From contig NZ_AYYP01000019.1 in assembly GCF_001436215.1 (NCBI RefSeq), positions 1-64,000 on the forward strand: 64,000 nt of DNA. Direction: 5' to 3'. The notes beneath the pieces were generated by a model. The model did no database searches. It was not told the DNA's origin and saw only the letters and a program-made list of their open reading frames with translations. This DNA comes from Ligilactobacillus agilis DSM 20509. Lineage in GTDB: Bacteria > Bacillota > Bacilli > Lactobacillales > Lactobacillaceae. The translations under genes and the position numbers were made by a program. Shown piece after piece: positions 1-64,000 of this stretch. Position 1 is the first letter of the stretch; the number at the start of each line of letters is the position of its first letter.

Positions 1-88
1 GACCCTACACATTTGGTTTGTCTAAAACTTTGTTCAGTTTTCAAAGATCTACTCAAATGCCATCACCAATTAACAGTAGCGACAACTC
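1..88 (-). promoter_or_regulatory. 16S rRNA operon leader (operon continues past left edge)
   Basis: Read on the minus strand, 49-1 contains a boxA-like GATCTTTGA followed by AAAACTGAACAAAG and, near the edge, AATGTGTAGGGTC. These are hallmarks of the transcribed leader just before 16S rRNA in lactobacilli and enterococci. No mature rRNA sequence lies inside the window. A 16S-23S spacer would look similar in part, but the tandem promoters immediately upstream favour the 16S leader. Confidence 0.75.
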
Positions 89-93
89 TTAAA

Positions 94-122
94 ATTTTAA
101 CAGCTATCATTTTGACTGTCAA
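94..122 (-). promoter_or_regulatory. rRNA promoter, proximal
   Basis: Minus-strand TTGACA (122-117), 17-nt spacer, TAAAAT (99-94). Just downstream lies AGTTGTCGCT (87-78), which is repeated at the same place after the next promoter, marking a duplicated rRNA promoter unit. Confidence 0.75.
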
Positions 123-171
123 GAATTATTTTTAATAATCATTAAAAATAATTTCTAGCGACAACTATTTT

Positions 172-200
172 AGTTTACTCAACTTTTAAGCATCTGTCAA
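172..200 (-). promoter_or_regulatory. rRNA promoter, middle
   Basis: Minus-strand TTGACA (200-195), 17-nt spacer, TAAACT (177-172), followed by AGTTGTCGCT (166-157), the same start-site element as in the proximal promoter. Confidence 0.75.
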
Positions 201-278
201 GTGTTTTTTCTTAACTGACTAAAAGTGATTTAAACTGGATTAACCACCAGACTAATATCTCAAGCAGTCAACTTTTAT

Positions 279-307
279 ATCATACCTGCTTTAAGCAACT
301 TAGTCAA
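279..307 (-). promoter_or_regulatory. rRNA promoter, distal
   Basis: Minus-strand TTGACT (307-302), 17-nt spacer, TATGAT (284-279). It lies about 105 bp upstream of the middle promoter and points the same way. It lacks the AGTTGTCGCT start element of the other two. Confidence 0.6.
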
Positions 308-351
308 CACTTTTTTATATAGATTAGCAATTAAATAACAATTTAAATCAT

Positions 352-394
352 AAAAAAATAGGGCAACGAATCTTCTATGATTCATTACCCTATT
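352..394 (-). terminator. glnQ terminator
   Basis: A 16-bp stem with two G-U pairs (arms 357-372 and 379-394) is followed on the minus strand by a run of seven T (358-352). It closes the glnPH-glnQ transcript before the rRNA promoters. Confidence 0.85.
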
Positions 395-407
395 GCTACC
401 CCCTACT

Positions 408-1145
408 TTACAGAATCTTATTCAAAAAATCTTTCGCCCGTTCTGACTTAGGGTTACTGAAGAATTCATCTGGACTTGCTACTTCTTGAATATAACCATC
501 AGCCATAAACCATACCTGGTCTGCTACTTCTTTTGCAAATCCCATTTCATGAGTGACTACAATCATCGTCATCCCTGAATCAGCTAAATCACGCATAACT
601 TTTAAAACTTCCCCAACCATTTCTGGGTCTAGCGCACTAGTTGGTTCGTCAAACAGCATTACTTCTGGATTCATCGCTAAAGCTCGCGCAATTGCTACCC
701 GTTGTTGTTGTCCCCCAGATAAACTTTGAGGAAATTGGCTGGCTTTATCCGCTAGTCCTACTTTGGCTAGTAACTCTTTAGCAGTTGTTTCTGCCTCAGT
801 TTCACTAACCCCCTTAACTTTCATTGGCGCCAACTTGATATTTTCCAAAACGGTCATGTTAGGGAAGAGGTTGAAGCTTTGAAAAACCATCCCCATCTTT
901 TCTCTTAATACATTTAGCTCTTTATCTGAAATATTGGTTAGTTCACTACCTTCAAAAATTACCTTTCCCGCCGTTGGTTTTTCTAACACATTTAGGCACC
1001 GCAAAAAGGTACTTTTTCCTGAACCGGATGGTCCAATTACACAAATAACCTGACCTTGTTCTACCTTTTCAGAGATATCTTTTAAGACTTCGTTTTTTCC
1101 ATAAACCTTTTTTAAGTTCTTAACTTCAACTATTGTTTTAGGCAT
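408..1145 (-). CDS. glnQ: Glutamine/amino-acid ABC transporter ATPase
   Basis: Cytoplasmic ATPase that powers uptake of glutamine or a similar polar amino acid with the GlnPH subunit upstream. The 245 residues hold all ABC motifs: Walker A GPSGSGKS at 38-45, Q-loop glutamine at 89, LSGGQ signature at 142-146, Walker B with catalytic E167 and switch H199. Length is standard for this polar amino-acid family. The ATG at 1145 overlaps the end of glnPH by 8 bp, so the two are translationally coupled in one operon, closed by the terminator at 352-394. Substrate is inferred from the partner protein; glutamate, asparagine or another polar amino acid is possible. Confidence 0.95.
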
Positions 1146-2634
1146 GTTTCATCTTCCCTTCAAAATAGTTTAATACTTTCGATAACGTAAATGTTACTAC
1201 AAAGTAAATCAACATCGTGATAAATAGTGGCATTACCCCTTTATAGGTTGCTGATTGTACTAATTGGGTCTGATACATTAAATCACCTACACCAATAACC
1301 GAAACAATCGAACTTTCCTTGATTAAAGTGATAAATTCATTACCTAATGCTGGCCAAATGTTCTTGATGGCTTGGGGAATGACAACGTATTGGTAGGTTT
1401 GCTTTTGACTCAAGCCTAAACTTCTAGCTGCTTCTGTTTGACCGATAGCAATCGATTCAATCCCGGATCTAATAACCTCTGCTACGTAAGCAGCGGAGTT
1501 TAGTGACACCGCAATAATCCCTGCTACTAATGCTGGTAAGGATTGGATAATCGCCCCAACCCCAAAGTAAACAAACATTACTTGCACCATCAATGGAGTT
1601 CCCCGGATAAATTCAATGTAGGCAACAGCTAGACTGTGTAAAATTTTGCCGTTTGACAAGCGCATTAAAGCTAAAAGGACCCCTAAGATAAAGCCAAAGA
1701 AAACAGCCACTACAGTAATTAATAAGGTGTATTCCAAGCCCTTAGCGAAGTAAGTCCAGTAGTTCAACATTGTATTTTGCTTACTTGCTGTTTGCATATA
1801 TTGGGCTGCGTTAGGAACATATTGTTGGTCGATTAAATCAGCCTTCTTAACATCCGCAATCGTCTTGTTAGCTGCTGCAACTAGACTAGCAGACCCCTTA
1901 GGAAAAGCAATCGCAGTCCCGGTTTCATTCGTATTGACTTTAACTTTTGAATTAAAAGCGTATAAATTGCTATTGTTTTGAACATAGGCCTTAGCCGTTG
2001 CCTCTTCCATTAAGACCCCTGCGACTTTGCCAGATTGTAAAGCTAAAATTAGGTTATTTAATTTAGCCAACCCTTTAACCTTGGCACCATCCATTTGTTT
2101 TTGGATTAAGGAGTATTCTAACGTCCCATTTTGTGCCCCAACAGTTTGGCCGGAAAAACTGTCTTTCGTTGTGTACTTAGTCTTATCTTTTTTATTGATA
2201 ACAATATACTTGCCACCAGTATAATAGATATTTGAAAAATCTACGCTCTTTTGTCTTTCCGTAGTTGGGTTCATTCCGGAAATAACCGCGTCAACTTTAT
2301 GAGTTTCAAGTGCTACTAATAATGAATCAAAGTTCATATTCTTAATTACTAACTTTACACCCATATCTTTTGCAAATTGCTTAGCTAGATCAATATCAAT
2401 CCCAACATACTTTGTTTTGCCATCAACTTTAGCCGTAAATTCATAAGGTGGATAGTCGGCACTTAGCCCTACTACCAAAGTCCCCTTATCTTTTACTTTT
2501 TGTAGCGAATCGTCAGTTGTTTGACTACTATTAGTTGCTGCCCCTTCATTATCAGCAGCTTTGATTTGACTGACAGGCATAAATAGCGTTACTAACAATG
2601 TAAATAATATCAATAATTGCTTTAGTTTTTTCAT
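1138..2634 (-). CDS. glnPH: Glutamine ABC transporter, fused substrate-binding protein and permease
   Basis: Single 498-residue chain joining a receptor to the membrane subunit, as in the lactococcal GlnPQ system. Residues 1-26 form a signal peptide or anchor. About 48-280 is a family 3 solute-binding domain ([16 protein letters not shown] start). About 295-498 is the permease, with several membrane segments and the EAA loop ([10 protein letters not shown]...) that docks on the ATPase. Two fused chains plus two GlnQ would make the importer. The start ATG at 2634 has a GAGGGAGAG ribosome site and a good promoter upstream. Only one binding domain is present, whereas some homologues carry two. 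The substrate is inferred. Confidence 0.93.
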
Positions 2635-2671
2635 AAGCTCTCCCTCTTTTTATTTCCTGATGATGTGTCTT

Positions 2672-2700
2672 AGTATACTATCTAATGGTTATTTATGCAA
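2672..2700 (-). promoter_or_regulatory. glnPH-glnQ promoter
   Basis: Minus-strand TTGCAT (2700-2695), 17-nt spacer, TATACT (2677-2672), about 37 bp before the glnPH start codon. Confidence 0.65.
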
Positions 2701-2849
2701 TATAAAACGCGAAAATGAATATAAAATGTAAATATTCATTTCGATTCTCCTCACGCCTAGCCCTATAAATCCCGCTTAATTTATGATTTACCCTTTAATT
2801 CAGGCTAATTATTAAGTAAAAAATATGCAGTAAGCCTTAGGCTGACTAA

Positions 2850-2878
2850 TTGAATTTTTCAACCAAAACTGTTATTCT
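2850..2878 (+). promoter_or_regulatory. Promoter of the 49-residue gene
   Basis: TTGAAT (2850-2855), 17-nt spacer, TATTCT (2873-2878). It points right towards the short gene at 2904. The adjoining 2701-2849 shows no other gene. Confidence 0.6.
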
Positions 2879-2903
2879 TGAGAAAAAATAGGGAGTGACT
2901 ACC

Positions 2904-3053
2904 ATGAGTTTAAAGGTTAATCAACAAGTCGATCTTGAAACCTTATTCAATAAATTTGCGCTTGATCCAATAGAACCACCTAAAAAAAAGGCTGATTCCA
3001 AACAAGCAGAAGCTGCTGACAAGAACGAAAAAAAGCCTCGTTCTAAAAACTAA
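2904..3053 (+). CDS. Small charged protein (49 aa), possible SPJ_0845-like family
   Basis: A 49-codon gene with its own promoter, a good ribosome site (AGGGAGTG, 8 nt before ATG) and a terminator, so it is very likely expressed. The protein begins MSLKVNQQ. It has an acidic-hydrophobic stretch (DLETLFNKFALDP) and then a Lys/Glu/Ala-rich, probably disordered tail. It has no signal peptide, membrane segment or cysteine. The LETLFNKFA-DP motif reminds me of short conserved Lactobacillales proteins called SPJ_0845-like; this is recalled from memory and not verified. Function is unknown. It is the only plus-strand gene in the first 32 kb. Confidence 0.75.
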   Translation: MSLKVNQQVDLETLFNKFALDPIEPPKKKADSKQAEAADKNEKKPRSKN

Positions 3054-3070
3054 GCTAGCTAACTTTACTA

Positions 3071-3120
3071 AAAAATCTACGTACTATGAACTAGTGTGAG
3101 TTTATAGTACGTAGATTTTT
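3071..3120. terminator. Bidirectional terminator
   Basis: Perfect 17-bp stem (3071-3087 with 3104-3120) with A and T tracts on the two sides. It serves the short plus-strand gene and the minus-strand mazG-like gene that converge here. Confidence 0.9.
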
Positions 3121-3123
3121 AAT

Positions 3124-3438
3124 TTATTTAGCTGGTGAATATCCGTCTGGATAACGCTTGTTTAAGGTTTCAATATTATTTTTAGCCACTTCATCGAAAG
3201 GAATATCGGCCCACTGAGCAATCTGCGACAAATACCACAAGACATCTCCCATCTCATGAATCATTTTGTCCCTATCTAATTCCTTACCTTTGAAAGTATA
3301 ATCTTTAATCAAATAAATTAACTGCCCTGCTTCTCCTGCTAAGCCCAAGGCACAATTAGTTAATACCTGCTCATTTCCGTATAGGGTCCGGTTTGCTTTT
3401 TCTTGATACTCGTTAAATTCCAAGTTAATTAGCCCCAC
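3124..3438 (-). CDS. MazG-like nucleotide pyrophosphohydrolase
   Basis: A 104-residue all-alpha protein of the MazG/dUTPase-like superfamily, which hydrolyses nucleoside triphosphates to monophosphates and pyrophosphate. The two helical motifs are visible: GLAGEAGQ at about 32-39 and [12 protein letters not shown] at about 61-72, with E and D as Mg ligands. The first motif normally reads GEAGE; here the last Glu is Gln, which could weaken metal binding. The GTG start lies inside the end of ysxC (14-bp overlap), so it is probably translated by coupling. The true start and substrate are uncertain. Confidence 0.8.
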
Positions 3439-4027
3439 TTTCTAATTGAGCTTGTTGTTCAATCCAAGCCCAAATATCTTCTTTACCTTGTTTAGTTACC
3501 GCAGAAAACAACACTAACCGATCCTTGCCGGTTAACTTCAAGGTCTTTTTAATCGTACTTTCTGCCTTGTTCCATTTACTCTTAGGGATCTTATCGAGTT
3601 TAGTTCCCACAACCAGTAGTGGCAAATTATAGTAGTGCAAGAATTCTACCATCTGTTGGTCTAACTTAGTTGGCTCGTGTCGTGCATCAACTAGTGAAAT
3701 TACCCCTTTTAACTCCTGACGTTTTTCAAAATAAGTTTCTAGCATCCGGCCCCATTTTTCCCGTTCCTTTTGCGAAACCTTTGCATAACCATAGCCAGGT
3801 ACATCTACAAAATATAATTCATCTTCAATATTGTAAAAATTCAGGGTTTGAGTCTTACCAGGTTGACTTGAAGTCCGTGCATAATTTTTCCGGTTGATTA
3901 AACTATTGATTAACGATGATTTACCAACATTAGACCGCCCTGCCAAAGCAATTTCTGGATACCCTTTATCCGGATATTGTTCAGGCTTAACGGCACTAAT
4001 CGTTAGTTCTACATTATGTACTTGCAT
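3425..4027 (-). CDS. ysxC: Ribosome biogenesis GTPase YsxC/EngB
   Basis: Essential TRAFAC-class GTPase needed for assembly of the 50S subunit. The 200-residue chain has G1 GRSNVGKSS (about 31-39), the G2 threonine region, G3 DVPGYGYA (about 74-81) and G4 TKLD (about 142-145), in canonical order and at normal family length. The ATG at 4027 follows an AGAGAGG ribosome site. It is followed by the overlapping mazG-like gene. The neighbouring ribosome-related genes (rpmF, yqeH, rsfS, yhbY) are consistent with this role. Confidence 0.95.
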
Positions 4028-4096
4028 TCAAAAGAAACCTCTCTATCCTTTAGTTATCACCAACCATTTTACCATACTTATAAACGACTAGCGAAA

Positions 4097-4147
4097 ATAA
4101 AAAATAACCCTCGAAAAACACCCATATGTAGCGCTTTTCGAGGGTTA
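4097..4147 (-). terminator. rpmF terminator
   Basis: A 13-bp stem (4105-4117 with 4135-4147) followed on the minus strand by a T-rich tract (4104-4097). It ends the yceD-rpmF transcript. Confidence 0.85.
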
Positions 4148-4157
4148 CTTTCAAGCA

Positions 4158-4334
4158 TTATTTAACTTTTACGACTTCTTTATCACCGTAGTAGCCACAG
4201 TTTGAGCATACGTGGTGAGACTTACGTAATTCGCCACAGTTAGGGCATGCACTCATGCCTGGCGCTGTAAGCTTGTAGTGAGTCCGACGTAATCTTTTAC
4301 GTGTCTTAGATGTTTTACGTGCTGGTACAGCCAT
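4158..4334 (-). CDS. rpmF: 50S ribosomal protein L32
   Basis: A 58-residue ribosomal protein. It starts [14 protein letters not shown], the usual basic N-terminus of bacterial L32, and carries two zinc-ribbon knuckles, CPNC (about 30-33) and CSNC (about 43-46), so it is the zinc-binding form. The ATG at 4334 has an AAGGAGG ribosome site. It sits right after yceD, the conserved yceD-rpmF pair, and shares its promoter and terminator. Confidence 0.97.
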
Positions 4335-4410
4335 TGGGAAAACACCTCCTTAATCTATTTCAAAAATATCCAACAAAAAGAATTTTACTTGTTCTAGCCA
4401 AAATTTGCAA

Positions 4411-4965
4411 CTAATCTTCTTGATTTTCTCCAAAAAAATCGGCTAACTTCGCTAACCTAGGATCAAGTGTTTTTTCATCTTTTCGTAGTTGTTCCAACTG
4501 ACTTTCACTGACAACCCGCCAGTCCTGGCCCGAAGGCATCTGCTTGGACTGAGCTTGTTGCTCTGCTTTTGTCAACACCTGCATAGGAATTTGCAATAAA
4601 ATATTATCTTCAATTACTCTGTCAAAATCAAGGATATCCTTGTCTAACACAATCACGACGTCAGTATCTTCAAAGCCTGACAAATCATGCTCATGGTAGG
4701 AGACATAGTGTTCCGTGACTTCAAATGAAAGTGGCAACACCGTTGGTTCAAGTGATCTAGTAGACGGCAAGGTCAACTCGACTTGGACCTTGAAATAACC
4801 TAAAACTCCTAATTTATCCACGGAAAAAAGCCCTTGAACAGCAACCTTAGAAGCAGAAATTATCTCTGGACGCCGCTTTTTTAAAGCTGAAGTTAAATCA
4901 AGCTCTTCGTTAACCATAATCGGTTCACTGCCGGCTTGACGTAACTCATTTAGTGACCATTTCAT
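4411..4965 (-). CDS. yceD: YceD family protein (DUF177), rRNA-accumulation factor
   Basis: A 184-residue cytoplasmic protein of the DUF177/YceD family, which is almost always encoded just before rpmF and has been linked to 23S rRNA accumulation in plants and bacteria. The N-terminal half is beta-rich. The C-terminal part keeps the LDPRLAKLADFF segment typical of the family. The start ATG at 4965 has a TAGGAGG site. It heads a two-gene operon from a strong promoter at 4995-5024. The molecular activity is unknown. Confidence 0.9.
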   Translation of the reverse strand: MKWSLNELRQAGSEPIMVNEELDLTSALKKRRPEIISASKVAVQGLFSVDKLGVLGYFKVQVELTLPSTRSLEPTVLPLSFEVTEHYVSYHEHDLSGFEDTDVVIVLDKDILDFDRVIEDNILLQIPMQVLTKAEQQAQSKQMPSGQDWRVVSESQLEQLRKDEKTLDPRLAKLADFFGENQED

Positions 4966-4994
4966 GCTATTTTCCTCCTAATGCAACAAAATTT

Positions 4995-5024
4995 ATTATA
5001 CTTGGGTCAAAATACTTTGTCAAT
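4995..5024 (-). promoter_or_regulatory. yceD-rpmF promoter
   Basis: Consensus minus-strand TTGACA (5024-5019), 18-nt spacer, TATAAT (5000-4995). Confidence 0.85.
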
Positions 5025-5044
5025 GCTTTTTCCTTGACACCCCT

Positions 5045-6202
5045 CTAAAAAATGCGCAGTGGCGCCTTTTTCAAGTCCTGCTCTTTACCAGTTAGACTTT
5101 GATAAAGCTTCCCTACCCGGTAATCTACCGCTAATGGCCCCTTAGCATCTTTTTGGGTAACCTTGGTTACTAACGGATAAGTAAACTGTTTTTTCTTAGC
5201 GTTCAGGTATTCTTGGCCCCGCTTGGTAAAGCCTAAAAGCCTAAAATAAGGGGCTTCATTATAACTTGTGATATCTTCAGTTTGTAAGTTCAATAACATT
5301 GCAATCGCCAGGCGGGCTAACCTTGTATAGGTAAAACGCTTGGTTTTGACTGCGTGCAACCAATCATCGAAGCTACTACCATGGGCCAGCTCATTAGCCT
5401 TTTGGACTAACCGGTACTCTATCCCCTCGGCCATCCCGTAAATATTAGCTAACTCCTTAGGCGTAGTTGTTAATAACTTATAGCGCAAAAACGGCCAGAA
5501 ATCATCCCAAAAAACTAAGGAGTTATCACTCAGGTCGACATAGGTTTCATGTGGAACATAGGTCCTTAATTCAGCTAGCCGCCCTTGTTGGTAATTGCTT
5601 CTAATCGCTGAGGCGCTTGCTATCTGTTGACCAGCTTTCAAGGCTAACTCGTGATAACCAGCTTGGATTCTTTGAATAGGTTGCAACTTTAAAGGTGAAC
5701 CCAGCTTTAAATTAGCCTTAGCATATGCTAAGGCTAATAAATCATTTGGCTCAGCTAACTCATGACCTAAGGCCTGTGTAATCGCAGCTTGAATACTAGC
5801 CGCATAAGATTGATTGTACTTTTTAAACTCGCCTTTTAAACCTTGAACTTGACTAGCATAATTCATAAAATCATATTCTGCATGCTCCGCCCCAAAGACT
5901 AGATAATCTACCCCCAAGCTAGCTAATCCGTTGACGCCGTTAAAGGCAAACCTATCTGCAGGCTGAATGCAAGCCTGGGGCGGGAGTTCAATTATTAAAT
6001 CGACTCCATTTGCAAGTGCCTCTTTGGCCCGAGTCCATTTATCTAAGCATGCAGGCTCGCCTCTTTGCAAGAAGTTACCACTCATCACCACCACGATACA
6101 AGCCGTGGGTGCCTTTTCTTTAATTACATTTAGTTGGTGTAAATGTCCATTATGAAAGGGATTGTATTCAGTAATAATTCCTACAGCTTCCAGTTTACTC
6201 AC
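5045..6202 (-). CDS. tmcAL: tRNA(Met) cytidine acetate ligase (TmcAL, YlbM)
   Basis: Makes N4-acetylcytidine at the wobble base of elongator tRNA-Met from acetate and ATP through acetyl-AMP. The 385 residues start with the nucleotidyltransferase signature ITEYNPFHNGH, whose HxGH (H17, H20) binds ATP. SGNFLQRGEPA and SASAIRSNYQQG are further family blocks. Length is normal. The start is GTG at 6202, directly after the stop of the methyltransferase, so the two are co-translated. This gene family usually lies close to yqeM and rsfS in Lactobacillales, as here. Confidence 0.92.
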   Translation of the reverse strand: MSKLEAVGIITEYNPFHNGHLHQLNVIKEKAPTACIVVVMSGNFLQRGEPACLDKWTRAKEALANGVDLIIELPPQACIQPADRFAFNGVNGLASLGVDYLVFGAEHAEYDFMNYASQVQGLKGEFKKYNQSYAASIQAAITQALGHELAEPNDLLALAYAKANLKLGSPLKLQPIQRIQAGYHELALKAGQQIASASAIRSNYQQGRLAELRTYVPHETYVDLSDNSLVFWDDFWPFLRYKLLTTTPKELANIYGMAEGIEYRLVQKANELAHGSSFDDWLHAVKTKRFTYTRLARLAIAMLLNLQTEDITSYNEAPYFRLLGFTKRGQEYLNAKKKQFTYPLVTKVTQKDAKGPLAVDYRVGKLYQSLTGKEQDLKKAPLRIF

Positions 6203-6934
6203 CTACTTTTGACAAATAAAAAACCATCGTTCATCAGTTTTAGTAGCCTCTTTCCTAGCAAAATCAGCGCTAACTTCCACTTGTTTAAAACCCGCTTGGG
6301 CCAACATCGTTTTATACGTCACCAATGGATAGGTCCGCTCATAGTGAAGCTCGCTTAAGCGTTCATAGGCGGCCTTTTTATCATCATAAATAAAAAAGGT
6401 TAAATCATGAATAACACTGTGCTCGTCTTGCCCTGAGTAGCTATTCCACAAAAAAGCTTGCTCCTCGTCGCTGTAATTATACATGTAGTCCGGATAAACC
6501 ACATCGGTCTTGTAGGGGGTAATCACATCAAATAAGAATTTCCCACCTGGCTCTAGGTGTTGGTATACCGCTTGAAAACAAGCTTGTAAATCAGCTTGGG
6601 TTGGCAGATAACACAAGGAATCCGCAAAACAAGTAACGTACTCATAATTTTCCAACTGACTCAAATCAGTCATATCGCCTTGATAAAGCTCTAACTCCAC
6701 CCCCGCTTGACGAGCATGGTAATCAGCCAAAGCTAACATTTCTTCTGATAAATCTAAGCCTGCTACTTGATAACCATTTTGAGCCAAACTAACGGCTAAC
6801 CTCCCGCTACCACATGCTAAATCTAACAAGTTGGCATTAGCCGGAAGCTGTGTTTTAACTAGGTCTAGCCAATTAGCATACATGTCTGGATCCATTAACT
6901 CATCATACAACTGTGCGAAGGTCGTATAAATCAT
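6203..6934 (-). CDS. Class I SAM-dependent methyltransferase (YqeM-like)
   Basis: A 243-residue Rossmann-fold methyltransferase. Motif I LDLACGSGRLAV (about 37-48) and the acidic end of strand 2 (GLDLSEEM, about 58-65) bind S-adenosylmethionine; a later block is YQGDMTDL. It lies in the yqeK-rsfS-yqeM cluster, where B. subtilis has YqeM. The substrate is not established for this family, so tRNA, rRNA or a small molecule are all possible. Its start overlaps the rsfS stop and it abuts tmcAL, so all are probably one operon. Confidence 0.85.
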   Translation of the reverse strand: MIYTTFAQLYDELMDPDMYANWLDLVKTQLPANANLLDLACGSGRLAVSLAQNGYQVAGLDLSEEMLALADYHARQAGVELELYQGDMTDLSQLENYEYVTCFADSLCYLPTQADLQACFQAVYQHLEPGGKFLFDVITPYKTDVVYPDYMYNYSDEEQAFLWNSYSGQDEHSVIHDLTFFIYDDKKAAYERLSELHYERTYPLVTYKTMLAQAGFKQVEVSADFARKEATKTDERWFFICQK

Positions 6935-7290
6935 TAGTCTTTCACCCAGTCAGAAACATCCACTAGTGGTGCTTCAGCCCATAATTTTTCTAAGTTATAA
7001 AATTGTCTTGTTTCTGTTCTAAAGACATGGACCACCACGTCACCAAAGTCCAATAGTACCCAGTTAGCCGCGTTTTTCCCTTCAATATCACGAACTTGTA
7101 CGCCAGCTGCTGCAACCTTTTCTTCAATCTCATCGGCAATCGCTTTTACTTGCCGTTCTGAATTGGCTTGCATAATAACAAAATAGTCAGCTAATAAACT
7201 AACATTTGCTACGTCTAAGGCCACAATTTCTTCGGCCCGCTTACTATCTGCTGCTTTTACAACTGTTTCTAATAATTCTTTGCTATCCAT
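6934..7290 (-). CDS. rsfS: Ribosomal silencing factor RsfS
   Basis: Binds L14 on the 50S subunit and blocks joining with 30S when nutrients are low. From the ATG at 7290, which has a GGAGG site about 8 nt upstream, the protein is 118 residues, the normal size for the DUF143 family. Family landmarks are DYFVIMQANSERQVKAIADE and the C-terminal FGDVVVHVF and FYNLEKLW blocks. A longer reading frame upstream lacks a ribosome site. It overlaps yqeK by 8 bp and the methyltransferase by 1 bp. Confidence 0.95.
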   Translation of the reverse strand: MDSKELLETVVKAADSKRAEEIVALDVANVSLLADYFVIMQANSERQVKAIADEIEEKVAAAGVQVRDIEGKNAANWVLLDFGDVVVHVFRTETRQFYNLEKLWAEAPLVDVSDWVKD

Positions 7291-7903
7291 TAAAATCCTC
7301 CATATTTTTACCAGCGACATAGGCATTATAGGTTAAAATAGCCGCTGGGTAGATTGTTTTATTTTGAGCCAGTAAATACTCTAAGGTATGTTTGGTTTCG
7401 TAAGCCACCGCTAAATCTAAATCTTTTTCAGCTAATTTTCGGGCTAGTTCAACCCCCGGAAAATCACGGCCAGCCTCGATAAAGTCGGCTACATAGATAA
7501 TTTTATCAAGGGTCGTCATAACGGCCGCGCCCACCGTATGCTTTCTCACCGCATTTAAGACGCGTTCATCATTAATGTTTAACTCGGCTTTGATAATTTC
7601 GGCCCCAACCACTCCGTGCCAAATGAAGTTATTCCAGTTCAATAAATCCTGATCTAAACCATTGGCCATAATAACTTGCTTGAAGTCAGCGTCACTTCTT
7701 TCTTTAGCATAGTCGTGGACCAAGGCAGCGATACTAGCTAGTTCCTCATCTTCATTAAATCTAAGTGCAAGTTTCCTAGCAGCCTGCTCAACGCCTAAAA
7801 TATGCTTATAACGATACTCACTGACACTAGCCGCTACCCGGGTTAATAATTCTTCACGCTTATTGCTTGGAAAAATTCCCTCTTTATATATTAACTCATT
7901 CAC
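7283..7903 (-). CDS. yqeK: HD-domain Ap4A hydrolase YqeK
   Basis: A metal-dependent HD phosphohydrolase. B. subtilis YqeK splits diadenosine tetraphosphate symmetrically into two ADP. The HD core is visible as KHILGVEQAARKLA (H in helix 1), ALVHDYAKE (HD pair) and HGVVGAE. I choose the GTG at 7903, which has an AAGAAGGG site 8 nt upstream, over a TTG at 7924 that would overlap that site; this gives 206 residues. It overlaps the nadD stop, and the nadD-yqeK-rsfS order is the usual one in Firmicutes. Confidence 0.92.
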   Translation of the reverse strand: MNELIYKEGIFPSNKREELLTRVAASVSEYRYKHILGVEQAARKLALRFNEDEELASIAALVHDYAKERSDADFKQVIMANGLDQDLLNWNNFIWHGVVGAEIIKAELNINDERVLNAVRKHTVGAAVMTTLDKIIYVADFIEAGRDFPGVELARKLAEKDLDLAVAYETKHTLEYLLAQNKTIYPAAILTYNAYVAGKNMEDFNG

Positions 7904-8540
7904 GATATAACCCTTCTTTATCAATATATTGCGCTACCCCATCCGTTACAAGATATTTGATTGAACATCCTTGCGCTACTTTTTGCCTAATTAGTGATGA
8001 ACTAACTCCGATTGTAGGAACATCTACCCACAAGAGTGGATACTTACTAGTCCGTTTAAAACCCTCACGACTAACTGCTACGAACTGAATCATTTTAACT
8101 AACTCATCAATTCGATACCACTTAGGTAAATATTCGACCATGTCGCCACCTATGATAAAGTAATAATCATTTTCTGGGTGAAGCTGCTTTAGGTACTTAA
8201 CGGTATCATAACTGTAAGATACCCCGCCTCGCTTCAGTTCAATATCTTCTATCCCTAACTTAGGGTTACCCTCGACACTTAGTTTCACCATTTCCAAGCG
8301 TTGCTTTGCCGCAATTGTTTCCTTAGTGTCTACATGGGGCGGCAGATTATCTGGCATCAGCAAGACCTCATCTAAATCTAGTTGATCTAAGACTTGATCC
8401 GCCATTACCAGGTGACCTAGGTGAGGCGGATTAAACGTCCCCCCAAGTAAGCCAACTTTTTTCTTAGGCCCCTGGTAGTCCACCTGACTCAAAACTGCTA
8501 CCTGTGGTGTTTTAACTGTATAAACCGTCACCGAAAACAC
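7896..8540 (-). CDS. nadD: Nicotinate-nucleotide adenylyltransferase
   Basis: Joins nicotinate mononucleotide and ATP to deamido-NAD, the step before NAD synthetase. The nucleotidyltransferase signature GGTFNPPHLGH (HxGH) and the C-terminal GVSSSLIRQ (ISSTxIR-like) are both present. The frame has a 5' extension of about 25 residues before the catalytic core. GTG at 8540 directly follows an AGGAA element, while GTG at 8531 has it at a better 9-nt spacing, so the true start is probably 8531. Next to yhbY and yqeK in the usual order. Confidence 0.93.
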   Translation of the reverse strand: MFSVTVYTVKTPQVAVLSQVDYQGPKKKVGLLGGTFNPPHLGHLVMADQVLDQLDLDEVLLMPDNLPPHVDTKETIAAKQRLEMVKLSVEGNPKLGIEDIELKRGGVSYSYDTVKYLKQLHPENDYYFIIGGDMVEYLPKWYRIDELVKMIQFVAVSREGFKRTSKYPLLWVDVPTIGVSSSLIRQKVAQGCSIKYLVTDGVAQYIDKEGLYRE

Positions 8541-8552
8541 TTCCTAGTTCTT

Positions 8553-8867
8553 CTATAATTTGGCCACTTCTAGCGAATATGACCGGTGTTCTTTTTTCTT
8601 AGCGGGACAATACAAGACCAAAACATGTCCAATTGTTTGTACCACTTGAATTTGACTGTGCGCTTCAATAAATTCCTTTACTTCAGCCACTTCCACCATC
8701 GTATTTTGTAATAAATTAATTTTTAATAACTCTCTTTTTTCGATTGCATCTTCAATCTGTTTGAGCCAGTTGGCACTAAGACCATCCTTTCCCACTTGAA
8801 ATAAGGGCCGCATCTCGTGTGCTTGACTCCTTAGATACCGTTTTTGTTTTCCTCTTAATCCTGCCAT
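8553..8867 (-). CDS. yhbY: RNA-binding protein YhbY (CRS1-YhbY/CRM domain)
   Basis: A 104-residue single CRM domain that binds pre-50S particles and probably acts in 50S assembly. The start has the family hallmark LRGKQKRYLRSQAH, and the GxxG-like loop is seen as QVGKDGLS. Two ATGs are adjacent (8870 and 8867); AGGAGG lies 6 nt before the second, which I prefer. It follows yqeH closely, as in B. subtilis, so the two are one transcription unit. Confidence 0.93.
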   Translation of the reverse strand: MAGLRGKQKRYLRSQAHEMRPLFQVGKDGLSANWLKQIEDAIEKRELLKINLLQNTMVEVAEVKEFIEAHSQIQVVQTIGHVLVLYCPAKKKEHRSYSLEVAKL

Positions 8868-8878
8868 CATTTTCCTCC

Positions 8879-9997
8879 TTAAATCATCGCCCGTCTTAAG
8901 ACAACTGCAACTCCTTCAGGAGCCCAGCCTGCCACAACGGTTCCTGCTTTAACCGTAATCCAACCTAAACCAGCAAATACTAAATCACTTTTAACATCAA
9001 CCTTAAACTCAAACCTCACTAACTTAGGAAATTTGGCTAACTCATCTTTACTTGGTGGAGCTAACAATTCCCCTGCGTGCTTATCATAAAAACTAGCCGC
9101 ATTTTGCGTCTTGGTTCTGTGAATCATTAAATTATTATCTAGATAAGCAACTACCCCTTGCTTAGGTCCTGCTAAATAATCAAACCGCGCTAACGCCCCT
9201 AAAAAGAGGGTTTGGCCTTCATTTAACTGATAAACCTTAGGCTTGATTTCTTTTTGGGGACTAGCTAATTTCAATGTTTTAGCAGACAAGTAGTGGGCCA
9301 TTTGGTGACGGTGAATAATCCCTGGGGTATCAATTAAATCATGTCCATCGCCAAAGGGAATTTCAATCCGATCTAACGTCGTTCCTGGGAAGCGTGAGGT
9401 GGTAATTAAATCACTGATGCCCGTTTTTTGCTTGATAATTTGGTTAATTAATGTCGACTTCCCGACGTTAGTAACACCCACAACGTATACATCTCGCCCT
9501 TGCCGGTACTTATCAATTAAGGCTAACAACCGGTCAATCGAATGGTTTTTCTTAGCACTTGTCAAAACAACCTCTAGCGGCCGTAACCCTTGCTTATTGG
9601 CTTCTTGTCTAACCCAATCTTGCAACTTAGAGCGTTTTAAAGACTTAGGCAACAAGTCTTCCTTATTTCCCACCATCAAAACGGGATTATTGCCTACGAA
9701 GCGATGCAGACCAGGAATTAATGAACCATTAAAATCAAAAATATCGATTACGTTTACTATTAAGGCGTCTGCTTCGCCAATACGGTTTAATAAGGCCAAG
9801 AAATCATCGTCGGTTAAAGAAACATCTGCCACCTCATTATAATGTCTCAACCTAAAACAACGTTGGCAGTAAACTTCATTGGTATCTAAAGCTTTTTCCA
9901 AAGCAGATTTCGGTGTAAACCCTGGTTGGTTCTTATCCACGGTTTGAACCTTTGCCCCACAACCAATACAATATAAAGCTTCATTTAATTCAGTCAT
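8879..9997 (-). CDS. yqeH: Ribosome biogenesis GTPase YqeH
   Basis: Circularly permuted GTPase for 30S subunit assembly. The 372 residues begin with a zinc-finger region (CIGCG at 11-15 and CQRCFRLRHY at about 44-53). The G motifs follow in permuted order: G4 GNKEDLLP, G5 TSAKK, G1 GVTNVGKST, G3 DTPGI. The C-terminal half is the treble-clef/RNA-binding region of the family. The ATG at 9997 overlaps the yqeG stop by 8 bp, showing the conserved yqeG-yqeH coupling. Confidence 0.95.
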   Translation of the reverse strand: MTELNEALYCIGCGAKVQTVDKNQPGFTPKSALEKALDTNEVYCQRCFRLRHYNEVADVSLTDDDFLALLNRIGEADALIVNVIDIFDFNGSLIPGLHRFVGNNPVLMVGNKEDLLPKSLKRSKLQDWVRQEANKQGLRPLEVVLTSAKKNHSIDRLLALIDKYRQGRDVYVVGVTNVGKSTLINQIIKQKTGISDLITTSRFPGTTLDRIEIPFGDGHDLIDTPGIIHRHQMAHYLSAKTLKLASPQKEIKPKVYQLNEGQTLFLGALARFDYLAGPKQGVVAYLDNNLMIHRTKTQNAASFYDKHAGELLAPPSKDELAKFPKLVRFEFKVDVKSDLVFAGLGWITVKAGTVVAGWAPEGVAVVLRRAMI

Positions 9998-10523
9998 TTA
10001 GTGTATGCCCCCAACTTTCCTTTAAGTCACCTTGTTTTAGTAATTGCTTTTTCACAATTTTTTCAATCCCGCGATTAATCCGTGTATTCCACGCATCAGT
10101 TTGAACGATTGGCTTAACTAATATACTACGAATGTTAGTATGGTTAGCAGCAGCAATGTCTGTTAAGACTTGGTCACCCACCAGCACCAATTCACTATCT
10201 TGCACGTCAAATTGTTTCTTCGCCAGCTTAATGCCACGTCCTAATGGTTTTAGGGCCCGGGAAATAAACGGCAAGCCAAAAGGTGCCACCGCCTTTTTTA
10301 CCCGCTGATGATTGTTATTAGAAACGACCACCACCGGAAGTTCGGCCTTCTTCATGACCTCTAACCATTCGCGTAATTGGGGGGTGCCCAAAGGATTATT
10401 CCAGGCAATCAACGTATTATCTAAGTCAGTTAACACTACCTTAATTCCCCGCGCCTTTAATTCTGCCGGTTGCAAATCATAAATTGACTCTATCATCCAA
10501 GTTGGTTTGAATTTGTTAAACAT
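9990..10523 (-). CDS. yqeG: HAD-superfamily phosphatase YqeG (subclass IIIA)
   Basis: A 177-residue HAD phosphatase. The catalytic motif DLDNTL (Asp nucleophile and Asp general acid, about 33-38), VVSNNN (motif II), a lysine/Arg loop and GDQVLTDIAAA (motif IV) are present. The family is related to mitochondrial phosphatidylglycerophosphate phosphatase, but the physiological substrate of YqeG in Firmicutes is not settled. It heads an operon yqeG-yqeH-yhbY-nadD-yqeK-rsfS and probably further genes, from the promoter at 10580-10609. Confidence 0.9.
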   Translation of the reverse strand: MFNKFKPTWMIESIYDLQPAELKARGIKVVLTDLDNTLIAWNNPLGTPQLREWLEVMKKAELPVVVVSNNNHQRVKKAVAPFGLPFISRALKPLGRGIKLAKKQFDVQDSELVLVGDQVLTDIAAANHTNIRSILVKPIVQTDAWNTRINRGIEKIVKKQLLKQGDLKESWGHTLND

Positions 10524-10579
10524 CCTTCCCTACTAGTCACTCAAACTAGCTTTTCCTTCCTAAAAATTTATCTTTCTTA

Positions 10580-10609
10580 ATTATAGTTGATTATTTACAA
10601 AATAGGCAA
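10580..10609 (-). promoter_or_regulatory. yqeG operon promoter
   Basis: Minus-strand TTGCCT (10609-10604), 18-nt spacer, TATAAT (10585-10580), about 57 bp before the yqeG start. Confidence 0.65.
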
Positions 10610-10639
10610 CTTATCCGCTAACCTATTAAGAAATTCTCA

Positions 10640-10679
10640 CCTAAAATAAAAGAGCCATACCATTGCTGGCACAGCCCTT
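10640..10679 (-). terminator. rplT terminator
   Basis: An 11-bp stem with several G-U pairs around a GCAA tetraloop (10651-10679), followed on the minus strand by TTTTATTTTAG. It ends the infC-rpmI-rplT transcript. Confidence 0.75.
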
Positions 10680-10697
10680 TACCTTATTAACTAGTGC

Positions 10698-11057
10698 TTA
10701 TTTTGCTAAAGCCTTCTTAGCTTCTTCAACGATTGCAGTAAATGCAGCTGCATCGTTAACTGCAAGGTCAGCTAACATCTTACGGTTAACATCAATTTCA
10801 GCTAACTTCAAACCGTGCATTAACTTGCTGTAGCTAATATCATTCATACGTGCTGCAGCGTTAATCCGTGCAATCCATAATTTACGGAAGTTTGACTTAG
10901 TCTTACGACGATCACGGAATGCATATTGGTATGACTTCATTACTTGTTGCTTAGCAACCTTGAATTGAATATGCTTTGAACCGCGGTAACCTTTAGCTAA
11001 TTTTAAGACGCGCTTACGACGTTTACGCGTAACTGTTCCACCTTTAACACGTGGCAT
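10698..11057 (-). CDS. rplT: 50S ribosomal protein L20
   Basis: A 119-residue basic early-assembly protein of the large subunit and the autogenous repressor of this operon through the leader at 11959-12088. The usual N-terminus [16 protein letters not shown] and the [23 protein letters not shown]-binding helix are present. The ATG at 11057 has an AAGGAGG site. The gap of 117 bp to rpmI shows no further gene. Confidence 0.98.
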
Positions 11058-11174
11058 GTGAATTCCTCCTTAAAAGTAAACAAACAATTTGTCTGTTTTA
11101 GCCATCTCATTGGGCTAGATAATCTATAACTGTGCTTTCTACTGGCACTACAGTGTAAAACGAACAATGAAAGT

Positions 11175-11375
11175 TTATTTCATTTGGGAAAGCATTTGCT
11201 TGATACGTTTCATATCTGAAGCAGATACCATTGATGCCTTGCGCAATTGGCGACGTTGCTTCTTAGTCTTACCGTGGAAACGGTGTGATGTGTAGGCGTT
11301 TGAACGCTTCAAACCACCATTTCCTGTACGCTTAAAGCGTTTTGCTGATGCGCGGTGTGTCTTTTGTTTTGGCAT
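11175..11375 (-). CDS. rpmI: 50S ribosomal protein L35
   Basis: A 66-residue basic protein of the large subunit. It starts [18 protein letters not shown] and has the family block [20 protein letters not shown]. Good ribosome site (AGGAGGAAG). Middle gene of infC-rpmI-rplT, so it is controlled by L20 through the leader upstream of infC. Confidence 0.98.
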
Positions 11376-11406
11376 GATACAATCTTCCTCCTAGATATTT
11401 TAGCTG

Positions 11407-11922
11407 TTATTTTTCAGCCTTAGGTGCGAGCATTAAGAACATGCTACGCCCATCCATTTTTGGTTTTGATTCAACAGTGGCCACTTCTTTTGTCTCCTCT
11501 GCGAACCGATTAAGAACGTCACGACCAATTTCCTTATGGGTAATCGCCCGACCCTTAAACCGAATCGAAACCTTAACTTTATCACCCTTAGCAAGGAATT
11601 TTTGTGCATTCTTCATCTTCGTATTGAAGTCATTCGTGTCAATCGTTGGGCTTAAGCGGACTTCCTTAACGTTAACCACTTTTTGCTTCTTCCGAGCTTC
11701 ACGCTGTTTCTTCTGCAACTCAAAACGATACTTCCCATAATCCATGATCTTGGCAACAGGCGGCTTCGCTTTGGGTGCCACTAACACAAGGTCTAAGTTA
11801 GCTTGGTCTGCTAACTGTAATGCTTCTTGCTTGGTTTTTACCCCAAGTTGAGAACCATCAACTGCTATTAAACGTAATTCGCGTGCGCGAATACCGTCAT
11901 TCACCATCTTATCAACTGCTAT
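11407..11922 (-). CDS. infC: Translation initiation factor IF-3 (apparent AUA start)
   Basis: IF-3 keeps 30S subunits free and rejects wrong start codons. The N-domain [14 protein letters not shown], the basic linker ([13 protein letters not shown]) and the C-domain ([13 protein letters not shown]) are present. The first ATG is at 11907, but the only ribosome site, GGAGG at 11936-11932, is 24 nt away from it. Nine nt after that site lies ATA, giving [10 protein letters not shown], which matches the extra N-terminal residues of other IF-3 proteins that start at AUU. I therefore place the start at ATA 11922 (171 residues). A non-canonical codon lets IF-3 limit its own synthesis. Confidence 0.93.
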
Positions 11923-11958
11923 GGCGTTTCACCTCCAAATAATCTCAGAGAAAATGCA

Positions 11959-12088
11959 GAAAAAAACGGGCATCTATCACTAGACGCCCGCACTAATCCG
12001 TTTTTATCGGAATTAATTTCAGTTATCCTTGCCCAGGAACTCACTTATTCCTTAGGCGAGAAGCGGGAGCCTCTGCTTTTTTCTCAAC
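11959..12088 (-). promoter_or_regulatory. L20 leader (r-protein attenuator) of infC-rpmI-rplT
   Basis: The minus-strand leader between the promoter and infC carries the recognisable L20-leader core, AGAGGCTCCCGCTTCTCGCC (about 12078-12059). It ends in an intrinsic terminator: stem GGGCGTCTAG/CTAGATGCCC-type (11990-11967) and a T7 run (11966-11960). In the known system free L20 stabilises the terminator form and stops transcription before infC. Assigned by pattern, not by a covariance search. Confidence 0.85.
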
Positions 12089-12094
12089 TTTTAC

Positions 12095-12124
12095 ATAGTA
12101 ACAAAGATTACTAAGTCTTGTCAA
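12095..12124 (-). promoter_or_regulatory. infC operon promoter
   Basis: Minus-strand TTGACA (12124-12119), 18-nt spacer, TACTAT (12100-12095). The predicted start near 12088 is just before the L20 leader; the -35 box lies between the thrS stop and the leader. Confidence 0.75.
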
Positions 12125-12127
12125 GGC

Positions 12128-14074
12128 TTAATTTTCTTTTCGTGAGTATGATTCGATATCGCGACTCAACATTGCCATAAAGTCAGCTTGACTCATAGCT
12201 TGAGTTTGTTCTTCACCATACTTACGTACAGTTACAGTTTCTTCGGCCTTTTCGTTATCACCAACTACTAAAGTGTATGGAACCTTATTAACTTGCGCTT
12301 GCCGAATCTTGTAACCCATCTTTTCGTTACGATCATCGATTGAAACCCGAATATGGTGAGCTGCTAACTTACTTTGAAGTTGCTTAGCGTAATCGAAGTG
12401 TAATTCATTTTTAACCGGGATAATTTCAACTTGCTTTGGTGCCAACCAAGTTGGGAAAGCCCCCTTGTAAATTTCGGTTAGGTAGGCTGTGAACCGTTCC
12501 ATTGTTGAAACAATTCCCCGGTGAACCATAACTGGGCGGTGTTCTTGCCCATCGGCCCCAATGTATGATAGGTCGAAGCGTTCAGGTAATAAGAAGTCCA
12601 ATTGGATGGTTGACAATGTTTCTTCGCCACCCAAAGCAGTTCTTGTTTGCACGTCAATCTTAGGACCATAGAATGCAGCTTCACCTTCTGCTTCAAAGTA
12701 TTCTAAGCCCATATCATCCATAGCAGCTTTTAACTTGCTTTGAGATTTTTCCCACATTTCGTCGTCATCGAAATACTTTTCAGTATTTTCTGGATCCCGG
12801 TAACTAAGACGGAAACGATAGTCAGTGATATCAAAGTCATGGTAAACTTCTGTCATCAGTTGAATCAAGGTCTTAATTTCATCTTCGATGTGATCTGGTT
12901 CGATGAAGTCATGACCATCATTTAGCGTCATTTCCCGCACACGGGATAAACCAGTCAAGGCCCCGGATTTTTCATAACGGTGCATCATCCCTAATTCTGC
13001 GATTCGAAGTGGTAATTCCCGGTATGAACGCTTGTGGTGGTTGAAGACTTGAATGTGAGATGGGCAGTTCATTGGCCGTAATTCAAGCATTTCACCATCA
13101 CCCATATCCATTGGTGGGAACATATCTTCACGGTAGTGGTCCCAGTGGCCGGATTGCTTGTAGAGATCTAAGTTAGCTAAAACTGGAGTATAAACGTGTT
13201 GGAAGCCCCAAGCTACTTCTTTATCGATGATGTAACGTTCAATTGCCCGTCTGATTGTAGCACCGTTAGGCATCCAGTATGGCAATCCTGCCCCAACCTT
13301 AGGGTCAACAAAGAACAAGTCCAACTTGTTACCGATTACCCGGTGGTCACGTTCACGTGCCTCTTGTTGCCGCACTAACTCTGCATCCAAGTCTTTTTGC
13401 TTCAAGAAGGCAGTCCCATAAACCCGTTGAAGCATTGGATTACTTGAGGCACCCTTCCAGTAGGCACCAGCTACTGATAAAATCTTAAAGACCTTAACAG
13501 CCCCTGTCTTTTCAAGGGTCACAACATTAGAGAAGTCTACAAAATCACCTAACTTCTTACCAATTACTTGACCTTCTTGTGCTTGTTCTTCAACCAACTC
13601 TGTTTGATAAGGGTCACCAGCTACTAATTTTAACGCTTCTTCTTTTGAGTAGCTGACTGTTTCAATCTCTAAGTTAGCCTTTACCAATTCCTTCATTTTG
13701 GCTTCAATTTTTTCAAAGTCTGTTTCTGCCACTTGGCCTGCTTGGTTATCAGTATCGAAGTAGAAACCATGTTCAGTTTCTTGACCTTGACCAAAGTGCA
13801 TTTCTGGATAAAGTTGCTTTAAAGCGGCAGCTAACACTTTAGAAGCTGTATTCCATAAAACAACTAGCCCTTCGTCAGAATCCTTAGTGATAATTTCAAG
13901 CGCTCCATCTTCTGTTAAGCCTGCTTGGTAGGCAACTAGCTTACCATTGTACTTACCAGCTACTGCCTTTTTGGCAAGGCTGATTGAAATTGACTCAGCA
14001 ATTTCTTTAGTTGTAACACCAGCTGCAAATTCTTTGACAGCACCATCTGGAAAAGTTACTTTAATTTGTCCCAT
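12128..14074 (-). CDS. thrS: Threonyl-tRNA synthetase
   Basis: Charges tRNA-Thr. The 648 residues run as an N-terminal TGS domain (1-65), the editing domain (about 66-230, with zinc/editing residues HGFYFD and related blocks), the class II catalytic core (about 240-540, motif 2 region [15 protein letters not shown] and zinc ligand cysteine in [10 protein letters not shown]) and the anticodon-binding domain (PKQVEIIPV to the end). It is full length. The ATG at 14074 has an AGGAGG site. Expression is controlled by the T-box upstream. dnaI lies before that T-box. Confidence 0.97.
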
Positions 14075-14100
14075 TCTGCTTCCTCCTAGAATTGATAAAT

Positions 14101-14325
14101 AAAAAAGTCCCTAGCATCTATTGATACTAGGGACGTCATTAACGTGGTTCCACCCGATTTTTAAGGCTAGACTAAGCCTAACCTCCTCAAGTCCGTTGTT
14201 AACGGGTTCGACCCGGCCCAACTTTTCATTGGGCTCTTAAAATAAGAGCGGCAAAAAATTTACTGCGAGGTTTTCAGTCACGCCCTCGCTCCCTGCTTAA
14301 ATTTCATTTAACTCTTACACGATTT
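14101..14325 (-). promoter_or_regulatory. T-box leader of thrS
   Basis: The minus strand has the T-box core GGGTGGAACCACG (14155-14143), which reads the uncharged tRNA end. It is followed by a terminator stem of 11 bp (14134-14107) and a T6 run (14106-14101). A Stem I-like hairpin GCGAGG/CCTCGC lies at about 14289-14264. Threonine specificity is inferred from the gene. A possible ACC specifier sits in GAAAACC near 14270, but I could not fix the fold by eye. Confidence 0.88.
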
Positions 14326-14368
14326 AACTATATTTAAGCACTATCTAAAAAAGATTGCAAGCTTAAAT

Positions 14369-15292
14369 TTACTTTTGTCTACGATTAGGCCCCTCTACCA
14401 AATACTCACTAGCCAAAAAGCGGATTCGTTCCATGATTCTGCGCGCCTTGACAGGCTCTGCTTCCCCCCGGTTATTGACCGTTAAATATTCACTTTCCAG
14501 CTGGGCCATCGCTAGGTTAGAACTAAAAAAGGTTGGTAGCTCTTCTTGCATACGGTATTGGAGAATAACCCCTAACACATCATCACGCAACCAAGAACTA
14601 AGCTGTTCTGCCCCAATATCGTCTAGCATTAATACCGGTGCTTTTTTGATTTCATCAATTAGCTGCTTAGTGTTATTTTCACCAATCGCACTTTTTATTT
14701 CAACCGCAAAGGAGGGAAAATGAACCAAGGTACTTTTAAAACCATTAGCTGCTAATTCGTTGGCAATCGCAGCTAATAAAAACGTTTTGCCCACGCCAAA
14801 TTTCCCTTGGAGATACATTCCCTTATGAAACTCCTGTGGTTGTTCTTGATAGGCATCAATAAAAGCTAGCGCCGCCATTAAAACGTCTTGGCGCTTGGTT
14901 TGATCATAATCTTCGATACGTGCCCGCCTAATACTCTTAGGCATATTAATTGTTCGCACTCGCGTCTGTCTAGCTAATTGTTCCCTTTGAGCTAGCAATT
15001 CAGCCGTTGGTACATAGTTAACCTCTATCCTATGCTGCGAAATCATTAAACTAGGTGAATAACCCGGCATGGGAATTTCTTTTCCCTGGGCAATATTTTC
15101 CTTAATTTTAACGTACTCGTATAGTTTGCTAGCACTTCTTTCGATATCTTCTTGGGTCAATTCAGCCCGGTGTGCTTGCAGAAAAGTTTTTACATCAGGG
15201 TCTGCTAATGCTTTAGTGACTAACTTCTGGTAGCGTTGCCGCATATCAGTCGTCCTCATTTTCTCCTGCAATACCTTACCTACATTTTCCAC
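14369..15292 (-). CDS. dnaI: Helicase loader DnaI (no cysteine-type zinc site)
   Basis: AAA+ ATPase that loads the replicative helicase DnaC at the origin and during restart. Walker A GKFGVGKT and Walker B VLMLDDIG lie in the C-terminal half. I choose GTG 15292, which has GAGGTGA 5 nt upstream and gives MENVGKVLQ, matching the DnaI N-terminus (307 residues versus about 311 in B. subtilis); an ATG at 15328 would overlap dnaB. The N-terminal domain of B. subtilis DnaI binds zinc through Cys and His. This protein has no cysteine at all, so that site is lost or replaced. Confidence 0.93.
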   Translation of the reverse strand: MENVGKVLQEKMRTTDMRQRYQKLVTKALADPDVKTFLQAHRAELTQEDIERSASKLYEYVKIKENIAQGKEIPMPGYSPSLMISQHRIEVNYVPTAELLAQREQLARQTRVRTINMPKSIRRARIEDYDQTKRQDVLMAALAFIDAYQEQPQEFHKGMYLQGKFGVGKTFLLAAIANELAANGFKSTLVHFPSFAVEIKSAIGENNTKQLIDEIKKAPVLMLDDIGAEQLSSWLRDDVLGVILQYRMQEELPTFFSSNLAMAQLESEYLTVNNRGEAEPVKARRIMERIRFLASEYLVEGPNRRQK

Positions 15293-15302
15293 TAGCCTCA
15301 CC

Positions 15303-16682
15303 TCAACTTTCCGATTTCTTCTTAGCATTAATCTTAGCCATTAACTGCTCAATTTGCTTACTCTTAGCCGGGTCATCAGGCGTGTCCTCTTCTTGATAAT
15401 CAGGTTTTGCCCAAGCTGGTAAGCTCTCCTTTTGAATAACCCGTCTTTTAACTGGTTGAAACTTCGTTTGCTTAGCTTGTTTATCTTTACGTTGATAAAA
15501 ACTCCTTACCTGTCTAATAGCATCTTCGGGATTGCTAATTTGTTTTTTAGCCCAATCTGCCGCAATACTTTCAAAATTAGAGCCAAAGTAAGGTTTATTT
15601 TGATCCGACAATAGGTAGTGAATCAAAATGTTAATCACCGCATTAGGTAGGCTTTGTCGTTCGACTAAATTTTGAACCAAGTAGCGCTCATTTTTAGTCG
15701 CAAAGGTACCCATGTCCGCCTTTAATTTCTCTAAAAATTCAAGGGGTAAGTAGGCCCGACAAGCTGCTATTAATTGTAAATCTTCAGTGGTCATTCCACT
15801 ATTATCCACCTTGGCAGGCGGTGCCACTTCTGTTTGGATACTGGCCTTTAAATTTAACCGACTCTCAAACTGCTGGCTAGCTAATTGCTTAAATTTCAGC
15901 AAGTCAACTTGCCCTGTTTGGACATTGGCCGCCTGCTCTAGCAGCTGCACTATCTGTAACTCATCTAAGCCATAAAGGAGGTGGACCGTTTTTAGGGCAT
16001 CATAGTGCTCTACTAATACCTGGGCATTTATAAAGGATTTAGTCAATAGTTGCTGTAAGAACTGCTTGTCTAGGTCATCTTCTAAATTAGCAACCACCTT
16101 ACTTGCAGCAACTTTTTGCCCACCAATCACTTTGGGGGTATATAAATTATCTGTCTGTGTTAACTTATACACCTCTAATAAATTTTTGGTGATTTCCACT
16201 GCCTGAGGGTGGTTTAGTTGCTTAGGATTGTACTTTCTTTCGAGTTGTTCAAATTGTCTTTGCCCCACCGTTTCCAACAGCAAGGCGGCCATCAAATCAT
16301 CAGTAAAAAAGCTCTGCCCCATCAATGGTTGTTGGACTTCGTAGATGTAGAGCTTGCCTAAAGAATCCTCTTGCATATAAGTTTTCAAAAGGCCTAGGGC
16401 CTCTAACTTAATGCGTGCCTCATAAAAAGTTGGTAAATCTACACCTAGGTTCACCAGTAATTCTTTATGCGCCTTGCGCTTAGACAAAAGTGGCTTATAA
16501 TCAACATTGGCGCTCAAAAAGGCATACACCCCGTAAGCACTTACCCCCATTAATGGCTGGTACAATGGTAATGCCTGGCTGACCATTTCTAGATTCAACC
16601 AGGTCTTAGCCGTTATTATAAAACCGGCTTGCACATCCAAGTCTTTCCAGCCGGCAACAATTTCACGCCCGCTCCTTAACAT
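15303..16682 (-). CDS. dnaB: Replication initiation and membrane attachment protein DnaB
   Basis: Gram-positive DnaB (not the helicase), which with DnaD and DnaI loads the helicase at the origin and ties it to the membrane. The 459 residues have an N-terminal winged-helix DDBH1-type region (about 10-110) and a C-terminal DDBH2 domain (about 300-400) with the YFGSNFESIAADW block typical of DnaD/DnaB proteins. The tail is charged. dnaI starts 11 bp after its stop and nrdR ends 24 bp before its start, the standard nrdR-dnaB-dnaI order. Confidence 0.92.
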   Translation of the reverse strand: MLRSGREIVAGWKDLDVQAGFIITAKTWLNLEMVSQALPLYQPLMGVSAYGVYAFLSANVDYKPLLSKRKAHKELLVNLGVDLPTFYEARIKLEALGLLKTYMQEDSLGKLYIYEVQQPLMGQSFFTDDLMAALLLETVGQRQFEQLERKYNPKQLNHPQAVEITKNLLEVYKLTQTDNLYTPKVIGGQKVAASKVVANLEDDLDKQFLQQLLTKSFINAQVLVEHYDALKTVHLLYGLDELQIVQLLEQAANVQTGQVDLLKFKQLASQQFESRLNLKASIQTEVAPPAKVDNSGMTTEDLQLIAACRAYLPLEFLEKLKADMGTFATKNERYLVQNLVERQSLPNAVINILIHYLLSDQNKPYFGSNFESIAADWAKKQISNPEDAIRQVRSFYQRKDKQAKQTKFQPVKRRVIQKESLPAWAKPDYQEEDTPDDPAKSKQIEQLMAKINAKKKSES

Positions 16683-16706
16683 CGCCTCTACCTTCTTTAT
16701 TAATTA

Positions 16707-17168
16707 TTAATGATGCTCTCTATCCATCAATTCATTTAATTCATCAGCAAAAGCACGCATATCCTTAAATTGGCGGTAAACACTGGCAAAGCGAATATAG
16801 GTTATCTCGTCAACATCTACCAAGATATCCATTATATACTGTCCAATTGCTTGGCTAGAGATTTCGTTTCCCCCAACTGCTCGGACCTTAGCTTCAACTT
16901 GATCAACAATTTTCGTTATTTCATCCATGCCAACAGGCCGTTTTTCAGCCGCCCGCATAATCCCCCGTAAGATTTTATCACGACTAAACTCTTCACGCGT
17001 TCCATTTCTTTTAATTACTAGTAATGGGATTACTTCAATTCGTTCAAAGGTTGTAAACCGATAACCACACTGTTCGCATTCACGGCGCCGCCGAATAGCA
17101 TGCCCATCATCAGCGGGCCGACTATCTACTACCCGTGAACTATTATTATGACACTGGGGACACTTCAT
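16707..17168 (-). CDS. nrdR: Transcriptional repressor NrdR
   Basis: Represses ribonucleotide reductase genes when dATP is high. The 153 residues have a zinc ribbon (CPQC at 3-6 and CEQCGYRF at about 31-38) followed by an ATP-cone (VIKRNGTREEFSRDKILRGI onwards). Length and domain order are standard. The start MKCPQCHNNSSRVVDSR is diagnostic. No ribonucleotide reductase gene lies in the window, so the target genes are elsewhere. Confidence 0.97.
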   Translation of the reverse strand: MKCPQCHNNSSRVVDSRPADDGHAIRRRRECEQCGYRFTTFERIEVIPLLVIKRNGTREEFSRDKILRGIMRAAEKRPVGMDEITKIVDQVEAKVRAVGGNEISSQAIGQYIMDILVDVDEITYIRFASVYRQFKDMRAFADELNELMDREHH

Positions 17169-17208
17169 TGTTCCTCACCTCAGTATTAATTCTTAAAATT
17201 TATGCAAA

Positions 17209-17808
17209 TCAGCATAAAGCTTCTATCTTAAGCCATTTTAGCACTTGTTGATAGGTTTCAGCAACGCTTTTAGAATTGTCAATTAAAACATCCGCTAACT
17301 CATTACGCTTACTTGCTGGCAACTGGTTAGCAATTCTTTTACGAGCTTCAGCTGCGCTTAGATTATCCCGCTTCATTACCCGTTCAAGTTGCAACTTGCT
17401 TGGGATTGTTACTACCATTACTTTGTCACATAAAGTCTGATATCCTGTTTCAAATAGAAGGGGGATATCTAAAACAACCAGTTTAACTTGGGCTTTTTTA
17501 GCTGCCTCTATTTCACGTAAAATCTCTGCCCTAATTAGCGGCCCGGTAATGTCGGTTAGTGCTTTGAGCAATTCCCTATTGCTAAAAACTAACTTACCTA
17601 ATTTCTTACGGTCTAATTCACCGCTAGCAGTAAGAATTTCTCCACCAAACTTAGCTACAATCTGCTTTAAGCCACTACTCTTTTTAGCCACCACCTGCCT
17701 AGCAATCAAATCAGCATCTATAATCAAGGCACCATTTTGGGCTAAATAAGCACTAACAGTCGATTTACCACTGGCAATTCCACCGGTTAATCCTAAAATA
17801 TAAGTCAT
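17209..17808 (-). CDS. coaE: Dephospho-CoA kinase
   Basis: Last step of coenzyme A synthesis: phosphorylates the 3'-hydroxyl of dephospho-CoA with ATP. The P-loop GLTGGIASGKST (about 6-17), the DADLIARQVV substrate block and the lid region (RVMKRDNLSAAEARKRI) are present. 199 residues, normal length. Its ATG follows the mutM stop almost directly (1 bp between), so it is co-transcribed with polA-mutM as in most bacilli and lactobacilli. Confidence 0.96.
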   Translation of the reverse strand: MTYILGLTGGIASGKSTVSAYLAQNGALIIDADLIARQVVAKKSSGLKQIVAKFGGEILTASGELDRKKLGKLVFSNRELLKALTDITGPLIRAEILREIEAAKKAQVKLVVLDIPLLFETGYQTLCDKVMVVTIPSKLQLERVMKRDNLSAAEARKRIANQLPASKRNELADVLIDNSKSVAETYQQVLKWLKIEALC

Positions 17809-17809
17809 T

Positions 17810-18637
17810 TTACTTCACCTGTTGACAGTGAGGGCAAAAATGCGTCCCACGTTGTGCGAGCACTATTTTTTCGATTGGCGTTTGACAGCGAGGACAAGGC
17901 TTGCCTGTCTGACCGTAAGCGTGTAGAGCGAATTGGAAGGAACCCGTCTGCTCAAAGGCATCGGTATATGAACGAATGGTTGTCCCCCCCGCTTCAACTG
18001 CTTTGCTTAACTCCTCAATTGTGTTGTCATGAATCGCTTGGGCTTGCTTGCTAGTTAACTGGTTACAAGGGGTAGCGGGATGAACCTTGCTTAACCATAA
18101 GATTTCATCAGCATAAATATTACCAATGCCCACTACTAAATTTTGATCTAATAAAGCCGGTTTGATGGCCTTTTTCTTTTTTTGCAACTGTTCATAAAAT
18201 GTTGCAAAGGAAAATTCAGCTGCGGTCGGTTCAGGTCCTAGTTTGGCTAAAGATTTGACCGTCTGCTCACTTCCAGTCTGCACTAATTGCATGCGCCCAA
18301 ACTTCCGCACGTCATTGTAACGCAACTGGCGCCCGTCAGCCAAAGTAAAAATAACGTGCGTGTGTTTTTCAACAGGCGCGTCCACTTGTCTGACAAAGTA
18401 TTTACCTTCCATCCGTAAATGCGAAATCACAGTCCACTCATTACTAAAACGTAACAGCAAAAATTTTCCCCGTCGGTCAATTCGCTCTAGCGTCTGCCCG
18501 GTTAACCGCTGCTTGAATTCATCACTAGCTCCTATAATCATTTTCGGATATGAAACTTCTACTTGGCTCACCTTACTTCCAGCTACTAAAGACATTAAGC
18601 CCCGTCTAACTGTTTCAACTTCTGGTAACTCTGGCAT
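17810..18637 (-). CDS. mutM: Formamidopyrimidine-DNA glycosylase
   Basis: Removes 8-oxoguanine and other oxidised purines and nicks the site (bifunctional Fpg). It begins MPELPEVETVRRGL, with catalytic Pro2 and Glu3. The helix-two-turn-helix is near VGIGNIYADEILW, and the C-terminal zinc finger has CPRC and CPHC pairs. 275 residues, full length. It lies 12 bp after polA, fitting a polA-mutM-coaE repair operon. Confidence 0.97.
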   Translation of the reverse strand: MPELPEVETVRRGLMSLVAGSKVSQVEVSYPKMIIGASDEFKQRLTGQTLERIDRRGKFLLLRFSNEWTVISHLRMEGKYFVRQVDAPVEKHTHVIFTLADGRQLRYNDVRKFGRMQLVQTGSEQTVKSLAKLGPEPTAAEFSFATFYEQLQKKKKAIKPALLDQNLVVGIGNIYADEILWLSKVHPATPCNQLTSKQAQAIHDNTIEELSKAVEAGGTTIRSYTDAFEQTGSFQFALHAYGQTGKPCPRCQTPIEKIVLAQRGTHFCPHCQQVK

Positions 18638-18649
18638 TTAATTTCCCCC

Positions 18650-21301
18650 TTACTTAGCATCGAACCAACTGCGTCCATGCTTGCTTTCAACTTTTAACGG
18701 CACCGTTAATTTAACCGCCGAATCCATCACCTCTGGGACTAGGCGTTCTAAAATTGGAATTTCTTCTTTTGGCGCTTCAAAAATCAATTCATCATGCACT
18801 TGGAGTAACATTTTTGCAGCTAAGTTTTCTTTAGCCAACATCTCGTTCATCCTAATCATGGCAACTTTGATAATGTCTGCTGCACTCCCTTGAATTGGCG
18901 TATTCATTGCAGTTCGCTCAGCAAATGACCGTAAATTAAAGTTCTTGGCATGAATGTCGGGCAGATAACGCCGCCGCTTAAACAAGGTTTCGACATAGCC
19001 TTGCTTCTTAGCTAGTGCAACACTCTTTTGCATATATTGATGCACCCCAGGAAAGGCGGCAAAGTAGTTATCAATAAATGTCTTTGCCTCTTTATTGGTA
19101 ATCCCAATGTTTCTAGCTAACCCAAAATCACTAATCCCATAAACAATTCCAAAGTTAACGGCCTTAGCTTGTCGCCTTAAATTAGGGGTTACTTCATCCG
19201 GACTATCTAAGTTAAAAATATTCATTGCGGTGTTGGCATGGATATCGAGCCCTCTCTTGAAGGCCGCTTGCATGTTTTCATCTCCCGAAATATGAGCTAG
19301 GACCCGCAATTCGATTTGTGAGTAATCGGAAGAAAAAATCTCCCAGCCGGGCTTACTTGGAACAAAGGCCTGGCGAATCTTCCTACCTTCCTCTAACCTA
19401 ACCGGAATATTTTGCAAATTAGGATCTACAGACGACAATCTTCCCGTGGCAGTTAGGGTTTGCGTATAACGCGTATGCACCTTATGGTCAGCCTCATCAG
19501 CCACTTTTAATAAACCTTCAACATAGGTCGATTGTAACTTGGCTAACTGCCGGTATTGTAAAATATTATCAACGATTGGAGCCTGGCCTTGTAATTTCTC
19601 TAAAATTGGAGCAGCGGTCGAATAACCTGTTTTAGTTTTTTTAGCGTAAGGTAAACCTAAATCCTCAAACAAGACCGTGCCTAATTGCTTAGGTGAGTTA
19701 ATGTTAAATTCCTTACCTGCCTCTTGGTAAATAACCTGCTCGATTTCCGCCAACCGCTCTTTAAATTTACTTTGCATGCTTTCTAAACAATCGGTGTCTA
19801 CTTTAATTCCAGCTAATTCCATCTCCGCCAACACTAGCGAGAGTGGTCGTTCCATTTCAAAGTAAAGCTGTTCTTGTTGATTGGCCTTTAACTGCTGGTA
19901 TAAATCCGCCTTTAATGCCGCAATCGCTTTGACCTTATGAACCAGGTGCTCGAAGTAAACATCATCATCACTTGGGAGCTTAAATTTTGCCCCCTTACCA
20001 TAAACCACTTCATCACTGGCTATTTCCTGGTAGCCATGAGCCTGAGCTAAGATTCCTAAATCATTGCTATTTTCACTGTTGTCTAATAAGTAAGACACTA
20101 ATAATAGGTCAAAATCCACCCGAGCTAAATCTAACCCTAAGCGCTTTAAGCCTACGTAAGTGCGTTTGACATCAAAAACGTCTACGGCTTGCTTAGCCAA
20201 AAGCTCCTTTAAGGCTGGTTGCTTGAGTAGCTGGCAGTTGCGGCTAACAAAATAACTGTCATCTAGCTTTAAACTAAAGCCGGTTAACTCGGCTTTATGG
20301 TAATTAGGACCATCCATTTCTAAATAAAAGGCTACTTCCTTAGGCTGCCGCTCAGAAATCAGGTCCAAATTAGCCGCGGTTAAGACCGTATACTCTAATG
20401 GAGCTGCGGTTTTTTCTTCACTTACTTGCATCTTACTTAAGAAGGATTTGAAATCCATCTCTTGATAAAACGTCCGTAACTTCTCATCGTCTACTCCTGT
20501 CCACTTCGTATCGGCTAATGAAATTTCTACCGGCGCGTCTTGCCTAATTTCCGCCAAATTCTTGCATAAAAAGGCAACCTCGCGATCGTTGAGTAGATTT
20601 TCCTTTAGCTTAGATTGCTTCATTTGCTCGATATTTTGGTAAATCCCCTCAACACTATCATATTGAGTCAGTAACTTAATTGCGGTCTTTTCTCCAACCT
20701 TAGTTACCCCCGGATAATTATCGGAACTATCCCCGACCAAGGCCTTCATATCAATAATCTGTCTAGGATTCAACCCCGCAAATTTTTCGGCTATATATTC
20801 AGGCGTATAGTATTCAACTTCAGACACACCTTTTTTAGTCACGGCAACCGTTACTTTGTCAGTAGTTAGCTGAGTTAAATCCCGGTCACCTGTCACAATC
20901 GTCACCTGGTAGCCTTGATTTTCAGCCGCTTTAGCCATCGTACCAATAATATCATCAGCTTCAAAATTCACTAATTGATAGCTCTTAATCCCATACCCTG
21001 CCAACAAATCTGGGAAGTAGGGTAATTGTTCCGTCAATTCCTTAGGCGTTTTATTTCTATTACCCTTATAGGCGGCAAACTTTTCAGTTCTAAACGTTTT
21101 TTTCCCGGCATCAAATGCGACTAAGATATTACTTGGCTCCTCCGTCTTTAACAGTTTATCTAACATCGTATTAAAGCCATATAAGGCATTGGTATGTAAG
21201 CCATCATGGTTAGTAAATCTGTCAACCGAATTATATAAAGCATAAAAAGCTCTAAATGCGACACTATTTCCATCAATCAATAGTAATTTTTTTTCAGCCA
21301 T
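18650..21301 (-). CDS. polA: DNA polymerase I
   Basis: Fills gaps and removes RNA primers in replication and repair. The 883 residues comprise a 5'-3' exonuclease domain (1-290, LLIDGNSVAFRAFYAL start), a middle 3'-5' exonuclease-like domain (about 310-470) and a polymerase domain with motif A SSDYSQIELR, motif B RRQAKAVNFGIVYG and motif C LQVHDELIFE. The middle domain lacks an obvious DxE metal pair, as in Bacillus Pol I, so proofreading is probably absent. The ATG at 21301 (GGGAGG site) is preferred over a TTG one codon upstream. Confidence 0.96.
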   Translation of the reverse strand: MAEKKLLLIDGNSVAFRAFYALYNSVDRFTNHDGLHTNALYGFNTMLDKLLKTEEPSNILVAFDAGKKTFRTEKFAAYKGNRNKTPKELTEQLPYFPDLLAGYGIKSYQLVNFEADDIIGTMAKAAENQGYQVTIVTGDRDLTQLTTDKVTVAVTKKGVSEVEYYTPEYIAEKFAGLNPRQIIDMKALVGDSSDNYPGVTKVGEKTAIKLLTQYDSVEGIYQNIEQMKQSKLKENLLNDREVAFLCKNLAEIRQDAPVEISLADTKWTGVDDEKLRTFYQEMDFKSFLSKMQVSEEKTAAPLEYTVLTAANLDLISERQPKEVAFYLEMDGPNYHKAELTGFSLKLDDSYFVSRNCQLLKQPALKELLAKQAVDVFDVKRTYVGLKRLGLDLARVDFDLLLVSYLLDNSENSNDLGILAQAHGYQEIASDEVVYGKGAKFKLPSDDDVYFEHLVHKVKAIAALKADLYQQLKANQQEQLYFEMERPLSLVLAEMELAGIKVDTDCLESMQSKFKERLAEIEQVIYQEAGKEFNINSPKQLGTVLFEDLGLPYAKKTKTGYSTAAPILEKLQGQAPIVDNILQYRQLAKLQSTYVEGLLKVADEADHKVHTRYTQTLTATGRLSSVDPNLQNIPVRLEEGRKIRQAFVPSKPGWEIFSSDYSQIELRVLAHISGDENMQAAFKRGLDIHANTAMNIFNLDSPDEVTPNLRRQAKAVNFGIVYGISDFGLARNIGITNKEAKTFIDNYFAAFPGVHQYMQKSVALAKKQGYVETLFKRRRYLPDIHAKNFNLRSFAERTAMNTPIQGSAADIIKVAMIRMNEMLAKENLAAKMLLQVHDELIFEAPKEEIPILERLVPEVMDSAVKLTVPLKVESKHGRSWFDAK

Positions 21302-21390
21302 CAAAAAGCCTCCCGTTACATCTTACTTCCTTTATTTTAACAAAGTTAGCGGGAAAGTAAAAATGAACTGCCGGTTATTAGCCCATAATA

Positions 21391-21429
21391 AAAGTGCGGA
21401 TCCTTTGAAATTCAAAAAATCCGCACTTT
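21391..21429 (-). terminator. Terminator of the BI-1 family gene
   Basis: An 11-bp stem AAAGTGCGGAT/ATCCGCACTTT (21391-21401 with 21419-21429). The tail on the minus strand is only moderately T-rich (TATTAT). Confidence 0.7.
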
Positions 21430-21443
21430 CTTTTGGATTAACC

Positions 21444-22148
21444 TTAATCCTTATTTGACCCAATGCCAAAAATATTGAGCAATTGAATAAAGAGGTTAAT
21501 AAAGTCAAGGTAAAGTTGTAATGCCCCCATAATTGCCAAGTTCGTCGTATTAACTTGGTGCCCATATTGAAGGTACATTAACTTAAAGCGCTGAGCATCA
21601 TAAGCTGTTAACGCACTAAAGATTAATACCCCAATAATTGAGAAGGCAAATTGAATCACCGAACTTTGTAAAAAGAGGTTCACAATCGAAACGACAATCA
21701 AAGCAATTAACATTGCCAAGGCATGTCTTCCGATGGTAGCTAAATTTTTTTTAGTATTAGTCCCCATTAAAGCCAGCACTACAAAGACAGTTGCAGCCGA
21801 AGCAAAGGCTAGGGTCACACTTTGGGCAGTATACATTGGAATAATGATTCCAAATATTAAGCCTTCAAAGCCGGCATACAGGTAAAGCATTGTCGCACTC
21901 GCCACTGGATTGCGGTCGGCTTTAAAACTAATCCCGATTACCAGGGCAAACTGGAGGATAAACAAAATCCAGATTGCCAACTTGTTAGTCGCAAATAAAG
22001 TGACGACCTGGCTGTAAAAAACCCCCATTACGAGGTAAGAAACTAAGGCTGAAACTCCGACTGCCGTAGCCATAAAAGCATACATTTTACTCAAAAACCG
22101 ATTTAAGCCTTGTTCATTAGAAACAATCATTCGCTCTTGGTTATTCAT
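21444..22148 (-). CDS. BI-1/YetJ-family membrane protein
   Basis: A 234-residue integral membrane protein of the Bax-inhibitor-1 family, whose bacterial member YetJ is a pH-sensitive calcium leak channel. About seven hydrophobic helices are visible from residue 20 on. The conserved end of the family, ALTAYDAQRFK and ALQLYLDFINLFIQLL, includes the aspartates that form the pH sensor. Length is normal. The ATG at 22148 overlaps the upstream hotdog gene by 8 bp. The role in this organism is unknown. Confidence 0.9.
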   Translation of the reverse strand: MNNQERMIVSNEQGLNRFLSKMYAFMATAVGVSALVSYLVMGVFYSQVVTLFATNKLAIWILFILQFALVIGISFKADRNPVASATMLYLYAGFEGLIFGIIIPMYTAQSVTLAFASAATVFVVLALMGTNTKKNLATIGRHALAMLIALIVVSIVNLFLQSSVIQFAFSIIGVLIFSALTAYDAQRFKLMYLQYGHQVNTTNLAIMGALQLYLDFINLFIQLLNIFGIGSNKD

Positions 22149-22632
22149 TTATATCAACCCCCTCCAAACTACTGGTTTCATCGAGAGCTAACTGTTCCAA
22201 TTTTGGTGGACGCACCATGATAACGGCATCTAGGACCCGTTCATCATCCTCATCTACACCTTCAACAGAAATTGTAACAACTTCTTTCATTGTGTCAATT
22301 TTTATTACTTCAAAGTCAAAAGTAATAATTTGGTTGTGGTAGACAGGCGAGATTAAATTCACATCCATATTAACAATTTCACTCCCTGGTCCAGGAAGTA
22401 ACTTGCTAATCGAGCTAGTAATAATCCCGGTAAGCAAGATTGGTGGTACGATTGTTTGACCGTACTCAGTTTTAGCAGCATAATCCGGTTGCATATAAAG
22501 CGGATTAGTATCATTCGTTAAGCCTAGGTAAAGCAAAATCTCCCGTTCAGAGATTGTTTCCGTGACCGTTAACGAATCGCCTTCCTTTAACTCATCAATC
22601 TTTTTTCCTTGCCTATGCACATCTTCAGTCAT
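22141..22632 (-). CDS. MaoC-like hotdog-fold protein
   Basis: A 163-residue single hotdog protein resembling MaoC dehydratases/hydratases: EREILLYLGLTNDTNPLY followed by IVPPILLTGIITS and a central beta segment. The typical catalytic Asp-His pair is represented only in part (ND-NPLY; GIITS in place of GMLT/S-H), so the activity may differ or be lost. The ATG at 22632 has GGAGGT about 10 nt upstream; an upstream TTG lies inside that site. No fatty-acid genes are near. Function is unknown. Confidence 0.7.
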   Translation of the reverse strand: MTEDVHRQGKKIDELKEGDSLTVTETISEREILLYLGLTNDTNPLYMQPDYAAKTEYGQTIVPPILLTGIITSSISKLLPGPGSEIVNMDVNLISPVYHNQIITFDFEVIKIDTMKEVVTISVEGVDEDDERVLDAVIMVRPPKLEQLALDETSSLEGVDINE

Positions 22633-22714
22633 AAACTGTGACACCTCCAATTAATCTTAAGCTTATCTTACCATATAATTGGAGGTAAAACCAACTAAAG
22701 GCGAGGGTTAAAAA

Positions 22715-24349
22715 TTACTTAAGGTAGGCGTACTTATAATTCCATTGTGTTCCTGCCGTGTTGTGAATAATCCCCTTGACCCGCTTCTTTTGTAAGTAGG
22801 CCGTAGTTTGTTGATACAGTGGGCTGACCCCTTGTTGACTGTTAAATAATTTAGCTGCCGCTACTAGGTCATTCCACCGTGCCAATTTATCATTGGCATC
22901 TTCGTTAGTTGCCTTAGCAATCAAACGGTCGTATTCCGAATTACTGTAATTTCCATAGTTATAAGATGTTCCTGTTAATGGAATTTGCAAAAAGGTAATC
23001 GGGTCGTTAAAGTCTCCCCCCCAACCGGAAACATAGATATCAAACTCACCCTTACGGGCCCGCTCTAAGGCGCTCTTTCCTGGAATATTTTGGACCTTAA
23101 CCTTTAAACCTGGTAACACCTTTGTATATTGAGATTGTAGATACTGCGTTAACGCATCGTTTGTTGGGGCATCGCTTGAAGCCAGAATGTTAAAGGTCAG
23201 CTCTTTAAGCCCCGTTTCTGTCAAACCTTTGCGCCAATACTTTTGGGCTAAGTTAGCGTCATAAGCAACTGTCTTAGTCACCGCTTGTTCCTTGGCAAAA
23301 TCTACTCCGGTTTGCGGATTTTTAGCTAAATCGTTGGCCACAAAGCCAGTTGGAACCTGAGAACCATCCCCAAAAACTTTCTTTGTCAACACTTTTCGAT
23401 CTAGTGCCAGCGACAAGGCCCGCCGAATATTTTGGTTATTTAAGGCCTTCTTGTTAGCAGCGTTAGTAGCATTGAAGTTATAGGCTAAAAAGGCCACATA
23501 AGAATATGGATATTGTTTGAATTCACTACTGTTCTTGTAATTTTTCACCTGCTGACTGGACAAAGGTGTCATGTCTAGCTTGTCTTGCTGATAGAGTTCA
23601 TAACCCGTGTTAGGATTACTTACCACCTTATAGCTAATCTTATCTAACTTAACTTGTTTTTTATCCCAGTAATTAGGATTTTTTTGAAAACTCCACTTAT
23701 CCGAAGTCCCCGTCCAGTCCTTAATTACAAACGGACCAGAATAAACCATGTACTTAGAATTAGTGGCATACTTTTTACCGTATTTTTCAACCACCTTTTG
23801 ATTTTGTGGTCCAAAAAGTGGGTAGGCCATTAAAACCTTAAAGTAAGCGATGGGTTTTTCCAAACTAATCTCTACCGTCTTGTTATCAAGTGCTTTAATA
23901 CCTAACTGTTCCACCGGTAACTTGCCCTTGCTAATTGCGTCCGCATTTTTAACTCCGGAAAAGAGGTAAGCATAAGGTGAGGCCGTCTTAGGGGTGAGCG
24001 ACCGCCGCCAAGAATAGACGAAATCTTGAGCAGTAATTTGGTCGCCATTACTCCACTTAGCATCCCTTAAGGTAAATGTCCAAGTTAACCCATCAGCCGA
24101 AACAGTTGCTTTTTTAGCCAAACCTGCAGTTGGCTGACCATTTTTGCCTAATCGATAAAAACTTTCAAATACATTACCTGTTTGCCCATAGCCAGTCGCC
24201 TTGGAAATATCAATCGTATCTAACGGCGCACTGGCAGATAAACGCAGTTCCTGTTGCTTGCTAGTCGTTTGTTGTTTGCCACAAGCCGTTAAGAATAACC
24301 CCGCTAATCCTAATGCCATGACTAACCCAACAATTTTTTTCTTCTGCAT
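22715..24349 (-). CDS. Peptide ABC transporter substrate-binding lipoprotein (OppA family, orphan)
   Basis: A 544-residue family 5 solute-binding protein, anchored by the lipobox LTACGK (Cys about residue 23) on the outer membrane face. Family blocks include WTFTLRDAKWSNGDQITAQDFVYSW-type text at about 88-112 and ALSLALDRKVL at about 313. It should deliver oligopeptides to an OppBCDF importer, but no permease or ATPase gene is nearby, so it works with components encoded elsewhere or is used in sensing. It follows a terminator at 24395-24428, so it has its own unseen promoter or depends on read-through from the small Cys-rich transcript. Confidence 0.92.
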   Translation of the reverse strand: MQKKKIVGLVMALGLAGLFLTACGKQQTTSKQQELRLSASAPLDTIDISKATGYGQTGNVFESFYRLGKNGQPTAGLAKKATVSADGLTWTFTLRDAKWSNGDQITAQDFVYSWRRSLTPKTASPYAYLFSGVKNADAISKGKLPVEQLGIKALDNKTVEISLEKPIAYFKVLMAYPLFGPQNQKVVEKYGKKYATNSKYMVYSGPFVIKDWTGTSDKWSFQKNPNYWDKKQVKLDKISYKVVSNPNTGYELYQQDKLDMTPLSSQQVKNYKNSSEFKQYPYSYVAFLAYNFNATNAANKKALNNQNIRRALSLALDRKVLTKKVFGDGSQVPTGFVANDLAKNPQTGVDFAKEQAVTKTVAYDANLAQKYWRKGLTETGLKELTFNILASSDAPTNDALTQYLQSQYTKVLPGLKVKVQNIPGKSALERARKGEFDIYVSGWGGDFNDPITFLQIPLTGTSYNYGNYSNSEYDRLIAKATNEDANDKLARWNDLVAAAKLFNSQQGVSPLYQQTTAYLQKKRVKGIIHNTAGTQWNYKYAYLK

Positions 24350-24389
24350 AGATCTTCATCCCTTCCCAATTTTATTAGTTACTAAACAC

Positions 24390-24428
24390 AAAAAGGACCT
24401 GGATTTCCACAAACAGAAACACAGGTCC
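24390..24428 (-). terminator. Terminator/attenuator between the Cys-rich ORF and oppA-like gene
   Basis: Stem GGACCTG/CAGGTCC (24428-24422 with 24401-24395), with a 20-nt loop, followed on the minus strand by TTTTTG. It lies 41 bp before the oppA-like start codon and 32 bp after the stop of the 35-codon ORF. Confidence 0.75.
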
Positions 24429-24459
24429 ACCTACTTTTACTAGTATTAATTACGTTTAG

Positions 24460-24567
24460 TTAACTTAGGTTTTTTGAAGTGCGTTTCAATTTGTGTAACA
24501 CAAAGGACATGTTGCCAGTTTGACAACATGAACAAGTCATTGTGTTTACACAAACTAATTTAGTCAT
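24460..24567 (-). CDS. Candidate 35-residue Cys-rich small protein or leader peptide
   Basis: A short ORF with unusually good signals. It has a consensus promoter 32 bp upstream, AAAGGAG 8-9 nt before the ATG, and a terminator shortly after its stop. The peptide reads MTKLVCVNTMTCSCCQTGNM and ends in a basic stretch (HKLKRTSKN). Four of its first 15 residues are Cys, all coded TGT. There is no signal peptide or membrane helix. The RNA spanning it can fold into one long hairpin (see the inverted repeat entry). I do not recognise a family. It may be a real small protein, or a regulatory leader of the oppA-like gene that senses cysteine supply. Confidence 0.55.
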   Translation of the reverse strand: MTKLVCVNTMTCSCCQTGNMSFVLHKLKRTSKNLS

Positions 24568-24576
24568 TTCACGCAC
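24477..24576. repeat. Nested inverted repeat spanning the Cys-rich ORF
   Basis: Three nested complementary arm pairs: AGTGCGT/ACGCACT (24479-24485 with 24570-24576), TTTGTGTAA-CACAA/TTGTGTTTACACAAA (about 24489-24503 with 24540-24555) and CATGTTG/CAACATG (24508-24514 with 24524-24530). On the minus-strand RNA this gives an imperfect hairpin of about 100 nt. It starts at the ribosome site and contains nearly all of the ORF. Confidence 0.7.
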
Positions 24577-24598
24577 TCCTTTCTCAATCTATGCTTTT

Positions 24599-24627
24599 AG
24601 CATAAGCGTTAACTTACTTTTTGTCAA
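24599..24627 (-). promoter_or_regulatory. Promoter of the Cys-rich mini-gene, with palindrome over the -10
   Basis: Minus-strand TTGACA (24627-24622), 17-nt spacer, TATGCT (24604-24599). The -10 is one arm of a perfect palindrome TATGCT-AAA-AGCATA (24604-24590), a possible operator. The start should be near 24592, leaving a leader of only about 25 nt. Confidence 0.75.
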
Positions 24628-24640
24628 TATATTTTTAAAA

Positions 24641-25972
24641 TTAATTATTCTTTAAACTCAAATTACTTAAGAGTTCTTCATAGACGTGTTCATACTTAGT
24701 GATGTCGCCAGCCCCCATGAAGACTACTACATCATCATGGAAGTCTAACAGAGGTGACATGTTGTCCATACTTAAAATTGCGCCACCCTTAGTAATCTTA
24801 GCACCTAAGTCTTTAGCAGACACCTTGCCATCCTTTTCTCTAATTGATGAGAAAATTTCTGTCAAAAAGACTTTATCAGCTAAATTCAAGCTGGCCGCAA
24901 ATTCATCCATCAGCGCAATTGTCCGGCTAAAAGTATGTGGTTGGAAGACAGCGATAATCTTCTTATCTGGATACTGTTGCCGGGCTGCGTCCAAGGTTGC
25001 CTTAATTTCGGCTGGATGGTGGGCATAATCGTCAATAATCACCATATCAGCGACGCGTTTTTCAGAAAAACGTCTCTTAACCCCTTTGAAAGTTAACAGT
25101 TCCCGCTTAATTTCATCTTGATCTACTTTTTCAAAGTAAGCTACTGCAATCACTGCTAAACTATTTAAGACATTATGTTCCCCAAACATCGGAATTTGGT
25201 AAGAACCAACGAATTCATCAAAGTGGTAAACATCAAAGGTCGAACCCTTAGTAGTCCGCTTAATGTTTTCCGCCCTAAATTCATCGTCTGCTTCAGTTCC
25301 ATAAAAGTGAACCGGCACGTCATAATTTAGCTTCCGTAAATGCTTGTCCTCACCGTAAGCAAAAATGCCCTTCTTCGTATTCCGAGCTAGCGTTTCAAAC
25401 GCATCACACACATCGTCAATCCCAGTAAAGTAGTCCGGGTGATCGAAGTCAATGTTAGTCATAATAGTGTAATCTGGGTGATAAGCTACAAAGTGCCGGC
25501 GGTACTCGTCCGCTTCAAAGACAAAGAAACGTGAGGCCGAAATTCCCTTCCCGGTTCCATCACCGACCAAAAAGCTAGTAGGTGCTACTCCGCTTAAAAC
25601 GTGGGCTAACAACCCACTGGTACTGGTCTTACCGTGAGCACCAGCTACCCCAATGCTAGTCGTTTCAGTCACTAACATTTCTACTGTTTCCGGGTAGGTT
25701 TGCACCTTCAAGCCTAGCTCTTTAGCGCGCTTAATTTCTTCATGATCTTCACCAAAGGCATTCCCCTTTACAATCGTCATGCCTTCCTTGATATTTTGAG
25801 CACTAAAAGGTAAAACTTCAATTCCAGCCTGTTCTAACCCTCTTTGGGTAAAGGTATACTTATCAATATCAGACCCTGCCACTTTGCAACCCTTATCCTT
25901 TAAAATTAGGGCTAATGAGCTCATCCCAGTCCCTTTAATGCCAACGAAGAAATATGTGGTATCCATATTCAT
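24641..25972 (-). CDS. murC: UDP-N-acetylmuramate--L-alanine ligase
   Basis: Adds L-alanine to UDP-MurNAc with ATP, the first peptide step of peptidoglycan synthesis, in the cytoplasm. The 443 residues start with the Rossmann motif [13 protein letters not shown], then the ATP loop [10 protein letters not shown] (about 113-122), the central ligase domain and the C-terminal block [14 protein letters not shown]. Full length. The ATG at 25972 has GAGGATT 9 nt upstream. It follows sftA, the same order as ytpS-murC in B. subtilis. Confidence 0.97.
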
Positions 25973-26043
25973 AATAATAATCCTCTTTTCTAATTCACAC
26001 TCAGAAATAGTGTAACATAAAAGCTCTCTGATTTGTTTTAAAT

Positions 26044-28197
26044 TTAGCCCTGTGCTCTTAATTTATTTAGTCCTTCTTGAGTCAAGAATACCTTACGTGG
26101 TTTAGAGCCATTTGACCTTGAAATATATTGTTTTTCCTCGAGTTGATCAATAATCCCCGCTGCGCGGTTAAAGCCAATCGAAAATTCCCGTTGAAGTTTC
26201 GAGGTAGAAATAGCCTCCTCATTGACAATATAGTCCAAAATCCTCGGAAAGAGCTTATCTTGCTTTTCATCTTCGGTTAACTTCTTCTTTAGGTTTTCCG
26301 GGTCAAAATCATACTTAGGCTGACCTTGACTCCTAACAAAGTCAGTCACTTGGTCGATTTCATCTCCAATATAAGTTCCTTGCAGTCTGACTGGCTGACT
26401 ACTTCCGTTGCCTAAATAAAGCATATCCCCCCGGCCGAGGAGTCGTTCCGCCCCGGCGGTGTCAATAATTGTCCGGGAATCAACTTGACTTGAAACCATA
26501 AAGGCAATGCGGGTGGGAATATTATTCTTAATCGTTCCAGTTACCACGTCAACGCTTGGCCTTTGGGTGGCAACAATTAAATGAATTCCCGCCGCCCTTG
26601 CCTTAGCCGTAATCCGAGCAATGTAATCTTGGACTTCCGAAGAGGCCACTAACATTAAGTCAGCAAGTTCATCAATTACCACCACAATGTAAGGTAATTT
26701 CAAACCATACTGGCCGCTTTCTTCGGCCTTGGTGTTAAAGCCTTCGATATTTCTTACTCCTGCAGCCACTAATAATTCATAGCGTCGTTCCATCTCTGCT
26801 ACCACCCATTTTAAGGCGGCAGCAGCTGCTTGTGCATCGGAAATGACTGGCGCTAACAAATGCGGAATTCCTTGATAAGGAGCCATTTCAACGGCCTTAG
26901 GATCAATCAATATCAATTTCACTTCTGCTGGGCTTGCCTTGTACAAAAGTGAAACGAGCATACTATTAATAAACACAGACTTCCCAGAGCCGGTCGCCCC
27001 CGCAATTAATCCGTGGGGCATCTTTTGTAAATCCGTTACCTGGGGGTTGCCAAACAAGTCTACCCCTAAAGCAACGGTTAGTGGCGATTTAGCCTCTAAA
27101 AAGGCTTGTGATCCCAAAACTTCAGCCAAGTTAACCGGCCGGGCATAGCGATTAGGAATTTCAATTCCGACGCTACTCTTACCAGGGATTGGGGCTTCAA
27201 TTCGGACATCTCGAACTGCTAGGGCTAGCTGTAAATCATCCGTTAAGTTCGTGATTTTACTTACCTTTACTCCCCGGCCTAGTTTCACTTCAAATTGAAC
27301 TACGGCTGGGCCGATTGTCCAGTTAACAACCTGGGCGTCAACCCGAAATGATTTTAAGGTCTCATCAAGCTTGGTTGCCTGTTCACTTACCCAGGTGGTT
27401 ACTTGCTCGGTATTTTCACTGATTGGAGCCGGTAATAAGGTCAAAGCCGGACGCTCATAACCCCCGGCCGCTTGTTTTGCTTCGCTGCTCACATCCGAGA
27501 TTATGCTTGCTTGTTTAGGTTGTGTTGGCATTTGAACCACTGGCTTTGTGGTTGCTAGGGGCTGCTTATCATCCCCAGTTTTAACCGGCTGTTTTTCTTG
27601 GACCTTTTCAAACTCAACTACTGGTTCTTCTTTTTTAGCCGCTTCTTCTTCAATAACCGCCGCAACTTGTGCGGCCTCAGGTTGGCTATCCGCGACAGTT
27701 TCTGTTTCTGTTTGAGTCAGTGGTTGTTCAGAAAGTTCGTGGGGTTCAAAAACTACCACCGCTTCCGAACTATCCTCAACTGCCTTAGCTGGACTAGCTT
27801 CAACCACAGCAGCTTCCATCTCAGCTTGTTTCACTGGTGTCGTTACTTTACTTGGAGTTTCAAAATCAACTACCGGTTGCCGCAAATCAAACAACTCTAG
27901 TTCCTGTTGACTTGCAATTGATTCATCTTGAAATAAAATAAAGTCTGTCTTAGCCTTTTTTAGCTGCTGACTTAACTTTTGATACTTGGCCTTTAGATCA
28001 ACCACCGGACCTTGCTGTCTAAATGGTGGAAAGGTCCGGGGATGAAAGCCACGGCTATTGTTATAGGCCGTCTTTCGAGTCAAATTAGTGGCGACTCGTT
28101 TATCCCCTTGGGTTTCATGTTTTGCTTTAAATCTATTATTTTCACCAGCCACTTTAGTCTTTGTTTGATAAAAGGCTGGTCCTGTATATTTTTCCAT
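26044..28197 (-). CDS. sftA: Soluble FtsK/SpoIIIE-type DNA translocase SftA (YtpS)
   Basis: ATP-driven DNA pump that clears chromosome DNA from the septum. From the ATG at 28197 it is 717 residues. There is no N-terminal membrane domain, unlike FtsK/SpoIIIE: residues 1-260 are polar, basic then Glu/Ala-rich and probably disordered. The motor follows with Walker [13 protein letters not shown] and Walker [14 protein letters not shown]-terminal winged-helix gamma domain ([19 protein letters not shown]) reads polar DNA motifs. The neighbours ytpR, ytpP and murC match B. subtilis SftA. It is shorter than the about 950 residues there, through a shorter linker. Confidence 0.92.
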
Positions 28198-28211
28198 CTT
28201 CCCATTCCTAA

Positions 28212-28254
28212 CAAAAAATTGGACTAGTAGCAAATAGCTTGTACTAGTCCAATT
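28212..28254 (-). terminator. ytpR terminator
   Basis: A 13-bp stem AATTGGACTAGTA/TACTAGTCCAATT (28217-28229 with 28242-28254) and a T-rich tail on the minus strand, only 15 bp before the sftA start codon. Confidence 0.85.
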
Positions 28255-28270
28255 TTAACATACTCTTTGA

Positions 28271-28912
28271 TTAGTTGATAAATAATTGCCGCCCTTTTTC
28301 AAAGTCAAATGCTTGACCAACAGGAAATTCGTCCGCATCAAGCACTAAGATACCACGTTTTTGAGGAGCATTAGGTAAGGCTAATTCGCGCGCTGCACAT
28401 AACATGCCATCGCTTTTAACTCCGCGTAACTTACCTGGCCAAATTAAAGCACCACTTGGCATCATTGCTCCTACCTTAGCCACTACCACGTGTTGGTTTA
28501 CATCAACGTTAGGGGCACCACAAACAATTTGTAAGACTTGCTCATTATCAACTTTAACCTTGGTAATGTGAAGGTGATCCGAGTCTGGATGCTCTGTCAT
28601 TTCAAGTACCTTACCCACCACAAACTTAGGACTTAAATCAGCCTCTAATTCGGCTTTAAAGCCAACAGCTTCTAAGTGGTCATTTAAAATTGCTACTTGA
28701 GCCGTTGTTAAAAAGACTTGCCCTTGTTCCTTTAAGTCCGGTAAATATTCACTCAACTTAAAAAAGTTATAGCCGAGGGTTAAATCTGTCTTAGGTTCGT
28801 AAATCCGTGTCACATCCTGCTTTTGTTCGCTTGCCTGCGTGCTTTTATCCGGATTAATAATCGTCACTAACACGTCTCCCATTTGACTTGGATTATAACT
28901 TGAAATTAACAT
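28271..28912 (-). CDS. ytpR: tRNA-binding domain protein YtpR
   Basis: A 213-residue protein with a DUF4479 N-terminal domain and a C-terminal EMAP/tRNA-binding OB fold (about 90-200), the same fold as the N-terminus of the PheRS beta chain: KVLEMTEHPDSDHLHITKV, IVCGAPNV and ARELALP. B. subtilis YtpR is of unknown role. The start is taken at ATG 28912 (GGAG just upstream); an in-frame TTG three codons earlier is less likely. It lies between the thioredoxin-like ytpP and sftA as in Bacillus. Confidence 0.9.
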   Translation of the reverse strand: MLISSYNPSQMGDVLVTIINPDKSTQASEQKQDVTRIYEPKTDLTLGYNFFKLSEYLPDLKEQGQVFLTTAQVAILNDHLEAVGFKAELEADLSPKFVVGKVLEMTEHPDSDHLHITKVKVDNEQVLQIVCGAPNVDVNQHVVVAKVGAMMPSGALIWPGKLRGVKSDGMLCAARELALPNAPQKRGILVLDADEFPVGQAFDFEKGRQLFIN

Positions 28913-28934
28913 CTGCTCCAAAACTCCTTATATT

Positions 28935-29255
28935 TTATTTAGCAGCACTTAAAAAGGCTGTTACTTCCGCCTTCGTCTTACGATCTTTATTTACGAAGCG
29001 GGCTACTTCTTTACCATCACGGTAAACGATAAAACTTGGAATTCCCATCACCATCAATTCTTGGCACAGGTCAAGGTTTTCATCACGATCAACTTGGATG
29101 AAAGTAAATTCCTTAAATTCAGCTTCGATTTCTGGCATAGCTGGTTTAATAAAGCGGCAATCAGGGCACCAATCTGCAGTAAAGAATAATACGTAGGCAC
29201 CATTTGCCAATTTTGCTTCCATTTCTGCTTTATTCATCTTAGCTAACATTTCCAT
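28935..29255 (-). CDS. ytpP: Thioredoxin-like protein YtpP
   Basis: A 106-residue thioredoxin fold with active site WCPDC (Trp-Cys-Pro-Asp-Cys) in FFTADWCPDCRFIKP, and the cis-proline loop MGIPSF. The Asp between the cysteines is a common variant in this YtpP subfamily and alters redox potential compared with CGPC. ATG at 29255 has GGAGGT 8 nt upstream; the TTG further up overlaps that site. It precedes ytpR, and a separate classical thioredoxin is encoded at 49773-50084. Confidence 0.92.
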   Translation of the reverse strand: MEMLAKMNKAEMEAKLANGAYVLFFTADWCPDCRFIKPAMPEIEAEFKEFTFIQVDRDENLDLCQELMVMGIPSFIVYRDGKEVARFVNKDRKTKAEVTAFLSAAK

Positions 29256-29332
29256 TGGACATACCTCCAAATAATTTAATTGACTTCATTATAAGCTACA
29301 AAGAGGTAGTTGCAAACTTTTTTGCTTACTTT

Positions 29333-29974
29333 TTAAAAGCGAGCCGCTAGCTTGTAAATTGGTTGGCCCTTAGAACTGAATTTTTCTTCATATTCAGTCA
29401 TTACATTGTCTACCACAGCCTCTTCATCTGCGTGTAAATCTAACCAGACTTTCTCAAAGGTCATCCCAAAATTATTAAGACTTGCTAGGGAATATTCAAA
29501 TAAGCCCCGGTTATCGGTCTTAAATTCCAACTGACCATCGGCTACCATTATTTCCTTATAGGCCGCTAAAAACGACTTGTAAGTCAGGCGCCGTTTTTCT
29601 TGCCGATTCTTAGGCCAAGGATCGGAGAAATTCAAATAAATCCCAGCCACTTCGTCAGTTGCAAAAAATTCAGTCAAGCCGGCCCCGTTAGCGCAGACTA
29701 ACTGTAGGTTAGGTAGTTGTTCTACCAATTGCTTTTTTAAGGCAATTCCAGTCGCAACAGTCTGCATTTCTAGGCCGATGAAGTTATAGTGGGGATATTT
29801 TTTAGCCATCTCTACAATAAAGCGTCCCTTACCCATTCCAACTTCAATGTATAAAGGTTGTGCTTTTTCAAACCGCTCTTGCCACTTTCCCCGATACTCA
29901 CTAGGATTAGTTACCACCCACTGTGGATTTGCTTCAATCAAGGGCTTAGCCCAAGGTTTATTGCGTAAACGCAT
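29333..29974 (-). CDS. trmB: tRNA (guanine-N7)-methyltransferase
   Basis: Makes m7G at position 46 of tRNAs from S-adenosylmethionine. The 213 residues start [12 protein letters not shown], a family hallmark, then [14 protein letters not shown] (SAM-binding motif I), [17 protein letters not shown] with the catalytic Asp, and [13 protein letters not shown]. Full length. It lies after ytmP, the conserved ytmP-trmB order, with a hairpin terminator between them. Confidence 0.97.
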
Positions 29975-29995
29975 ATTTTCCTCCCATACTAAAAT

Positions 29996-30023
29996 AAAGC
30001 TGGAAGGCAGACTACCTTCCAGT
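29996..30023 (-). terminator. Terminator between ytmP and trmB
   Basis: 8-bp stem CTGGAAGG/CCTTCCAG (30000-30007 with 30015-30022), followed on the minus strand by CTTTATTTTAG. The T tract is broken, so part of transcription may continue into trmB. Confidence 0.65.
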
Positions 30024-30032
30024 CACTTATTG

Positions 30033-30836
30033 CTAAATATCTGTTTGTTTCTTAACCACTTCGTCGAGTTTAATTATGTCTTGGTTCATTTCATGGAAAT
30101 GACCACGCTGATGCTTAGCTTTGATTTGCAACAACAGGTAACAAAAACTATACCAATTAATCCTTAGCATTAAATCGCCACTAGGCTGTTCTTGGCCATT
30201 AGCTTGGTAGGTCTGTAACCACTGCTGCCAGTTATTACGTGGGACATATTGACACATTAACATGCTTAAATCATACGCTGGGTCCGCAATCACCGCGGAC
30301 TCCCAGTCAACCAAGAAAAGGTTGCCTTGGTCAGATAAAAGCCAATTTTTGTGATTTAAATCGCCATGACATACTTCGTAATTCGAGCGCTTAACTTGTG
30401 GTTGCTTAGCGCGTAACCGATTAGCTACGGTTTTTAAGAGCGGATGGTGACGTAAGTCTTGTGGCAGCCCCCGAAAATACCGCTGAAGTAATTCCTCCGG
30501 TGTTACCACCTGACCACCAACTTGTTTTAACATCCGCTTTAACAAAGCCGAATGGTGCAGTCGGTACAATAAAGCAGAAACAGCTTCGCTATCCATCTCG
30601 GCCTTATGTAGGCACCGACCATTTAGCCACTCTTGAGCCGTTAAGGTATCCCCCGTCGTCATTCGTTTTGTCCAAACTAACCGCGGGGTAATTCCTTCAA
30701 TCGACAAGGCGGCTAAAAAGGGAGACGTATTCCGTTTCAAAAACAACTTCTCTTGTTGCCTAATCCCCATGTACGCCGTCCCAGTATCACCATCTATCGG
30801 TAAAATGCGCCAACCGTTTTCTAAATCGAAATCCAT
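30033..30836 (-). CDS. ytmP: Aminoglycoside-phosphotransferase/choline-kinase-like protein YtmP
   Basis: A 267-residue member of the APH/choline-kinase fold. The catalytic loop is CHGDLNHKNWLL (Brenner-type HGDxxxxN) and the metal loop is LVDWESAVIADPAYDLS. An N-terminal lobe with a lysine (RQQEKLFLKRN) would bind ATP. The substrate is not known; the constant link to trmB across Firmicutes argues against drug resistance. Its nearest upstream neighbour is ecsB, 66 bp away. Confidence 0.85.
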   Translation of the reverse strand: MDFDLENGWRILPIDGDTGTAYMGIRQQEKLFLKRNTSPFLAALSIEGITPRLVWTKRMTTGDTLTAQEWLNGRCLHKAEMDSEAVSALLYRLHHSALLKRMLKQVGGQVVTPEELLQRYFRGLPQDLRHHPLLKTVANRLRAKQPQVKRSNYEVCHGDLNHKNWLLSDQGNLFLVDWESAVIADPAYDLSMLMCQYVPRNNWQQWLQTYQANGQEQPSGDLMLRINWYSFCYLLLQIKAKHQRGHFHEMNQDIIKLDEVVKKQTDI

Positions 30837-30902
30837 CTTGGCTCTCCTTCTACTGATATCGATAACAATACAAGTCTACAAACTTAGAGGCACAGTGTCA
30901 AG

Positions 30903-32090
30903 TTAGTTTTTCCTAACCCGCCCTTGCCGCCAAACAAAATAGGGCTTGGTAATTAGGTAACTTTCTAACACTAACCCTAACAATAGGCAAGAAAACAGGT
31001 AGACATTTTGACCAGTAACTAATACTAGGGTGCTAAAGATAATGCAAACTGGCACTAACAATCGTAACAAGACCCCACTAAATTCACGTAACCGTTGTTT
31101 GTCACTAAGCGGGTAGAGGTAAACAAAGACTATCTCTTGGTAACGGTCACTCAAGCTAAATAATTGTAAGCCAATTAGATAAAGAAACAATCCGGCGACC
31201 CCACACGCTAGGTAATAATTCTTAATGAATATAAGAAGTAGGCTGCCCAATACTGTTAGGCGTAAATAAATCCCTAAGTACTCACTGGTTCTCATAAACC
31301 CACGGAGGTACAAAAAAGTATACGCTGGCCTTGTGGGTAAGAGCCAGTCTAAATACTTCCTTCTTTTAGCGCTCGTCGTCACTAGGTTAACATCCGTAAA
31401 TAAGTTAAAGAAACGGTACAAACCTTGCATACGGGCCGCTTCTTTTTCGATTAAAAACTTCCAGGCCACTACTTGCTGGTTTACCTTGAGGCCATAAAGA
31501 CAACCTAGCCAAAATCCCCCGCTTAGTATCAAACCACCTAGCGGAAAATAACTAGCCAGTACAACTAGTATCAAGCTAGCTAGCTTCATAAATCCCACTT
31601 GTTTTAAGGGGGCAAAGCCGCGCAAATAATCCCAGTAAAGTCCTAGCTCCTTTAATAGTAGTTGGTTTAGGCCTAAACAGATTAGTTGCCCTAAACTAAA
31701 GTTAAGGATGATTTTCAAATAGGGACACAACAGTAAGTAAATCACAGCTTGTTCGCAGAGACACACCAGGCTAGTGTAAACAAATGATTTCTTTAAATAG
31801 TGCTTTAAATCCGATTCTTTAGGCGCCAAAAACACCAGGTCAGCCGGCTCCAAAAAGGTTGCCAGGCGACCAAAGCTTAGGGCTAATCCCAAAATTAAGG
31901 CGATTATAATTCTGGTCCACCCCAAACCTTGACTAAGTGCATAAGTTTTCAAAAAATTATTGTAGTTATAGGCGACCGCCCCACAAATAAACAGTAACGC
32001 TAACACAAAGTGGTCATTTAAAACATAGCGTAAGTATTTTAACAGGTGTTTATGGTAGGCCTGCCGCCGTTTTTGCCATAATTCGTCCAT
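30903..32090 (-). CDS. ecsB: ABC transporter permease EcsB
   Basis: Membrane subunit of the Ecs ABC system, which in B. subtilis affects secretion, competence and regulated intramembrane proteolysis by RasP, probably by removing peptides from the membrane. The 395 residues contain about 8-10 hydrophobic helices in clusters (25-90, 105-200 and 285-385). The N-terminus WQKRRQAYHKHLLKYLRYVLNDHF is characteristic. It begins 2 bp after ecsA, so the two form an operon. No ecsC follows. Confidence 0.9.
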   Translation of the reverse strand: MDELWQKRRQAYHKHLLKYLRYVLNDHFVLALLFICGAVAYNYNNFLKTYALSQGLGWTRIIIALILGLALSFGRLATFLEPADLVFLAPKESDLKHYLKKSFVYTSLVCLCEQAVIYLLLCPYLKIILNFSLGQLICLGLNQLLLKELGLYWDYLRGFAPLKQVGFMKLASLILVVLASYFPLGGLILSGGFWLGCLYGLKVNQQVVAWKFLIEKEAARMQGLYRFFNLFTDVNLVTTSAKRRKYLDWLLPTRPAYTFLYLRGFMRTSEYLGIYLRLTVLGSLLLIFIKNYYLACGVAGLFLYLIGLQLFSLSDRYQEIVFVYLYPLSDKQRLREFSGVLLRLLVPVCIIFSTLVLVTGQNVYLFSCLLLGLVLESYLITKPYFVWRQGRVRKN

Positions 32091-32092
32091 GC

Positions 32093-32821
32093 TTAGTTCC
32101 TCTCTATCATTTGAAGATACAAATCAGCTAACGTTGCCTGACTATTCCCATATTTTGCTTGTAACTCAGCTAAACTACCGCTTGCCGTCACTTGTCCCTC
32201 ATTGAGGAGCACAAACTTGTCACAGTAGTTTTGGGCGGTATCCAAAACGTGAGTCGACATTAAAATAGCCGCTCCCTGTGCCTTTCTTTCGGCGATTAAT
32301 GCCAGTAAATCCCTAATCGCTAGCGGATCTAAGCCCAAAAAAGGCTCGTCAATAATAAATAAATCTGCATCCGTCAAAAAGGCACAGACAATCATTACCT
32401 TTTGCTTCATCCCCTTAGAAAAGTTGGCCGGAAACCAGTCTAACTTTTTATCTAAGCGAAAGGTTGTTAATAACTTTTGGGCTCTTTGCCAGGCCTGCTT
32501 TTCATCTAAGTTATAGGCCATGATAGTCAAATCAATGTGTTCTTTTAAGGTTAGCTCCTCATACAAGATTGGACTTTCCGGAACGTAGGCTATACTTTGC
32601 TTATAGCGTTTGCTATCTTTGCTTAAACTAACCCCGTTAATCTTAATGCTCCCCTTTTGTGGTCTTAACAAGCCAATAATATGGTTAATGGTTGTAGACT
32701 TACCTGCACCATTTAACCCAATCAAGCCCACTAATTGTCCTTTAGCTACCGTAAATGAAACTTGCTTTAAAACAGGAATCTGTGAGTAACCACCAACTAA
32801 ATCTGTTACTTCTAAAGTCAT
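32093..32821 (-). CDS. ecsA: ABC transporter ATPase EcsA
   Basis: ATPase partner of EcsB. The 242 residues have Walker A GLNGAGKST (about 36-44), a Q-loop in AYVPESP, the signature FSKGMKQK (a variant of LSGGQ, common in this subfamily), Walker B FIIDEPFLGLD and the switch histidine in STHVLD. It is divergent from hit, the arrangement seen in most Firmicutes. A TATAAT (32861-32856) lies in the 117-bp divergent region, but no clear -35 box for it was found. Confidence 0.93.
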   Translation of the reverse strand: MTLEVTDLVGGYSQIPVLKQVSFTVAKGQLVGLIGLNGAGKSTTINHIIGLLRPQKGSIKINGVSLSKDSKRYKQSIAYVPESPILYEELTLKEHIDLTIMAYNLDEKQAWQRAQKLLTTFRLDKKLDWFPANFSKGMKQKVMIVCAFLTDADLFIIDEPFLGLDPLAIRDLLALIAERKAQGAAILMSTHVLDTAQNYCDKFVLLNEGQVTASGSLAELQAKYGNSQATLADLYLQMIERN

Positions 32822-32938
32822 GAACTTCCTCTTTTCTAAAAAAACATTTTCTTTAATTATACATTAACTTAAACTTTCCTTTATAGTGTATACTGATAAT
32901 TGTAAACTATTTTTATTTTTCAGAAAGAAGGTCTTTTC

Positions 32939-33367
32939 ATGGAAGATTGTATTTTTTGCAAAATTATCGCGGGTGAAATTCCTAGCACCACTGTCTACGA
33001 AGACGAAGTTGTCAAGGCGTTTTTAGATATTACCCAAGTAACTCCAGGTCATACTTTAGTCATTCCTAAAAAACACGTTCCTGATTTATTTGCTTATGAT
33101 GAAGAACTAGCCAGTCAAGTCTTTGCTAGAATTCCTAAGATTGCGCGTGCTATCAAGGCTGCTAATCCTGAGGTAGTTGGCTTAAACTTGGTCAATAATA
33201 ACGGGCAAGCCGCTTATCAATCTGTCTTTCATTCCCACTTCCATTTAATCCCACGCTTCGGCGCTGAAGATGGATTTGCGATGAAGTTCACCGATAATTC
33301 TGCTAACTACACTCCAACTGACTTGGCCCTAATTGCTAAAAGTATCGAAACCAAGGTGGAAAAATAA
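32939..33367 (+). CDS. hit: HIT-family nucleotide hydrolase/transferase
   Basis: A 142-residue histidine-triad protein that hydrolyses AMP-linked substrates such as adenosine phosphoramidates. The triad HSHFHLIPRF (His-x-His-x-His) is near residues 99-108, and the N-terminal CIFCKIIAGEIPS carries the CxxC pair of the Gram-positive Hit group. A TATACT box lies at 32889-32894. It is divergent from ecsA and leads into a YtxH-like gene and prsA. Confidence 0.95.
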   Translation: MEDCIFCKIIAGEIPSTTVYEDEVVKAFLDITQVTPGHTLVIPKKHVPDLFAYDEELASQVFARIPKIARAIKAANPEVVGLNLVNNNGQAAYQSVFHSHFHLIPRFGAEDGFAMKFTDNSANYTPTDLALIAKSIETKVEK

Positions 33368-33667
33368 GTGACAAAACCAATAACTAAAATTTTATGCATC
33401 TCCGCGCTTGCAGCTGGTGCCTACCTCAAACGTGACCAAATCTTGACTACTGGCCGCCAGCTCAAACAAACTGTTGACGAAAACATTGCGGCCGTAGATG
33501 ATTGGCTAGCTGCCCTGCAAAAAGTTAATGCTTCCTTGACACACTTAGCCCAAGAAGTAGATGCTACTTTACCCGTTATTTCAGAATTAGGTGAAGCCGT
33601 GGCAAAGTTTAGTGAAGAAAGTAGTAGCCACATTGAAGCTTTAACCGACTTTGACTTAAAAAAGTGA
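33368..33667 (+). CDS. Small membrane-anchored YtxH-like protein
   Basis: A 99-residue protein starting at GTG 33368, directly after the hit stop codon, so it is translationally coupled. It has one N-terminal hydrophobic helix (ILCISALAAGAYL, about 8-20) and then a long, polar, predicted coiled-coil/helical region with heptad-like spacing (LKQTVDENIAAVDDWLAALQ). It resembles YtxH-type proteins that lactobacilli carry between hit and prsA. Function unknown; the position suggests an envelope role. Confidence 0.8.
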   Translation: MTKPITKILCISALAAGAYLKRDQILTTGRQLKQTVDENIAAVDDWLAALQKVNASLTHLAQEVDATLPVISELGEAVAKFSEESSSHIEALTDFDLKK

Positions 33668-33799
33668 ACTTTTTTTGAATTGTTTTAGATTTTTCTATAA
33701 AAGAAGAAATTTATGCTCAAAGTTCAAGTTAGATGTGGTATAGTTATAAGCGTTAACTTGCTTTGCAAGAAATTTAATGAAACGGATGTGTTTTCTACA

Positions 33800-34696
33800 A
33801 TGAAAAAATGGTTAGTGGCATGTGCTGGTGTCCTAATGACCTTTAGTTTGGCTGCTTGTTCTAAAACTGTTGCTACTACTTCAGGTGGAAAGATTACTGA
33901 AAGTGAATACTACTCCAGCATGAAAAAGACTTCATCTGGTAAGGCCGTCTTAGAACAAATGATTCTAGACAAGGTCTTAGAAAAAGACTATGGTTCAAAG
34001 GTTACATCTAAGAAAGTTGATAAACAATTCAACGAACAAAAAGAAAAGTATGGTTCAACTTTCTCCACAGTCTTGTCACAATATGGTTATACTAACTCTT
34101 CTTTCAAAAAAGCTATTCGCTCTAACTTACTCTTAGAAGAAGCTGTTAAAGACCATACCAAGATTACTAACAAGATGTTAAAGAAGCAATGGGCTAAGTA
34201 CCAACCAGAAATTACCGTTGCTCATATCTTGGTTTCTAAGAAGTCTGAAGCCGAAGACATTATCAACCAATTAAAGGCTGATCCTACCTACGCTAACTTC
34301 AAGAAATTAGCTAAGAAGAACTCAACCGACTCTTCAACTGCTAGCGATGGTGGTAAATTACCTTCATTTGACAATACTGATACTAGTTTAGCTTCCTCAT
34401 TTAAGAAGGCAGCCTTCGCCCTAAAACAAGGCGAATACACAGCTACCCCAGTTAAGACTTCTTACGGCTACCACATTATTTGGTCCGTCAAGAATCCTGG
34501 CAAGGGCAAGATGAGTGATCATATTTCAGATTTGAAGAAGCAAATTATTGCTAACAAGGAATCCGATTCCGAATACATGCAAAAAGTCGTTGCTAAGGTG
34601 CTTAAGGGTGGTAAAGTTTCCATCAAAGACAAGGACTTAAAGGATGTCTTATCTAATTACCTTTCAACTTCATCATCAGCTTCTTCAAGCAAATAA
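33800..34696 (+). CDS. prsA: Foldase lipoprotein PrsA (parvulin-type prolyl isomerase)
   Basis: Extracytoplasmic lipoprotein that helps secreted proteins and penicillin-binding proteins to fold. From the ATG at 33800 (298 residues) it has a signal peptide [20 protein letters not shown] with lipobox LAAC. Then come the N-terminal SurA-like region, a PPIC/parvulin domain (about 130-225; [40 protein letters not shown]) and a Ser-rich tail. A longer frame upstream lacks a signal peptide start. It closes at the palindromic terminator 34702-34735. Confidence 0.94.
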
Positions 34697-34701
34697 AAGC
34701 T

Positions 34702-34735
34702 AAAAAAATGGAACTCAATTGAGTTCCATTTTTTT
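34702..34735. terminator. Bidirectional terminator between prsA and yhaM
   Basis: Perfect palindrome of 34 bp with A7 and T7 ends and a GGAACTCAATTGAGTTCC core, serving both converging genes. Confidence 0.95.
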
Positions 34736-35690
34736 ACTCTAATTTTCCTTGCTTTCTTTGGTAAAAGGACCGCCCCTCTAAACCAAAAACCCGTTCCGAA
34801 AATTCACCCGGGCTAGTGTGGCTAAGACTGGTTTCCACCATTTGAATAGAGGCATCCAAATCGTCGAGGTGGTGTAAGATTTCAGCCTCTAAAATATGCG
34901 GTGTAACAGGCGAGCCATACTCAAGCAAACCATGGTGAGCTAGAATCATATGCCGTAATAAGATGGCGTCTTCCTTAGCGGTATCAATGCCTAGCTGTTG
35001 ACAGGCCTTAATAATTTCTTCATCAACCAGTACGATATGACCTAATAGATTACCGGCAACCGTATATTGGGTGCTCATTGCCCCCGACAATTCGATTACC
35101 TTCCCCAAATCATGCAAAATCGCCCCAGCGTAAAGCAACGACTCATCTACTTGCGGGTAAAGTTGACTTACACCTTGTGCTAGTTTCAAGATAGTCAGCG
35201 TATGGTATGCTAGGCCGCCTTGAAAGGCATGGTGATTTTTCTTAGCCGCTGGGTAGGTAAAAAACTGGGCTTGATACTTCTGCAATAACACCCGCACAAT
35301 CCGGTTCCACGTACTGTTATGAATCTTAAATACAAATTTTTCAAGCTCCGCTTGCATCTCCGTAACACTTTGGGGTGCTCCTTGAACATATAAGCTTGGA
35401 TCATTAGGTTCCTGCTCGGTCGCTAACCTGAGCTTATAAATTTTAATCTGCGGATTTCCTTGATAATTTTCACGCTTTCCACTTAAATGTACGACTTGCC
35501 CACTTTGATAACGTTTGACTTCTTCATCCGAAGCATCCCAGTACTTCGCGCTAATTTCACCCGACTTATCTTCAAACTCAAAGGCGATGAACTGTTTGCC
35601 ATTTTTAGCCAGCCGCGCCTGAGCAGCCTTAATTAGCACAAATAAATCTAGATTTTCATTTAATTCATAATCAAATATTTTTTTTGTCAT
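34734..35690 (-). CDS. yhaM: 3'-5' exoribonuclease YhaM
   Basis: Metal-dependent 3'-5' exonuclease acting on RNA, and weakly on DNA. From ATG 35690 it is 318 residues: an N-terminal OB domain (FIAFEFEDKSGEISAKYWD and VVHLSGKRENYQGNPQIKI) and a C-terminal HD domain with the pair in AILHDLGKVIELS and the histidines of HMILAHHG and ILHHLDDLDA. Length is normal. An earlier ATG three codons upstream is less well placed. Next to prsA, as in several Firmicutes. Confidence 0.94.
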   Translation of the reverse strand: MTKKIFDYELNENLDLFVLIKAAQARLAKNGKQFIAFEFEDKSGEISAKYWDASDEEVKRYQSGQVVHLSGKRENYQGNPQIKIYKLRLATEQEPNDPSLYVQGAPQSVTEMQAELEKFVFKIHNSTWNRIVRVLLQKYQAQFFTYPAAKKNHHAFQGGLAYHTLTILKLAQGVSQLYPQVDESLLYAGAILHDLGKVIELSGAMSTQYTVAGNLLGHIVLVDEEIIKACQQLGIDTAKEDAILLRHMILAHHGLLEYGSPVTPHILEAEILHHLDDLDASIQMVETSLSHTSPGEFSERVFGLEGRSFYQRKQGKLE

Positions 35691-35707
35691 AAAAACCATC
35701 CTTTACA

Positions 35708-37813
35708 CTAATAGCCAAATAATCCTTTTAAGTAACTACCCGCTTTGTCTTTAATACTTGCAGCTTTTGCCCCGATATCTTTACCGGCGTCCTCAAGTTT
35801 GGACCAGACCTGCCCACTAGAACTTGAACTAGCTGTTTTACTGTTTACCATGGTTGAAGCGGCGCTCACATCAAATTTAGTCTGCGGTGTGTATGGTAGG
35901 ATGCCTTCCATCTCGGTCTTAAATAGGCCTGCCCCAGCTCTTAAGCCTTGATTTTGGAGTGAATACTTAGACGAGTCAAAGCCAACCCAGGTCGCAACCA
36001 CAACGTCGGGGGTATAGCCAATATACCAGTGGTCATTATCTTCGCCGTCTATTCTTTGAGCACTTTCCGTTGACCCAGTCTTACCCGCAATTGTAAAGCC
36101 ATATGGTTTGGCACTAGTCCCCGTCCCCATTTTATAAACATCAATCATCATGCTAGTCATTTCGTTAGCAATTTTCTTAGAAATTATCCGTTTAGAATCC
36201 ACCTTACTATTGTCAACGATAACTTTGCCAGATGAATCTACGATTTTACGAATTAGGTGGGGCTGGTACTTGACCCCTTGATTTGCAAAGGCAGTGTAGG
36301 CGGCGGCCATTTCGTAAGGCGAGACCCCCTCTTTCATTCCCCCTAAAGCTAGACTCAAGTTATTGTCTGATTTACTTAGGGGAATCCCAAATCTTTTAAC
36401 GGAGGCATAACCCTTTTGAATGCCGATTTTATTTAAAAGCCATACGGCCGAAGTATTCTTACTTAGGGCTAAGGCTTCATACAGCGGCAATTCCCCACTG
36501 TATACCCCATTCCAATTTTTAGGGGTGTATTTATTGGTCCCGTAAGACTTTAAGGTGTCCTTAACTTGCGAGTCATAGTAATATCCGTTTTGCAGGGCCG
36601 GCGTGTACACTGCTAGCGGCTTAATAGCTGAGCCCGGTGAACGTTTCAGTTGTGTCGCCCGGTTATAACCTCGGAAAACGTGTGAGCCAGCTCGACCCCC
36701 TACTAAGGCAGCTACCCCACCAGTCTGGGGGTTAATCGCAATTGAAGCACCCTGGGCCTTAGTTCCATCGCTAGCATTGTATGGAAAGAGGCTACTGTTA
36801 GCAAAGGCCGTTTGTATCTGGGTTTGATAATTTTGGTCCAAACTCGTGTAGATTTTATAACCCTTGTTCATAATCTCTGTTTCACTCAAGCCATAATCAT
36901 CAATGGCTTCAGCAATGACCGCATCAAAGTAGTAAGGGTACTTATAACCAGAAACATAGTCATAACCGTTAGAAACCACCATGGCACTGGCTTGGTATTG
37001 GCTTAATTGACTTTGAGATAGCTTCCCATTTGCGGCCATTAATCCCAAGACCACGTTTCTTCTTTGCCGGGCCGCTTGCGGATGGTCGGCTGGATTATAG
37101 GCACTGGGACTCTTCAACATTCCAGCTAAAGTAGCCGCTTGCGGAACACTCAACTCACTGGCGTTAACGTTGAAATAGCGTTTAGCCGCATCCTGTACCC
37201 CCCAAACTCCATTACCAAAGTAAGCGTTATTGAGGTACATGGTCAGAATCTCTTTTTTACTATAATCATTTTCCACCTGGACTGCCAAAAATAGTTCTTT
37301 GGCTTTCCTGCTAAAGGTTTGCTCCTGACTCAGGAAGGCATTTTTTACTAACTGCTGGGTGATGGTACTTCCCCCACCGCTAATACCACTTTGACCAGTT
37401 AGCTTATTTTTAACATAAAGCAAGCCGGCCCGGCCAATCCCTGTAAGGGAAAAACCGTATTCTTTATAAAAATTGCGATCTTCCGTGGATAATACGGCGT
37501 TAGTTACGTTAGGCGAAATTTGCTTTAAAGAAACCCAAGTCCCCTTTTGAGCATACAAATACCCCGCCTTATCCCCATCTACGTCATAAATCTGGGTCGC
37601 CTGCTTGAGGGTTGCCTTTAGCCCCTTAACATCTGTCGTCTTAGCAATAAAAGTTAGGTAGGCCGAACTCACTACTGCCAGGCTCAAAAAGATGACAATT
37701 AACCACCGCGTTAGCTGATACCTGTACCACTTTCTTTTAATGAAGCTTCCCAGGCTGCTAGCCACTTTTTGGAGTCCGGTTAATATTTTGTCCTTAAGTG
37801 TTTTTGCTTCCAT
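35708..37813 (-). CDS. pbp1A: Class A penicillin-binding protein (PBP1A type)
   Basis: Bifunctional peptidoglycan polymerase and crosslinker. The 701 residues have a cytoplasmic start, one membrane helix (about 35-55), a glycosyltransferase 51 domain (EDRNFYKEYGFS catalytic Glu; GGSTITQQLVKNAF; KKEILTMYLNNAYFGNG) and a transpeptidase domain with SxxK in SPGSAIKPLA, SxN in LSKNTSA and KTGST. The C-terminal tail is Ser/Lys-rich. It lies 12 bp after argR and 17 bp before yhaM. The N-terminus up to KATLKQATQIYD is typical of lactobacillar PBP1A. Confidence 0.94.
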   Translation of the reverse strand: MEAKTLKDKILTGLQKVASSLGSFIKRKWYRYQLTRWLIVIFLSLAVVSSAYLTFIAKTTDVKGLKATLKQATQIYDVDGDKAGYLYAQKGTWVSLKQISPNVTNAVLSTEDRNFYKEYGFSLTGIGRAGLLYVKNKLTGQSGISGGGSTITQQLVKNAFLSQEQTFSRKAKELFLAVQVENDYSKKEILTMYLNNAYFGNGVWGVQDAAKRYFNVNASELSVPQAATLAGMLKSPSAYNPADHPQAARQRRNVVLGLMAANGKLSQSQLSQYQASAMVVSNGYDYVSGYKYPYYFDAVIAEAIDDYGLSETEIMNKGYKIYTSLDQNYQTQIQTAFANSSLFPYNASDGTKAQGASIAINPQTGGVAALVGGRAGSHVFRGYNRATQLKRSPGSAIKPLAVYTPALQNGYYYDSQVKDTLKSYGTNKYTPKNWNGVYSGELPLYEALALSKNTSAVWLLNKIGIQKGYASVKRFGIPLSKSDNNLSLALGGMKEGVSPYEMAAAYTAFANQGVKYQPHLIRKIVDSSGKVIVDNSKVDSKRIISKKIANEMTSMMIDVYKMGTGTSAKPYGFTIAGKTGSTESAQRIDGEDNDHWYIGYTPDVVVATWVGFDSSKYSLQNQGLRAGAGLFKTEMEGILPYTPQTKFDVSAASTMVNSKTASSSSSGQVWSKLEDAGKDIGAKAASIKDKAGSYLKGLFGY

Positions 37814-37825
37814 TCTTATTACCTG

Positions 37826-38284
37826 TTATTGTTCAGCCACATGCTTAGTAAACAATGAATTAATCTGACTGGCCTCATCTTTTGAACCAGAAATAATAAC
37901 GACCGTATCGTAGCCGGCTAGTGTTCCCGCCACTGCTGGAAGAGACAGGCCATCTAAAATAGCAGCCAATACGTTGGCATTGCGTGGTAAGGTATGAATA
38001 ATATTCATAAACTCAACTTGCCGAATGTCGACCACAGTTTCTTCAATCGCCTTTATCAACTTTTCTTCTTCGTTTTGATTATTGCCCTTAAAAATCACAT
38101 AGCGAACTACCCCGTTAGAATCTTGTTCCTTAATAATCTGGAGCTCCCGAATATCACGGGAAATTGTCGCCTGGGTGGCCTTAATTCCATTGGCCTCTAG
38201 TTGGCGCATTAATTCATCTTGAGTCGCAATGACATTTTGCTTGATTAATTGTTCAATTTTCCTTTGTCGTTCTGCTTTTTTCAT
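37826..38284 (-). CDS. argR: Arginine repressor ArgR/AhrC
   Basis: Hexameric arginine-sensing regulator. The 152 residues have an N-terminal winged helix (RQRKIEQLIKQNVIATQDEL and ATQATISRDIRELQII) and a C-terminal arginine-binding core (NANVLAAILDGL and GTLAGYDTVVIISGSKDEA, with the GTxxGxDT motif). Full length. No arginine genes are close, so it acts on distant targets. A TATAAT lies at 38336-38331 upstream but with a poor -35 box. Confidence 0.95.
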   Translation of the reverse strand: MKKAERQRKIEQLIKQNVIATQDELMRQLEANGIKATQATISRDIRELQIIKEQDSNGVVRYVIFKGNNQNEEEKLIKAIEETVVDIRQVEFMNIIHTLPRNANVLAAILDGLSLPAVAGTLAGYDTVVIISGSKDEASQINSLFTKHVAEQ

Positions 38285-38386
38285 TTTAAAAAATCGCTCC
38301 TTAAAGTGATTGCATAAAGATACGCCTTTTATTATAGCAAAAAAGCCTTAACAAACACTATCAGATTGATTAAGAACTGTTAAATA

Positions 38387-38421
38387 AAAGCATCCTGCAA
38401 AAAAAGTTTGCAAGATGCTTT
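38387..38421 (-). terminator. Terminator of the oxidoreductase gene
   Basis: 15-nt arms AAAGCATCCTGCAAA/TTTGCAAGATGCTTT with one mismatch, just after the stop codon. The tail on the minus strand is short. Confidence 0.75.
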
Positions 38422-38426
38422 AGTCT

Positions 38427-39446
38427 TTATCGTAATAATTTGAAACCACGTTCTAGAATCTCGATTTGCGCCAGGGTTTCTTCATCCTTAACCAGTTTTT
38501 CCGCCCCGTTAACCAAGCTTTGGTAAACTCCTTCATAAAGCCGGCCATAGTCGCCTACCTTTGAGACGACCTTTTCTTCATGATAATTACCGGCAGCGTC
38601 TACATAAGTCAAGGTTCCGTAGTCCTCAGGTCGATCTAGCCCAAAATCAGGGTGAGCTTTAGTTGGCAAGTAAAAGTGCTTCAAATCTTGTTCCTGCCGA
38701 TCTTCGCTTACCTTGACAAAACACCCCTTGGTCCCTGTTAAAACGAAACTAGGCCGGCTCTTGAGCCTAAAGTAACTGGACCTAACGGATACCTTAAGAT
38801 TATCGTAGTTCAAGTCCAAATCAAAATAGTCATTCATCCGTCCGCGCCCTAAAAGTTGGCGGACATCATAATTAACCTGGTTAGGCTTGCCAAAGTAAGC
38901 TAACATTTGATCTACCGTGTGGCAGGCATGGGTGTAAAGAAAGCTATTCTCCCAGGTTAACTCAGACTGGCTTTGAGGCACTTCGGGTCTGAAGTAATCG
39001 TAATTATTTTCTACTTCTAGTAGTTGACCTAACTTGCCACTTTCAATCACCGCTTGAACAGTTAAAAAGTCAGAGTCAAAGCGGCGGTTTTGGTAGGCCT
39101 GGATAAAGAGGCCCTTAGCTTGAGCCAACTCAAACAACTCCTTGGCTTGAGCTACCGTTTGTGCAAAGGGCTTTTCTACTAAGACATTTTTACCATGTTC
39201 TAGGCATTCCTTGGCATACTGGTAGTGAAAAGCACTCGGGGTTGCGACTACCACTAAGTCCAATTCATCATCAGTATAGATATCATCTAGATTATTGGTG
39301 TAGTTAACGTTAGCTAACCGTTCCCAAGTAGAATTGTTATGGCGGGCAAAAATCGTCTTCACCTCAACCCGGCCACTCTTCAAGGCAAATGGTAGGTGAT
39401 AGCGATTGGTGCTCTTGCCGTTTCCAATGTAAGCAACTTTTAACAT
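38427..39446 (-). CDS. Gfo/Idh/MocA-family oxidoreductase
   Basis: A 339-residue NAD(P)-dependent dehydrogenase of the Gfo/Idh/MocA family. The N-terminal Rossmann domain starts MLKVAYIGNGKST; VVVATPSAFHYQYAKECLEHGKNVLVEKPFA carries the EKP motif with the catalytic Lys. The C-terminal half is the beta-sheet substrate domain with YTHACHTVDQMLAYFG. This resembles the YhhX/YulF-type group. The substrate (sugar, inositol or biliverdin-like) is not predictable. It stands alone between terminators. Confidence 0.85.
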   Translation of the reverse strand: MLKVAYIGNGKSTNRYHLPFALKSGRVEVKTIFARHNNSTWERLANVNYTNNLDDIYTDDELDLVVVATPSAFHYQYAKECLEHGKNVLVEKPFAQTVAQAKELFELAQAKGLFIQAYQNRRFDSDFLTVQAVIESGKLGQLLEVENNYDYFRPEVPQSQSELTWENSFLYTHACHTVDQMLAYFGKPNQVNYDVRQLLGRGRMNDYFDLDLNYDNLKVSVRSSYFRLKSRPSFVLTGTKGCFVKVSEDRQEQDLKHFYLPTKAHPDFGLDRPEDYGTLTYVDAAGNYHEEKVVSKVGDYGRLYEGVYQSLVNGAEKLVKDEETLAQIEILERGFKLLR

Positions 39447-39523
39447 AAAAACCAACCTTTCAATAAAATATTAGCTAATCTAATCCTACACTAGGTCTTT
39501 GGTGCCCGCAATTTTTTTGATCG

Positions 39524-39552
39524 TTGCTAAAAAAGCAAATAACTGTTATTTT
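39524..39552 (+). promoter_or_regulatory. Candidate plus-strand promoter for a small RNA
   Basis: TTGCTA (39524-39529), 17-nt spacer, TATTTT (39547-39552). It is followed within 8-20 bp by the structured region at 39559-39633. Moderate match only. Confidence 0.4.
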
Positions 39553-39558
39553 TCTTTA

Positions 39559-39633
39559 AACAGTGTAATACTGTAAAGGAATAGTAGCAATACTACTATT
39601 CCTTTACATGCAGTCGGTCTTTCCGGCTTTTTT
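39559..39633 (+). ncRNA. Candidate small RNA with three hairpins
   Basis: Three hairpins follow one another on the plus strand: ACAGT-GTAAT-ACTGT (39560-39574), a 15-16-bp perfect stem (about 39573-39606), and GTCGG-TCTTT-CCGGC (39613-39627) followed by an eight-T run, a canonical terminator for this strand. No plus-strand gene precedes it, so the terminator should serve a short RNA of about 75 nt. The T run overlaps the stop codon of the choloylglycine hydrolase gene on the other strand. As an alternative, the long stem could terminate that minus-strand gene, but it lacks a T tract in that direction. Confidence 0.5.
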
Positions 39634-40608
39634 TTAGTTTTGCCAGTCAACAACCACTTGATTTTTTAGTGGGTAGGTAATCAGTTGGCTCGTTGCTAGT
39701 TGCTGTCCCTGTAATTTAGCGGCATGAAGCTGTGGGCTCTCGTAAGTAAGATAATATAATACCCCCGCTTGCAGGTCATAGCAATCTGAGTAGACCGTAT
39801 ATTCACAACTGTGTTCGTCTGCCCAGTTAAGCCCCTTTACCTGCTTAACCGTTGCTAAAATTTGGAAGAACTGGTTAACATCGCTAAGGGGATCTGTCCC
39901 TTTTAAAGCGTTGAGCTTAGCAAAACTAGCCCTAACAAAGCGCCCCTTAGGGGATAAATCTCCTGGTAAGCCAATACTTCCAAAGCCAGTAGCATCTACC
40001 GGTAAGTCTAAGCTGGAAGCAAAAGTGTTGGGGGTGGTCCGCGCATTTAACTGCCGGTAATTTTTTAGGTTTTCTAGTTGGTAATTAAAGGCTGGGTTAT
40101 TGGTTAGGACCCCGACTGGGTTATCATAAATGTGTAACCCCGTTTTAGTTGCCTCTACCACGATGCTTTCATCTTTGTCAGCAATCAGCCAATGTAAATC
40201 AGCCAAGGGTAACTGCTCGCTAAAGTTAATCTTAACTAGGTTTAAATCGGCTAATAACTTCCGGGCTTCACCGACGTTATGGGCTTGCCCTAACAACCAG
40301 GGGATAAATTCAAAGGGACTGACATTGTTTTTACCAACTGTTACTTTGCCATAATAAGCATTTCCCGGGAAATTTAAGCCTGCCATCCCTAGTCCCGCCT
40401 CGTTAATGGCATCAAAATAAAGTGGATAATCAGCTACTACAATTCCCACCCCAATTAAGGCTAGGTGTGTCTTCACACTAGGGAGTTGCCGCCAGTTAAA
40501 TTCATAATTTTGGGGCGTGATTACCACCTGTTCACCATAAGAGTAATTTAAATCCAAGTTACGACCAAAATAGTTGCTCGTTCCTGTAAAAGTAATTGCT
40601 GTACACAT
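39634..40608 (-). CDS. Choloylglycine hydrolase family protein (bile salt hydrolase/penicillin V acylase type)
   Basis: A 324-residue Ntn-hydrolase. After removal of Met, Cys2 is the nucleophile (MCTAITF). FGRNLDLNYSYGE supplies the conserved Arg16 and Asp19; AGLNFPGNAYY and the LTNNPAFNYQL block carry further active-site Asn residues, and an Arg lies in GRFVRASFAK. Length matches bile salt hydrolases. It could deconjugate bile salts, or cleave penicillin V or acyl-homoserine lactones; sequence alone does not separate these. It starts 4 bp after the CPBP gene and is likely in one operon with it. Confidence 0.88.
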   Translation of the reverse strand: MCTAITFTGTSNYFGRNLDLNYSYGEQVVITPQNYEFNWRQLPSVKTHLALIGVGIVVADYPLYFDAINEAGLGMAGLNFPGNAYYGKVTVGKNNVSPFEFIPWLLGQAHNVGEARKLLADLNLVKINFSEQLPLADLHWLIADKDESIVVEATKTGLHIYDNPVGVLTNNPAFNYQLENLKNYRQLNARTTPNTFASSLDLPVDATGFGSIGLPGDLSPKGRFVRASFAKLNALKGTDPLSDVNQFFQILATVKQVKGLNWADEHSCEYTVYSDCYDLQAGVLYYLTYESPQLHAAKLQGQQLATSQLITYPLKNQVVVDWQN

Positions 40609-40612
40609 AAAC

Positions 40613-41476
40613 TCACTTTCTTTCTAAAGTTTTAAAAAGCCAGGTAATTAAAATTAATCCTACTATCGTCGTTAAAATACTACCTTCAATCCCAAATGCC
40701 CCACCACTAACGAGGTTTAACCGGTTTGTAGCTTCGGCATTTAAAACACTAGTTGCAAATTGATTGCCACTAACCTTAACCCCCATTACCGGACCCTGCA
40801 TAAAGTTCCACGCACTGTGAGTGGCTCCAACCAACAAAATATTATCAGTTAAGGCATAAAGCAAACTAAAGACTAATCCAAATAAAAACAGGTTAAGGAT
40901 CGGTAAAAGGCCCAACCCATTATTGCTAGCATGCAGTAAGGTAAAGAGCAAGGCGCTGACTATTATCCCCCACTTTTGCCCCTTATAGGCCGCCACACTA
41001 TTTTGTAAGTAGGCACGACACAACACTTCTTCAGTTAAGCCCTGGATCATAAAGCCCGCCAGTAGCCCTAAGAGCAAGAGCCAATCAGGCTGGGGTGTGA
41101 CGCTTAATTTAAACCCACCAAATAAAGTAGCCACCAATACTATTGCTAATAAACAAGCTGTCCCCAAAGCAAAGCCCTTGACATAAGTTAGTAGCCACTT
41201 CTCCCTTGCAAATCCTAAGGCCCTAAGGGAACGTTTATTGACCAAGCGGTTGTACATGATGATTCCTAATAACGGGAACAAAAAACCAAATAGGGCTGCC
41301 AAGGCCCCACTGGCAGTTTTTTCATCAAAAGCAGCTTGGCCACTAATTAAACTAAAGCCCCACATTAACAGGCCGGTCCCTAATCCCCCTGCTAATACAA
41401 ACGTCAAAACCATTACTAGAATCGGCGTCCACCAACTCTTAGGTGGCTTTTGCTTGATTAAATCTAAACTTTCCAT
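40613..41476 (-). CDS. CPBP-family intramembrane metalloprotease
   Basis: A 287-residue membrane protein with about eight helices and an Abi/CAAX-type core: LTEEVLCRAYL (EExxxR), LLFTLLHASNN (His) and THSAWNF (second His and Asn). Family members process prenylated proteins in eukaryotes, and in lactobacilli are often linked with bacteriocin immunity or surface functions. No bacteriocin gene is visible here. The partner in the likely operon is the choloylglycine hydrolase. TATAAT (41520-41515) lies upstream without a clear -35 box. Confidence 0.85.
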   Translation of the reverse strand: MESLDLIKQKPPKSWWTPILVMVLTFVLAGGLGTGLLMWGFSLISGQAAFDEKTASGALAALFGFLFPLLGIIMYNRLVNKRSLRALGFAREKWLLTYVKGFALGTACLLAIVLVATLFGGFKLSVTPQPDWLLLLGLLAGFMIQGLTEEVLCRAYLQNSVAAYKGQKWGIIVSALLFTLLHASNNGLGLLPILNLFLFGLVFSLLYALTDNILLVGATHSAWNFMQGPVMGVKVSGNQFATSVLNAEATNRLNLVSGGAFGIEGSILTTIVGLILITWLFKTLERK

Positions 41477-41587
41477 TTACAATCTAACTCCAATATTTAT
41501 TACTTTTGATAACAATTATAGCCTAAATTCTTAAACTAGTTATAAATAAGCCCTTAATAAATCTTTTTTAGCTACAGTTAGTACAAT

Positions 41588-41630
41588 AAAAAAAGCCTGA
41601 GTCCAACCAACTACTGGTCAAACTCAAGCT
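41588..41630 (-). terminator. nhaC-like gene terminator
   Basis: Imperfect stem AGCTTGAGT..ACCA/TGGT..ACTCAGGCT (41595-41630), followed by TTTTTTTATTG on the minus strand. Confidence 0.85.
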
Positions 41631-41638
41631 AAGTCTAG

Positions 41639-43000
41639 CTACTTTTGCATTTTTAAACCGATACCTGTAAAACCACTCAAAACCGATAGGATTGGCGACA
41701 TCCAAGCAAAGATAACAAACGGTAGAAATTCTAAGACGGGCACGCCTAAAGTGGAAGCCGCAAAGGAGCCGGCTACCCCCCAAGGAATTAAGTAGTTAAT
41801 TACGCTACCACCATCTTCTAACACCCGACCTAAAGCTAGGGGAGCAAGCTTTACCCGCCCAAATGCATCTTTAAAGGCCCGCCCAGGTAAGATGACTGAT
41901 AAGTATTGCTCACCAACAAAGAGGTTAACCCCAATTCCTGATAAAATCGTTGCTAACACCAGGTTGCCCGGTTTCTTTAAGCGTTTGATAAGAGGTTCCA
42001 TCGCCGTTTGAATAATACCTAATTCCATTAATAAGCCCCCCAATGCTAGGGTAGTCACAATCAAAGAAACAGTCCCCATCATGTTGGCAATTCCTCCCCG
42101 GGTTAAGAGGGCGTCAACCGCCTTATTATGGGTTTGAGAGACAAAGCCTTGTTCCATTAGCGTTGCCAATTCAGTTAAAGCTACGTGCGGTTGGTGGAGA
42201 AAAATAATTCCAGTTGAAACAAAAATATTGATAAACAAAGTTGGAATGGCAGGAATCTTAAACCAAGCACAGACAAACATTAATACTACCGGCAAAGCAG
42301 CTAACCAGGAAATACTAAAATGACTTTCCAACACCCTAACCGTTGTTTCAATCTTAGTAAAGTCAGGAGCAGTCTTGCCCCGCCCAATTAAGATAAAGAC
42401 CAGTAACGAAACCAAGAAGGCCGGGATGGTTGTCCACATCAAATTCTTAATATGGGCAAATAAGTCCGTGCCCGCAATTGCTGACGCTAGGTTAGTCGAA
42501 TCCGATAGGGGTGAGGTTTTATCACCAAAGATAGCCCCGGACAAAATCGCCCCTGCCACCAAGGCCGGATTGATATTCATCGTAATCCCCATTCCAAAAA
42601 GAGCAATTCCGATTGTGGAAATGGTGGTGAAGGCACTCCCAATCGAGACCCCTACTAAAGCGCAAACTAAAAAGACAGACGGCACAAAGAATTTAATGCT
42701 AATCAATTTAAAGCCTACTACCATTAAGGCGGGAATAATCCCAGCTTTAATCCAAACCGCAATCAAACCCCCAATTAAGATAAAGATAAAAATCGGAATT
42801 AATGCGGTGCTAATCCCGTCTTTAATTCCATTATGAATCTTCTCCCAGGTAGCACCGTGGATTTTAGCTACCAAAATTAATAAGGCAATTACCGTTAAAA
42901 CCGGTGTTTCTGGTGAGAGGCCCTGTTGAACCCCACCAGCTAAGATTACCAACAAAATAATTAACATTACAACTGATTCTTTTAGCGAAAATTTTTTCAT
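41639..43000 (-). CDS. NhaC-family carrier, probable tyrosine transporter
   Basis: A 453-residue NhaC/ion-transporter superfamily membrane protein with about 11-12 helices. Family blocks are GAILSGAIFGDKTSPLSDSTNLASA (about 145-170) and VNLFVGEQYLSVILPGR. Annotated Na+/H+ antiporters of this YheL-type group that sit under a T-box have been predicted to carry amino acids; here the T-box reads UAC (Tyr), so tyrosine uptake is the best inference. The ATG at 43000 has GGAGG 8 nt upstream. An earlier frame start lacks such a site. Confidence 0.87.
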   Translation of the reverse strand: MKKFSLKESVVMLIILLVILAGGVQQGLSPETPVLTVIALLILVAKIHGATWEKIHNGIKDGISTALIPIFIFILIGGLIAVWIKAGIIPALMVVGFKLISIKFFVPSVFLVCALVGVSIGSAFTTISTIGIALFGMGITMNINPALVAGAILSGAIFGDKTSPLSDSTNLASAIAGTDLFAHIKNLMWTTIPAFLVSLLVFILIGRGKTAPDFTKIETTVRVLESHFSISWLAALPVVLMFVCAWFKIPAIPTLFINIFVSTGIIFLHQPHVALTELATLMEQGFVSQTHNKAVDALLTRGGIANMMGTVSLIVTTLALGGLLMELGIIQTAMEPLIKRLKKPGNLVLATILSGIGVNLFVGEQYLSVILPGRAFKDAFGRVKLAPLALGRVLEDGGSVINYLIPWGVAGSFAASTLGVPVLEFLPFVIFAWMSPILSVLSGFTGIGLKMQK

Positions 43001-43098
43001 ATGTATGACCTCCATTAAGTTATCCAAGTAAAAAGTTCCACTTGTAACTTAATATCGGATTAGTCCCCCACAAGTCATAAGCTTCCTCCTTTGCTAAT

Positions 43099-43306
43099 AA
43101 AAAAAGTCCCAGTTAGAAAAAATCTCTAACTGGGACGATTAAAAACCGTGGTACCACCCATCTTGAACTTACGCTCCACTTTCAGAGGTGATAACGGTCC
43201 TACTAGCCGAACTTATCTGTATTTCGAACATTTAATCCTGACCAGTTCGCATCACCCACTGGCTTTCTGACACCTAGATTAAAGTCTAATTAGTAATTTA
43301 TAAGAT
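43099..43306 (-). promoter_or_regulatory. T-box leader, tyrosine-type, of the NhaC-like gene
   Basis: Minus-strand T-box core GGGTGGTACCACG (43159-43147), then a 12-bp terminator stem (43136-43106) and a T7 run (43105-43099). Stem I is visible: apical CCAGT-GGGTGATGCGA-ACTGG (about 43263-43245) and the stem UUUAAUC/GAUUAAA. On the 3' side of the specifier loop stands GAAA-UAC-AG (about 43226-43218), the same setting in which GGC stands in the glyQS T-box. UAC is a Tyr codon. Confidence 0.88.
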
Positions 43307-43312
43307 ATGCAC

Positions 43313-43340
43313 ATAATAACACAAATTTGCCACTTGTCAA
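43313..43340 (-). promoter_or_regulatory. Promoter of the Tyr T-box transcript
   Basis: Minus-strand TTGACA (43340-43335), 16-nt spacer, TATTAT (43318-43313), placing the start just before Stem I. Confidence 0.75.
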
Positions 43341-43421
43341 AGCCTTTTTTACAAAAAGCCCTTTATTTCCAGCTAGTATTCTCTAACCAACTTTGTTAAC
43401 ATGGCTTTCAGAGGTGATTTG

Positions 43422-44057
43422 ATGATTAAAGAATTTTGTGCGGAAAACTATTTAGATATTCCTACGGCAATTACAAATGGGGCCAACCGCATTGAACTGT
43501 GCGATAACTTGGCAGTTGGGGGCACGACCCCTAGTAAAGGCGTTATCCAGGCCAGTGTCGCCTACTGTAAAGCACGTCAAATTCCAGTTATGACCATGAT
43601 TCGTCCCCGTAAGGGAAATTTTCATTATACTAACACAGAATTAGCCATCATGAAAACTGACCTGCTCTTAGCTAAGGAGCTAAAAACGAGTGGGCTTGTC
43701 TTTGGCTGCCTTGATGCCAATAATTGTCTGGATAAGCCGGCCTTACTTGAATTAATTAACCTAGCTGATGGACTAGAAATTACCTTTCACATGGCATTTG
43801 ATTTAATTCCCCAGGACAAACAATTTGCAGCCCTAGACTGGCTTGCCGACCACCGTGTTACTAGGATTCTGACTCACGGCGGAGATGCTAAGCAGCCCCT
43901 AAGTCAGACTTTGCCCCACCTTAAAGAACTTATTGCCTACGCTAAAGGTAGGATTACAATTCTGCCCGGTGGGCAAATTACTTATGCCAACGCCACTAAA
44001 ATCGCCACTAGCCTAGGAGTTAATGAAGTTCACGGAACTAAAATCATTCCCATGTAA
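43422..44057 (+). CDS. cutC: CutC family protein
   Basis: A 211-residue TIM-barrel protein of the CutC family. The start MIKEFCAENYLDIPTAITNGANRIELCDNL is split here by family blocks ELCDNLAVGGTTPS, MIRPRKGNFHYT and RILTHGG, all typical. CutC was named for copper homeostasis, but its biochemical role remains unclear. I choose ATG 43422 (AGAGGTGA 4 nt upstream), 7 codons inside the longer frame. It lacks partners in the window. Confidence 0.9.
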   Translation: MIKEFCAENYLDIPTAITNGANRIELCDNLAVGGTTPSKGVIQASVAYCKARQIPVMTMIRPRKGNFHYTNTELAIMKTDLLLAKELKTSGLVFGCLDANNCLDKPALLELINLADGLEITFHMAFDLIPQDKQFAALDWLADHRVTRILTHGGDAKQPLSQTLPHLKELIAYAKGRITILPGGQITYANATKIATSLGVNEVHGTKIIPM

Positions 44058-44101
44058 AATGTTACGCGTATCAGAATTAGCTAAAATGAAAGCCTTTGCT
44101 T

Positions 44102-44113
44102 AGAATTAATTCT
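44102..44113. promoter_or_regulatory. Palindrome before the MATE gene, possible operator
   Basis: Perfect palindrome AGAATTAATTCT, 10 bp before a TATAGT box (44123-44128) with weak -35 TTAGAA (44100-44105, 17-nt spacer). Its position between -35 and -10 would suit a repressor site. Confidence 0.35.
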
Positions 44114-44167
44114 GAAGCATGCTATAGTAAGACTAAATATCCTTACTTTTTGAAAGGAGCGGTTAAT

Positions 44168-45517
44168 TTGCCTCACAAAGCTAATTTGCCAACTTCTGAT
44201 CGTGAACTACTCTTCCTTAGTTGGCCTATTTTTGTTGAATTACTAATGGGAGTAATTATTGGCAATATCAATGTATGGATGATTTCCCACTTTAATGAAC
44301 TAGCCGTCGCTAGTATTAGCGCTACCAACCAGTTAATCGGGCTCTCTGTTAATATCTACGGTTTTATTACGATTGGCGCCCAAATTACTATCGCCCAATT
44401 TTTAGGAGCCAACCGCAACAAGGAGCTACCTACAATTATTAATACCGCCTTGTTTGGTGGTTTAGGCATTGGCTTAGCCTTAAGCCTGCTGTTCTTTAGT
44501 TTTCCCAAACAGTTATTAGCCTTTATGAACCTACCCCCTAATATTATTAGCCTCGGAACGGACTATGCCCGCATTTACGGAGGGGGGCTCTTTATTGCAG
44601 CGCTCAATGCGGTAATGATTGCCACCCTAAGGACGCACGGCTATACTAGGCAGGCTCTAATTATTCCAATGGCAGCGAGCCTCTTTACCGTTTGCGGTAA
44701 CTTTGTGGCCCTCTTTTCTCCCTTCGGCCTTCCCAACCTGGGGGTTAGGGGCCTAGCTTGCTCTGCTTTGTTAGGGAATCTTATTGCCTTTGGCTTAGCC
44801 TCCCAGCTTTTAAAAAAGTATATCCACTTTGACCTCCTATCCGCCCGGCCACATTTGATTTCGGCTAAAATGCTAAAACAAATCCTCAAACTAGGGCTGC
44901 CCTCATCAGGCGAGTCAGTTTCTTACCAAGGGGCCCAAGTGGTGGTGACCATGATTGTGGCGTCGCTGGGAGCCAACGTCTTAATCACTAAGTCTTACGT
45001 TGCTTCTATCACCCAGTTTGTTTTCTTAACCGCTGCCGCTTTGAGTCAAGGAAATCAAATTATTATCGGCCGCAATGTTGGGGCTAAAAACTTTAGCCAA
45101 GCCTACCAGCGCGGACTGCGTTCAACCTGGCAGAATGTTTTAATTTCTACTTCCATCTGCCTAGCAACCTTTTGCTTCATTGAGCCTATCATGCACATTT
45201 TCACTCATAATCCAGCCATTATCAGCTTGGCGCGGTGGGTCTTTTTAGTAGAAATCTTGCTGGAAGCTGCCCGGGCGGTTAATATGACCCTGGTTGGCTC
45301 CCTTAATGCCAGTGGTGACGTCAAATTCCCCCTGATTTGTAGTTTGACCGTCCTTTGGCTAATCTCCTTGCCTTTCTCTTACCTACTCGCAATCGGGCTC
45401 AAACTCGGTTTAGTCGGTGTTTGGTTAGCCTACACTATTGACGAATCCTTGCGCGCTTGCTTGATGATTCACCGTTGGCGCAAAGGCCAGTGGCGTCAAA
45501 AAGTCATTATCGATTAG
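44168..45517 (+). CDS. MATE-family multidrug/cation exporter
   Basis: A 449-residue MatE (NorM/DinF-type) membrane exporter with 12 predicted helices in two repeats. The first starts near SWPIFVELLMG, and the second after LKLGLPSSGESVSYQGAQ. It probably expels drugs or cations with Na+ or H+ exchange. The TTG start at 44168 has AAAGGAG 8 nt upstream; the ATG at 44096 that opens the frame lies before the likely promoter. Its stop is next to a bidirectional terminator. Substrate unknown. Confidence 0.88.
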   Translation: MPHKANLPTSDRELLFLSWPIFVELLMGVIIGNINVWMISHFNELAVASISATNQLIGLSVNIYGFITIGAQITIAQFLGANRNKELPTIINTALFGGLGIGLALSLLFFSFPKQLLAFMNLPPNIISLGTDYARIYGGGLFIAALNAVMIATLRTHGYTRQALIIPMAASLFTVCGNFVALFSPFGLPNLGVRGLACSALLGNLIAFGLASQLLKKYIHFDLLSARPHLISAKMLKQILKLGLPSSGESVSYQGAQVVVTMIVASLGANVLITKSYVASITQFVFLTAAALSQGNQIIIGRNVGAKNFSQAYQRGLRSTWQNVLISTSICLATFCFIEPIMHIFTHNPAIISLARWVFLVEILLEAARAVNMTLVGSLNASGDVKFPLICSLTVLWLISLPFSYLLAIGLKLGLVGVWLAYTIDESLRACLMIHRWRKGQWRQKVIID

Positions 45518-45518
45518 C

Positions 45519-45564
45519 AAAAAAGCCCCTAACCAATTTCAATTGAAGTTGGTTAGGGGCTTTT
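45519..45564. terminator. Bidirectional terminator
   Basis: 14-bp stem AAAAGCCCCTAACC/GGTTAGGGGCTTTT (45521-45534 with 45551-45564), with an inner AATTTCAATTGAAGTT that extends it. It serves the MATE gene and the converging orphan gene. Confidence 0.9.
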
Positions 45565-45573
45565 CACTAAGAA

Positions 45574-45897
45574 CTAGTGCTTCTTTTTATGATGTTGCTT
45601 TTTAACATCCGCAGCATACTGGTGGGCATGCTTCTTCAGATAACGTAATAAGTCAGATTCCGTTTTAAACTCGCGGGGGTGAACCTGACCATGGAGACGC
45701 AAAGTAATTTTATTAATCTTCATGCGTCCCGTCCATGTGTAAGTATGTTCTACAATAAAGCGATTTTGGTAATCACCCTTATCATTTTTTTCAAACTTAA
45801 GAACATAATTTTTTTCAGGCACCATCAACGGATTAACGTGCTCTTTTTCATACGCAACACCGTGAGCCTTCAAAAAATTCTTAGTTTTTCTAAGCAT
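45574..45897 (-). CDS. Basic hypothetical protein with His/Lys tail
   Basis: A 107-residue protein I do not recognise. It is strongly basic, with a central predicted beta region (NRFIVEHTYTWTGRMKINKITLRLHG) and a helical C-terminal part ending KKQHHKKKH, which could bind metal or nucleic acid. No signal peptide and no cysteine. The ATG at 45897 has GGAGGAA upstream, and it ends at a strong terminator, so it is likely a real gene. Comparable small basic proteins occur in lactobacilli without known function. Confidence 0.75.
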   Translation of the reverse strand: MLRKTKNFLKAHGVAYEKEHVNPLMVPEKNYVLKFEKNDKGDYQNRFIVEHTYTWTGRMKINKITLRLHGQVHPREFKTESDLLRYLKKHAHQYAADVKKQHHKKKH

Positions 45898-46021
45898 GTT
45901 AATTCCTCCTTCTGATAGTTTTCTAATCTATTAATAAGTTAACAGTATTATCTAACTACAAAATTATACCAGTTTAGCCACAATAAGCAAGCCAAATTTC
46001 AAGAAAAGTTGGTCAAAATTC

Positions 46022-46049
46022 AAAAAGGAGACTACTAAGAGCCTCCTTT
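46022..46049 (-). terminator. tRNA-Glu terminator
   Basis: 7-bp stem AAAGGAG/CTCCTTT with a TTTTT tail on the minus strand, 9 bp after the tRNA. Confidence 0.85.
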
Positions 46050-46057
46050 ACCATCTA

Positions 46058-46130
46058 TCACCCGTACGGGGATCGAACCCGCAACTCCGCCTTGAGAGGG
46101 CGACGTCTTAACCAATTTGACCAACGGGCA
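46058..46130 (-). tRNA. tRNA-Glu (anticodon CUC)
   Basis: A 73-nt cloverleaf without encoded CCA. The anticodon stem TCGCC/GGCGG holds loop CTCTCAA, giving CUC, which reads GAG (Glu). The D arm (GTC/GAC with U11-A24) and the T arm (GCGGG/CCCGT, TTCGATC) are standard for tRNA-Glu. The acceptor end is odd: U1-G72 and G2-U71 are tandem wobble pairs, where tRNA-Glu usually has G1-C72. It is a monocistronic unit with a consensus promoter and terminator. Confidence 0.88.
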
Positions 46131-46149
46131 ATCACTTAACACTCTTAAT

Positions 46150-46177
46150 ATTATACGCCCGTTTTAAATTTTGTCAA
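46150..46177 (-). promoter_or_regulatory. tRNA-Glu promoter
   Basis: Minus-strand TTGACA (46177-46172), 16-nt spacer, TATAAT (46155-46150), about 20 bp before the tRNA. Confidence 0.85.
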
Positions 46178-46190
46178 CGTTAAAAATTGG

Positions 46191-46715
46191 CTAGCGGGAA
46201 TAGACAAACCGCAACTTGGAGATTGGTTCAAAGTCACGTTGGTAATACTGAACGATTAACTGCTTTTCATCACTTTCAACCACTGCATAAGTTCCGTCAA
46301 AGGAGGCAAATTCCCCCCGCGGAAAACTAATACTGCCGGGGTTTAAAAATAAGGTCTGGTCATGGTAAACACAGCCCAGTTGGTGGGTATGACCAAAAAA
46401 GACCAAGTTAGCTCCCTCCTCTTTAGCAGCCAGTTGTAAATCAGTCATTCCGTAACCCACACCCTTAGTGTGACCGTGAATTAACAACACCTTATCACCA
46501 CTTGCCCCCATCTCAAACAGTTGTTTTTCAGGGAAGGCTGGATTGTAGTCGCAATTACCCCCGACAACTTGGTAAACATCAAACAACTCATCATCAGCCC
46601 GCAGTTCCGAATCACCACAGTGAAAGAAATAATCAACATTGGCATGATATTTATCAAGTAACTTAACTAAAATCTCACGGTCACCGTGATTATCGCTTAC
46701 TACTAAATAACGCAT
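46191..46715 (-). CDS. YfcE/MJ0936-type metallophosphoesterase
   Basis: A 174-residue calcineurin-like phosphodiesterase. Metal-binding motifs run in order: VSDNHGD (usually SDxHG), FHCGDSE, GGNCDY, IHGHTKG and FGHTHQ. From ATG 46715 it has a GGAGGAA site. It acts on phosphodiesters in vitro in the family; the physiological substrate is unknown. It begins just after rdgB ends (46718), the rdgB-yfcE pair usual for lactobacilli. Confidence 0.92.
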   Translation of the reverse strand: MRYLVVSDNHGDREILVKLLDKYHANVDYFFHCGDSELRADDELFDVYQVVGGNCDYNPAFPEKQLFEMGASGDKVLLIHGHTKGVGYGMTDLQLAAKEEGANLVFFGHTHQLGCVYHDQTLFLNPGSISFPRGEFASFDGTYAVVESDEKQLIVQYYQRDFEPISKLRFVYSR

Positions 46716-46717
46716 TC

Positions 46718-47329
46718 CTATTCCTCCCACCAATTAGCAAATTTTTTCATTAAGGCTCTAGTCGCAATTCCCCGGTGACTAACTTCATTTTTCTCACTTT
46801 GGCTCAATTCAGCAAAGGTCTTTTTCAAAGGTGGATAGTAAAATAAGGGGTCATAGCCAAAGCCCCCTGCCCCCTTAGCCTCTTCTAAAATCAGGCCGTT
46901 AGCATCACCGCTAGCTACTAATTCTTCCTTACCAGGACGTGTCACTACGATGGAACAGTGGAAGTGGGCTGTCCGTTTTTCGGCTGGAAGTCCCTTTAAA
47001 TTGGCCAATAACTTGCGGTTATTAGCCGCATCATCGTGGTCGCCGGCATAGCGAGCCGAATAAATCCCAGGTTCACCATTTAAGGCATCGACCACCAAGC
47101 CAGAGTCATCCGCAAGTACGGCCACCCCCAAAGCATCACTTAACGTCTGGGCCTTTTTACGTGCATTTTCGGTAAAGGTTTTGCCGTCTTCGACAATTGC
47201 GGGAATCTCGGTAAAATCCTTTAAAGTTTTAACCTCTAGTCCATACGCCCCGAATAATTCCGCGTACTCACGAGCCTTACCGGGGTTGTTAGTCGCAATT
47301 AATATTGTGTTCTCATTCACATCTCTCAC
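46718..47329 (-). CDS. rdgB: XTP/dITP diphosphatase (RdgB/HAM1)
   Basis: House-cleaning enzyme that converts XTP, ITP and dITP to monophosphates plus pyrophosphate. The 203 residues have ILIATNNPGKAREYAELF, LADDSGLVVDALNGEPGIYSARY-type blocks, FGYDPLFYYPPLKKTFAEL and SHRGIATRAL, all diagnostic. GTG 47329 is within the ribosome site; GTG 47320 (AGGTGA upstream) is equally possible. murI, usually placed before rdgB in lactobacilli, is missing here: the 234 bp upstream hold no gene I can see. Confidence 0.93.
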   Translation of the reverse strand: MRDVNENTILIATNNPGKAREYAELFGAYGLEVKTLKDFTEIPAIVEDGKTFTENARKKAQTLSDALGVAVLADDSGLVVDALNGEPGIYSARYAGDHDDAANNRKLLANLKGLPAEKRTAHFHCSIVVTRPGKEELVASGDANGLILEEAKGAGGFGYDPLFYYPPLKKTFAELSQSEKNEVSHRGIATRALMKKFANWWEE

Positions 47330-47563
47330 CTACTAAGCCAAATAATTATTTTAATCTCAATTAAAATCGTAACACTTTTTTTAAGTTAAATCAAAACAAA
47401 CGTTCTTCGCTATCTTGTTAGCGGTCTCAACTTTTCTTTATTATGCCATTAGTCCTTAGCTTTTTCAATTAACCCTAGCTAAAATTTAATTTCTTACTTA
47501 AATTTAGCCTGCTCTTAAAAAGAATGGGTTATAATGAGACTAGCTATTTTGGGAGGATTTTTC

Positions 47564-48073
47564 ATGACTAATAATTTTTACAAAACTTCAATGGCAGCTA
47601 ACCAAACCAATTCTACATTAGCGGTTACCATTTTGCGTGATGCCCTTATTCCTGAATTGACCGGAGAAGCAACCGGCATCTTATACTGGGTTGGTAAACG
47701 TTTGGCCCGCCAATTTGCCTTGGCCAAGGATGAAGACCTACCCCTTTTCTTTGAACAAACTAATTGGGGCACCCTAAAACGAATTAAGGGCAAGGCCAAC
47801 CAACAAGTTTTCACCCTCACAGGCGAAATGGTCGCAACCCGCCTTAAATTAAACGACCAAGCCGATTTCAAACTCGAGTGTGGCTTTTTAGCTGAAACAG
47901 TCCAAAACCAAAGCGGGTTCATGGCCGAAGCCTTAGTGGATTCCGTTAACATTAAAAAAGGGATTGTTACCATTATTGTCCAAGTTGATACTAAAGATCC
48001 GCTAGACTTTGAACTGTATGAACAACCAGAAACCTTAGAGTTAGTCACGCCAAAAAAAGAGGCAACGGAATAA
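47564..48073 (+). CDS. yslB: YslB family protein (DUF2507)
   Basis: A 169-residue cytoplasmic protein of the DUF2507 family, found next to DNA repair and cell-wall genes in Firmicutes and of unknown role. Typical segments are LRDALIPELTGEATGILYWVGKRLA and the FKLECGFLAETVQ strand region. ATG 47564 has GGGAGGA 8 nt upstream. A TATAAT box lies at 47530-47535 without a clear -35. The C-terminal tail is charged (TPKKEATE). Confidence 0.87.
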   Translation: MTNNFYKTSMAANQTNSTLAVTILRDALIPELTGEATGILYWVGKRLARQFALAKDEDLPLFFEQTNWGTLKRIKGKANQQVFTLTGEMVATRLKLNDQADFKLECGFLAETVQNQSGFMAEALVDSVNIKKGIVTIIVQVDTKDPLDFELYEQPETLELVTPKKEATE

Positions 48074-48090
48074 AATCATAAATATAAATA

Positions 48091-48140
48091 GGACGTAGCC
48101 TAATCAAACTTTTGTTTGGCTAAGCTACGTCCTTATTTTT
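48091..48140 (+). terminator. yslB terminator
   Basis: 9-bp stem GGACGTAGC/GCTACGTCC (48091-48099 with 48124-48132) with an inner AAACTTTTGTTT stem and a TTATTTTT tail. It also faces the end of the permease pseudogene. Confidence 0.8.
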
Positions 48141-49584
48141 AGCTATTTTTTTCGTGCTGCTTAATAATTGGTAAAATAATTCCCAAAGCGGTTAAAATAA
48201 CGGGTGTTAAAATATTTAAGGCAAGTGTAAATGGATCTGGTGAGTAGATCCCCAGCAAACAACACAAGGCTGTTACCAAGAAACACCAAGCTCCAAAAAA
48301 GATGGCCAGCTTATCATTTTTAACAAACTGATAGCTTACTTGGAAATGTTTCTTATGCATTCTTAAGGCAATGTAAGCAGCAAAAACCCAAAGATACCGC
48401 AGGGGCATGGTGGTCGCGTTAAGCTTAACTAACTGGGTCAAAACCTTGGTGGCCCCTGGAACAACTGATTGAACCAAGATAATTGCTCCAGACAGGATAC
48501 CAACCATCCAGATACCATTAGTGTAAGCCCCATACTTATTTGCTTCAAAAGTTTGGTAGGGATAAATTCCTTAGCCTCTTTACTCCCCAATAGCATCCGC
48601 AACGGAGCATCAATACTCAAAATTAAGGTTGAGAATTGACCGATTACGTTTGTCCAGGCGTAAATTACCATCAAACTATTTCCCAGGTGATAATAATTAC
48701 CTAACTTTTGGAAGGCCCAGTAAGCCCCGTTAGAAACATAGCTATCAAGGTTAGCGTCAATTTCTTTAGGGTTAAACATCATCCCCATAGCAATCGTACC
48801 CAAAATGGCACATACCATCACCATAATGGCCAAGGCAATCATGCCCTTAGGAAAATCCTTGCTAGGGTGTTTCATTTTATTAACGTAAGGCGAGATTTTC
48901 TCGCAACCTCCCACCGCAAAAACTAAGATTGATAATGAAGTGTAAGATTGATAATGAAGTGAAATAATTGACATTAAAACTAGGTAAGAGGTGCTTAAAG
49001 CTCAGATCTACGCTCAAAAGATTGGCATGTGGGTTAAGCACTGGGGCGGCTAACATTAATAAGATATAGAGGATGGACATGATAAACATGGTACTCCCCG
49101 CAATCGTTGCTAGTAATTTCAAAACGGACAAGCCCCGACTGGCTAACCAGCAGAAAAAGACGAATAGGATAAAGGTCACACCTTGAACCAACATGGTGTT
49201 CATAGCATCAAATTTATCAACACTTTGAAATACAGCCCAGGCTAAGGCTCTTAAGCCCCCTGTCCCTTTACTAGAAATGTAAGCGACATGGCAGGCCCAG
49301 TAAGTCCAACCAGCATAATAGGCTATCTTGGGGCCCATGGTTGCGTCAACCCATGAGGAAACGCCCCCCTCTGACTCCTTAAAAACAGCCCCTAGTTCCC
49401 CTACCATCAAAGCGTAAGGTACAAAGTAAAGTAGAAACATCAACACCCAAGAAAAGATGACCTTGGTGCCTCAAAAATAAATGTAGCCGTTAACTACATT
49501 ACCGAAACCCCAAACGGTCGAAAAGGCCATTAGAGCTAGGGTCCACCAAGCAATCTTCTTAGCTTCTTTTGCTTGTGTTAGCAT
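48139..49584 (-). pseudogene. Disrupted APC-family amino-acid permease (YjeM-like)
   Basis: Joined across frames, this is a permease of about 480 residues of the YjeM/glutamate:GABA-antiporter group: the start MLTQAKEAKKIAWWTLALMAF, then YFVPYALMVGELGAVFKESEGG, FAVGGCEKISPYVNKMK and the C-terminal MPLRYLWVFAAYIAL block. Three lesions break it: an in-frame TGA at 49473-49471 near codon 38, a 19-bp tandem duplication (48924-48961) that shifts frame, and a one-base loss in a T run near 48549 that shifts frame again. It has a ribosome site (GGGGGG) and an extended -10 (TGCTATAAT, 49638) left from the working gene. Confidence 0.92.
48924..48961. repeat. 19-bp tandem duplication in the permease pseudogene
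   Basis: Two perfect adjacent copies of TAAGATTGATAATGAAGTG (48924-48942 and 48943-48961). Removing one copy restores the frame from NYFTSLSIL into VFAVGGCEK. Confidence 0.95.
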
Positions 49585-49612
49585 AATAATCCCCCCATAA
49601 ATCGGAATTTTG

Positions 49613-49624
49613 AGACAGTTGTCT
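49613..49624. promoter_or_regulatory. Palindrome upstream of the permease pseudogene
   Basis: AGACAGTTGTCT, nearly perfect dyad, about 10 bp downstream of the extended -10 (49638-49633) and 29 bp before the ATG: a plausible leftover operator. The rest of 49625-49713 shows nothing else. Confidence 0.3.
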
Positions 49625-49713
49625 ACACTTTAATTATAGCACTTTCATAAAAGTCCATTTATCAAAATCTTATGAGAATATTAAAAAAATGATATTACTC
49701 TTAAGTTAAACCT

Positions 49714-49754
49714 AAAAAAAGCCTAGCTTTTCCCCAAAAAGAAAAGCTAGGCTT
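49714..49754 (-). terminator. trxA terminator
   Basis: Stem AAGCCTAGCTTTT/AAAAGCTAGGCTT (49719-49731 with 49742-49754), with a T7 tail on the minus strand. Confidence 0.9.
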
Positions 49755-49772
49755 ATAATTATAGTTCACCTT

Positions 49773-50084
49773 TTAAAGGTATTGGTTTAATTTAGCTTCA
49801 ATCGCTTCTTTAGGATGATACCCAACCAAAGTATCAACCACTTGGCCATCCTTCTTAATTAGGAGTGTAGGGATACTCATAATCCCAAACTTAGCCGCGG
49901 TAGCTTGGTTTTCGTCCACATCAACCTTGTTAAAGGCGACCTTGTCACCCATTTCTTGATCGAGTTGTTCAATCACAGGTGATTGCATCCGGCAAGGACC
50001 ACACCAAGTTGCCCAAAAGTCTGTCAATGTTACCCCGTTTGCAGTTGCTTCTTCAAAAGTTGCGTCTGTTAATGCTTTAACCAT
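49773..50084 (-). CDS. trxA: Thioredoxin
   Basis: A 103-residue general disulfide reductase. Active site WATWCGPCRMQSP (Trp-Cys-Gly-Pro-Cys), the buried-Asp start TDATFEE, and the cis-Pro loop MSIPTL. From ATG 50084 it has GGAGG 7-8 nt upstream. It follows mutS2, as in many lactobacilli, and ends at a strong terminator. Confidence 0.97.
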   Translation of the reverse strand: MVKALTDATFEEATANGVTLTDFWATWCGPCRMQSPVIEQLDQEMGDKVAFNKVDVDENQATAAKFGIMSIPTLLIKKDGQVVDTLVGYHPKEAIEAKLNQYL

Positions 50085-50156
50085 TATCATTTCCTCCAAT
50101 TACTTTTTGTAAGTAAATCATATCATGAATTACCAAGAAAGCAAGTTTCTTGCTCA

Positions 50157-52517
50157 CTACTTAAAATAAACGATGGTTGCCCCGTTGCCACCCGCATTCG
50201 GAGGAGCAAACTCAAAACGTTTAACCGCTGAATTGGCCTGGAGGTAAGAAGTAATTCCCTGGCGCAAGGCCCCTGTTCCTTTACCGTGTACAATCGTTAC
50301 CGACCCATATCCTGCTAAAAGCACGGCGTCGATATAGCGGTCAACTTCGGTCATTGCTTCTTCATAGCGCTTGCCCCGTAAATCTAAATTAGGCGAAACG
50401 TGGCTTGTTTTACTTGAGCGTACCACCACATTTTTTTGCTTAGGCTCAGCTTGGGCGGCGGTGATTTTTTCCAAATCAGCCTCGTCGATTTTCATCTTCA
50501 AGATGCCTAGCTGAACTTCCCAGGCATGGTTACCCACCTTAGCTAATAAGACTCCGCGTTGCCCGTATGATTTAACTAAGACGTCATCATTAGGGTGGAA
50601 GTCCTTTTTAGCCTTAGCCCGCCGTAAGACCTTATTTTTTTGTAAATGCAATGGTTGCTCTAAGGCGTTTAGCTGCCCCTTGGCGTCCATCAACTCATTT
50701 TCTTTAATATTTTGCCCGCCTGCTAAACGTAACTGCCTTAGGTCACTAATGATCTCGTCGGCCTTAACTTGGGCTTGCGCTACAATCTCATTAGCCTCTT
50801 TTTTGGCCGTTTCTAAAAGGTGTTCTTTTTGCTTAAGGTAAGCTTCAAAGTTACTGCTCAACTCTTGGTGCAGCTTTTTAGCCGCCCGTAATTTCTGCTT
50901 AAACTCGATAGCATTTTCCTCAGCATCATGCCGCTTACTTACTAAGTCGGCAATCATTTGGTTTAGGTCCTGACTATCTTGACTAGTTAATTGCTTGGCA
51001 GCTGTAACGATACTTGGATCTAAACCCAGGCGCAAGGAAATATCTAAGGCGTTACTACGCCCAGGAATTCCGATTAGCAAGCGGTAAGTTGGTTTTAAGG
51101 TCTTTTCATCAAATTCCATCGAGGCGTTGATTGTTTCCGGCCGCTCATACCCGTAAGCTTTAAGTTCAGGATAGTGGGTCGTTGCCACGACGTAAGCCCC
51201 CTTAGCACCCACAGCGTCTAAGATTGAAATGGCTAGTGCAGCCCCTTCTTGTGGATCCGTCCCAGCCCCTAGTTCATCGAAGAGGACTAAACTACGTTCA
51301 TCTAAATTAGCTAAGATTTCAACGATGTTAGTCATATGGGAAGAAAAGGTACTTAAACTTTGTTCGATTGACTGTTCATCCCCGATATCAGCAAAGATAT
51401 TAGAAAAGACCCCAATCCGTGATTCTTCAAAGGCAGGGATAAATAAACCTGACTGCCCCATCAATTGGACCAGGCCTAAAGTTTTTAGGGTAATTGTTTT
51501 CCCACCGGTATTAGGCCCGGTAATCACAATTGCCTGGTAGTCCTTACCAATTGCAATATCGTTTCGGACGGCAGTTTTTTGGTCTAAGAGCGGATGCCAA
51601 ACTTGGCGCAAGTAAACGTCGTTTGCACTAGAAACCAAGGGTAAGGTGGCCTTTAAGTCGTGGGCATACCGCGCCTTAGCGTTAATAAAGTCCAATTGGC
51701 CTAAAAGTTGGGCATTTTGGGCTAATTCCTTAGTGTAGGGAGCCAACTTTTGACTAAGCTCCCTTAAGATGCGCCTAATTTCCTCTTTTTCTGCCGCCTG
51801 TTGTTGCTTAAGCCGGTTGTTTAGCGTGACAATTACTTGGGGCTCAACAAATAAGGTTGCCCCCGAAGAACTTTGGTCATGAACAACCCCGCCAAACTGG
51901 CCCCGGTACTCGGCCTTAACCGGAATAACGTAGCGGTCATTTCTAATCGTAACCACCGCGTTAGACAGGTACTTAGCAGCTTTCCCCTGGGTATAGTCCG
52001 CCAGTTTCTCCCGAATCGTGCTTTCTGTCACCGAAATCTGTTGGCGCAAACTCTTCAATAAGGGGGAAGCCTCATCGGTAACGTGCCCGTCACCTTCAAT
52101 CGCAACTAGTAGCTCCTTGCTTACAGCTGGCAGCGTCTCTAACTGGTCTCCCAACTGATACAGCTGTTCTAGCTTTAATTCTTCACTTGCCAGTTGCCGT
52201 AAGAAGCTTTTCACCTCACTAGTCGCACGCAAAACCTTGCCAACTGCAGCCAATTCCTTAGCATTTAGACTAGCTTCAATTTCTAGTCGTTTCAAGTAAG
52301 GTTTGATGTTAACCAAAGTAGCTAAGGGAATCCCGCCCTTTAAGCGGAATACGTCGGCGCCGTCACTAGTTTGCGCCAGCCAATGATTAACTTCGTCGAT
52401 ATTGCTACTTGGTTGCAGTTGGGCTACTAGCTTTTGGCCCATTTCCGTTTGGACATAGGTGGCTAACCGGTGTTTGATTTTATCGTATTCAAGTGTTTGA
52501 ATTCCTTTTGCGTTCAC
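50157..52517 (-). CDS. mutS2: Endonuclease MutS2 (ribosome-rescue/anti-recombination factor)
   Basis: The 786 residues have a MutS-like lever region, an ATPase domain (Walker A TGPNTGGKTITLK, about 330-342; Walker B LVLFDELGAGTDP; ATTHYPELK), a coiled-coil segment and a C-terminal Smr nuclease domain (LDLRGKRYEEAM, VHGKGTGALR). It lacks the MutS mismatch-recognition domain. In B. subtilis MutS2 splits collided ribosomes; earlier work described suppression of recombination. The GTG start at 52517 has AAAGGAC upstream. It lies 38 bp after cvpA. Confidence 0.96.
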   Translation of the reverse strand: MNAKGIQTLEYDKIKHRLATYVQTEMGQKLVAQLQPSSNIDEVNHWLAQTSDGADVFRLKGGIPLATLVNIKPYLKRLEIEASLNAKELAAVGKVLRATSEVKSFLRQLASEELKLEQLYQLGDQLETLPAVSKELLVAIEGDGHVTDEASPLLKSLRQQISVTESTIREKLADYTQGKAAKYLSNAVVTIRNDRYVIPVKAEYRGQFGGVVHDQSSSGATLFVEPQVIVTLNNRLKQQQAAEKEEIRRILRELSQKLAPYTKELAQNAQLLGQLDFINAKARYAHDLKATLPLVSSANDVYLRQVWHPLLDQKTAVRNDIAIGKDYQAIVITGPNTGGKTITLKTLGLVQLMGQSGLFIPAFEESRIGVFSNIFADIGDEQSIEQSLSTFSSHMTNIVEILANLDERSLVLFDELGAGTDPQEGAALAISILDAVGAKGAYVVATTHYPELKAYGYERPETINASMEFDEKTLKPTYRLLIGIPGRSNALDISLRLGLDPSIVTAAKQLTSQDSQDLNQMIADLVSKRHDAEENAIEFKQKLRAAKKLHQELSSNFEAYLKQKEHLLETAKKEANEIVAQAQVKADEIISDLRQLRLAGGQNIKENELMDAKGQLNALEQPLHLQKNKVLRRAKAKKDFHPNDDVLVKSYGQRGVLLAKVGNHAWEVQLGILKMKIDEADLEKITAAQAEPKQKNVVVRSSKTSHVSPNLDLRGKRYEEAMTEVDRYIDAVLLAGYGSVTIVHGKGTGALRQGITSYLQANSAVKRFEFAPPNAGGNGATIVYFK

Positions 52518-52555
52518 TGCTCATGTCCTTTCTACAAAAACTAACTTACTCTTGG

Positions 52556-53083
52556 CTATCTAACTAAAAAACTAAGCAACTCCTGTGAAAAAAGCGGTGT
52601 TTGTTCTAAGATAAATTCTGCTAAAGTCGAATTACTTACCAGGGCGTTAATATCTTGGTTCGGCCAAGTTGCTAATAAAACTAAGCCAAAAAAGATTAGC
52701 CCGTACATAATTAAACAAGCCACCCCTCCGCCTAAAAGCGAGTTTAGCTGGGATAATACCGGCAATTTGAAAACACCAGCAATTAAGCCTGTCCCAAAGC
52801 GGAAAACTAAGCCTAAACTGATAGCTATTATCCAAAAGGCTAAAATGCGGTAAAAGACCTGGCTGAGGTTAACGTTTGACCAAACTAAAAAGCTAGTCGA
52901 TTCGCTATTTAAACTAGGCAACAAGGTTGTTAAAAAATCTCCCAAACCACCCGCTAGTAGTAACGACAAGGCTAGAACCATTGCGTAGGCAACGAAGTTT
53001 AGCATTGCCAACACCAAGCCCCGCCTTAAGCCATAACGAAAGGCCAGGATTAATAAGATTACTATTATTAACGAGAGAATCAT
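52556..53083 (-). CDS. cvpA: CvpA family membrane protein
   Basis: A 175-residue protein with four hydrophobic helices, the first starting near residue 1, and the family feature FRYGLRRGLVLAMLNFVAYA. The Escherichia coli homologue was named for colicin V production and matters for envelope stress tolerance; the role in Gram-positives is open. Between zapA and mutS2, the conserved zapA-cvpA-mutS2 order (yshA-yshB-mutSB in B. subtilis). Confidence 0.9.
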   Translation of the reverse strand: MILSLIIVILLILAFRYGLRRGLVLAMLNFVAYAMVLALSLLLAGGLGDFLTTLLPSLNSESTSFLVWSNVNLSQVFYRILAFWIIAISLGLVFRFGTGLIAGVFKLPVLSQLNSLLGGGVACLIMYGLIFFGLVLLATWPNQDINALVSNSTLAEFILEQTPLFSQELLSFLVR

Positions 53084-53098
53084 ACTTTCACCTTATAT

Positions 53099-53347
53099 TT
53101 ATTTAGGTAACTTATCATTCAGTTGGTTTAACTGCGCTTGTTTTTCTAATTGGTCAGAAACCGCATTTAAGGCAATTAAAATGGCCGCTTTTTCCTTAGA
53201 TAAAGACGGCATCATTTCTTTAATCTGATTTAATTGTTCTTCAACGGTGTCAACTACCGCCTTCATATGTTCTGGACTATGTTTACCAATCACCGTGTAT
53301 GTTTGTCCATCAATTTCTACTTTAAAGCGTCGAACTTGTTCGCTCAT
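53099..53347 (-). CDS. zapA: Cell division protein ZapA
   Basis: An 82-residue FtsZ-ring stabiliser. The N-terminal beta part RRFKVEIDGQTYTVIGKHSPEHM is followed by a helical coiled coil (VVDTVEEQLNQIKEMMPSL; AILIALNAVSDQLEKQ) for dimer and tetramer formation. Normal length. AAAGGTGG site before the ATG at 53347. First gene of zapA-cvpA-mutS2. Confidence 0.94.
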   Translation of the reverse strand: MSEQVRRFKVEIDGQTYTVIGKHSPEHMKAVVDTVEEQLNQIKEMMPSLSKEKAAILIALNAVSDQLEKQAQLNQLNDKLPK

Positions 53348-53435
53348 TTTAGAACCACCTTTAATTATGCTAACTGTCTTCTATTCTAACATAGCAGCCG
53401 AACTTTCACGATGATTTTATCCCAAAAACCCGCTA

Positions 53436-53467
53436 TAAAAAAAGCATGTACCCCGCTAACGGGATAC
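53436..53467 (-). terminator. Terminator of the ireB-ruvX-yrzB operon
   Basis: 8-bp stem GTATCCCG-TTAG-CGGGGTAC (53467-53448, one G-U pair) and a T-rich tail (53443-53436) on the minus strand. Confidence 0.85.
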
Positions 53468-53497
53468 ACACTCCTATCCTACTCTCTAACCACTTAC

Positions 53498-53797
53498 TTA
53501 GCGCATATTTTCGTCATTTAAGAAGGTGTCTAAAACTCCTTCAACCATGTCCCATTCTTCGTCACTTTCGATATCAAATAACTCTGCGTCCTTAGCATCG
53601 CCATTTTCATCTGGGTTGAAGGCAAAGGCTAAGACATCTACTTGTTCTTCTGGTTCTGACCCTGCAGGAACAAGCAAGATGTAAGATTTTCCATAGTCTT
53701 CTGATTCAAAGGTAAATAATACCTGGTATAAAGTTTCATTTCCTTGATCATCTACTAGCGTGATTAATTCTTCTTGGTTGTTTGCATCTGCTGCCAT
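53498..53797 (-). CDS. yrzB: DUF1292 protein YrzB
   Basis: A 99-residue very acidic protein of the DUF1292 family: ITLVDDQGNETLYQVLFTFES, YILLVPA and a C-terminal DEEWDMVEGVLDTFL block. It has no known activity but is nearly always the third gene of ireB-ruvX-yrzB in Firmicutes. It is 15 bp from ruvX and ends the operon. Confidence 0.92.
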   Translation of the reverse strand: MAADANNQEELITLVDDQGNETLYQVLFTFESEDYGKSYILLVPAGSEPEEQVDVLAFAFNPDENGDAKDAELFDIESDEEWDMVEGVLDTFLNDENMR

Positions 53798-53812
53798 GTT
53801 ACTACCTCTTTT

Positions 53813-54253
53813 CTAAATTTCGCTGAGCAACTTGCCCTTAGCGTCTAAATAATTTTGCAAAATCAAACTAGCGGCCAATTTATCAATTACCTGCTTGCGC
53901 TTTTTCCTTGACGCATCCGCTTGTTCCACCAACATCCGCTCGGCTTCCACCGTCGTCAGACGCTCGTCTTGAAAATCAATTGGCAAGTTAAACTTGGTCG
54001 CCAACATTTGGCCGTAAGCTTGGGCCGCCTCTGCCCGGGGTCCTAAGGTGTTATTCATATTTTTAGGCAGGCCTAACACAAAGCCAACCACTTCATGTTC
54101 TGCCACTAACTCTTGCACCCGGTCTAAGCCAAACACCCCGGCCTCTTCATCGATGGGGATAATTTCGACTCCCTGAGCAGTCCAGCCCAACAGGTCGCTG
54201 ACGGCCACCCCCACAGTTTTAGAGCCAACATCTAAGCCCATTAATCGTCCCAC
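53813..54253 (-). CDS. ruvX: Holliday junction resolvase-like RuvX/YqgF
   Basis: A 146-residue RNase H-fold nuclease involved in 16S rRNA 5' maturation and proposed to resolve Holliday junctions. [16 protein letters not shown] carries the first catalytic Asp; [25 protein letters not shown] and [13 protein letters not shown] hold the rest. The ATG at 54253 overlaps the ireB stop by one base, so the two are coupled. Confidence 0.95.
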
Positions 54254-54513
54254 TACTTCTCCTCCTTATCTAGGTAGGAACGAACTAATTCTTCGATAAT
54301 TTCATCTCGTTCATACTTTCTAATTAAATTACGTGCATCGTTGAGGCGGGGAATATAAGCTGGGTCACCTGATAAGAGGTAACCGACAATTTGATTAATT
54401 GGATTGTACCCCTTTTCTTCTAAAGCATTGTAAACAGTCGCTAACGTTTCTTTAACGTCTTTTTGACGGCTGTTGCCAAAGTCAAAGTACATTGTTTTAT
54501 CTAACGAACTCAT
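54253..54513 (-). CDS. ireB: IreB family regulatory phosphoprotein (YrzL)
   Basis: An 86-residue protein of the DUF965 family. In Enterococcus faecalis IreB is phosphorylated by the PASTA kinase IreK near its N-terminus and acts as a negative regulator of cephalosporin resistance. The start [13 protein letters not shown] has Thr7 in a comparable place; the core [32 protein letters not shown]-type helices are intact. ATG 54513 has GGGGGTG upstream. It heads the ireB-ruvX-yrzB operon. Confidence 0.93.
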
Positions 54514-54548
54514 ACTAAGCACCCCCAAATTATAGTTTCCTTCACCTT

Positions 54549-54577
54549 ATTGTACCCGAGCCGGGCCTTAGTAACAA
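54549..54577 (-). promoter_or_regulatory. ireB-ruvX-yrzB promoter
   Basis: Minus-strand TTGTTA (54577-54572), 17-nt spacer, TACAAT (54554-54549), 36 bp before the ireB start. Confidence 0.7.
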
Positions 54578-54676
54578 TTAAAACACCTCAATGTAATTTA
54601 TTCGTAATCTAATTGTTATATATAAACTTCATGTTATCTAGCCACTAAAGTTAATCACTAATAATCTAGTCTATTA

Positions 54677-54711
54677 TATAAAAACACCGAACCAGTGACG
54701 ATTCGGTGTTT
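54677..54711 (-). terminator. alaS terminator
   Basis: 10-bp stem AAACACCGAA/TTCGGTGTTT (54682-54691 with 54702-54711), with a T-rich tail on the minus strand. Confidence 0.85.
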
Positions 54712-54716
54712 GTTAA

Positions 54717-57362
54717 TTATTTCGTTTCTAACCACTTAGCAGCTTGACTTAAGGCAGCTTGAATTCCTTCAGGTTTCTTACCACCGGCTTGGGCCATATC
54801 AGGACGACCCCCACCGCCACCACCAACAAGTGGCGCGATTGCCTTGATTAAGTCACCGGCCTTTAAGCCAGCCTTAACTTGGTCTGGGCAAACGGCGGTA
54901 ATTAAGTTAACCTTACCCTCAGCAGTTGCTGTTGCTAAAACTAATACGTCGGAAAGTTGTTTAGCCTTCCATTGGTCTGCCAACTGGCGTAATTGGTTCA
55001 TCCCGGCAACTTGAACTTGCCCGGCAATCAAGGTCTTGCCGTTGATTGTTTGTACCTTTTCAAAGACACTTTGTGCTTGTTGGCTAGCAAACTTAGCTTC
55101 CAAGGCTTGCTTTTGTTGTTCAAGTTCCTTTAGGTTAGCTTGCACTTGCTTAACCTTAGCGGGTACATCTTTAACTTGCACAATCTTCAATTCCGCCGCA
55201 GTTTCTTGTAAGAGGCGGTCCCGGTTAGCTAGGAATTCAAAGGCTTCACGTGAAGTTACGGCTTCAATCCGGCGCACACCAGCCCCGACCCCTGATTCAG
55301 AGACAATCTTGAAGAGGCCAATTTCATTGGTATTAGCAACGTGGTTCCCCCCACAAAATTCCATGGAGTAGTCGCCCGCTTTTACAACCCGGACTTTTTC
55401 ACCGTACTTATCATCGAAGAGGGCAATCGCGCCCATCTTCTTAGCACTTTCTAAGTCAGTCACGATTGTTTCAACCTTAAGGTTAGCCCAAATCTTGTCG
55501 TTAACGATGGCTTCAACCTTAGCTAAATCTTCGGCGGTAACAGCCCCAAGGTTAGTGAAGTCAAAACGTAGGTAAGTAGGTTCAACCAAAGAACCTGCTT
55601 GGTGTGTATGTTCACCTAAAACGTCACGCAAGGCTTGGTCTAATAAGTGGGTCGCCGTATGGTTCTTTTTAACCTTATCGTGGAAGGTTTGGTCAACCAC
55701 TAAGCGGTAGCTGGTTTCGACTTGCATTGGTTGTAAGACTTCCAGTGTGTGCATATTTTGCCCATTAGGCGCGTGTTGCACGTCAACCACCTTGGCAACT
55801 ACTTGCCCAGCTTTGTCTTCAATCACACCTTGGTCAGCTACTTGCCCCCCCATTTCTGCGTAAAATGGCGTTTGATCAAAAATTACTTGGGCCTTGCCAG
55901 TTGTAACTTGGTCAACCAACTGGTCGGCAACAATGATATCCTTTAAGACCCCGTTAGCAGTGAGCTGTTCGTAACCTACGTACTTCGATTCAGTCTTAAT
56001 ATCTGTTAAGAGGGCATTTTGAACTCCCATTGACTTAGCGTTGGACCGTGCGTTTCGAGCCCGTTCCTTTTGCTCGGCCATTTCTTGGTCAAATTCGGCC
56101 TTAGCAACCGTTAACCCCGCATCAGCTGCGTATTCTTCCGTCAATTCTAATGGGAAACCATAGGTATCATAGAGCTTGAAGGCAGGCTTACCAGGTAAAA
56201 CAGTCCCTTGTTCTGCTTTAACCTTAGCAATCAAATCATCTAAAAGATTCATCCCGTCTTTTAAGGTTACTTGGAACCGTTCTTCTTCTAGTTTGATAAC
56301 TTTTTCAATGTAGTCGGCTTCTTGTAAAACTTCAGGGTAAGCAGCTTCCATAATTTTACCCACCACGGGAACTAATTGGTATAAGAAACTACCCTTAATC
56401 CCTAATTTTTGTCCGTGCATAACCGCCCGTCTAATTAAGCGGCGGATAACGTAACCCCGACCTTCATTTGAAGGTAAGGCCCCGTCACCAATCGCAAACG
56501 TAACGGCCCGCGCATGGTCTGCGATAACCTTGAAGGACACGTCTGCTTCCTTATCTTGGCCATACTTCTTGCCGGCAGATAATTCCGCGGTCTTTTCAAT
56601 AATTGGTAAGAACAAGTCGGTTTCGAAGTTAGTCCGAGCGTGTTGGAAAACAGACACAACCCGTTCTAGCCCCATCCCCGTATCAATGTTTTTATGTGGC
56701 AGTGGTTCGTAGGTTCCATCTGGCTTGTGGTTAAATTCTGAAAAGACGATGTTCCAAATTTCCAAGTAGCGTTCGTTTTCGCCCCCAGGGTAGTTTTCAG
56801 GGTCATCTTCAGCTAAGTCGGAAAATTCTTGCCCGCGATCATAGAAAATTTCTGAATCGGGACCAGATGGGCCTTCCCCAATATCCCAGAAGTTATCTTC
56901 GGCTTCGTAAATGTGGTCGCTGGCAACCCCTACGACTTCGTGCCAAACCCGCTTAGCCTCAGTATCCTTAGGGTAAACAGTGATATACAGTTTTTCGGGT
57001 TCGATTGCAAACCAGTCAGGGCTTGTTAATAATTCCCACGCCCAGGTAATTGCTTCTTCCTTGAAGTAATCACCGATGGAGAAGTTCCCCAACATTTCAA
57101 ATAAGGTATGGTGGCGGGCAGTGTGACCCACGTTTTCAATATCGTTAGTCCGAATAGACTTTTGGGAACTGGTAATCCGGTGATTCTTAGGCACAACCGA
57201 GCCATCAAAATACTTCTTCATGGTTGCGACCCCGGAGTTAATCCAAAGGAGGGTTGGATCGTCCTTAGGAACTAAGGGGGCACTCTTCATTACATCGTGG
57301 CCCTTACTCTTAAAGAAGTCCAAGTACATCTGTCTAATTTGCGCACTGGTTAATTGCTTCAT
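54717..57362 (-). CDS. alaS: Alanyl-tRNA synthetase
   Basis: Charges tRNA-Ala and edits Ser/Gly mistakes. The 881 residues run: class II catalytic domain (1-250; FKSKGHDVMKSAPLVP, motif 2 around TSSQKSIRTNDIENVG), tRNA-recognition domain, editing domain with HTATHLLDQALRD and CGGNHVANTNEIG (metal-binding His and Cys), a coiled coil (about 720-770) and the C-Ala domain ending with GGGGGGRPDMAQAGG. Full length. Regulated by the T-box upstream. Confidence 0.97.
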   Translation of the reverse strand: MKQLTSAQIRQMYLDFFKSKGHDVMKSAPLVPKDDPTLLWINSGVATMKKYFDGSVVPKNHRITSSQKSIRTNDIENVGHTARHHTLFEMLGNFSIGDYFKEEAITWAWELLTSPDWFAIEPEKLYITVYPKDTEAKRVWHEVVGVASDHIYEAEDNFWDIGEGPSGPDSEIFYDRGQEFSDLAEDDPENYPGGENERYLEIWNIVFSEFNHKPDGTYEPLPHKNIDTGMGLERVVSVFQHARTNFETDLFLPIIEKTAELSAGKKYGQDKEADVSFKVIADHARAVTFAIGDGALPSNEGRGYVIRRLIRRAVMHGQKLGIKGSFLYQLVPVVGKIMEAAYPEVLQEADYIEKVIKLEEERFQVTLKDGMNLLDDLIAKVKAEQGTVLPGKPAFKLYDTYGFPLELTEEYAADAGLTVAKAEFDQEMAEQKERARNARSNAKSMGVQNALLTDIKTESKYVGYEQLTANGVLKDIIVADQLVDQVTTGKAQVIFDQTPFYAEMGGQVADQGVIEDKAGQVVAKVVDVQHAPNGQNMHTLEVLQPMQVETSYRLVVDQTFHDKVKKNHTATHLLDQALRDVLGEHTHQAGSLVEPTYLRFDFTNLGAVTAEDLAKVEAIVNDKIWANLKVETIVTDLESAKKMGAIALFDDKYGEKVRVVKAGDYSMEFCGGNHVANTNEIGLFKIVSESGVGAGVRRIEAVTSREAFEFLANRDRLLQETAAELKIVQVKDVPAKVKQVQANLKELEQQKQALEAKFASQQAQSVFEKVQTINGKTLIAGQVQVAGMNQLRQLADQWKAKQLSDVLVLATATAEGKVNLITAVCPDQVKAGLKAGDLIKAIAPLVGGGGGGRPDMAQAGGKKPEGIQAALSQAAKWLETK

Positions 57363-57377
57363 TGTTCAATTCCTTTC

Positions 57378-57571
57378 TACAAAGAAAACACCGCTGCCAG
57401 TAAGGACGCAATCTGCGCGGTACCACCTTACTTGCAACGATGTTCTCGTCTGCCTCTTTAAGCTATTATTTACATTTTGACCATAGGTAGCACTCAAAAG
57501 CTACTTTTCTTACCTTGCAGCAACCGGTAAGTCTCTTAAAAAAGCCCGCCTTTAAGCATGTCCTAATCATA
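57378..57571 (-). promoter_or_regulatory. T-box leader of alaS
   Basis: Minus-strand T-box core AAGGTGGTACCGCG (57429-57416) followed by a GC-rich segment and TGTTTTCTTTG before the ribosome site. An apical CTTACC-GGTTGCTGCAA-GGTAAG hairpin (about 57531-57509) and GTAGC/GCTAC stem lie upstream. Alanine specificity is inferred from the gene; I could not fix the specifier codon by eye. Confidence 0.85.
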
Positions 57572-57576
57572 CCCAA

Positions 57577-57605
57577 AGTATAGGTAAAAAAACTTGGCTT
57601 GTCAA
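57577..57605 (-). promoter_or_regulatory. alaS promoter
   Basis: Minus-strand TTGACA (57605-57600), 17-nt spacer, TATACT (57582-57577). The -35 box begins 3 bp after the stop codon of the helicase gene. Confidence 0.85.
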
Positions 57606-57607
57606 CT

Positions 57608-58957
57608 CTAAAAGCTATTTTTTTGCTTATTAGCCCGCCGAAGCGCCCGCATTTCTTGCCGGCGTTCAATCTTTCTTCGTTGCTGTTCGTTTTTCTTGAT
57701 GGCCCGCTTAATCTTGTTCTTGTAACCAGGCTTACGCTTCTTTTTGGCCTTGCTAATCATCCCCTTTAATTCAGGGGCGACCATAGCTTTTCTAGTCCGC
57801 CGCTTTTCACGCCGGTTACGGTCATAGGAGTCCACCAGTTCCCCCTTTTTCAAAGCCTTGGGACTAAAGGTAATTCCTAATTCCTCTAACTCTTCGATTT
57901 GTTCTTCTTCATTAGGAGCGTATAAGGTAATGGCAATTCCTTCCATGCCATTACGCCCGGTCCGCCCTACCCGGTGAACAAAGAACTCTAGGTCTTCAGG
58001 TAAATCATCGTTAATAACGTGAGAAACCCCTTCAATATCAATTCCCCGGGCGGCCAAGTCAGTCGCCACTACGTATTGGTAGTCAAGGTTTTGAATCTCA
58101 CGCATCACCCGCTTGCGTTCCCGCGGTTGAATCCCGCCGTGAAGCTTGGCTACTTTAAGGCCCTGAGCCCGTAAATAGTCAGTTAATTCGTCAGCCCGAT
58201 TCTTAGTGTTGGTAAAGACTAGGGCCAAGTAAGGTTCACCTAAGGTTAGTAATTGGTAAATCAGTTGGTTTTTGTCCCGGCCCTTGGTTGATAACAACCA
58301 GTTTTTGATGGTCGGGCTGATGACAGTTTGATTTTTAATCACTTCAATGACCGGGTTAGTCATATACTTATTCAAAAACGGCTTTAATTTTTCCGGAATG
58401 GTAGCCGAAAAGACCAACATCTGTAAGTCCTTTGGCAGGCTTGAAGCAATCGCATCCGTTTCCTTTAAGAAGCCTAAATCTAGGGTCATATCCGCCTCAT
58501 CGACTACTAGGTAGTGGGCATTATGGATGTCTAAGGCATTAGATTTAACCAAATCTAAAATCCGGCCGGGAGTTCCGATTACAATCTGGGGTTGGATGCT
58601 TTGGAGCTTTTCGACCTGCCGTTTTTTATCGGTCCCCCCCACGTAATTGTGAACCAAAATTTCTCCATCCGTAAACTTAGCGATTTGCTTAGCGGCTTCA
58701 TAGGTTTGGTAAGCTAGCTCCCGGCTAGGGCTGGTAATTACGGCCTGCACCGTTTTGTTGTCTGGGTCAATTGCGTTAAAAATCGGAAGTAAGAAGGTGT
58801 GGGTCTTTCCACTCCCTGTTTGTGATTGACCGACCACACTCTTATTTTTTCTAATCAGCGGAATTAACTTAGCTTGCACCGGGGTGGGTTCGCTAAAGTT
58901 AATTTCAGCTAAAGCCTGGTTGATAAAGGGCTTAAAGTTAAATTCTGTAAATTTCAT
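57608..58957 (-). CDS. cshB: DEAD-box RNA helicase, CshB-type
   Basis: A 449-residue RNA helicase for RNA unwinding in ribosome assembly, mRNA turnover or cold adaptation. Motifs in order: Q motif (FNFKPFINQAL), I GQSQTGSGKT, Ia SPSRELA, II VVDEADMTLD, III FSATIP, V ATDLAARGID and VI HRVGRTGR. The last 70 residues are very Lys/Arg-rich (KKKRKPGYKNK; KKNEQQRRKIERRQEMR), a likely RNA-binding tail. It is 12 bp after nrnA. The CshB assignment is by similarity of position and tail. Confidence 0.92.
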   Translation of the reverse strand: MKFTEFNFKPFINQALAEINFSEPTPVQAKLIPLIRKNKSVVGQSQTGSGKTHTFLLPIFNAIDPDNKTVQAVITSPSRELAYQTYEAAKQIAKFTDGEILVHNYVGGTDKKRQVEKLQSIQPQIVIGTPGRILDLVKSNALDIHNAHYLVVDEADMTLDLGFLKETDAIASSLPKDLQMLVFSATIPEKLKPFLNKYMTNPVIEVIKNQTVISPTIKNWLLSTKGRDKNQLIYQLLTLGEPYLALVFTNTKNRADELTDYLRAQGLKVAKLHGGIQPRERKRVMREIQNLDYQYVVATDLAARGIDIEGVSHVINDDLPEDLEFFVHRVGRTGRNGMEGIAITLYAPNEEEQIEELEELGITFSPKALKKGELVDSYDRNRREKRRTRKAMVAPELKGMISKAKKKRKPGYKNKIKRAIKKNEQQRRKIERRQEMRALRRANKQKNSF

Positions 58958-58969
58958 CTAAAAAATCTT

Positions 58970-59926
58970 TCACTCTCTTTCTGCTGCACTCGCAGCAATT
59001 TGATCTAATTTTTCAACGTAGGTTTCAATGGCGCTAGTATCCTTAAGCATGGCCCCACTAGCTAGTGGGTGGCCACCGCCGTGATACTCCTTGGCTAATT
59101 CATTTATCACCGGGCCCTTAGAGCGGATCCGTAACCGATAAGAATGGTTTTCTTGTTCGACCAAGACGGTCCAACAAACCACTTCTTCTAGTTTACCCAG
59201 TAGGGGAACGACCGGCGCCGTGCCCCCGTCACTGAGATTATACTTAGCCATAATTTCCCTTGTTAAGATGACATAAGCGGCCTTATGCTTGGTTACTACC
59301 ATATTTTCTAAGACGTAAGCTGATAACCTAGCTAGCGGTTCGCTAATGCTATCGAGCTTGCGATTGAGCTTGGTTGCATCAATGCCGGTTTCAACCAAGG
59401 CGGCAGCCACCCTTAAAGTATGAGGAGTAGTAGCGTCATACATAAACCGGCCGGTATCGCCGACGATGCCTGCATACAAGACCCTGGCTGCGCTAGCCGG
59501 TAAGGTCAATTCTGCTTGGCAGGCCGCATAAAAGTCATAGATAATTTCTGAACAACTTGAAGCCTGGGTGTTGACCCAACAAATATCGCCATAGACGTCG
59601 TCGTTAGGATGGTGATCTATTTTAATGAGGTACTTTCCCTTGGTATAACGTTCGTCATCTACCCGGGGCCGGTTAGCCGTATCGGTTACAATCACTAAGG
59701 CATCGTTATACACTGAATCTTCAATCTCATCTTGACTGACTAACCAGTCAAAGCGGCTGACCATTTCGCCGACTTGATAGACTTTCTTTTTGGGAAAGGA
59801 AGCCCGAATAATCTCGGCTAAGCCCACCTGGGAGCCATAAGCATCTGGATCAGGCCGTTGGTGCCTGTGAATAATAATTGTGTCGTATTTTTTAATTTGT
59901 GCTAAGATGTCTGTCTCAATCGCCAT
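58970..59926 (-). CDS. nrnA: DHH-family bifunctional oligoribonuclease/PAP phosphatase NrnA
   Basis: Degrades nano-RNA (2-5 nt) and 3'-phosphoadenosine 5'-phosphate. From ATG 59926 it is 318 residues: a DHH domain with IIIHRHQRPDPDAYGSQ, VIVTDTANRPR, KIDHHPND and GDTGRFMYD, and a C-terminal DHHA1 substrate domain with GGGHPLASGA. SD AGGAGG lies 7 nt upstream; an ATG one codon earlier is also possible. Followed by cshB in the same operon. Confidence 0.93.
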   Translation of the reverse strand: MAIETDILAQIKKYDTIIIHRHQRPDPDAYGSQVGLAEIIRASFPKKKVYQVGEMVSRFDWLVSQDEIEDSVYNDALVIVTDTANRPRVDDERYTKGKYLIKIDHHPNDDVYGDICWVNTQASSCSEIIYDFYAACQAELTLPASAARVLYAGIVGDTGRFMYDATTPHTLRVAAALVETGIDATKLNRKLDSISEPLARLSAYVLENMVVTKHKAAYVILTREIMAKYNLSDGGTAPVVPLLGKLEEVVCWTVLVEQENHSYRLRIRSKGPVINELAKEYHGGGHPLASGAMLKDTSAIETYVEKLDQIAASAAERE

Positions 59927-59991
59927 CATAATTCCTCCTCGTTTCCCTAACACTTCAGTTTAACATAAGCTTGAATGCAAAAAAAGCTAAC

Positions 59992-61074
59992 TTAATCCCA
60001 CAATGATAATTGAACGGTCTCCTCACTCTTAGCTAGATTGGTCATAGTCAATCCTAAGAGGCGGACGTCAATTTCGTCTTGTTGAATCTGCTCAAATAAT
60101 TTCTGGCCCTGGTAAGCAAACTCACTCGCGTCATTTTTAAAAAATTCGGCTTGGCTAACCCGCTTGGTGATGGTTTCATAATCACTGTTTCTTACCTTTA
60201 AAACTAGCGTCTTACCTCGAAGTTGCTTGGCCTCTAGGCTTACGACTAGCTGGTTTGCAGCTTGCTTTAAAAAGGCGGCAACCTCCTCGGTGGTTGTCAG
60301 CGGGCTATCAAAGGTTCGTTCCCGCCCAACCGACTTGCGCTTGCGCTGCCATTCAACCGGCCGGTCGTCGATTCCCCGTACGCATTGATAAAAGAAGTGG
60401 CCAATCTTGCCAAAATGGGCGACTAACTCTAAGTCAGAGTAAGCAAATAAATCTGCCCCGGTATAAATTCCCAGTTCGTGCATTTTCAAAACGGTTTTTT
60501 GCCCCACCCCGCGAAATTTTTCAATCGGTAGGGGAAATAAGAAACTCTCAACGTCAGCCGGTTTAATGACCGTCAAGCCCACCGGCTTATTGTAGTCGGA
60601 AGCTAGCTTGGCTAGAAATTTATTGTAGGAAATCCCGACGGAGCTAGTTAGGTGGGTTTGCTCATAAATTTCTTGCTGCAAAAGGTGGGCTAGCTGGACC
60701 TCGTCGTAAAGCTTGCGTTTATTTTCGGTAACATCAAGGTAGGCTTCATCCAAGGCCACCGGCTCAATTTTATCGGTAAAACTATGAAACAGCTGGTGAA
60801 TTTGGCTTGAGACTTGCCGGTACTTATCAAAATCAGGCTTCTTAAATACCGCCTGCGGGCATAATTCTAAGGCCTTGGCGGTCGGCATAGCCGAATGAAT
60901 TCCATAGGCTCTTGCCACATAGTTAGCGGTAGCGACCACCCCTTTACCCCCAGAGTGTCTGGGGTCCCGCCCAATCACCAATGGTTTAGTCCGTAAATCC
61001 GGGTTAGCCCGCATCTCGACTGAGGCATAAAAGGAGTCCATGTCTAGGTGAATAATCTTGCGTCCTGCCACCAA
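59992..61074 (-). CDS. dinB: DNA polymerase IV (Y-family, DinB)
   Basis: Error-prone translesion polymerase. The 360 residues have IIHLDMDSFYASVEMR (catalytic Asp and steric-gate aromatic), VALDEAYLDVT (catalytic Asp-Glu), SVGISYNKFLAKLASDYNKP, the helix-hairpin-helix KFRGVGQKTVLKMHELG and the little-finger domain. The C-terminus VQLSLWD may be a beta-clamp-binding motif (QLxLW). The start is TTG 61074 or GTG 61071, after GGGGGG. It lies after the zwf terminator with only 64 bp between genes, so its promoter is not obvious. Confidence 0.94.
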   Translation of the reverse strand: MVAGRKIIHLDMDSFYASVEMRANPDLRTKPLVIGRDPRHSGGKGVVATANYVARAYGIHSAMPTAKALELCPQAVFKKPDFDKYRQVSSQIHQLFHSFTDKIEPVALDEAYLDVTENKRKLYDEVQLAHLLQQEIYEQTHLTSSVGISYNKFLAKLASDYNKPVGLTVIKPADVESFLFPLPIEKFRGVGQKTVLKMHELGIYTGADLFAYSDLELVAHFGKIGHFFYQCVRGIDDRPVEWQRKRKSVGRERTFDSPLTTTEEVAAFLKQAANQLVVSLEAKQLRGKTLVLKVRNSDYETITKRVSQAEFFKNDASEFAYQGQKLFEQIQQDEIDVRLLGLTMTNLAKSEETVQLSLWD

Positions 61075-61085
61075 ATCCCCCCTTC

Positions 61086-61128
61086 AAAAAAGGAATCCAG
61101 GTGAAATCCTATTCACTTGCATTCCTTC
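61086..61128 (-). terminator. zwf terminator
   Basis: Long stem AAGGAATCCAGGTGAAA/ATTCACTTGCATTCCTT type (61090-61128, two internal mismatches), with a TTTTTG tail on the minus strand. Confidence 0.85.
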
Positions 61129-61138
61129 TTTGCTATTA

Positions 61139-62605
61139 TTAACAATTAAATTCCCAGTGGTTGCCATCCTTAGCTAGCAGGTCATCGCTTGCCTTTGGCC
61201 CCATGCTTGCACAGTCGTAGTTAGGAAAAGCGACCTGGTCGACATTTTGATCCCAAGCCTGTCTAATTGCGTCAACAAACTTCCAGGAGCATTGCAATTC
61301 CTTCCAGTGGGCAAAGTTAGAGGCCCGGCATTGCATTGCATCTAAAATTAACTTTTCATAGGCCTCAGGTATGGCTGCCCGTTGTTCTGGACTCAGCTTG
61401 TAGTCAAGGTTTAAGTGGTGCGTATCAAAATCGAAACCTTGGCCGATGGTCTTAGAGTTGAGTTGCAGACTGAGGCTCGGTTCTGGGTCAACGTTGATGG
61501 TTAAAACGTCGTGGCGCAAGTCGCTGTCTTCAAACACGTTGTTAGGCACTTGTTTAAAGACCACGTCAATTCTAGTTGCCTTGGTCTTCATCCGCTTGCC
61601 AGTCCGCACGTAGATGGGAACTCCTGCCATGTCCATAGTGTTAACCATTAACTTCCCGGCCACAAAGGTTTCCGTCATGGAGTCTTCTGCCGTCTGTGCT
61701 TCCTCGCGGTAACCTATTAGACCATTACCAGGTCCATATTGCCCGCGGACAAAGTTTTCTTTTACTTCTTCTGGGCTATAAATCTTAAGACACTTCAAGG
61801 CGTTAATCTTGGCATTTCTAATGTCAGTATCGGTGAAGCTAACCGGCGCAGACATGGTTAATAGCGCCACAATCTGTAAAACGTGGTTTTGAATCATGTC
61901 GCGTAAGGCCCCGGCAGTTTCATAATAACCGGCCCGTTCTTCAACCCCTAGGGCTTCACTTAGAGTTACTTGAATATTACTGATGTAGCGGTTATTCCAC
62001 ATGGAGTTAAAGATACTGTTGCCAAACCGCAAAGCGGCAATATTTTGCACCATTTCCTTACCCAGATAGTGGTCGATTCTAAAGACATCTTCTTCAGGGA
62101 AGGATTTGGAGATTTCATCATTTAGTTCGGTGGCACTGGCTAAGTCACGCCCAAATGGTTTTTCAACAATCACCCGGTTGTAACCGGTTTCAGTCATAAT
62201 TTGTTGTGACTTCAAGTGGTCACAAATTGTCCCAAAGAATCGCGGTGACATGGCTAGATAAAAGAGGCGGTTGCCCCCAATTTGATACTTTTCATCTAGA
62301 CTTTGAGCTAGGGCCTGTAAAGTCTTATAGTGGTTAGTATCCGTAACATTATGTGATTGATAGTAAAAGTGGCTGGCAAACTCGGTGGCCACGGTTTGTT
62401 CATCATACATCCCATCGATGGAATCTTTGACTACTTCCCGGTAGTATTCATCAGTCCACGGGCGCCGGGCAGTTCCAATGACTGCGAAATTTTCTTTTAG
62501 ATAGCCCTTCTTATAAAGTTGGAATATCGACGGGTAAAGCTTTCTTTGGGCTAGATCTCCCGTCCCCCCAAAAATAATGACAAGTGCTTTTTCATTCTTT
62601 TTCAT
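61139..62605 (-). CDS. zwf: Glucose-6-phosphate 1-dehydrogenase
   Basis: Oxidises glucose-6-phosphate to 6-phosphogluconolactone with NADP or NAD, the entry to the oxidative pentose phosphate and phosphoketolase pathways. The 488 residues have the nucleotide loop GGTGDLAQRKLYPS (10-23), VEKPFGRDLAS, the active-site RIDHYLGKEMVQN (catalytic His and Lys) and YVRTGKRMKTKATRI. Full length. No gnd gene is adjacent. TATAAT promoter 46 bp upstream. Confidence 0.97.
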   Translation of the reverse strand: MKKNEKALVIIFGGTGDLAQRKLYPSIFQLYKKGYLKENFAVIGTARRPWTDEYYREVVKDSIDGMYDEQTVATEFASHFYYQSHNVTDTNHYKTLQALAQSLDEKYQIGGNRLFYLAMSPRFFGTICDHLKSQQIMTETGYNRVIVEKPFGRDLASATELNDEISKSFPEEDVFRIDHYLGKEMVQNIAALRFGNSIFNSMWNNRYISNIQVTLSEALGVEERAGYYETAGALRDMIQNHVLQIVALLTMSAPVSFTDTDIRNAKINALKCLKIYSPEEVKENFVRGQYGPGNGLIGYREEAQTAEDSMTETFVAGKLMVNTMDMAGVPIYVRTGKRMKTKATRIDVVFKQVPNNVFEDSDLRHDVLTINVDPEPSLSLQLNSKTIGQGFDFDTHHLNLDYKLSPEQRAAIPEAYEKLILDAMQCRASNFAHWKELQCSWKFVDAIRQAWDQNVDQVAFPNYDCASMGPKASDDLLAKDGNHWEFNC

Positions 62606-62650
62606 TTAACTACGCACCGCTTTCTAATCAAAATTTAAACTCATATCTTC

Positions 62651-62679
62651 ATTATACTGGTTAGCCTATATATAAACAA
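62651..62679 (-). promoter_or_regulatory. zwf promoter
   Basis: Minus-strand TTGTTT (62679-62674), 17-nt spacer, TATAAT (62656-62651). Confidence 0.7.
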
Positions 62680-62693
62680 TTATTTTCACTCAC

Positions 62694-62722
62694 AAAAAAC
62701 TAGGCCTACACTAGACCTAGTT
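62694..62722 (-). terminator. Terminator of the second MATE gene
   Basis: Stem AACTAGGCC/AGACCTAGTT-type (62698-62722, one mismatch near the loop), with T6 tail on the minus strand. Confidence 0.8.
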
Positions 62723-62738
62723 AGTTAGTTAGTTAGTT
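62718..62738. repeat. TTAG tetranucleotide repeat
   Basis: About five tandem TTAG units that include the stop codon of the MATE gene and one arm of its terminator. Changes in copy number would not alter the reading frame before the stop. Confidence 0.85.
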
Positions 62739-64000
62739 GAAATCTTTAAAACTCCGCCGGTATAAATAAATCCCCATGATTGCCGTTAAAATGTCGGCCA
62801 CAGCCTGGGCCCAGATAATGCCGTGATAGCCAAATAAGCTGCTAAAGGCTAGCATGACTAATAAGTAAAAGACCCCCTGGCGACTAACTGACATTAAAAG
62901 GGCACTCATAGCTTTACTTGCCGACTGAAAGACGGTGGTTAAAACCATGATTAAGCCGATAAATGGGGTGGTTGCTAGGCAGGCCCGCAACATGTAGGCC
63001 CCCTCTTTAACAATCTCAGCTTGGTTCATAAAGCAGCTAACCAAACCGGGCGCTAATATCATCAAAATTACTGAAAATACGAGGGCATAGACCACTTCGA
63101 CCATGATATCAAAGCGTAAGACCTCTTTAAAACGTTGAACATTTTTAGCCCCATAACAATAACCGACTAACGGTTGGGCCCCAAAGGCAAAGCCGACCAA
63201 GACTAAGATGACAATCCCATAGATTTTTTGGGTAATCCCCATCGCCGCCACGCTAGCAGCCCCAAACGGAGCCAGGTAATTGTTTAGTAAGGCCATCCCA
63301 AAGGTTTGCATAAAATTGGTGATAGAGGCCGGAATCCCAATTTCAATCACCCGTTTCCAGTCGGCCCAGCTAAGCTTAGCCAGCTTCAAGTTAAAACTTA
63401 GGTAGCGGCTCTTAGTTTTGACACAGTAAATCAATAAACTGGTGTTGAGTGCATAACCAAGTACGTTGGCTAAGGCGACCCCGGCTGCCCCCCAATTAAA
63501 AACAAACAAGAACAAAGGGTCTAAGATAATAGCCAAGATTGTCCCCGCCATCGTTGCTACCATTGACTGAACAGCCAAGCCCTCAGTCCTAATTAGGTTA
63601 CCTGGAACCAACGAGACGGTAATAAAGGTTGAGCCTGCCACTAACACCCGGTAAAAATCGGCCGCATACTGGTAGGTTGCCGGCTTAGCCCCCAATAGAA
63701 GTAAGACTGGCTTTTCTAGGGCTAATAAAATTAAGGTTAACCCCACACTAATTACGATGGTGGCGTAAAAGGATGCGCTAGCCAAACGCTTACTTAAATT
63801 ATAGTTTTTTTGACCAAATAATTGGGAGACAATGGCGCTGCCACCGAGGCCAAAGATATCCCCCACAGCTAACATAAACGAAAAAAGCGGTGCCCCAATG
63901 GTTACCCCCGCCACCAGGTTGGCATTGCCCGTTTTAGCTACAAAGTAGGTATCAGCTAAACTATAAACCATGCTGACAATCATACTTAATACCACTGGTA
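62733..64000 (-). CDS. MATE-family exporter, 5' end outside the window
   Basis: At least 422 residues of a MatE membrane exporter with about 12 helices and the family block VYSLADTYFVAKTGN near the visible start. The frame stays open to the edge (a Pro codon lies before PVVLSMIVS), and the usual first 20-30 residues of the family are missing, so the gene starts beyond 64000. ILGQ-type blocks include GLGGSAIVSQLFGQKNY and FAFGAQPLVGYCYGAKN. It is distinct from the MATE gene at 44168 and belongs to a NorM/DinF-like group. Substrate unknown. Confidence 0.9.
   Translation of the reverse strand, partial: PVVLSMIVSMVYSLADTYFVAKTGNANLVAGVTIGAPLFSFMLAVGDIFGLGGSAIVSQLFGQKNYNLSKRLASASFYATIVISVGLTLILLALEKPVLLLLGAKPATYQYAADFYRVLVAGSTFITVSLVPGNLIRTEGLAVQSMVATMAGTILAIILDPLFLFVFNWGAAGVALANVLGYALNTSLLIYCVKTKSRYLSFNLKLAKLSWADWKRVIEIGIPASITNFMQTFGMALLNNYLAPFGAASVAAMGITQKIYGIVILVLVGFAFGAQPLVGYCYGAKNVQRFKEVLRFDIMVEVVYALVFSVILMILAPGLVSCFMNQAEIVKEGAYMLRACLATTPFIGLIMVLTTVFQSASKAMSALLMSVSRQGVFYLLVMLAFSSLFGYHGIIWAQAVADILTAIMGIYLYRRSFKDFN

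Follow-up and report, generated by a model that had tools for sequence, protein, structure and literature searches.

Upstream of cysS in Rhodobacterales, the uORF of the motif uORFC-8-2 has tandem Cys codons, usually at positions 14 and 15, in a first stem that is followed by an intrinsic terminator, and ribosome-mediated attenuation has been proposed (PMC8632094). The polycysteine uORFs of mycobacteria are, by the title of Canestrari 2020 (cited in PMC13236596), leaderless and act as cysteine-responsive attenuators. A further source describes the cys leaders of Mycobacterium as having no conserved terminator hairpins and those of actinobacteria as being without obvious terminators (PMC1262725). 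Bacilli carry a histidine leader peptide ahead of hisS paralogues, and leader and T-box exchange at one gene family is described there (PMC2965389). Attenuation by cysteine leader peptides is known from elsewhere, and the case of oppA in Lactobacillaceae is apparently undescribed, a limited claim judged from titles, none of which was found to mention a cysteine leader upstream of oppA for this family.

The window, i.e. the whole stretch of 64,000 nucleotides from Ligilactobacillus agilis DSM 20509 that was analysed, contains a Cys-codon leader ahead of an OppA-like gene that very probably acts as a ribosome-mediated, cysteine-responsive transcription attenuator of this gene. Tandem Cys codons in the first stem and a terminator are shared with uORFC-8-2. 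In contrast, the phylum is another one, the gene is oppA and not cysS, the Cys codons are more numerous and scattered, and the stem also closes the ribosome site of the leader itself. Since codons, stem and terminator fit that motif and the gene (oppA) and the lineage (Lactobacillaceae) do not, the leader appears to work like uORFC-8-2 without being a member of it. The statement of an earlier, sequence-only reading that no family with this layout is described was too strong, given the cysS uORF with Cys codons and terminator in Rhodobacterales (PMC8632094). With the mycobacterial and actinobacterial leaders the locus has the Cys-codon leader ORF in common; unlike the mycobacterial ones, its ORF is preceded by a Shine-Dalgarno (SD) sequence and followed by an intrinsic terminator. 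The bacillar histidine leader is alike in being a Firmicutes case of leader-peptide attenuation with T-box exchange and differs in amino acid and gene family. T-boxes (RF00230), which occupy the same place before oppA orthologues in other Lactobacillaceae, are unlike the window leader in sensing tRNA directly, without a leader ORF. The locus would add a Firmicutes case of cysteine leader-peptide attenuation in which the exchange with T-boxes is traceable across species.

The leader lies on the (-) strand between murC (25972-24641), located upstream, and the OppA-like gene (22715..24349, (-)). A sequence scan placed its promoter, TTGACA-N17-TATGCT, at 24599..24627 (-); the window contains three such sites against 2.1 expected, which is not unusual as a scan result alone. 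The ribosome-binding site AAAGGAG (24576..24582, (-)), assigned from sequence and fold, precedes an ORF of 35 codons (24460..24567, (-); ATG 24567-24565, stop codon 24462-24460) for the predicted peptide MTKLVCVNTMTCSCCQTGNMSFVLHKLKRTSKNLS. Its four Cys are located within the first 15 residues, at codons 6 (24552), 12 (24534), 14 (24528) and 15 (24525), and every one is encoded by TGT, so that this predicted SD-led frame, with 4 Cys of 35 codons, has the makings of the short ORF rich in the sensed codon expected of an attenuator. The intrinsic terminator (24390..24428, (-)) consists of a stem of 24428-24422 with 24401-24395, an inner stem of 24420-24415 with 24408-24403 and a U-run at 24394-24390. 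The stem 24428-24395 is present in the predicted fold; a simple terminator scanner missed it and reported the leader's inner hairpin instead. Promoter, AAAGGAG, ATG and the four TGT-encoded Cys in 15 residues had all been named in the sequence-only reading, and each is present. So is the palindrome TATGCT-AAA-AGCATA that spans the -10 of the promoter, to which we attach no meaning because the closest relative (L032) shows no such palindrome.

The OppA-like gene encodes a solute-binding lipoprotein (Pfam SBP_bac_5, E 3.5e-82) whose solved relatives are mostly peptide-binding proteins, and which may import peptides with sulfur amino acids. CtaP of Listeria, initially annotated as oligopeptide-binding, serves cysteine transport (PMC10269559). 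The window's own genome yielded no cysE match over the family cut-off and six weaker matches, which fits a reliance on imported cysteine without proving it. The attenuator reading predicts the signal, and hence the likely substrate, of a peptide-binding protein widespread in lactobacilli, some of which are used in food.

The leader RNA of 214 nt folds with -66.6 kcal/mol (z = -5.27; 0/200 shuffles as good), and the ORF hairpin alone has a fold z of -5.13. The predicted pairs, with arm coordinates counted off the dot-bracket string of the fold, are 24579-24571/24484-24476, 24558-24546/24498-24486, 24544-24540/24503-24499 and 24529-24521/24517-24509. The 5' arms of the leader hairpin (24579-24571, 24558-24546 and 24544-24540) form segment 1 (24540..24579, (-)), which takes in part of the ribosome-binding site. 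Its 3' arms (24476..24503, (-)) include segment 2 (24495-24480, (-)), a strand with two alternative partners, segment 1 and segment 3. The latter (24408..24423, (-)) is the antiterminator partner of 24495-24480 and overlaps the 5' arm and loop of the terminator. Codons 14 and 15, the tandem Cys codons, are held in the inner hairpin (24509..24529, (-); CAUGUUGU ... GCAACAUG), and a resembling CC-codon hairpin precedes oppA in Lactiplantibacillus and in the same-genus genome G006. The three nested arm pairs around the ORF and the terminator before the oppA-like start, as read earlier from the letters, both recur in the predicted fold, and the outer arm does begin in the ribosome site, 24579-24571 pairing with 24484-24476 near the ORF end. 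The antiterminator pairing between segments 2 and 3 (2:3) had been missed and is added support for the attenuator reading.

The minimum-energy fold has the antiterminator 24495-24480/24423-24408 when a stalled ribosome sits at Cys 14 or 15 and the 3' arm of the terminator is still unmade; placing the ribosome at the stop codon gives a predicted fold with the terminator. Once the whole terminator is present, the minimum-energy fold of the stalled state contains the terminator as well, and the choice must therefore be kinetic and made during transcription. Classical attenuators make their choice while the RNA is being transcribed. Measured against dinucleotide shuffles in the window, the pairing of segments 1 and 2 (1:2) stands out (E -36.9, p 0.005), and 2:3 (E -19.0, p 0.07) is only suggestive on its own; in the cross-locus control, the window's own pairing ranks 1 of 55 for both.

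We propose the following course of events. RNA polymerase would transcribe the leader from the promoter at 24627-24599, and a ribosome would start at 24567 and read the Cys-rich peptide. With Cys-tRNA charged, the ribosome would pass, segment 2 would fold onto segment 1, and the terminator would form and stop transcription before oppA. When cysteine is short, the ribosome would stall on the Cys codons, presumably at a site such as the Cys 14 or 15 of the folds, and mask segment 1; segment 2 would then pair with segment 3, the terminator would be prevented and oppA transcribed by read-through. The signal would thus be charged tRNA-Cys. Without translation, the 1:2 hairpin would close the leader's own ribosome site and leave termination as the default. 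As segment 2 lies within the ORF, it can rejoin segment 1 once the ribosome has passed. A release step presumably follows, and a ribosome at the stop codon would by some means keep segment 2, located upstream of that codon, off segment 3.

The check for conservation that had been suggested for this segment failed as a DNA search and succeeded through synteny and OppA orthologues, by which the relatives of the leader were recovered. The DNA search of 60 genomes returned, besides the window itself, only matches of chance length, and the leader peptide retrieved from 301 family genomes itself and then matches of E 0.008 and worse, of which only the self-match is meaningful. Ten leader peptides had no NCBIfam match at E <= 1; for eight, Pfam gave only Hemotin (E 0.1, below cut-off, with one peptide not from the window). 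Rfam gave no match at the leader in the window, the leader region or 31 loci; at the window site no known family reached its gathering score, the best being Histone3 (E 0.01, other strand) and RsaD (E 0.91), and no T-box (RF00230) matched within 24350-24700. Elsewhere, the same searches found T-boxes, an FMN riboswitch and below-threshold chance matches. Only synteny and the adjacent gene revealed the leader, which DNA and peptide searches had missed, and other genomes may therefore contain similar leaders that have gone unnoticed.

The stretch downstream of murC was read in 25 same-genus relatives (L053 could not be placed, and L041 offers only 79 nt), and such a leader was seen there only in G019, where murC is followed by a promoter-like stretch, the ORF MFKSVSVLFAKAQVTCCMMYNMCFSVHKNWNTHIFDIR, a terminator and an oppA-like gene. 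The letters of this leader differ from those of the window, its fold is of the same kind (z -4.56), and a piece of the relative's leader cut before its 3' arms has a fold z of -1.09. Three further genomes of the genus (G006, G008 and G020) have the oppA orthologue at another genomic place with a Cys-rich ORF ahead of it, and hence the element goes with oppA. This lends no support to the 'independent mini-gene' or free small protein of the sequence-only reading, as the element travels with oppA orthologues and, among the relatives of the genus, only G019 has it beside murC.

The association recurs in many lactobacilli. In the named genomes, 57/69 oppA upstream regions hold an SD-led Cys-rich ORF, counted if it had 10-60 codons and at least 3 Cys including CC, against 48/1380 dinucleotide shuffles and 8/518 stretches of 400 nt from murC loci. 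The 69 regions derive from 80 named-genome loci after exclusion of L217, L218, L224, L226-L230 and L232-L234, which are partial, paralogous or distant. The shuffles suggest about 3.5% false positives, by which roughly two of the 57 may be due to chance, L172 perhaps among them. Among the 12 regions without a counted ORF, nine contain a T-box motif and three neither; L169 and L215 are cut by a contig end, and the Cys-rich ORF of L204 runs into oppA and was hence uncounted. In the family genomes (30 loci, 37 stretches and G019), the Cys-rich ORF was present in 56/68 oppA upstream regions; this set shares species with the former and is not independent of it. A terminator follows the stop codon in 55/56 of these loci, L154 being the exception, so that an intrinsic terminator stands between ORF and gene in nearly all of them as it does in the window. 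The other 12 regions comprise L091-L094, L099 and L108 with a T-box, L102, L140, L141, L150 and L151, and L130, which on reading has a leader with only two Cys. Set by hand were L103 (first codon ACG), L104 (7 codons) and the starts of L113, L114 and L155. The leader occurs, for example, in Ligilactobacillus equi, salivarius, ruminis and hayakitensis, in Lactiplantibacillus plantarum, in Pediococcus pentosaceus and in species of Lentilactobacillus, Lapidilactobacillus, Furfurilactobacillus and Apilactobacillus. The promoter pattern TTGACn-16..18-TAnnnT precedes the leader ORF by at most 130 nt in 56/57 regions, against 38/2850 single-base shuffles.

After the start codon, the 57 leaders consist of 15.1% Cys and 7.1% Met, compared to 0.26% and 1.6% in background proteins. 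Little except the clustered Cys is kept of the peptides across genera; among the Lactiplantibacillus sequences, conservation of the peptide is rather good. That conservation would suit a free cysteine-rich mini-protein, e.g. a metal-binding or secreted one, made from its own transcript with a hairpin that only tunes translation, as would the element's own promoter, ribosome site and terminator and the CC and CxC patterns that could bind metal. We nonetheless regard a free mini-protein as quite improbable, because between genera little but the Cys cluster persists, the families of NCBIfam (no match) and Pfam (none above cut-off) offer no counterpart, the ORF end pairs with the terminator, a pairing unneeded by a free gene, and T-boxes replace the ORF elsewhere.

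For the attenuator, comparison among loci shows the Cys-codon ORF, a pair of helices that exclude each other, a terminator and the association with oppA. Across 55 loci, segment 1 was taken as the 20 nt before the ORF through the CC codons, segment 2 as the stretch that starts 12 nt downstream of the first base of the CC codons and ends shortly behind the stop codon, and segment 3 as the surroundings of the terminator 5' arm and loop. The 1:2 pairing exceeded that of dinucleotide shuffles (p < 0.05) in 37/55 loci and the 2:3 pairing did so in 31/55; 18/55 and 24/55 loci, respectively, did not reach this level. Neither helix passed the shuffle test in L090 (the same-genus L. ruminis), in the Furfurilactobacillus-type L107, L119, L125 and L126, and in a few others, e.g. 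L101, L104, L109 and L110. Own-locus pairs were stronger than cross-locus pairs for both helices (permutation p 5e-5 each, the smallest value that the test can give). The own pair was the best of 55 in 15 loci for 1:2 and in 8 for 2:3, and it reached the top five in 35 and 27 loci, respectively, ranks that are blurred by sequences common to near relatives. The mutually exclusive antiterminator thus emerges from the group (31/55, p 5e-5) more clearly than from the window (p 0.07), and from Lentilactobacillus with p 3e-4. In eight sequences of that genus, GTTAGCGCTGA, close to the end of the ORF, forms a helix with TCAGTGTTAAC of the terminator. Beyond it, a further helix extends 2:3; this extension helix differs between species and pairs within each, with a mean of -7.65 kcal/mol for own pairs against -4.35 kcal/mol; two of the eight sequences are identical there, and L174 and L176 have ranks 5 and 3. 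An alignment-free test was used because MAFFT shifts the helix by one column in some rows.

Compensatory changes, for which the stems were to be checked, were borne out for the ribosome-site helix (1:2) in 14 Lactiplantibacillus sequences, aligned with gaps of 3 or 6 nt within the ORF and with the fabifermentans row, misaligned at the ribosome site, left in (alignment A1). Column pair 9:112 reads A-U, C-G, U-A or G-C, and 12:109 reads C-G or U-A. Cells changed on both sides numbered 8 versus 2.1 in shuffles (0/500 as high), and the covariation score was 0.103 versus 0.039 (0/500). Two of the five covariation measures did not stand out, namely pairs with a change on both sides (2 versus 1.6; 294/500 as high) and further pair types (4 versus 4.3; 397/500 as high). 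The inner hairpin is invariant across the alignment and silent on covariation. Together with the 57/69 regions and the T-boxes found in place of the leader, the compensatory changes lend good support to the earlier proposal of a cysteine-sensing leader that attenuates the oppA-like gene.

As the helix with compensatory changes is that of the ribosome site, the leader might control oppA through translation or RNA stability, by hiding of the ribosome site or by processing, rather than through termination. L204 and L154, where the Cys-rich ORF enters the start of the oppA frame, suggest translational coupling at these loci. Such control is improbable as a general explanation, however, since a terminator lies between ORF and gene in 55/56 loci, the 2:3 pairing is present, and the hidden ribosome site belongs to the leader and not to oppA. 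A chance hairpin and ORF without function, for which the lack of DNA matches beyond chance length in the 60 genomes could be cited, is hardly credible against the fold z of -5.27, a nearest relative with the same kind of fold in other letters (z -4.56), the recurrence in 57/69 regions and the co-variation.

The codon content of the leaders is the direct evidence for cysteine as the signal of the attenuator. T-boxes are found at the same place before some oppA orthologues, five below the Rfam gathering score (E <= 1.8e-12) and one above it, and a T-box motif stands in place of the Cys-rich ORF in 9/69 regions of the named genomes. The idea that these T-boxes read Cys (TGC) was dropped, as the specifier is by position ATG in six loci, read by eye with the rule GAA-N-codon-N6-GAG; the set of nine motifs is outside this reading. 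In the window's own genome, this rule gave TAC before a tyrS and ATG before three methionine-type genes (named by eye), and for many of the 20 T-box loci there was no reading or the reading did not fit. The specifier codon is placed 1-5 nt from GAG, and not 6, in the literature (PMC2494555). The replacing T-boxes are therefore likely, and not proven, to read Met and not Cys, because the calibration is partial and the published spacing differs; a Met specifier counts against the attenuator reading. Some leaders contain both codons (e.g. MMMCCPCC in Lactiplantibacillus), and one could imagine a lineage-wide sulfur-amino-acid switch in which a single leader reads Cys and Met codons, the hairpin that encloses its ORF also gates its own ribosome site and the oppA clade alternates between leader and Met T-box. 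We hold this idea to be rather doubtful; if true, the alternation would point to an importer for peptides that contain cysteine and methionine.

The pattern of the inner hairpin matched in 34/301 genomes, compared to 12 for a reversed control pattern (table counted by hand). Out of 30 matching loci that were read, 20 hold an ORF with at least 2 Cys. The gene after the Cys leader looks like another OppA-type protein in G077, G189 and G211, and in G211 the oppA orthologue itself has a T-box. In G197 (L264 1454-2980), two polar-amino-acid ABC permeases, for which the HEQRo domain is over its cut-off and the glutamine and cystine models are below theirs, follow a Cys-rich leader that shares the inner hairpin and has a terminator behind it.

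Several minor features accompany these loci. Between terminator and oppA, the loci L095, L096, L098, L100, L104, L105 and L106 have a second very short Cys-containing ORF (e.g. MKKACCCRMLRGSI, MAKSCCCWMMTKN), perhaps a second, translational control. The Cys-rich ORFs that overlap the start of the oppA frame in L204 (Lacticaseibacillus saniviri; MCCECSNDQVGCCC...) and L154 (MCCMKAEADIDCCC...) may represent a form of the switch that acts on translation. L092, L093 and L094 have in common a short ORF between T-box and oppA that carries a WRGSSRG motif (e.g. MTRIRFHKIIAWLVFWRGSSRGSKAI). In the window's own genome, a T-box match (G000:C64:14755-14977 (-), L284, 88.2 bits) lies directly upstream of another OppA paralogue (G000:C64:12971-14572). 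The window itself has T-box matches under the gathering score at 57399-57579, 43128-43306 and 14126-14337 (-), the first preceding a gene for an AlaS-like and the second one for a Na+/H+-antiporter-like protein (genes named by eye). An L20 leader (11954-12084, (-)) and a tRNA (46058-46130, (-)) in the window are both ordinary.
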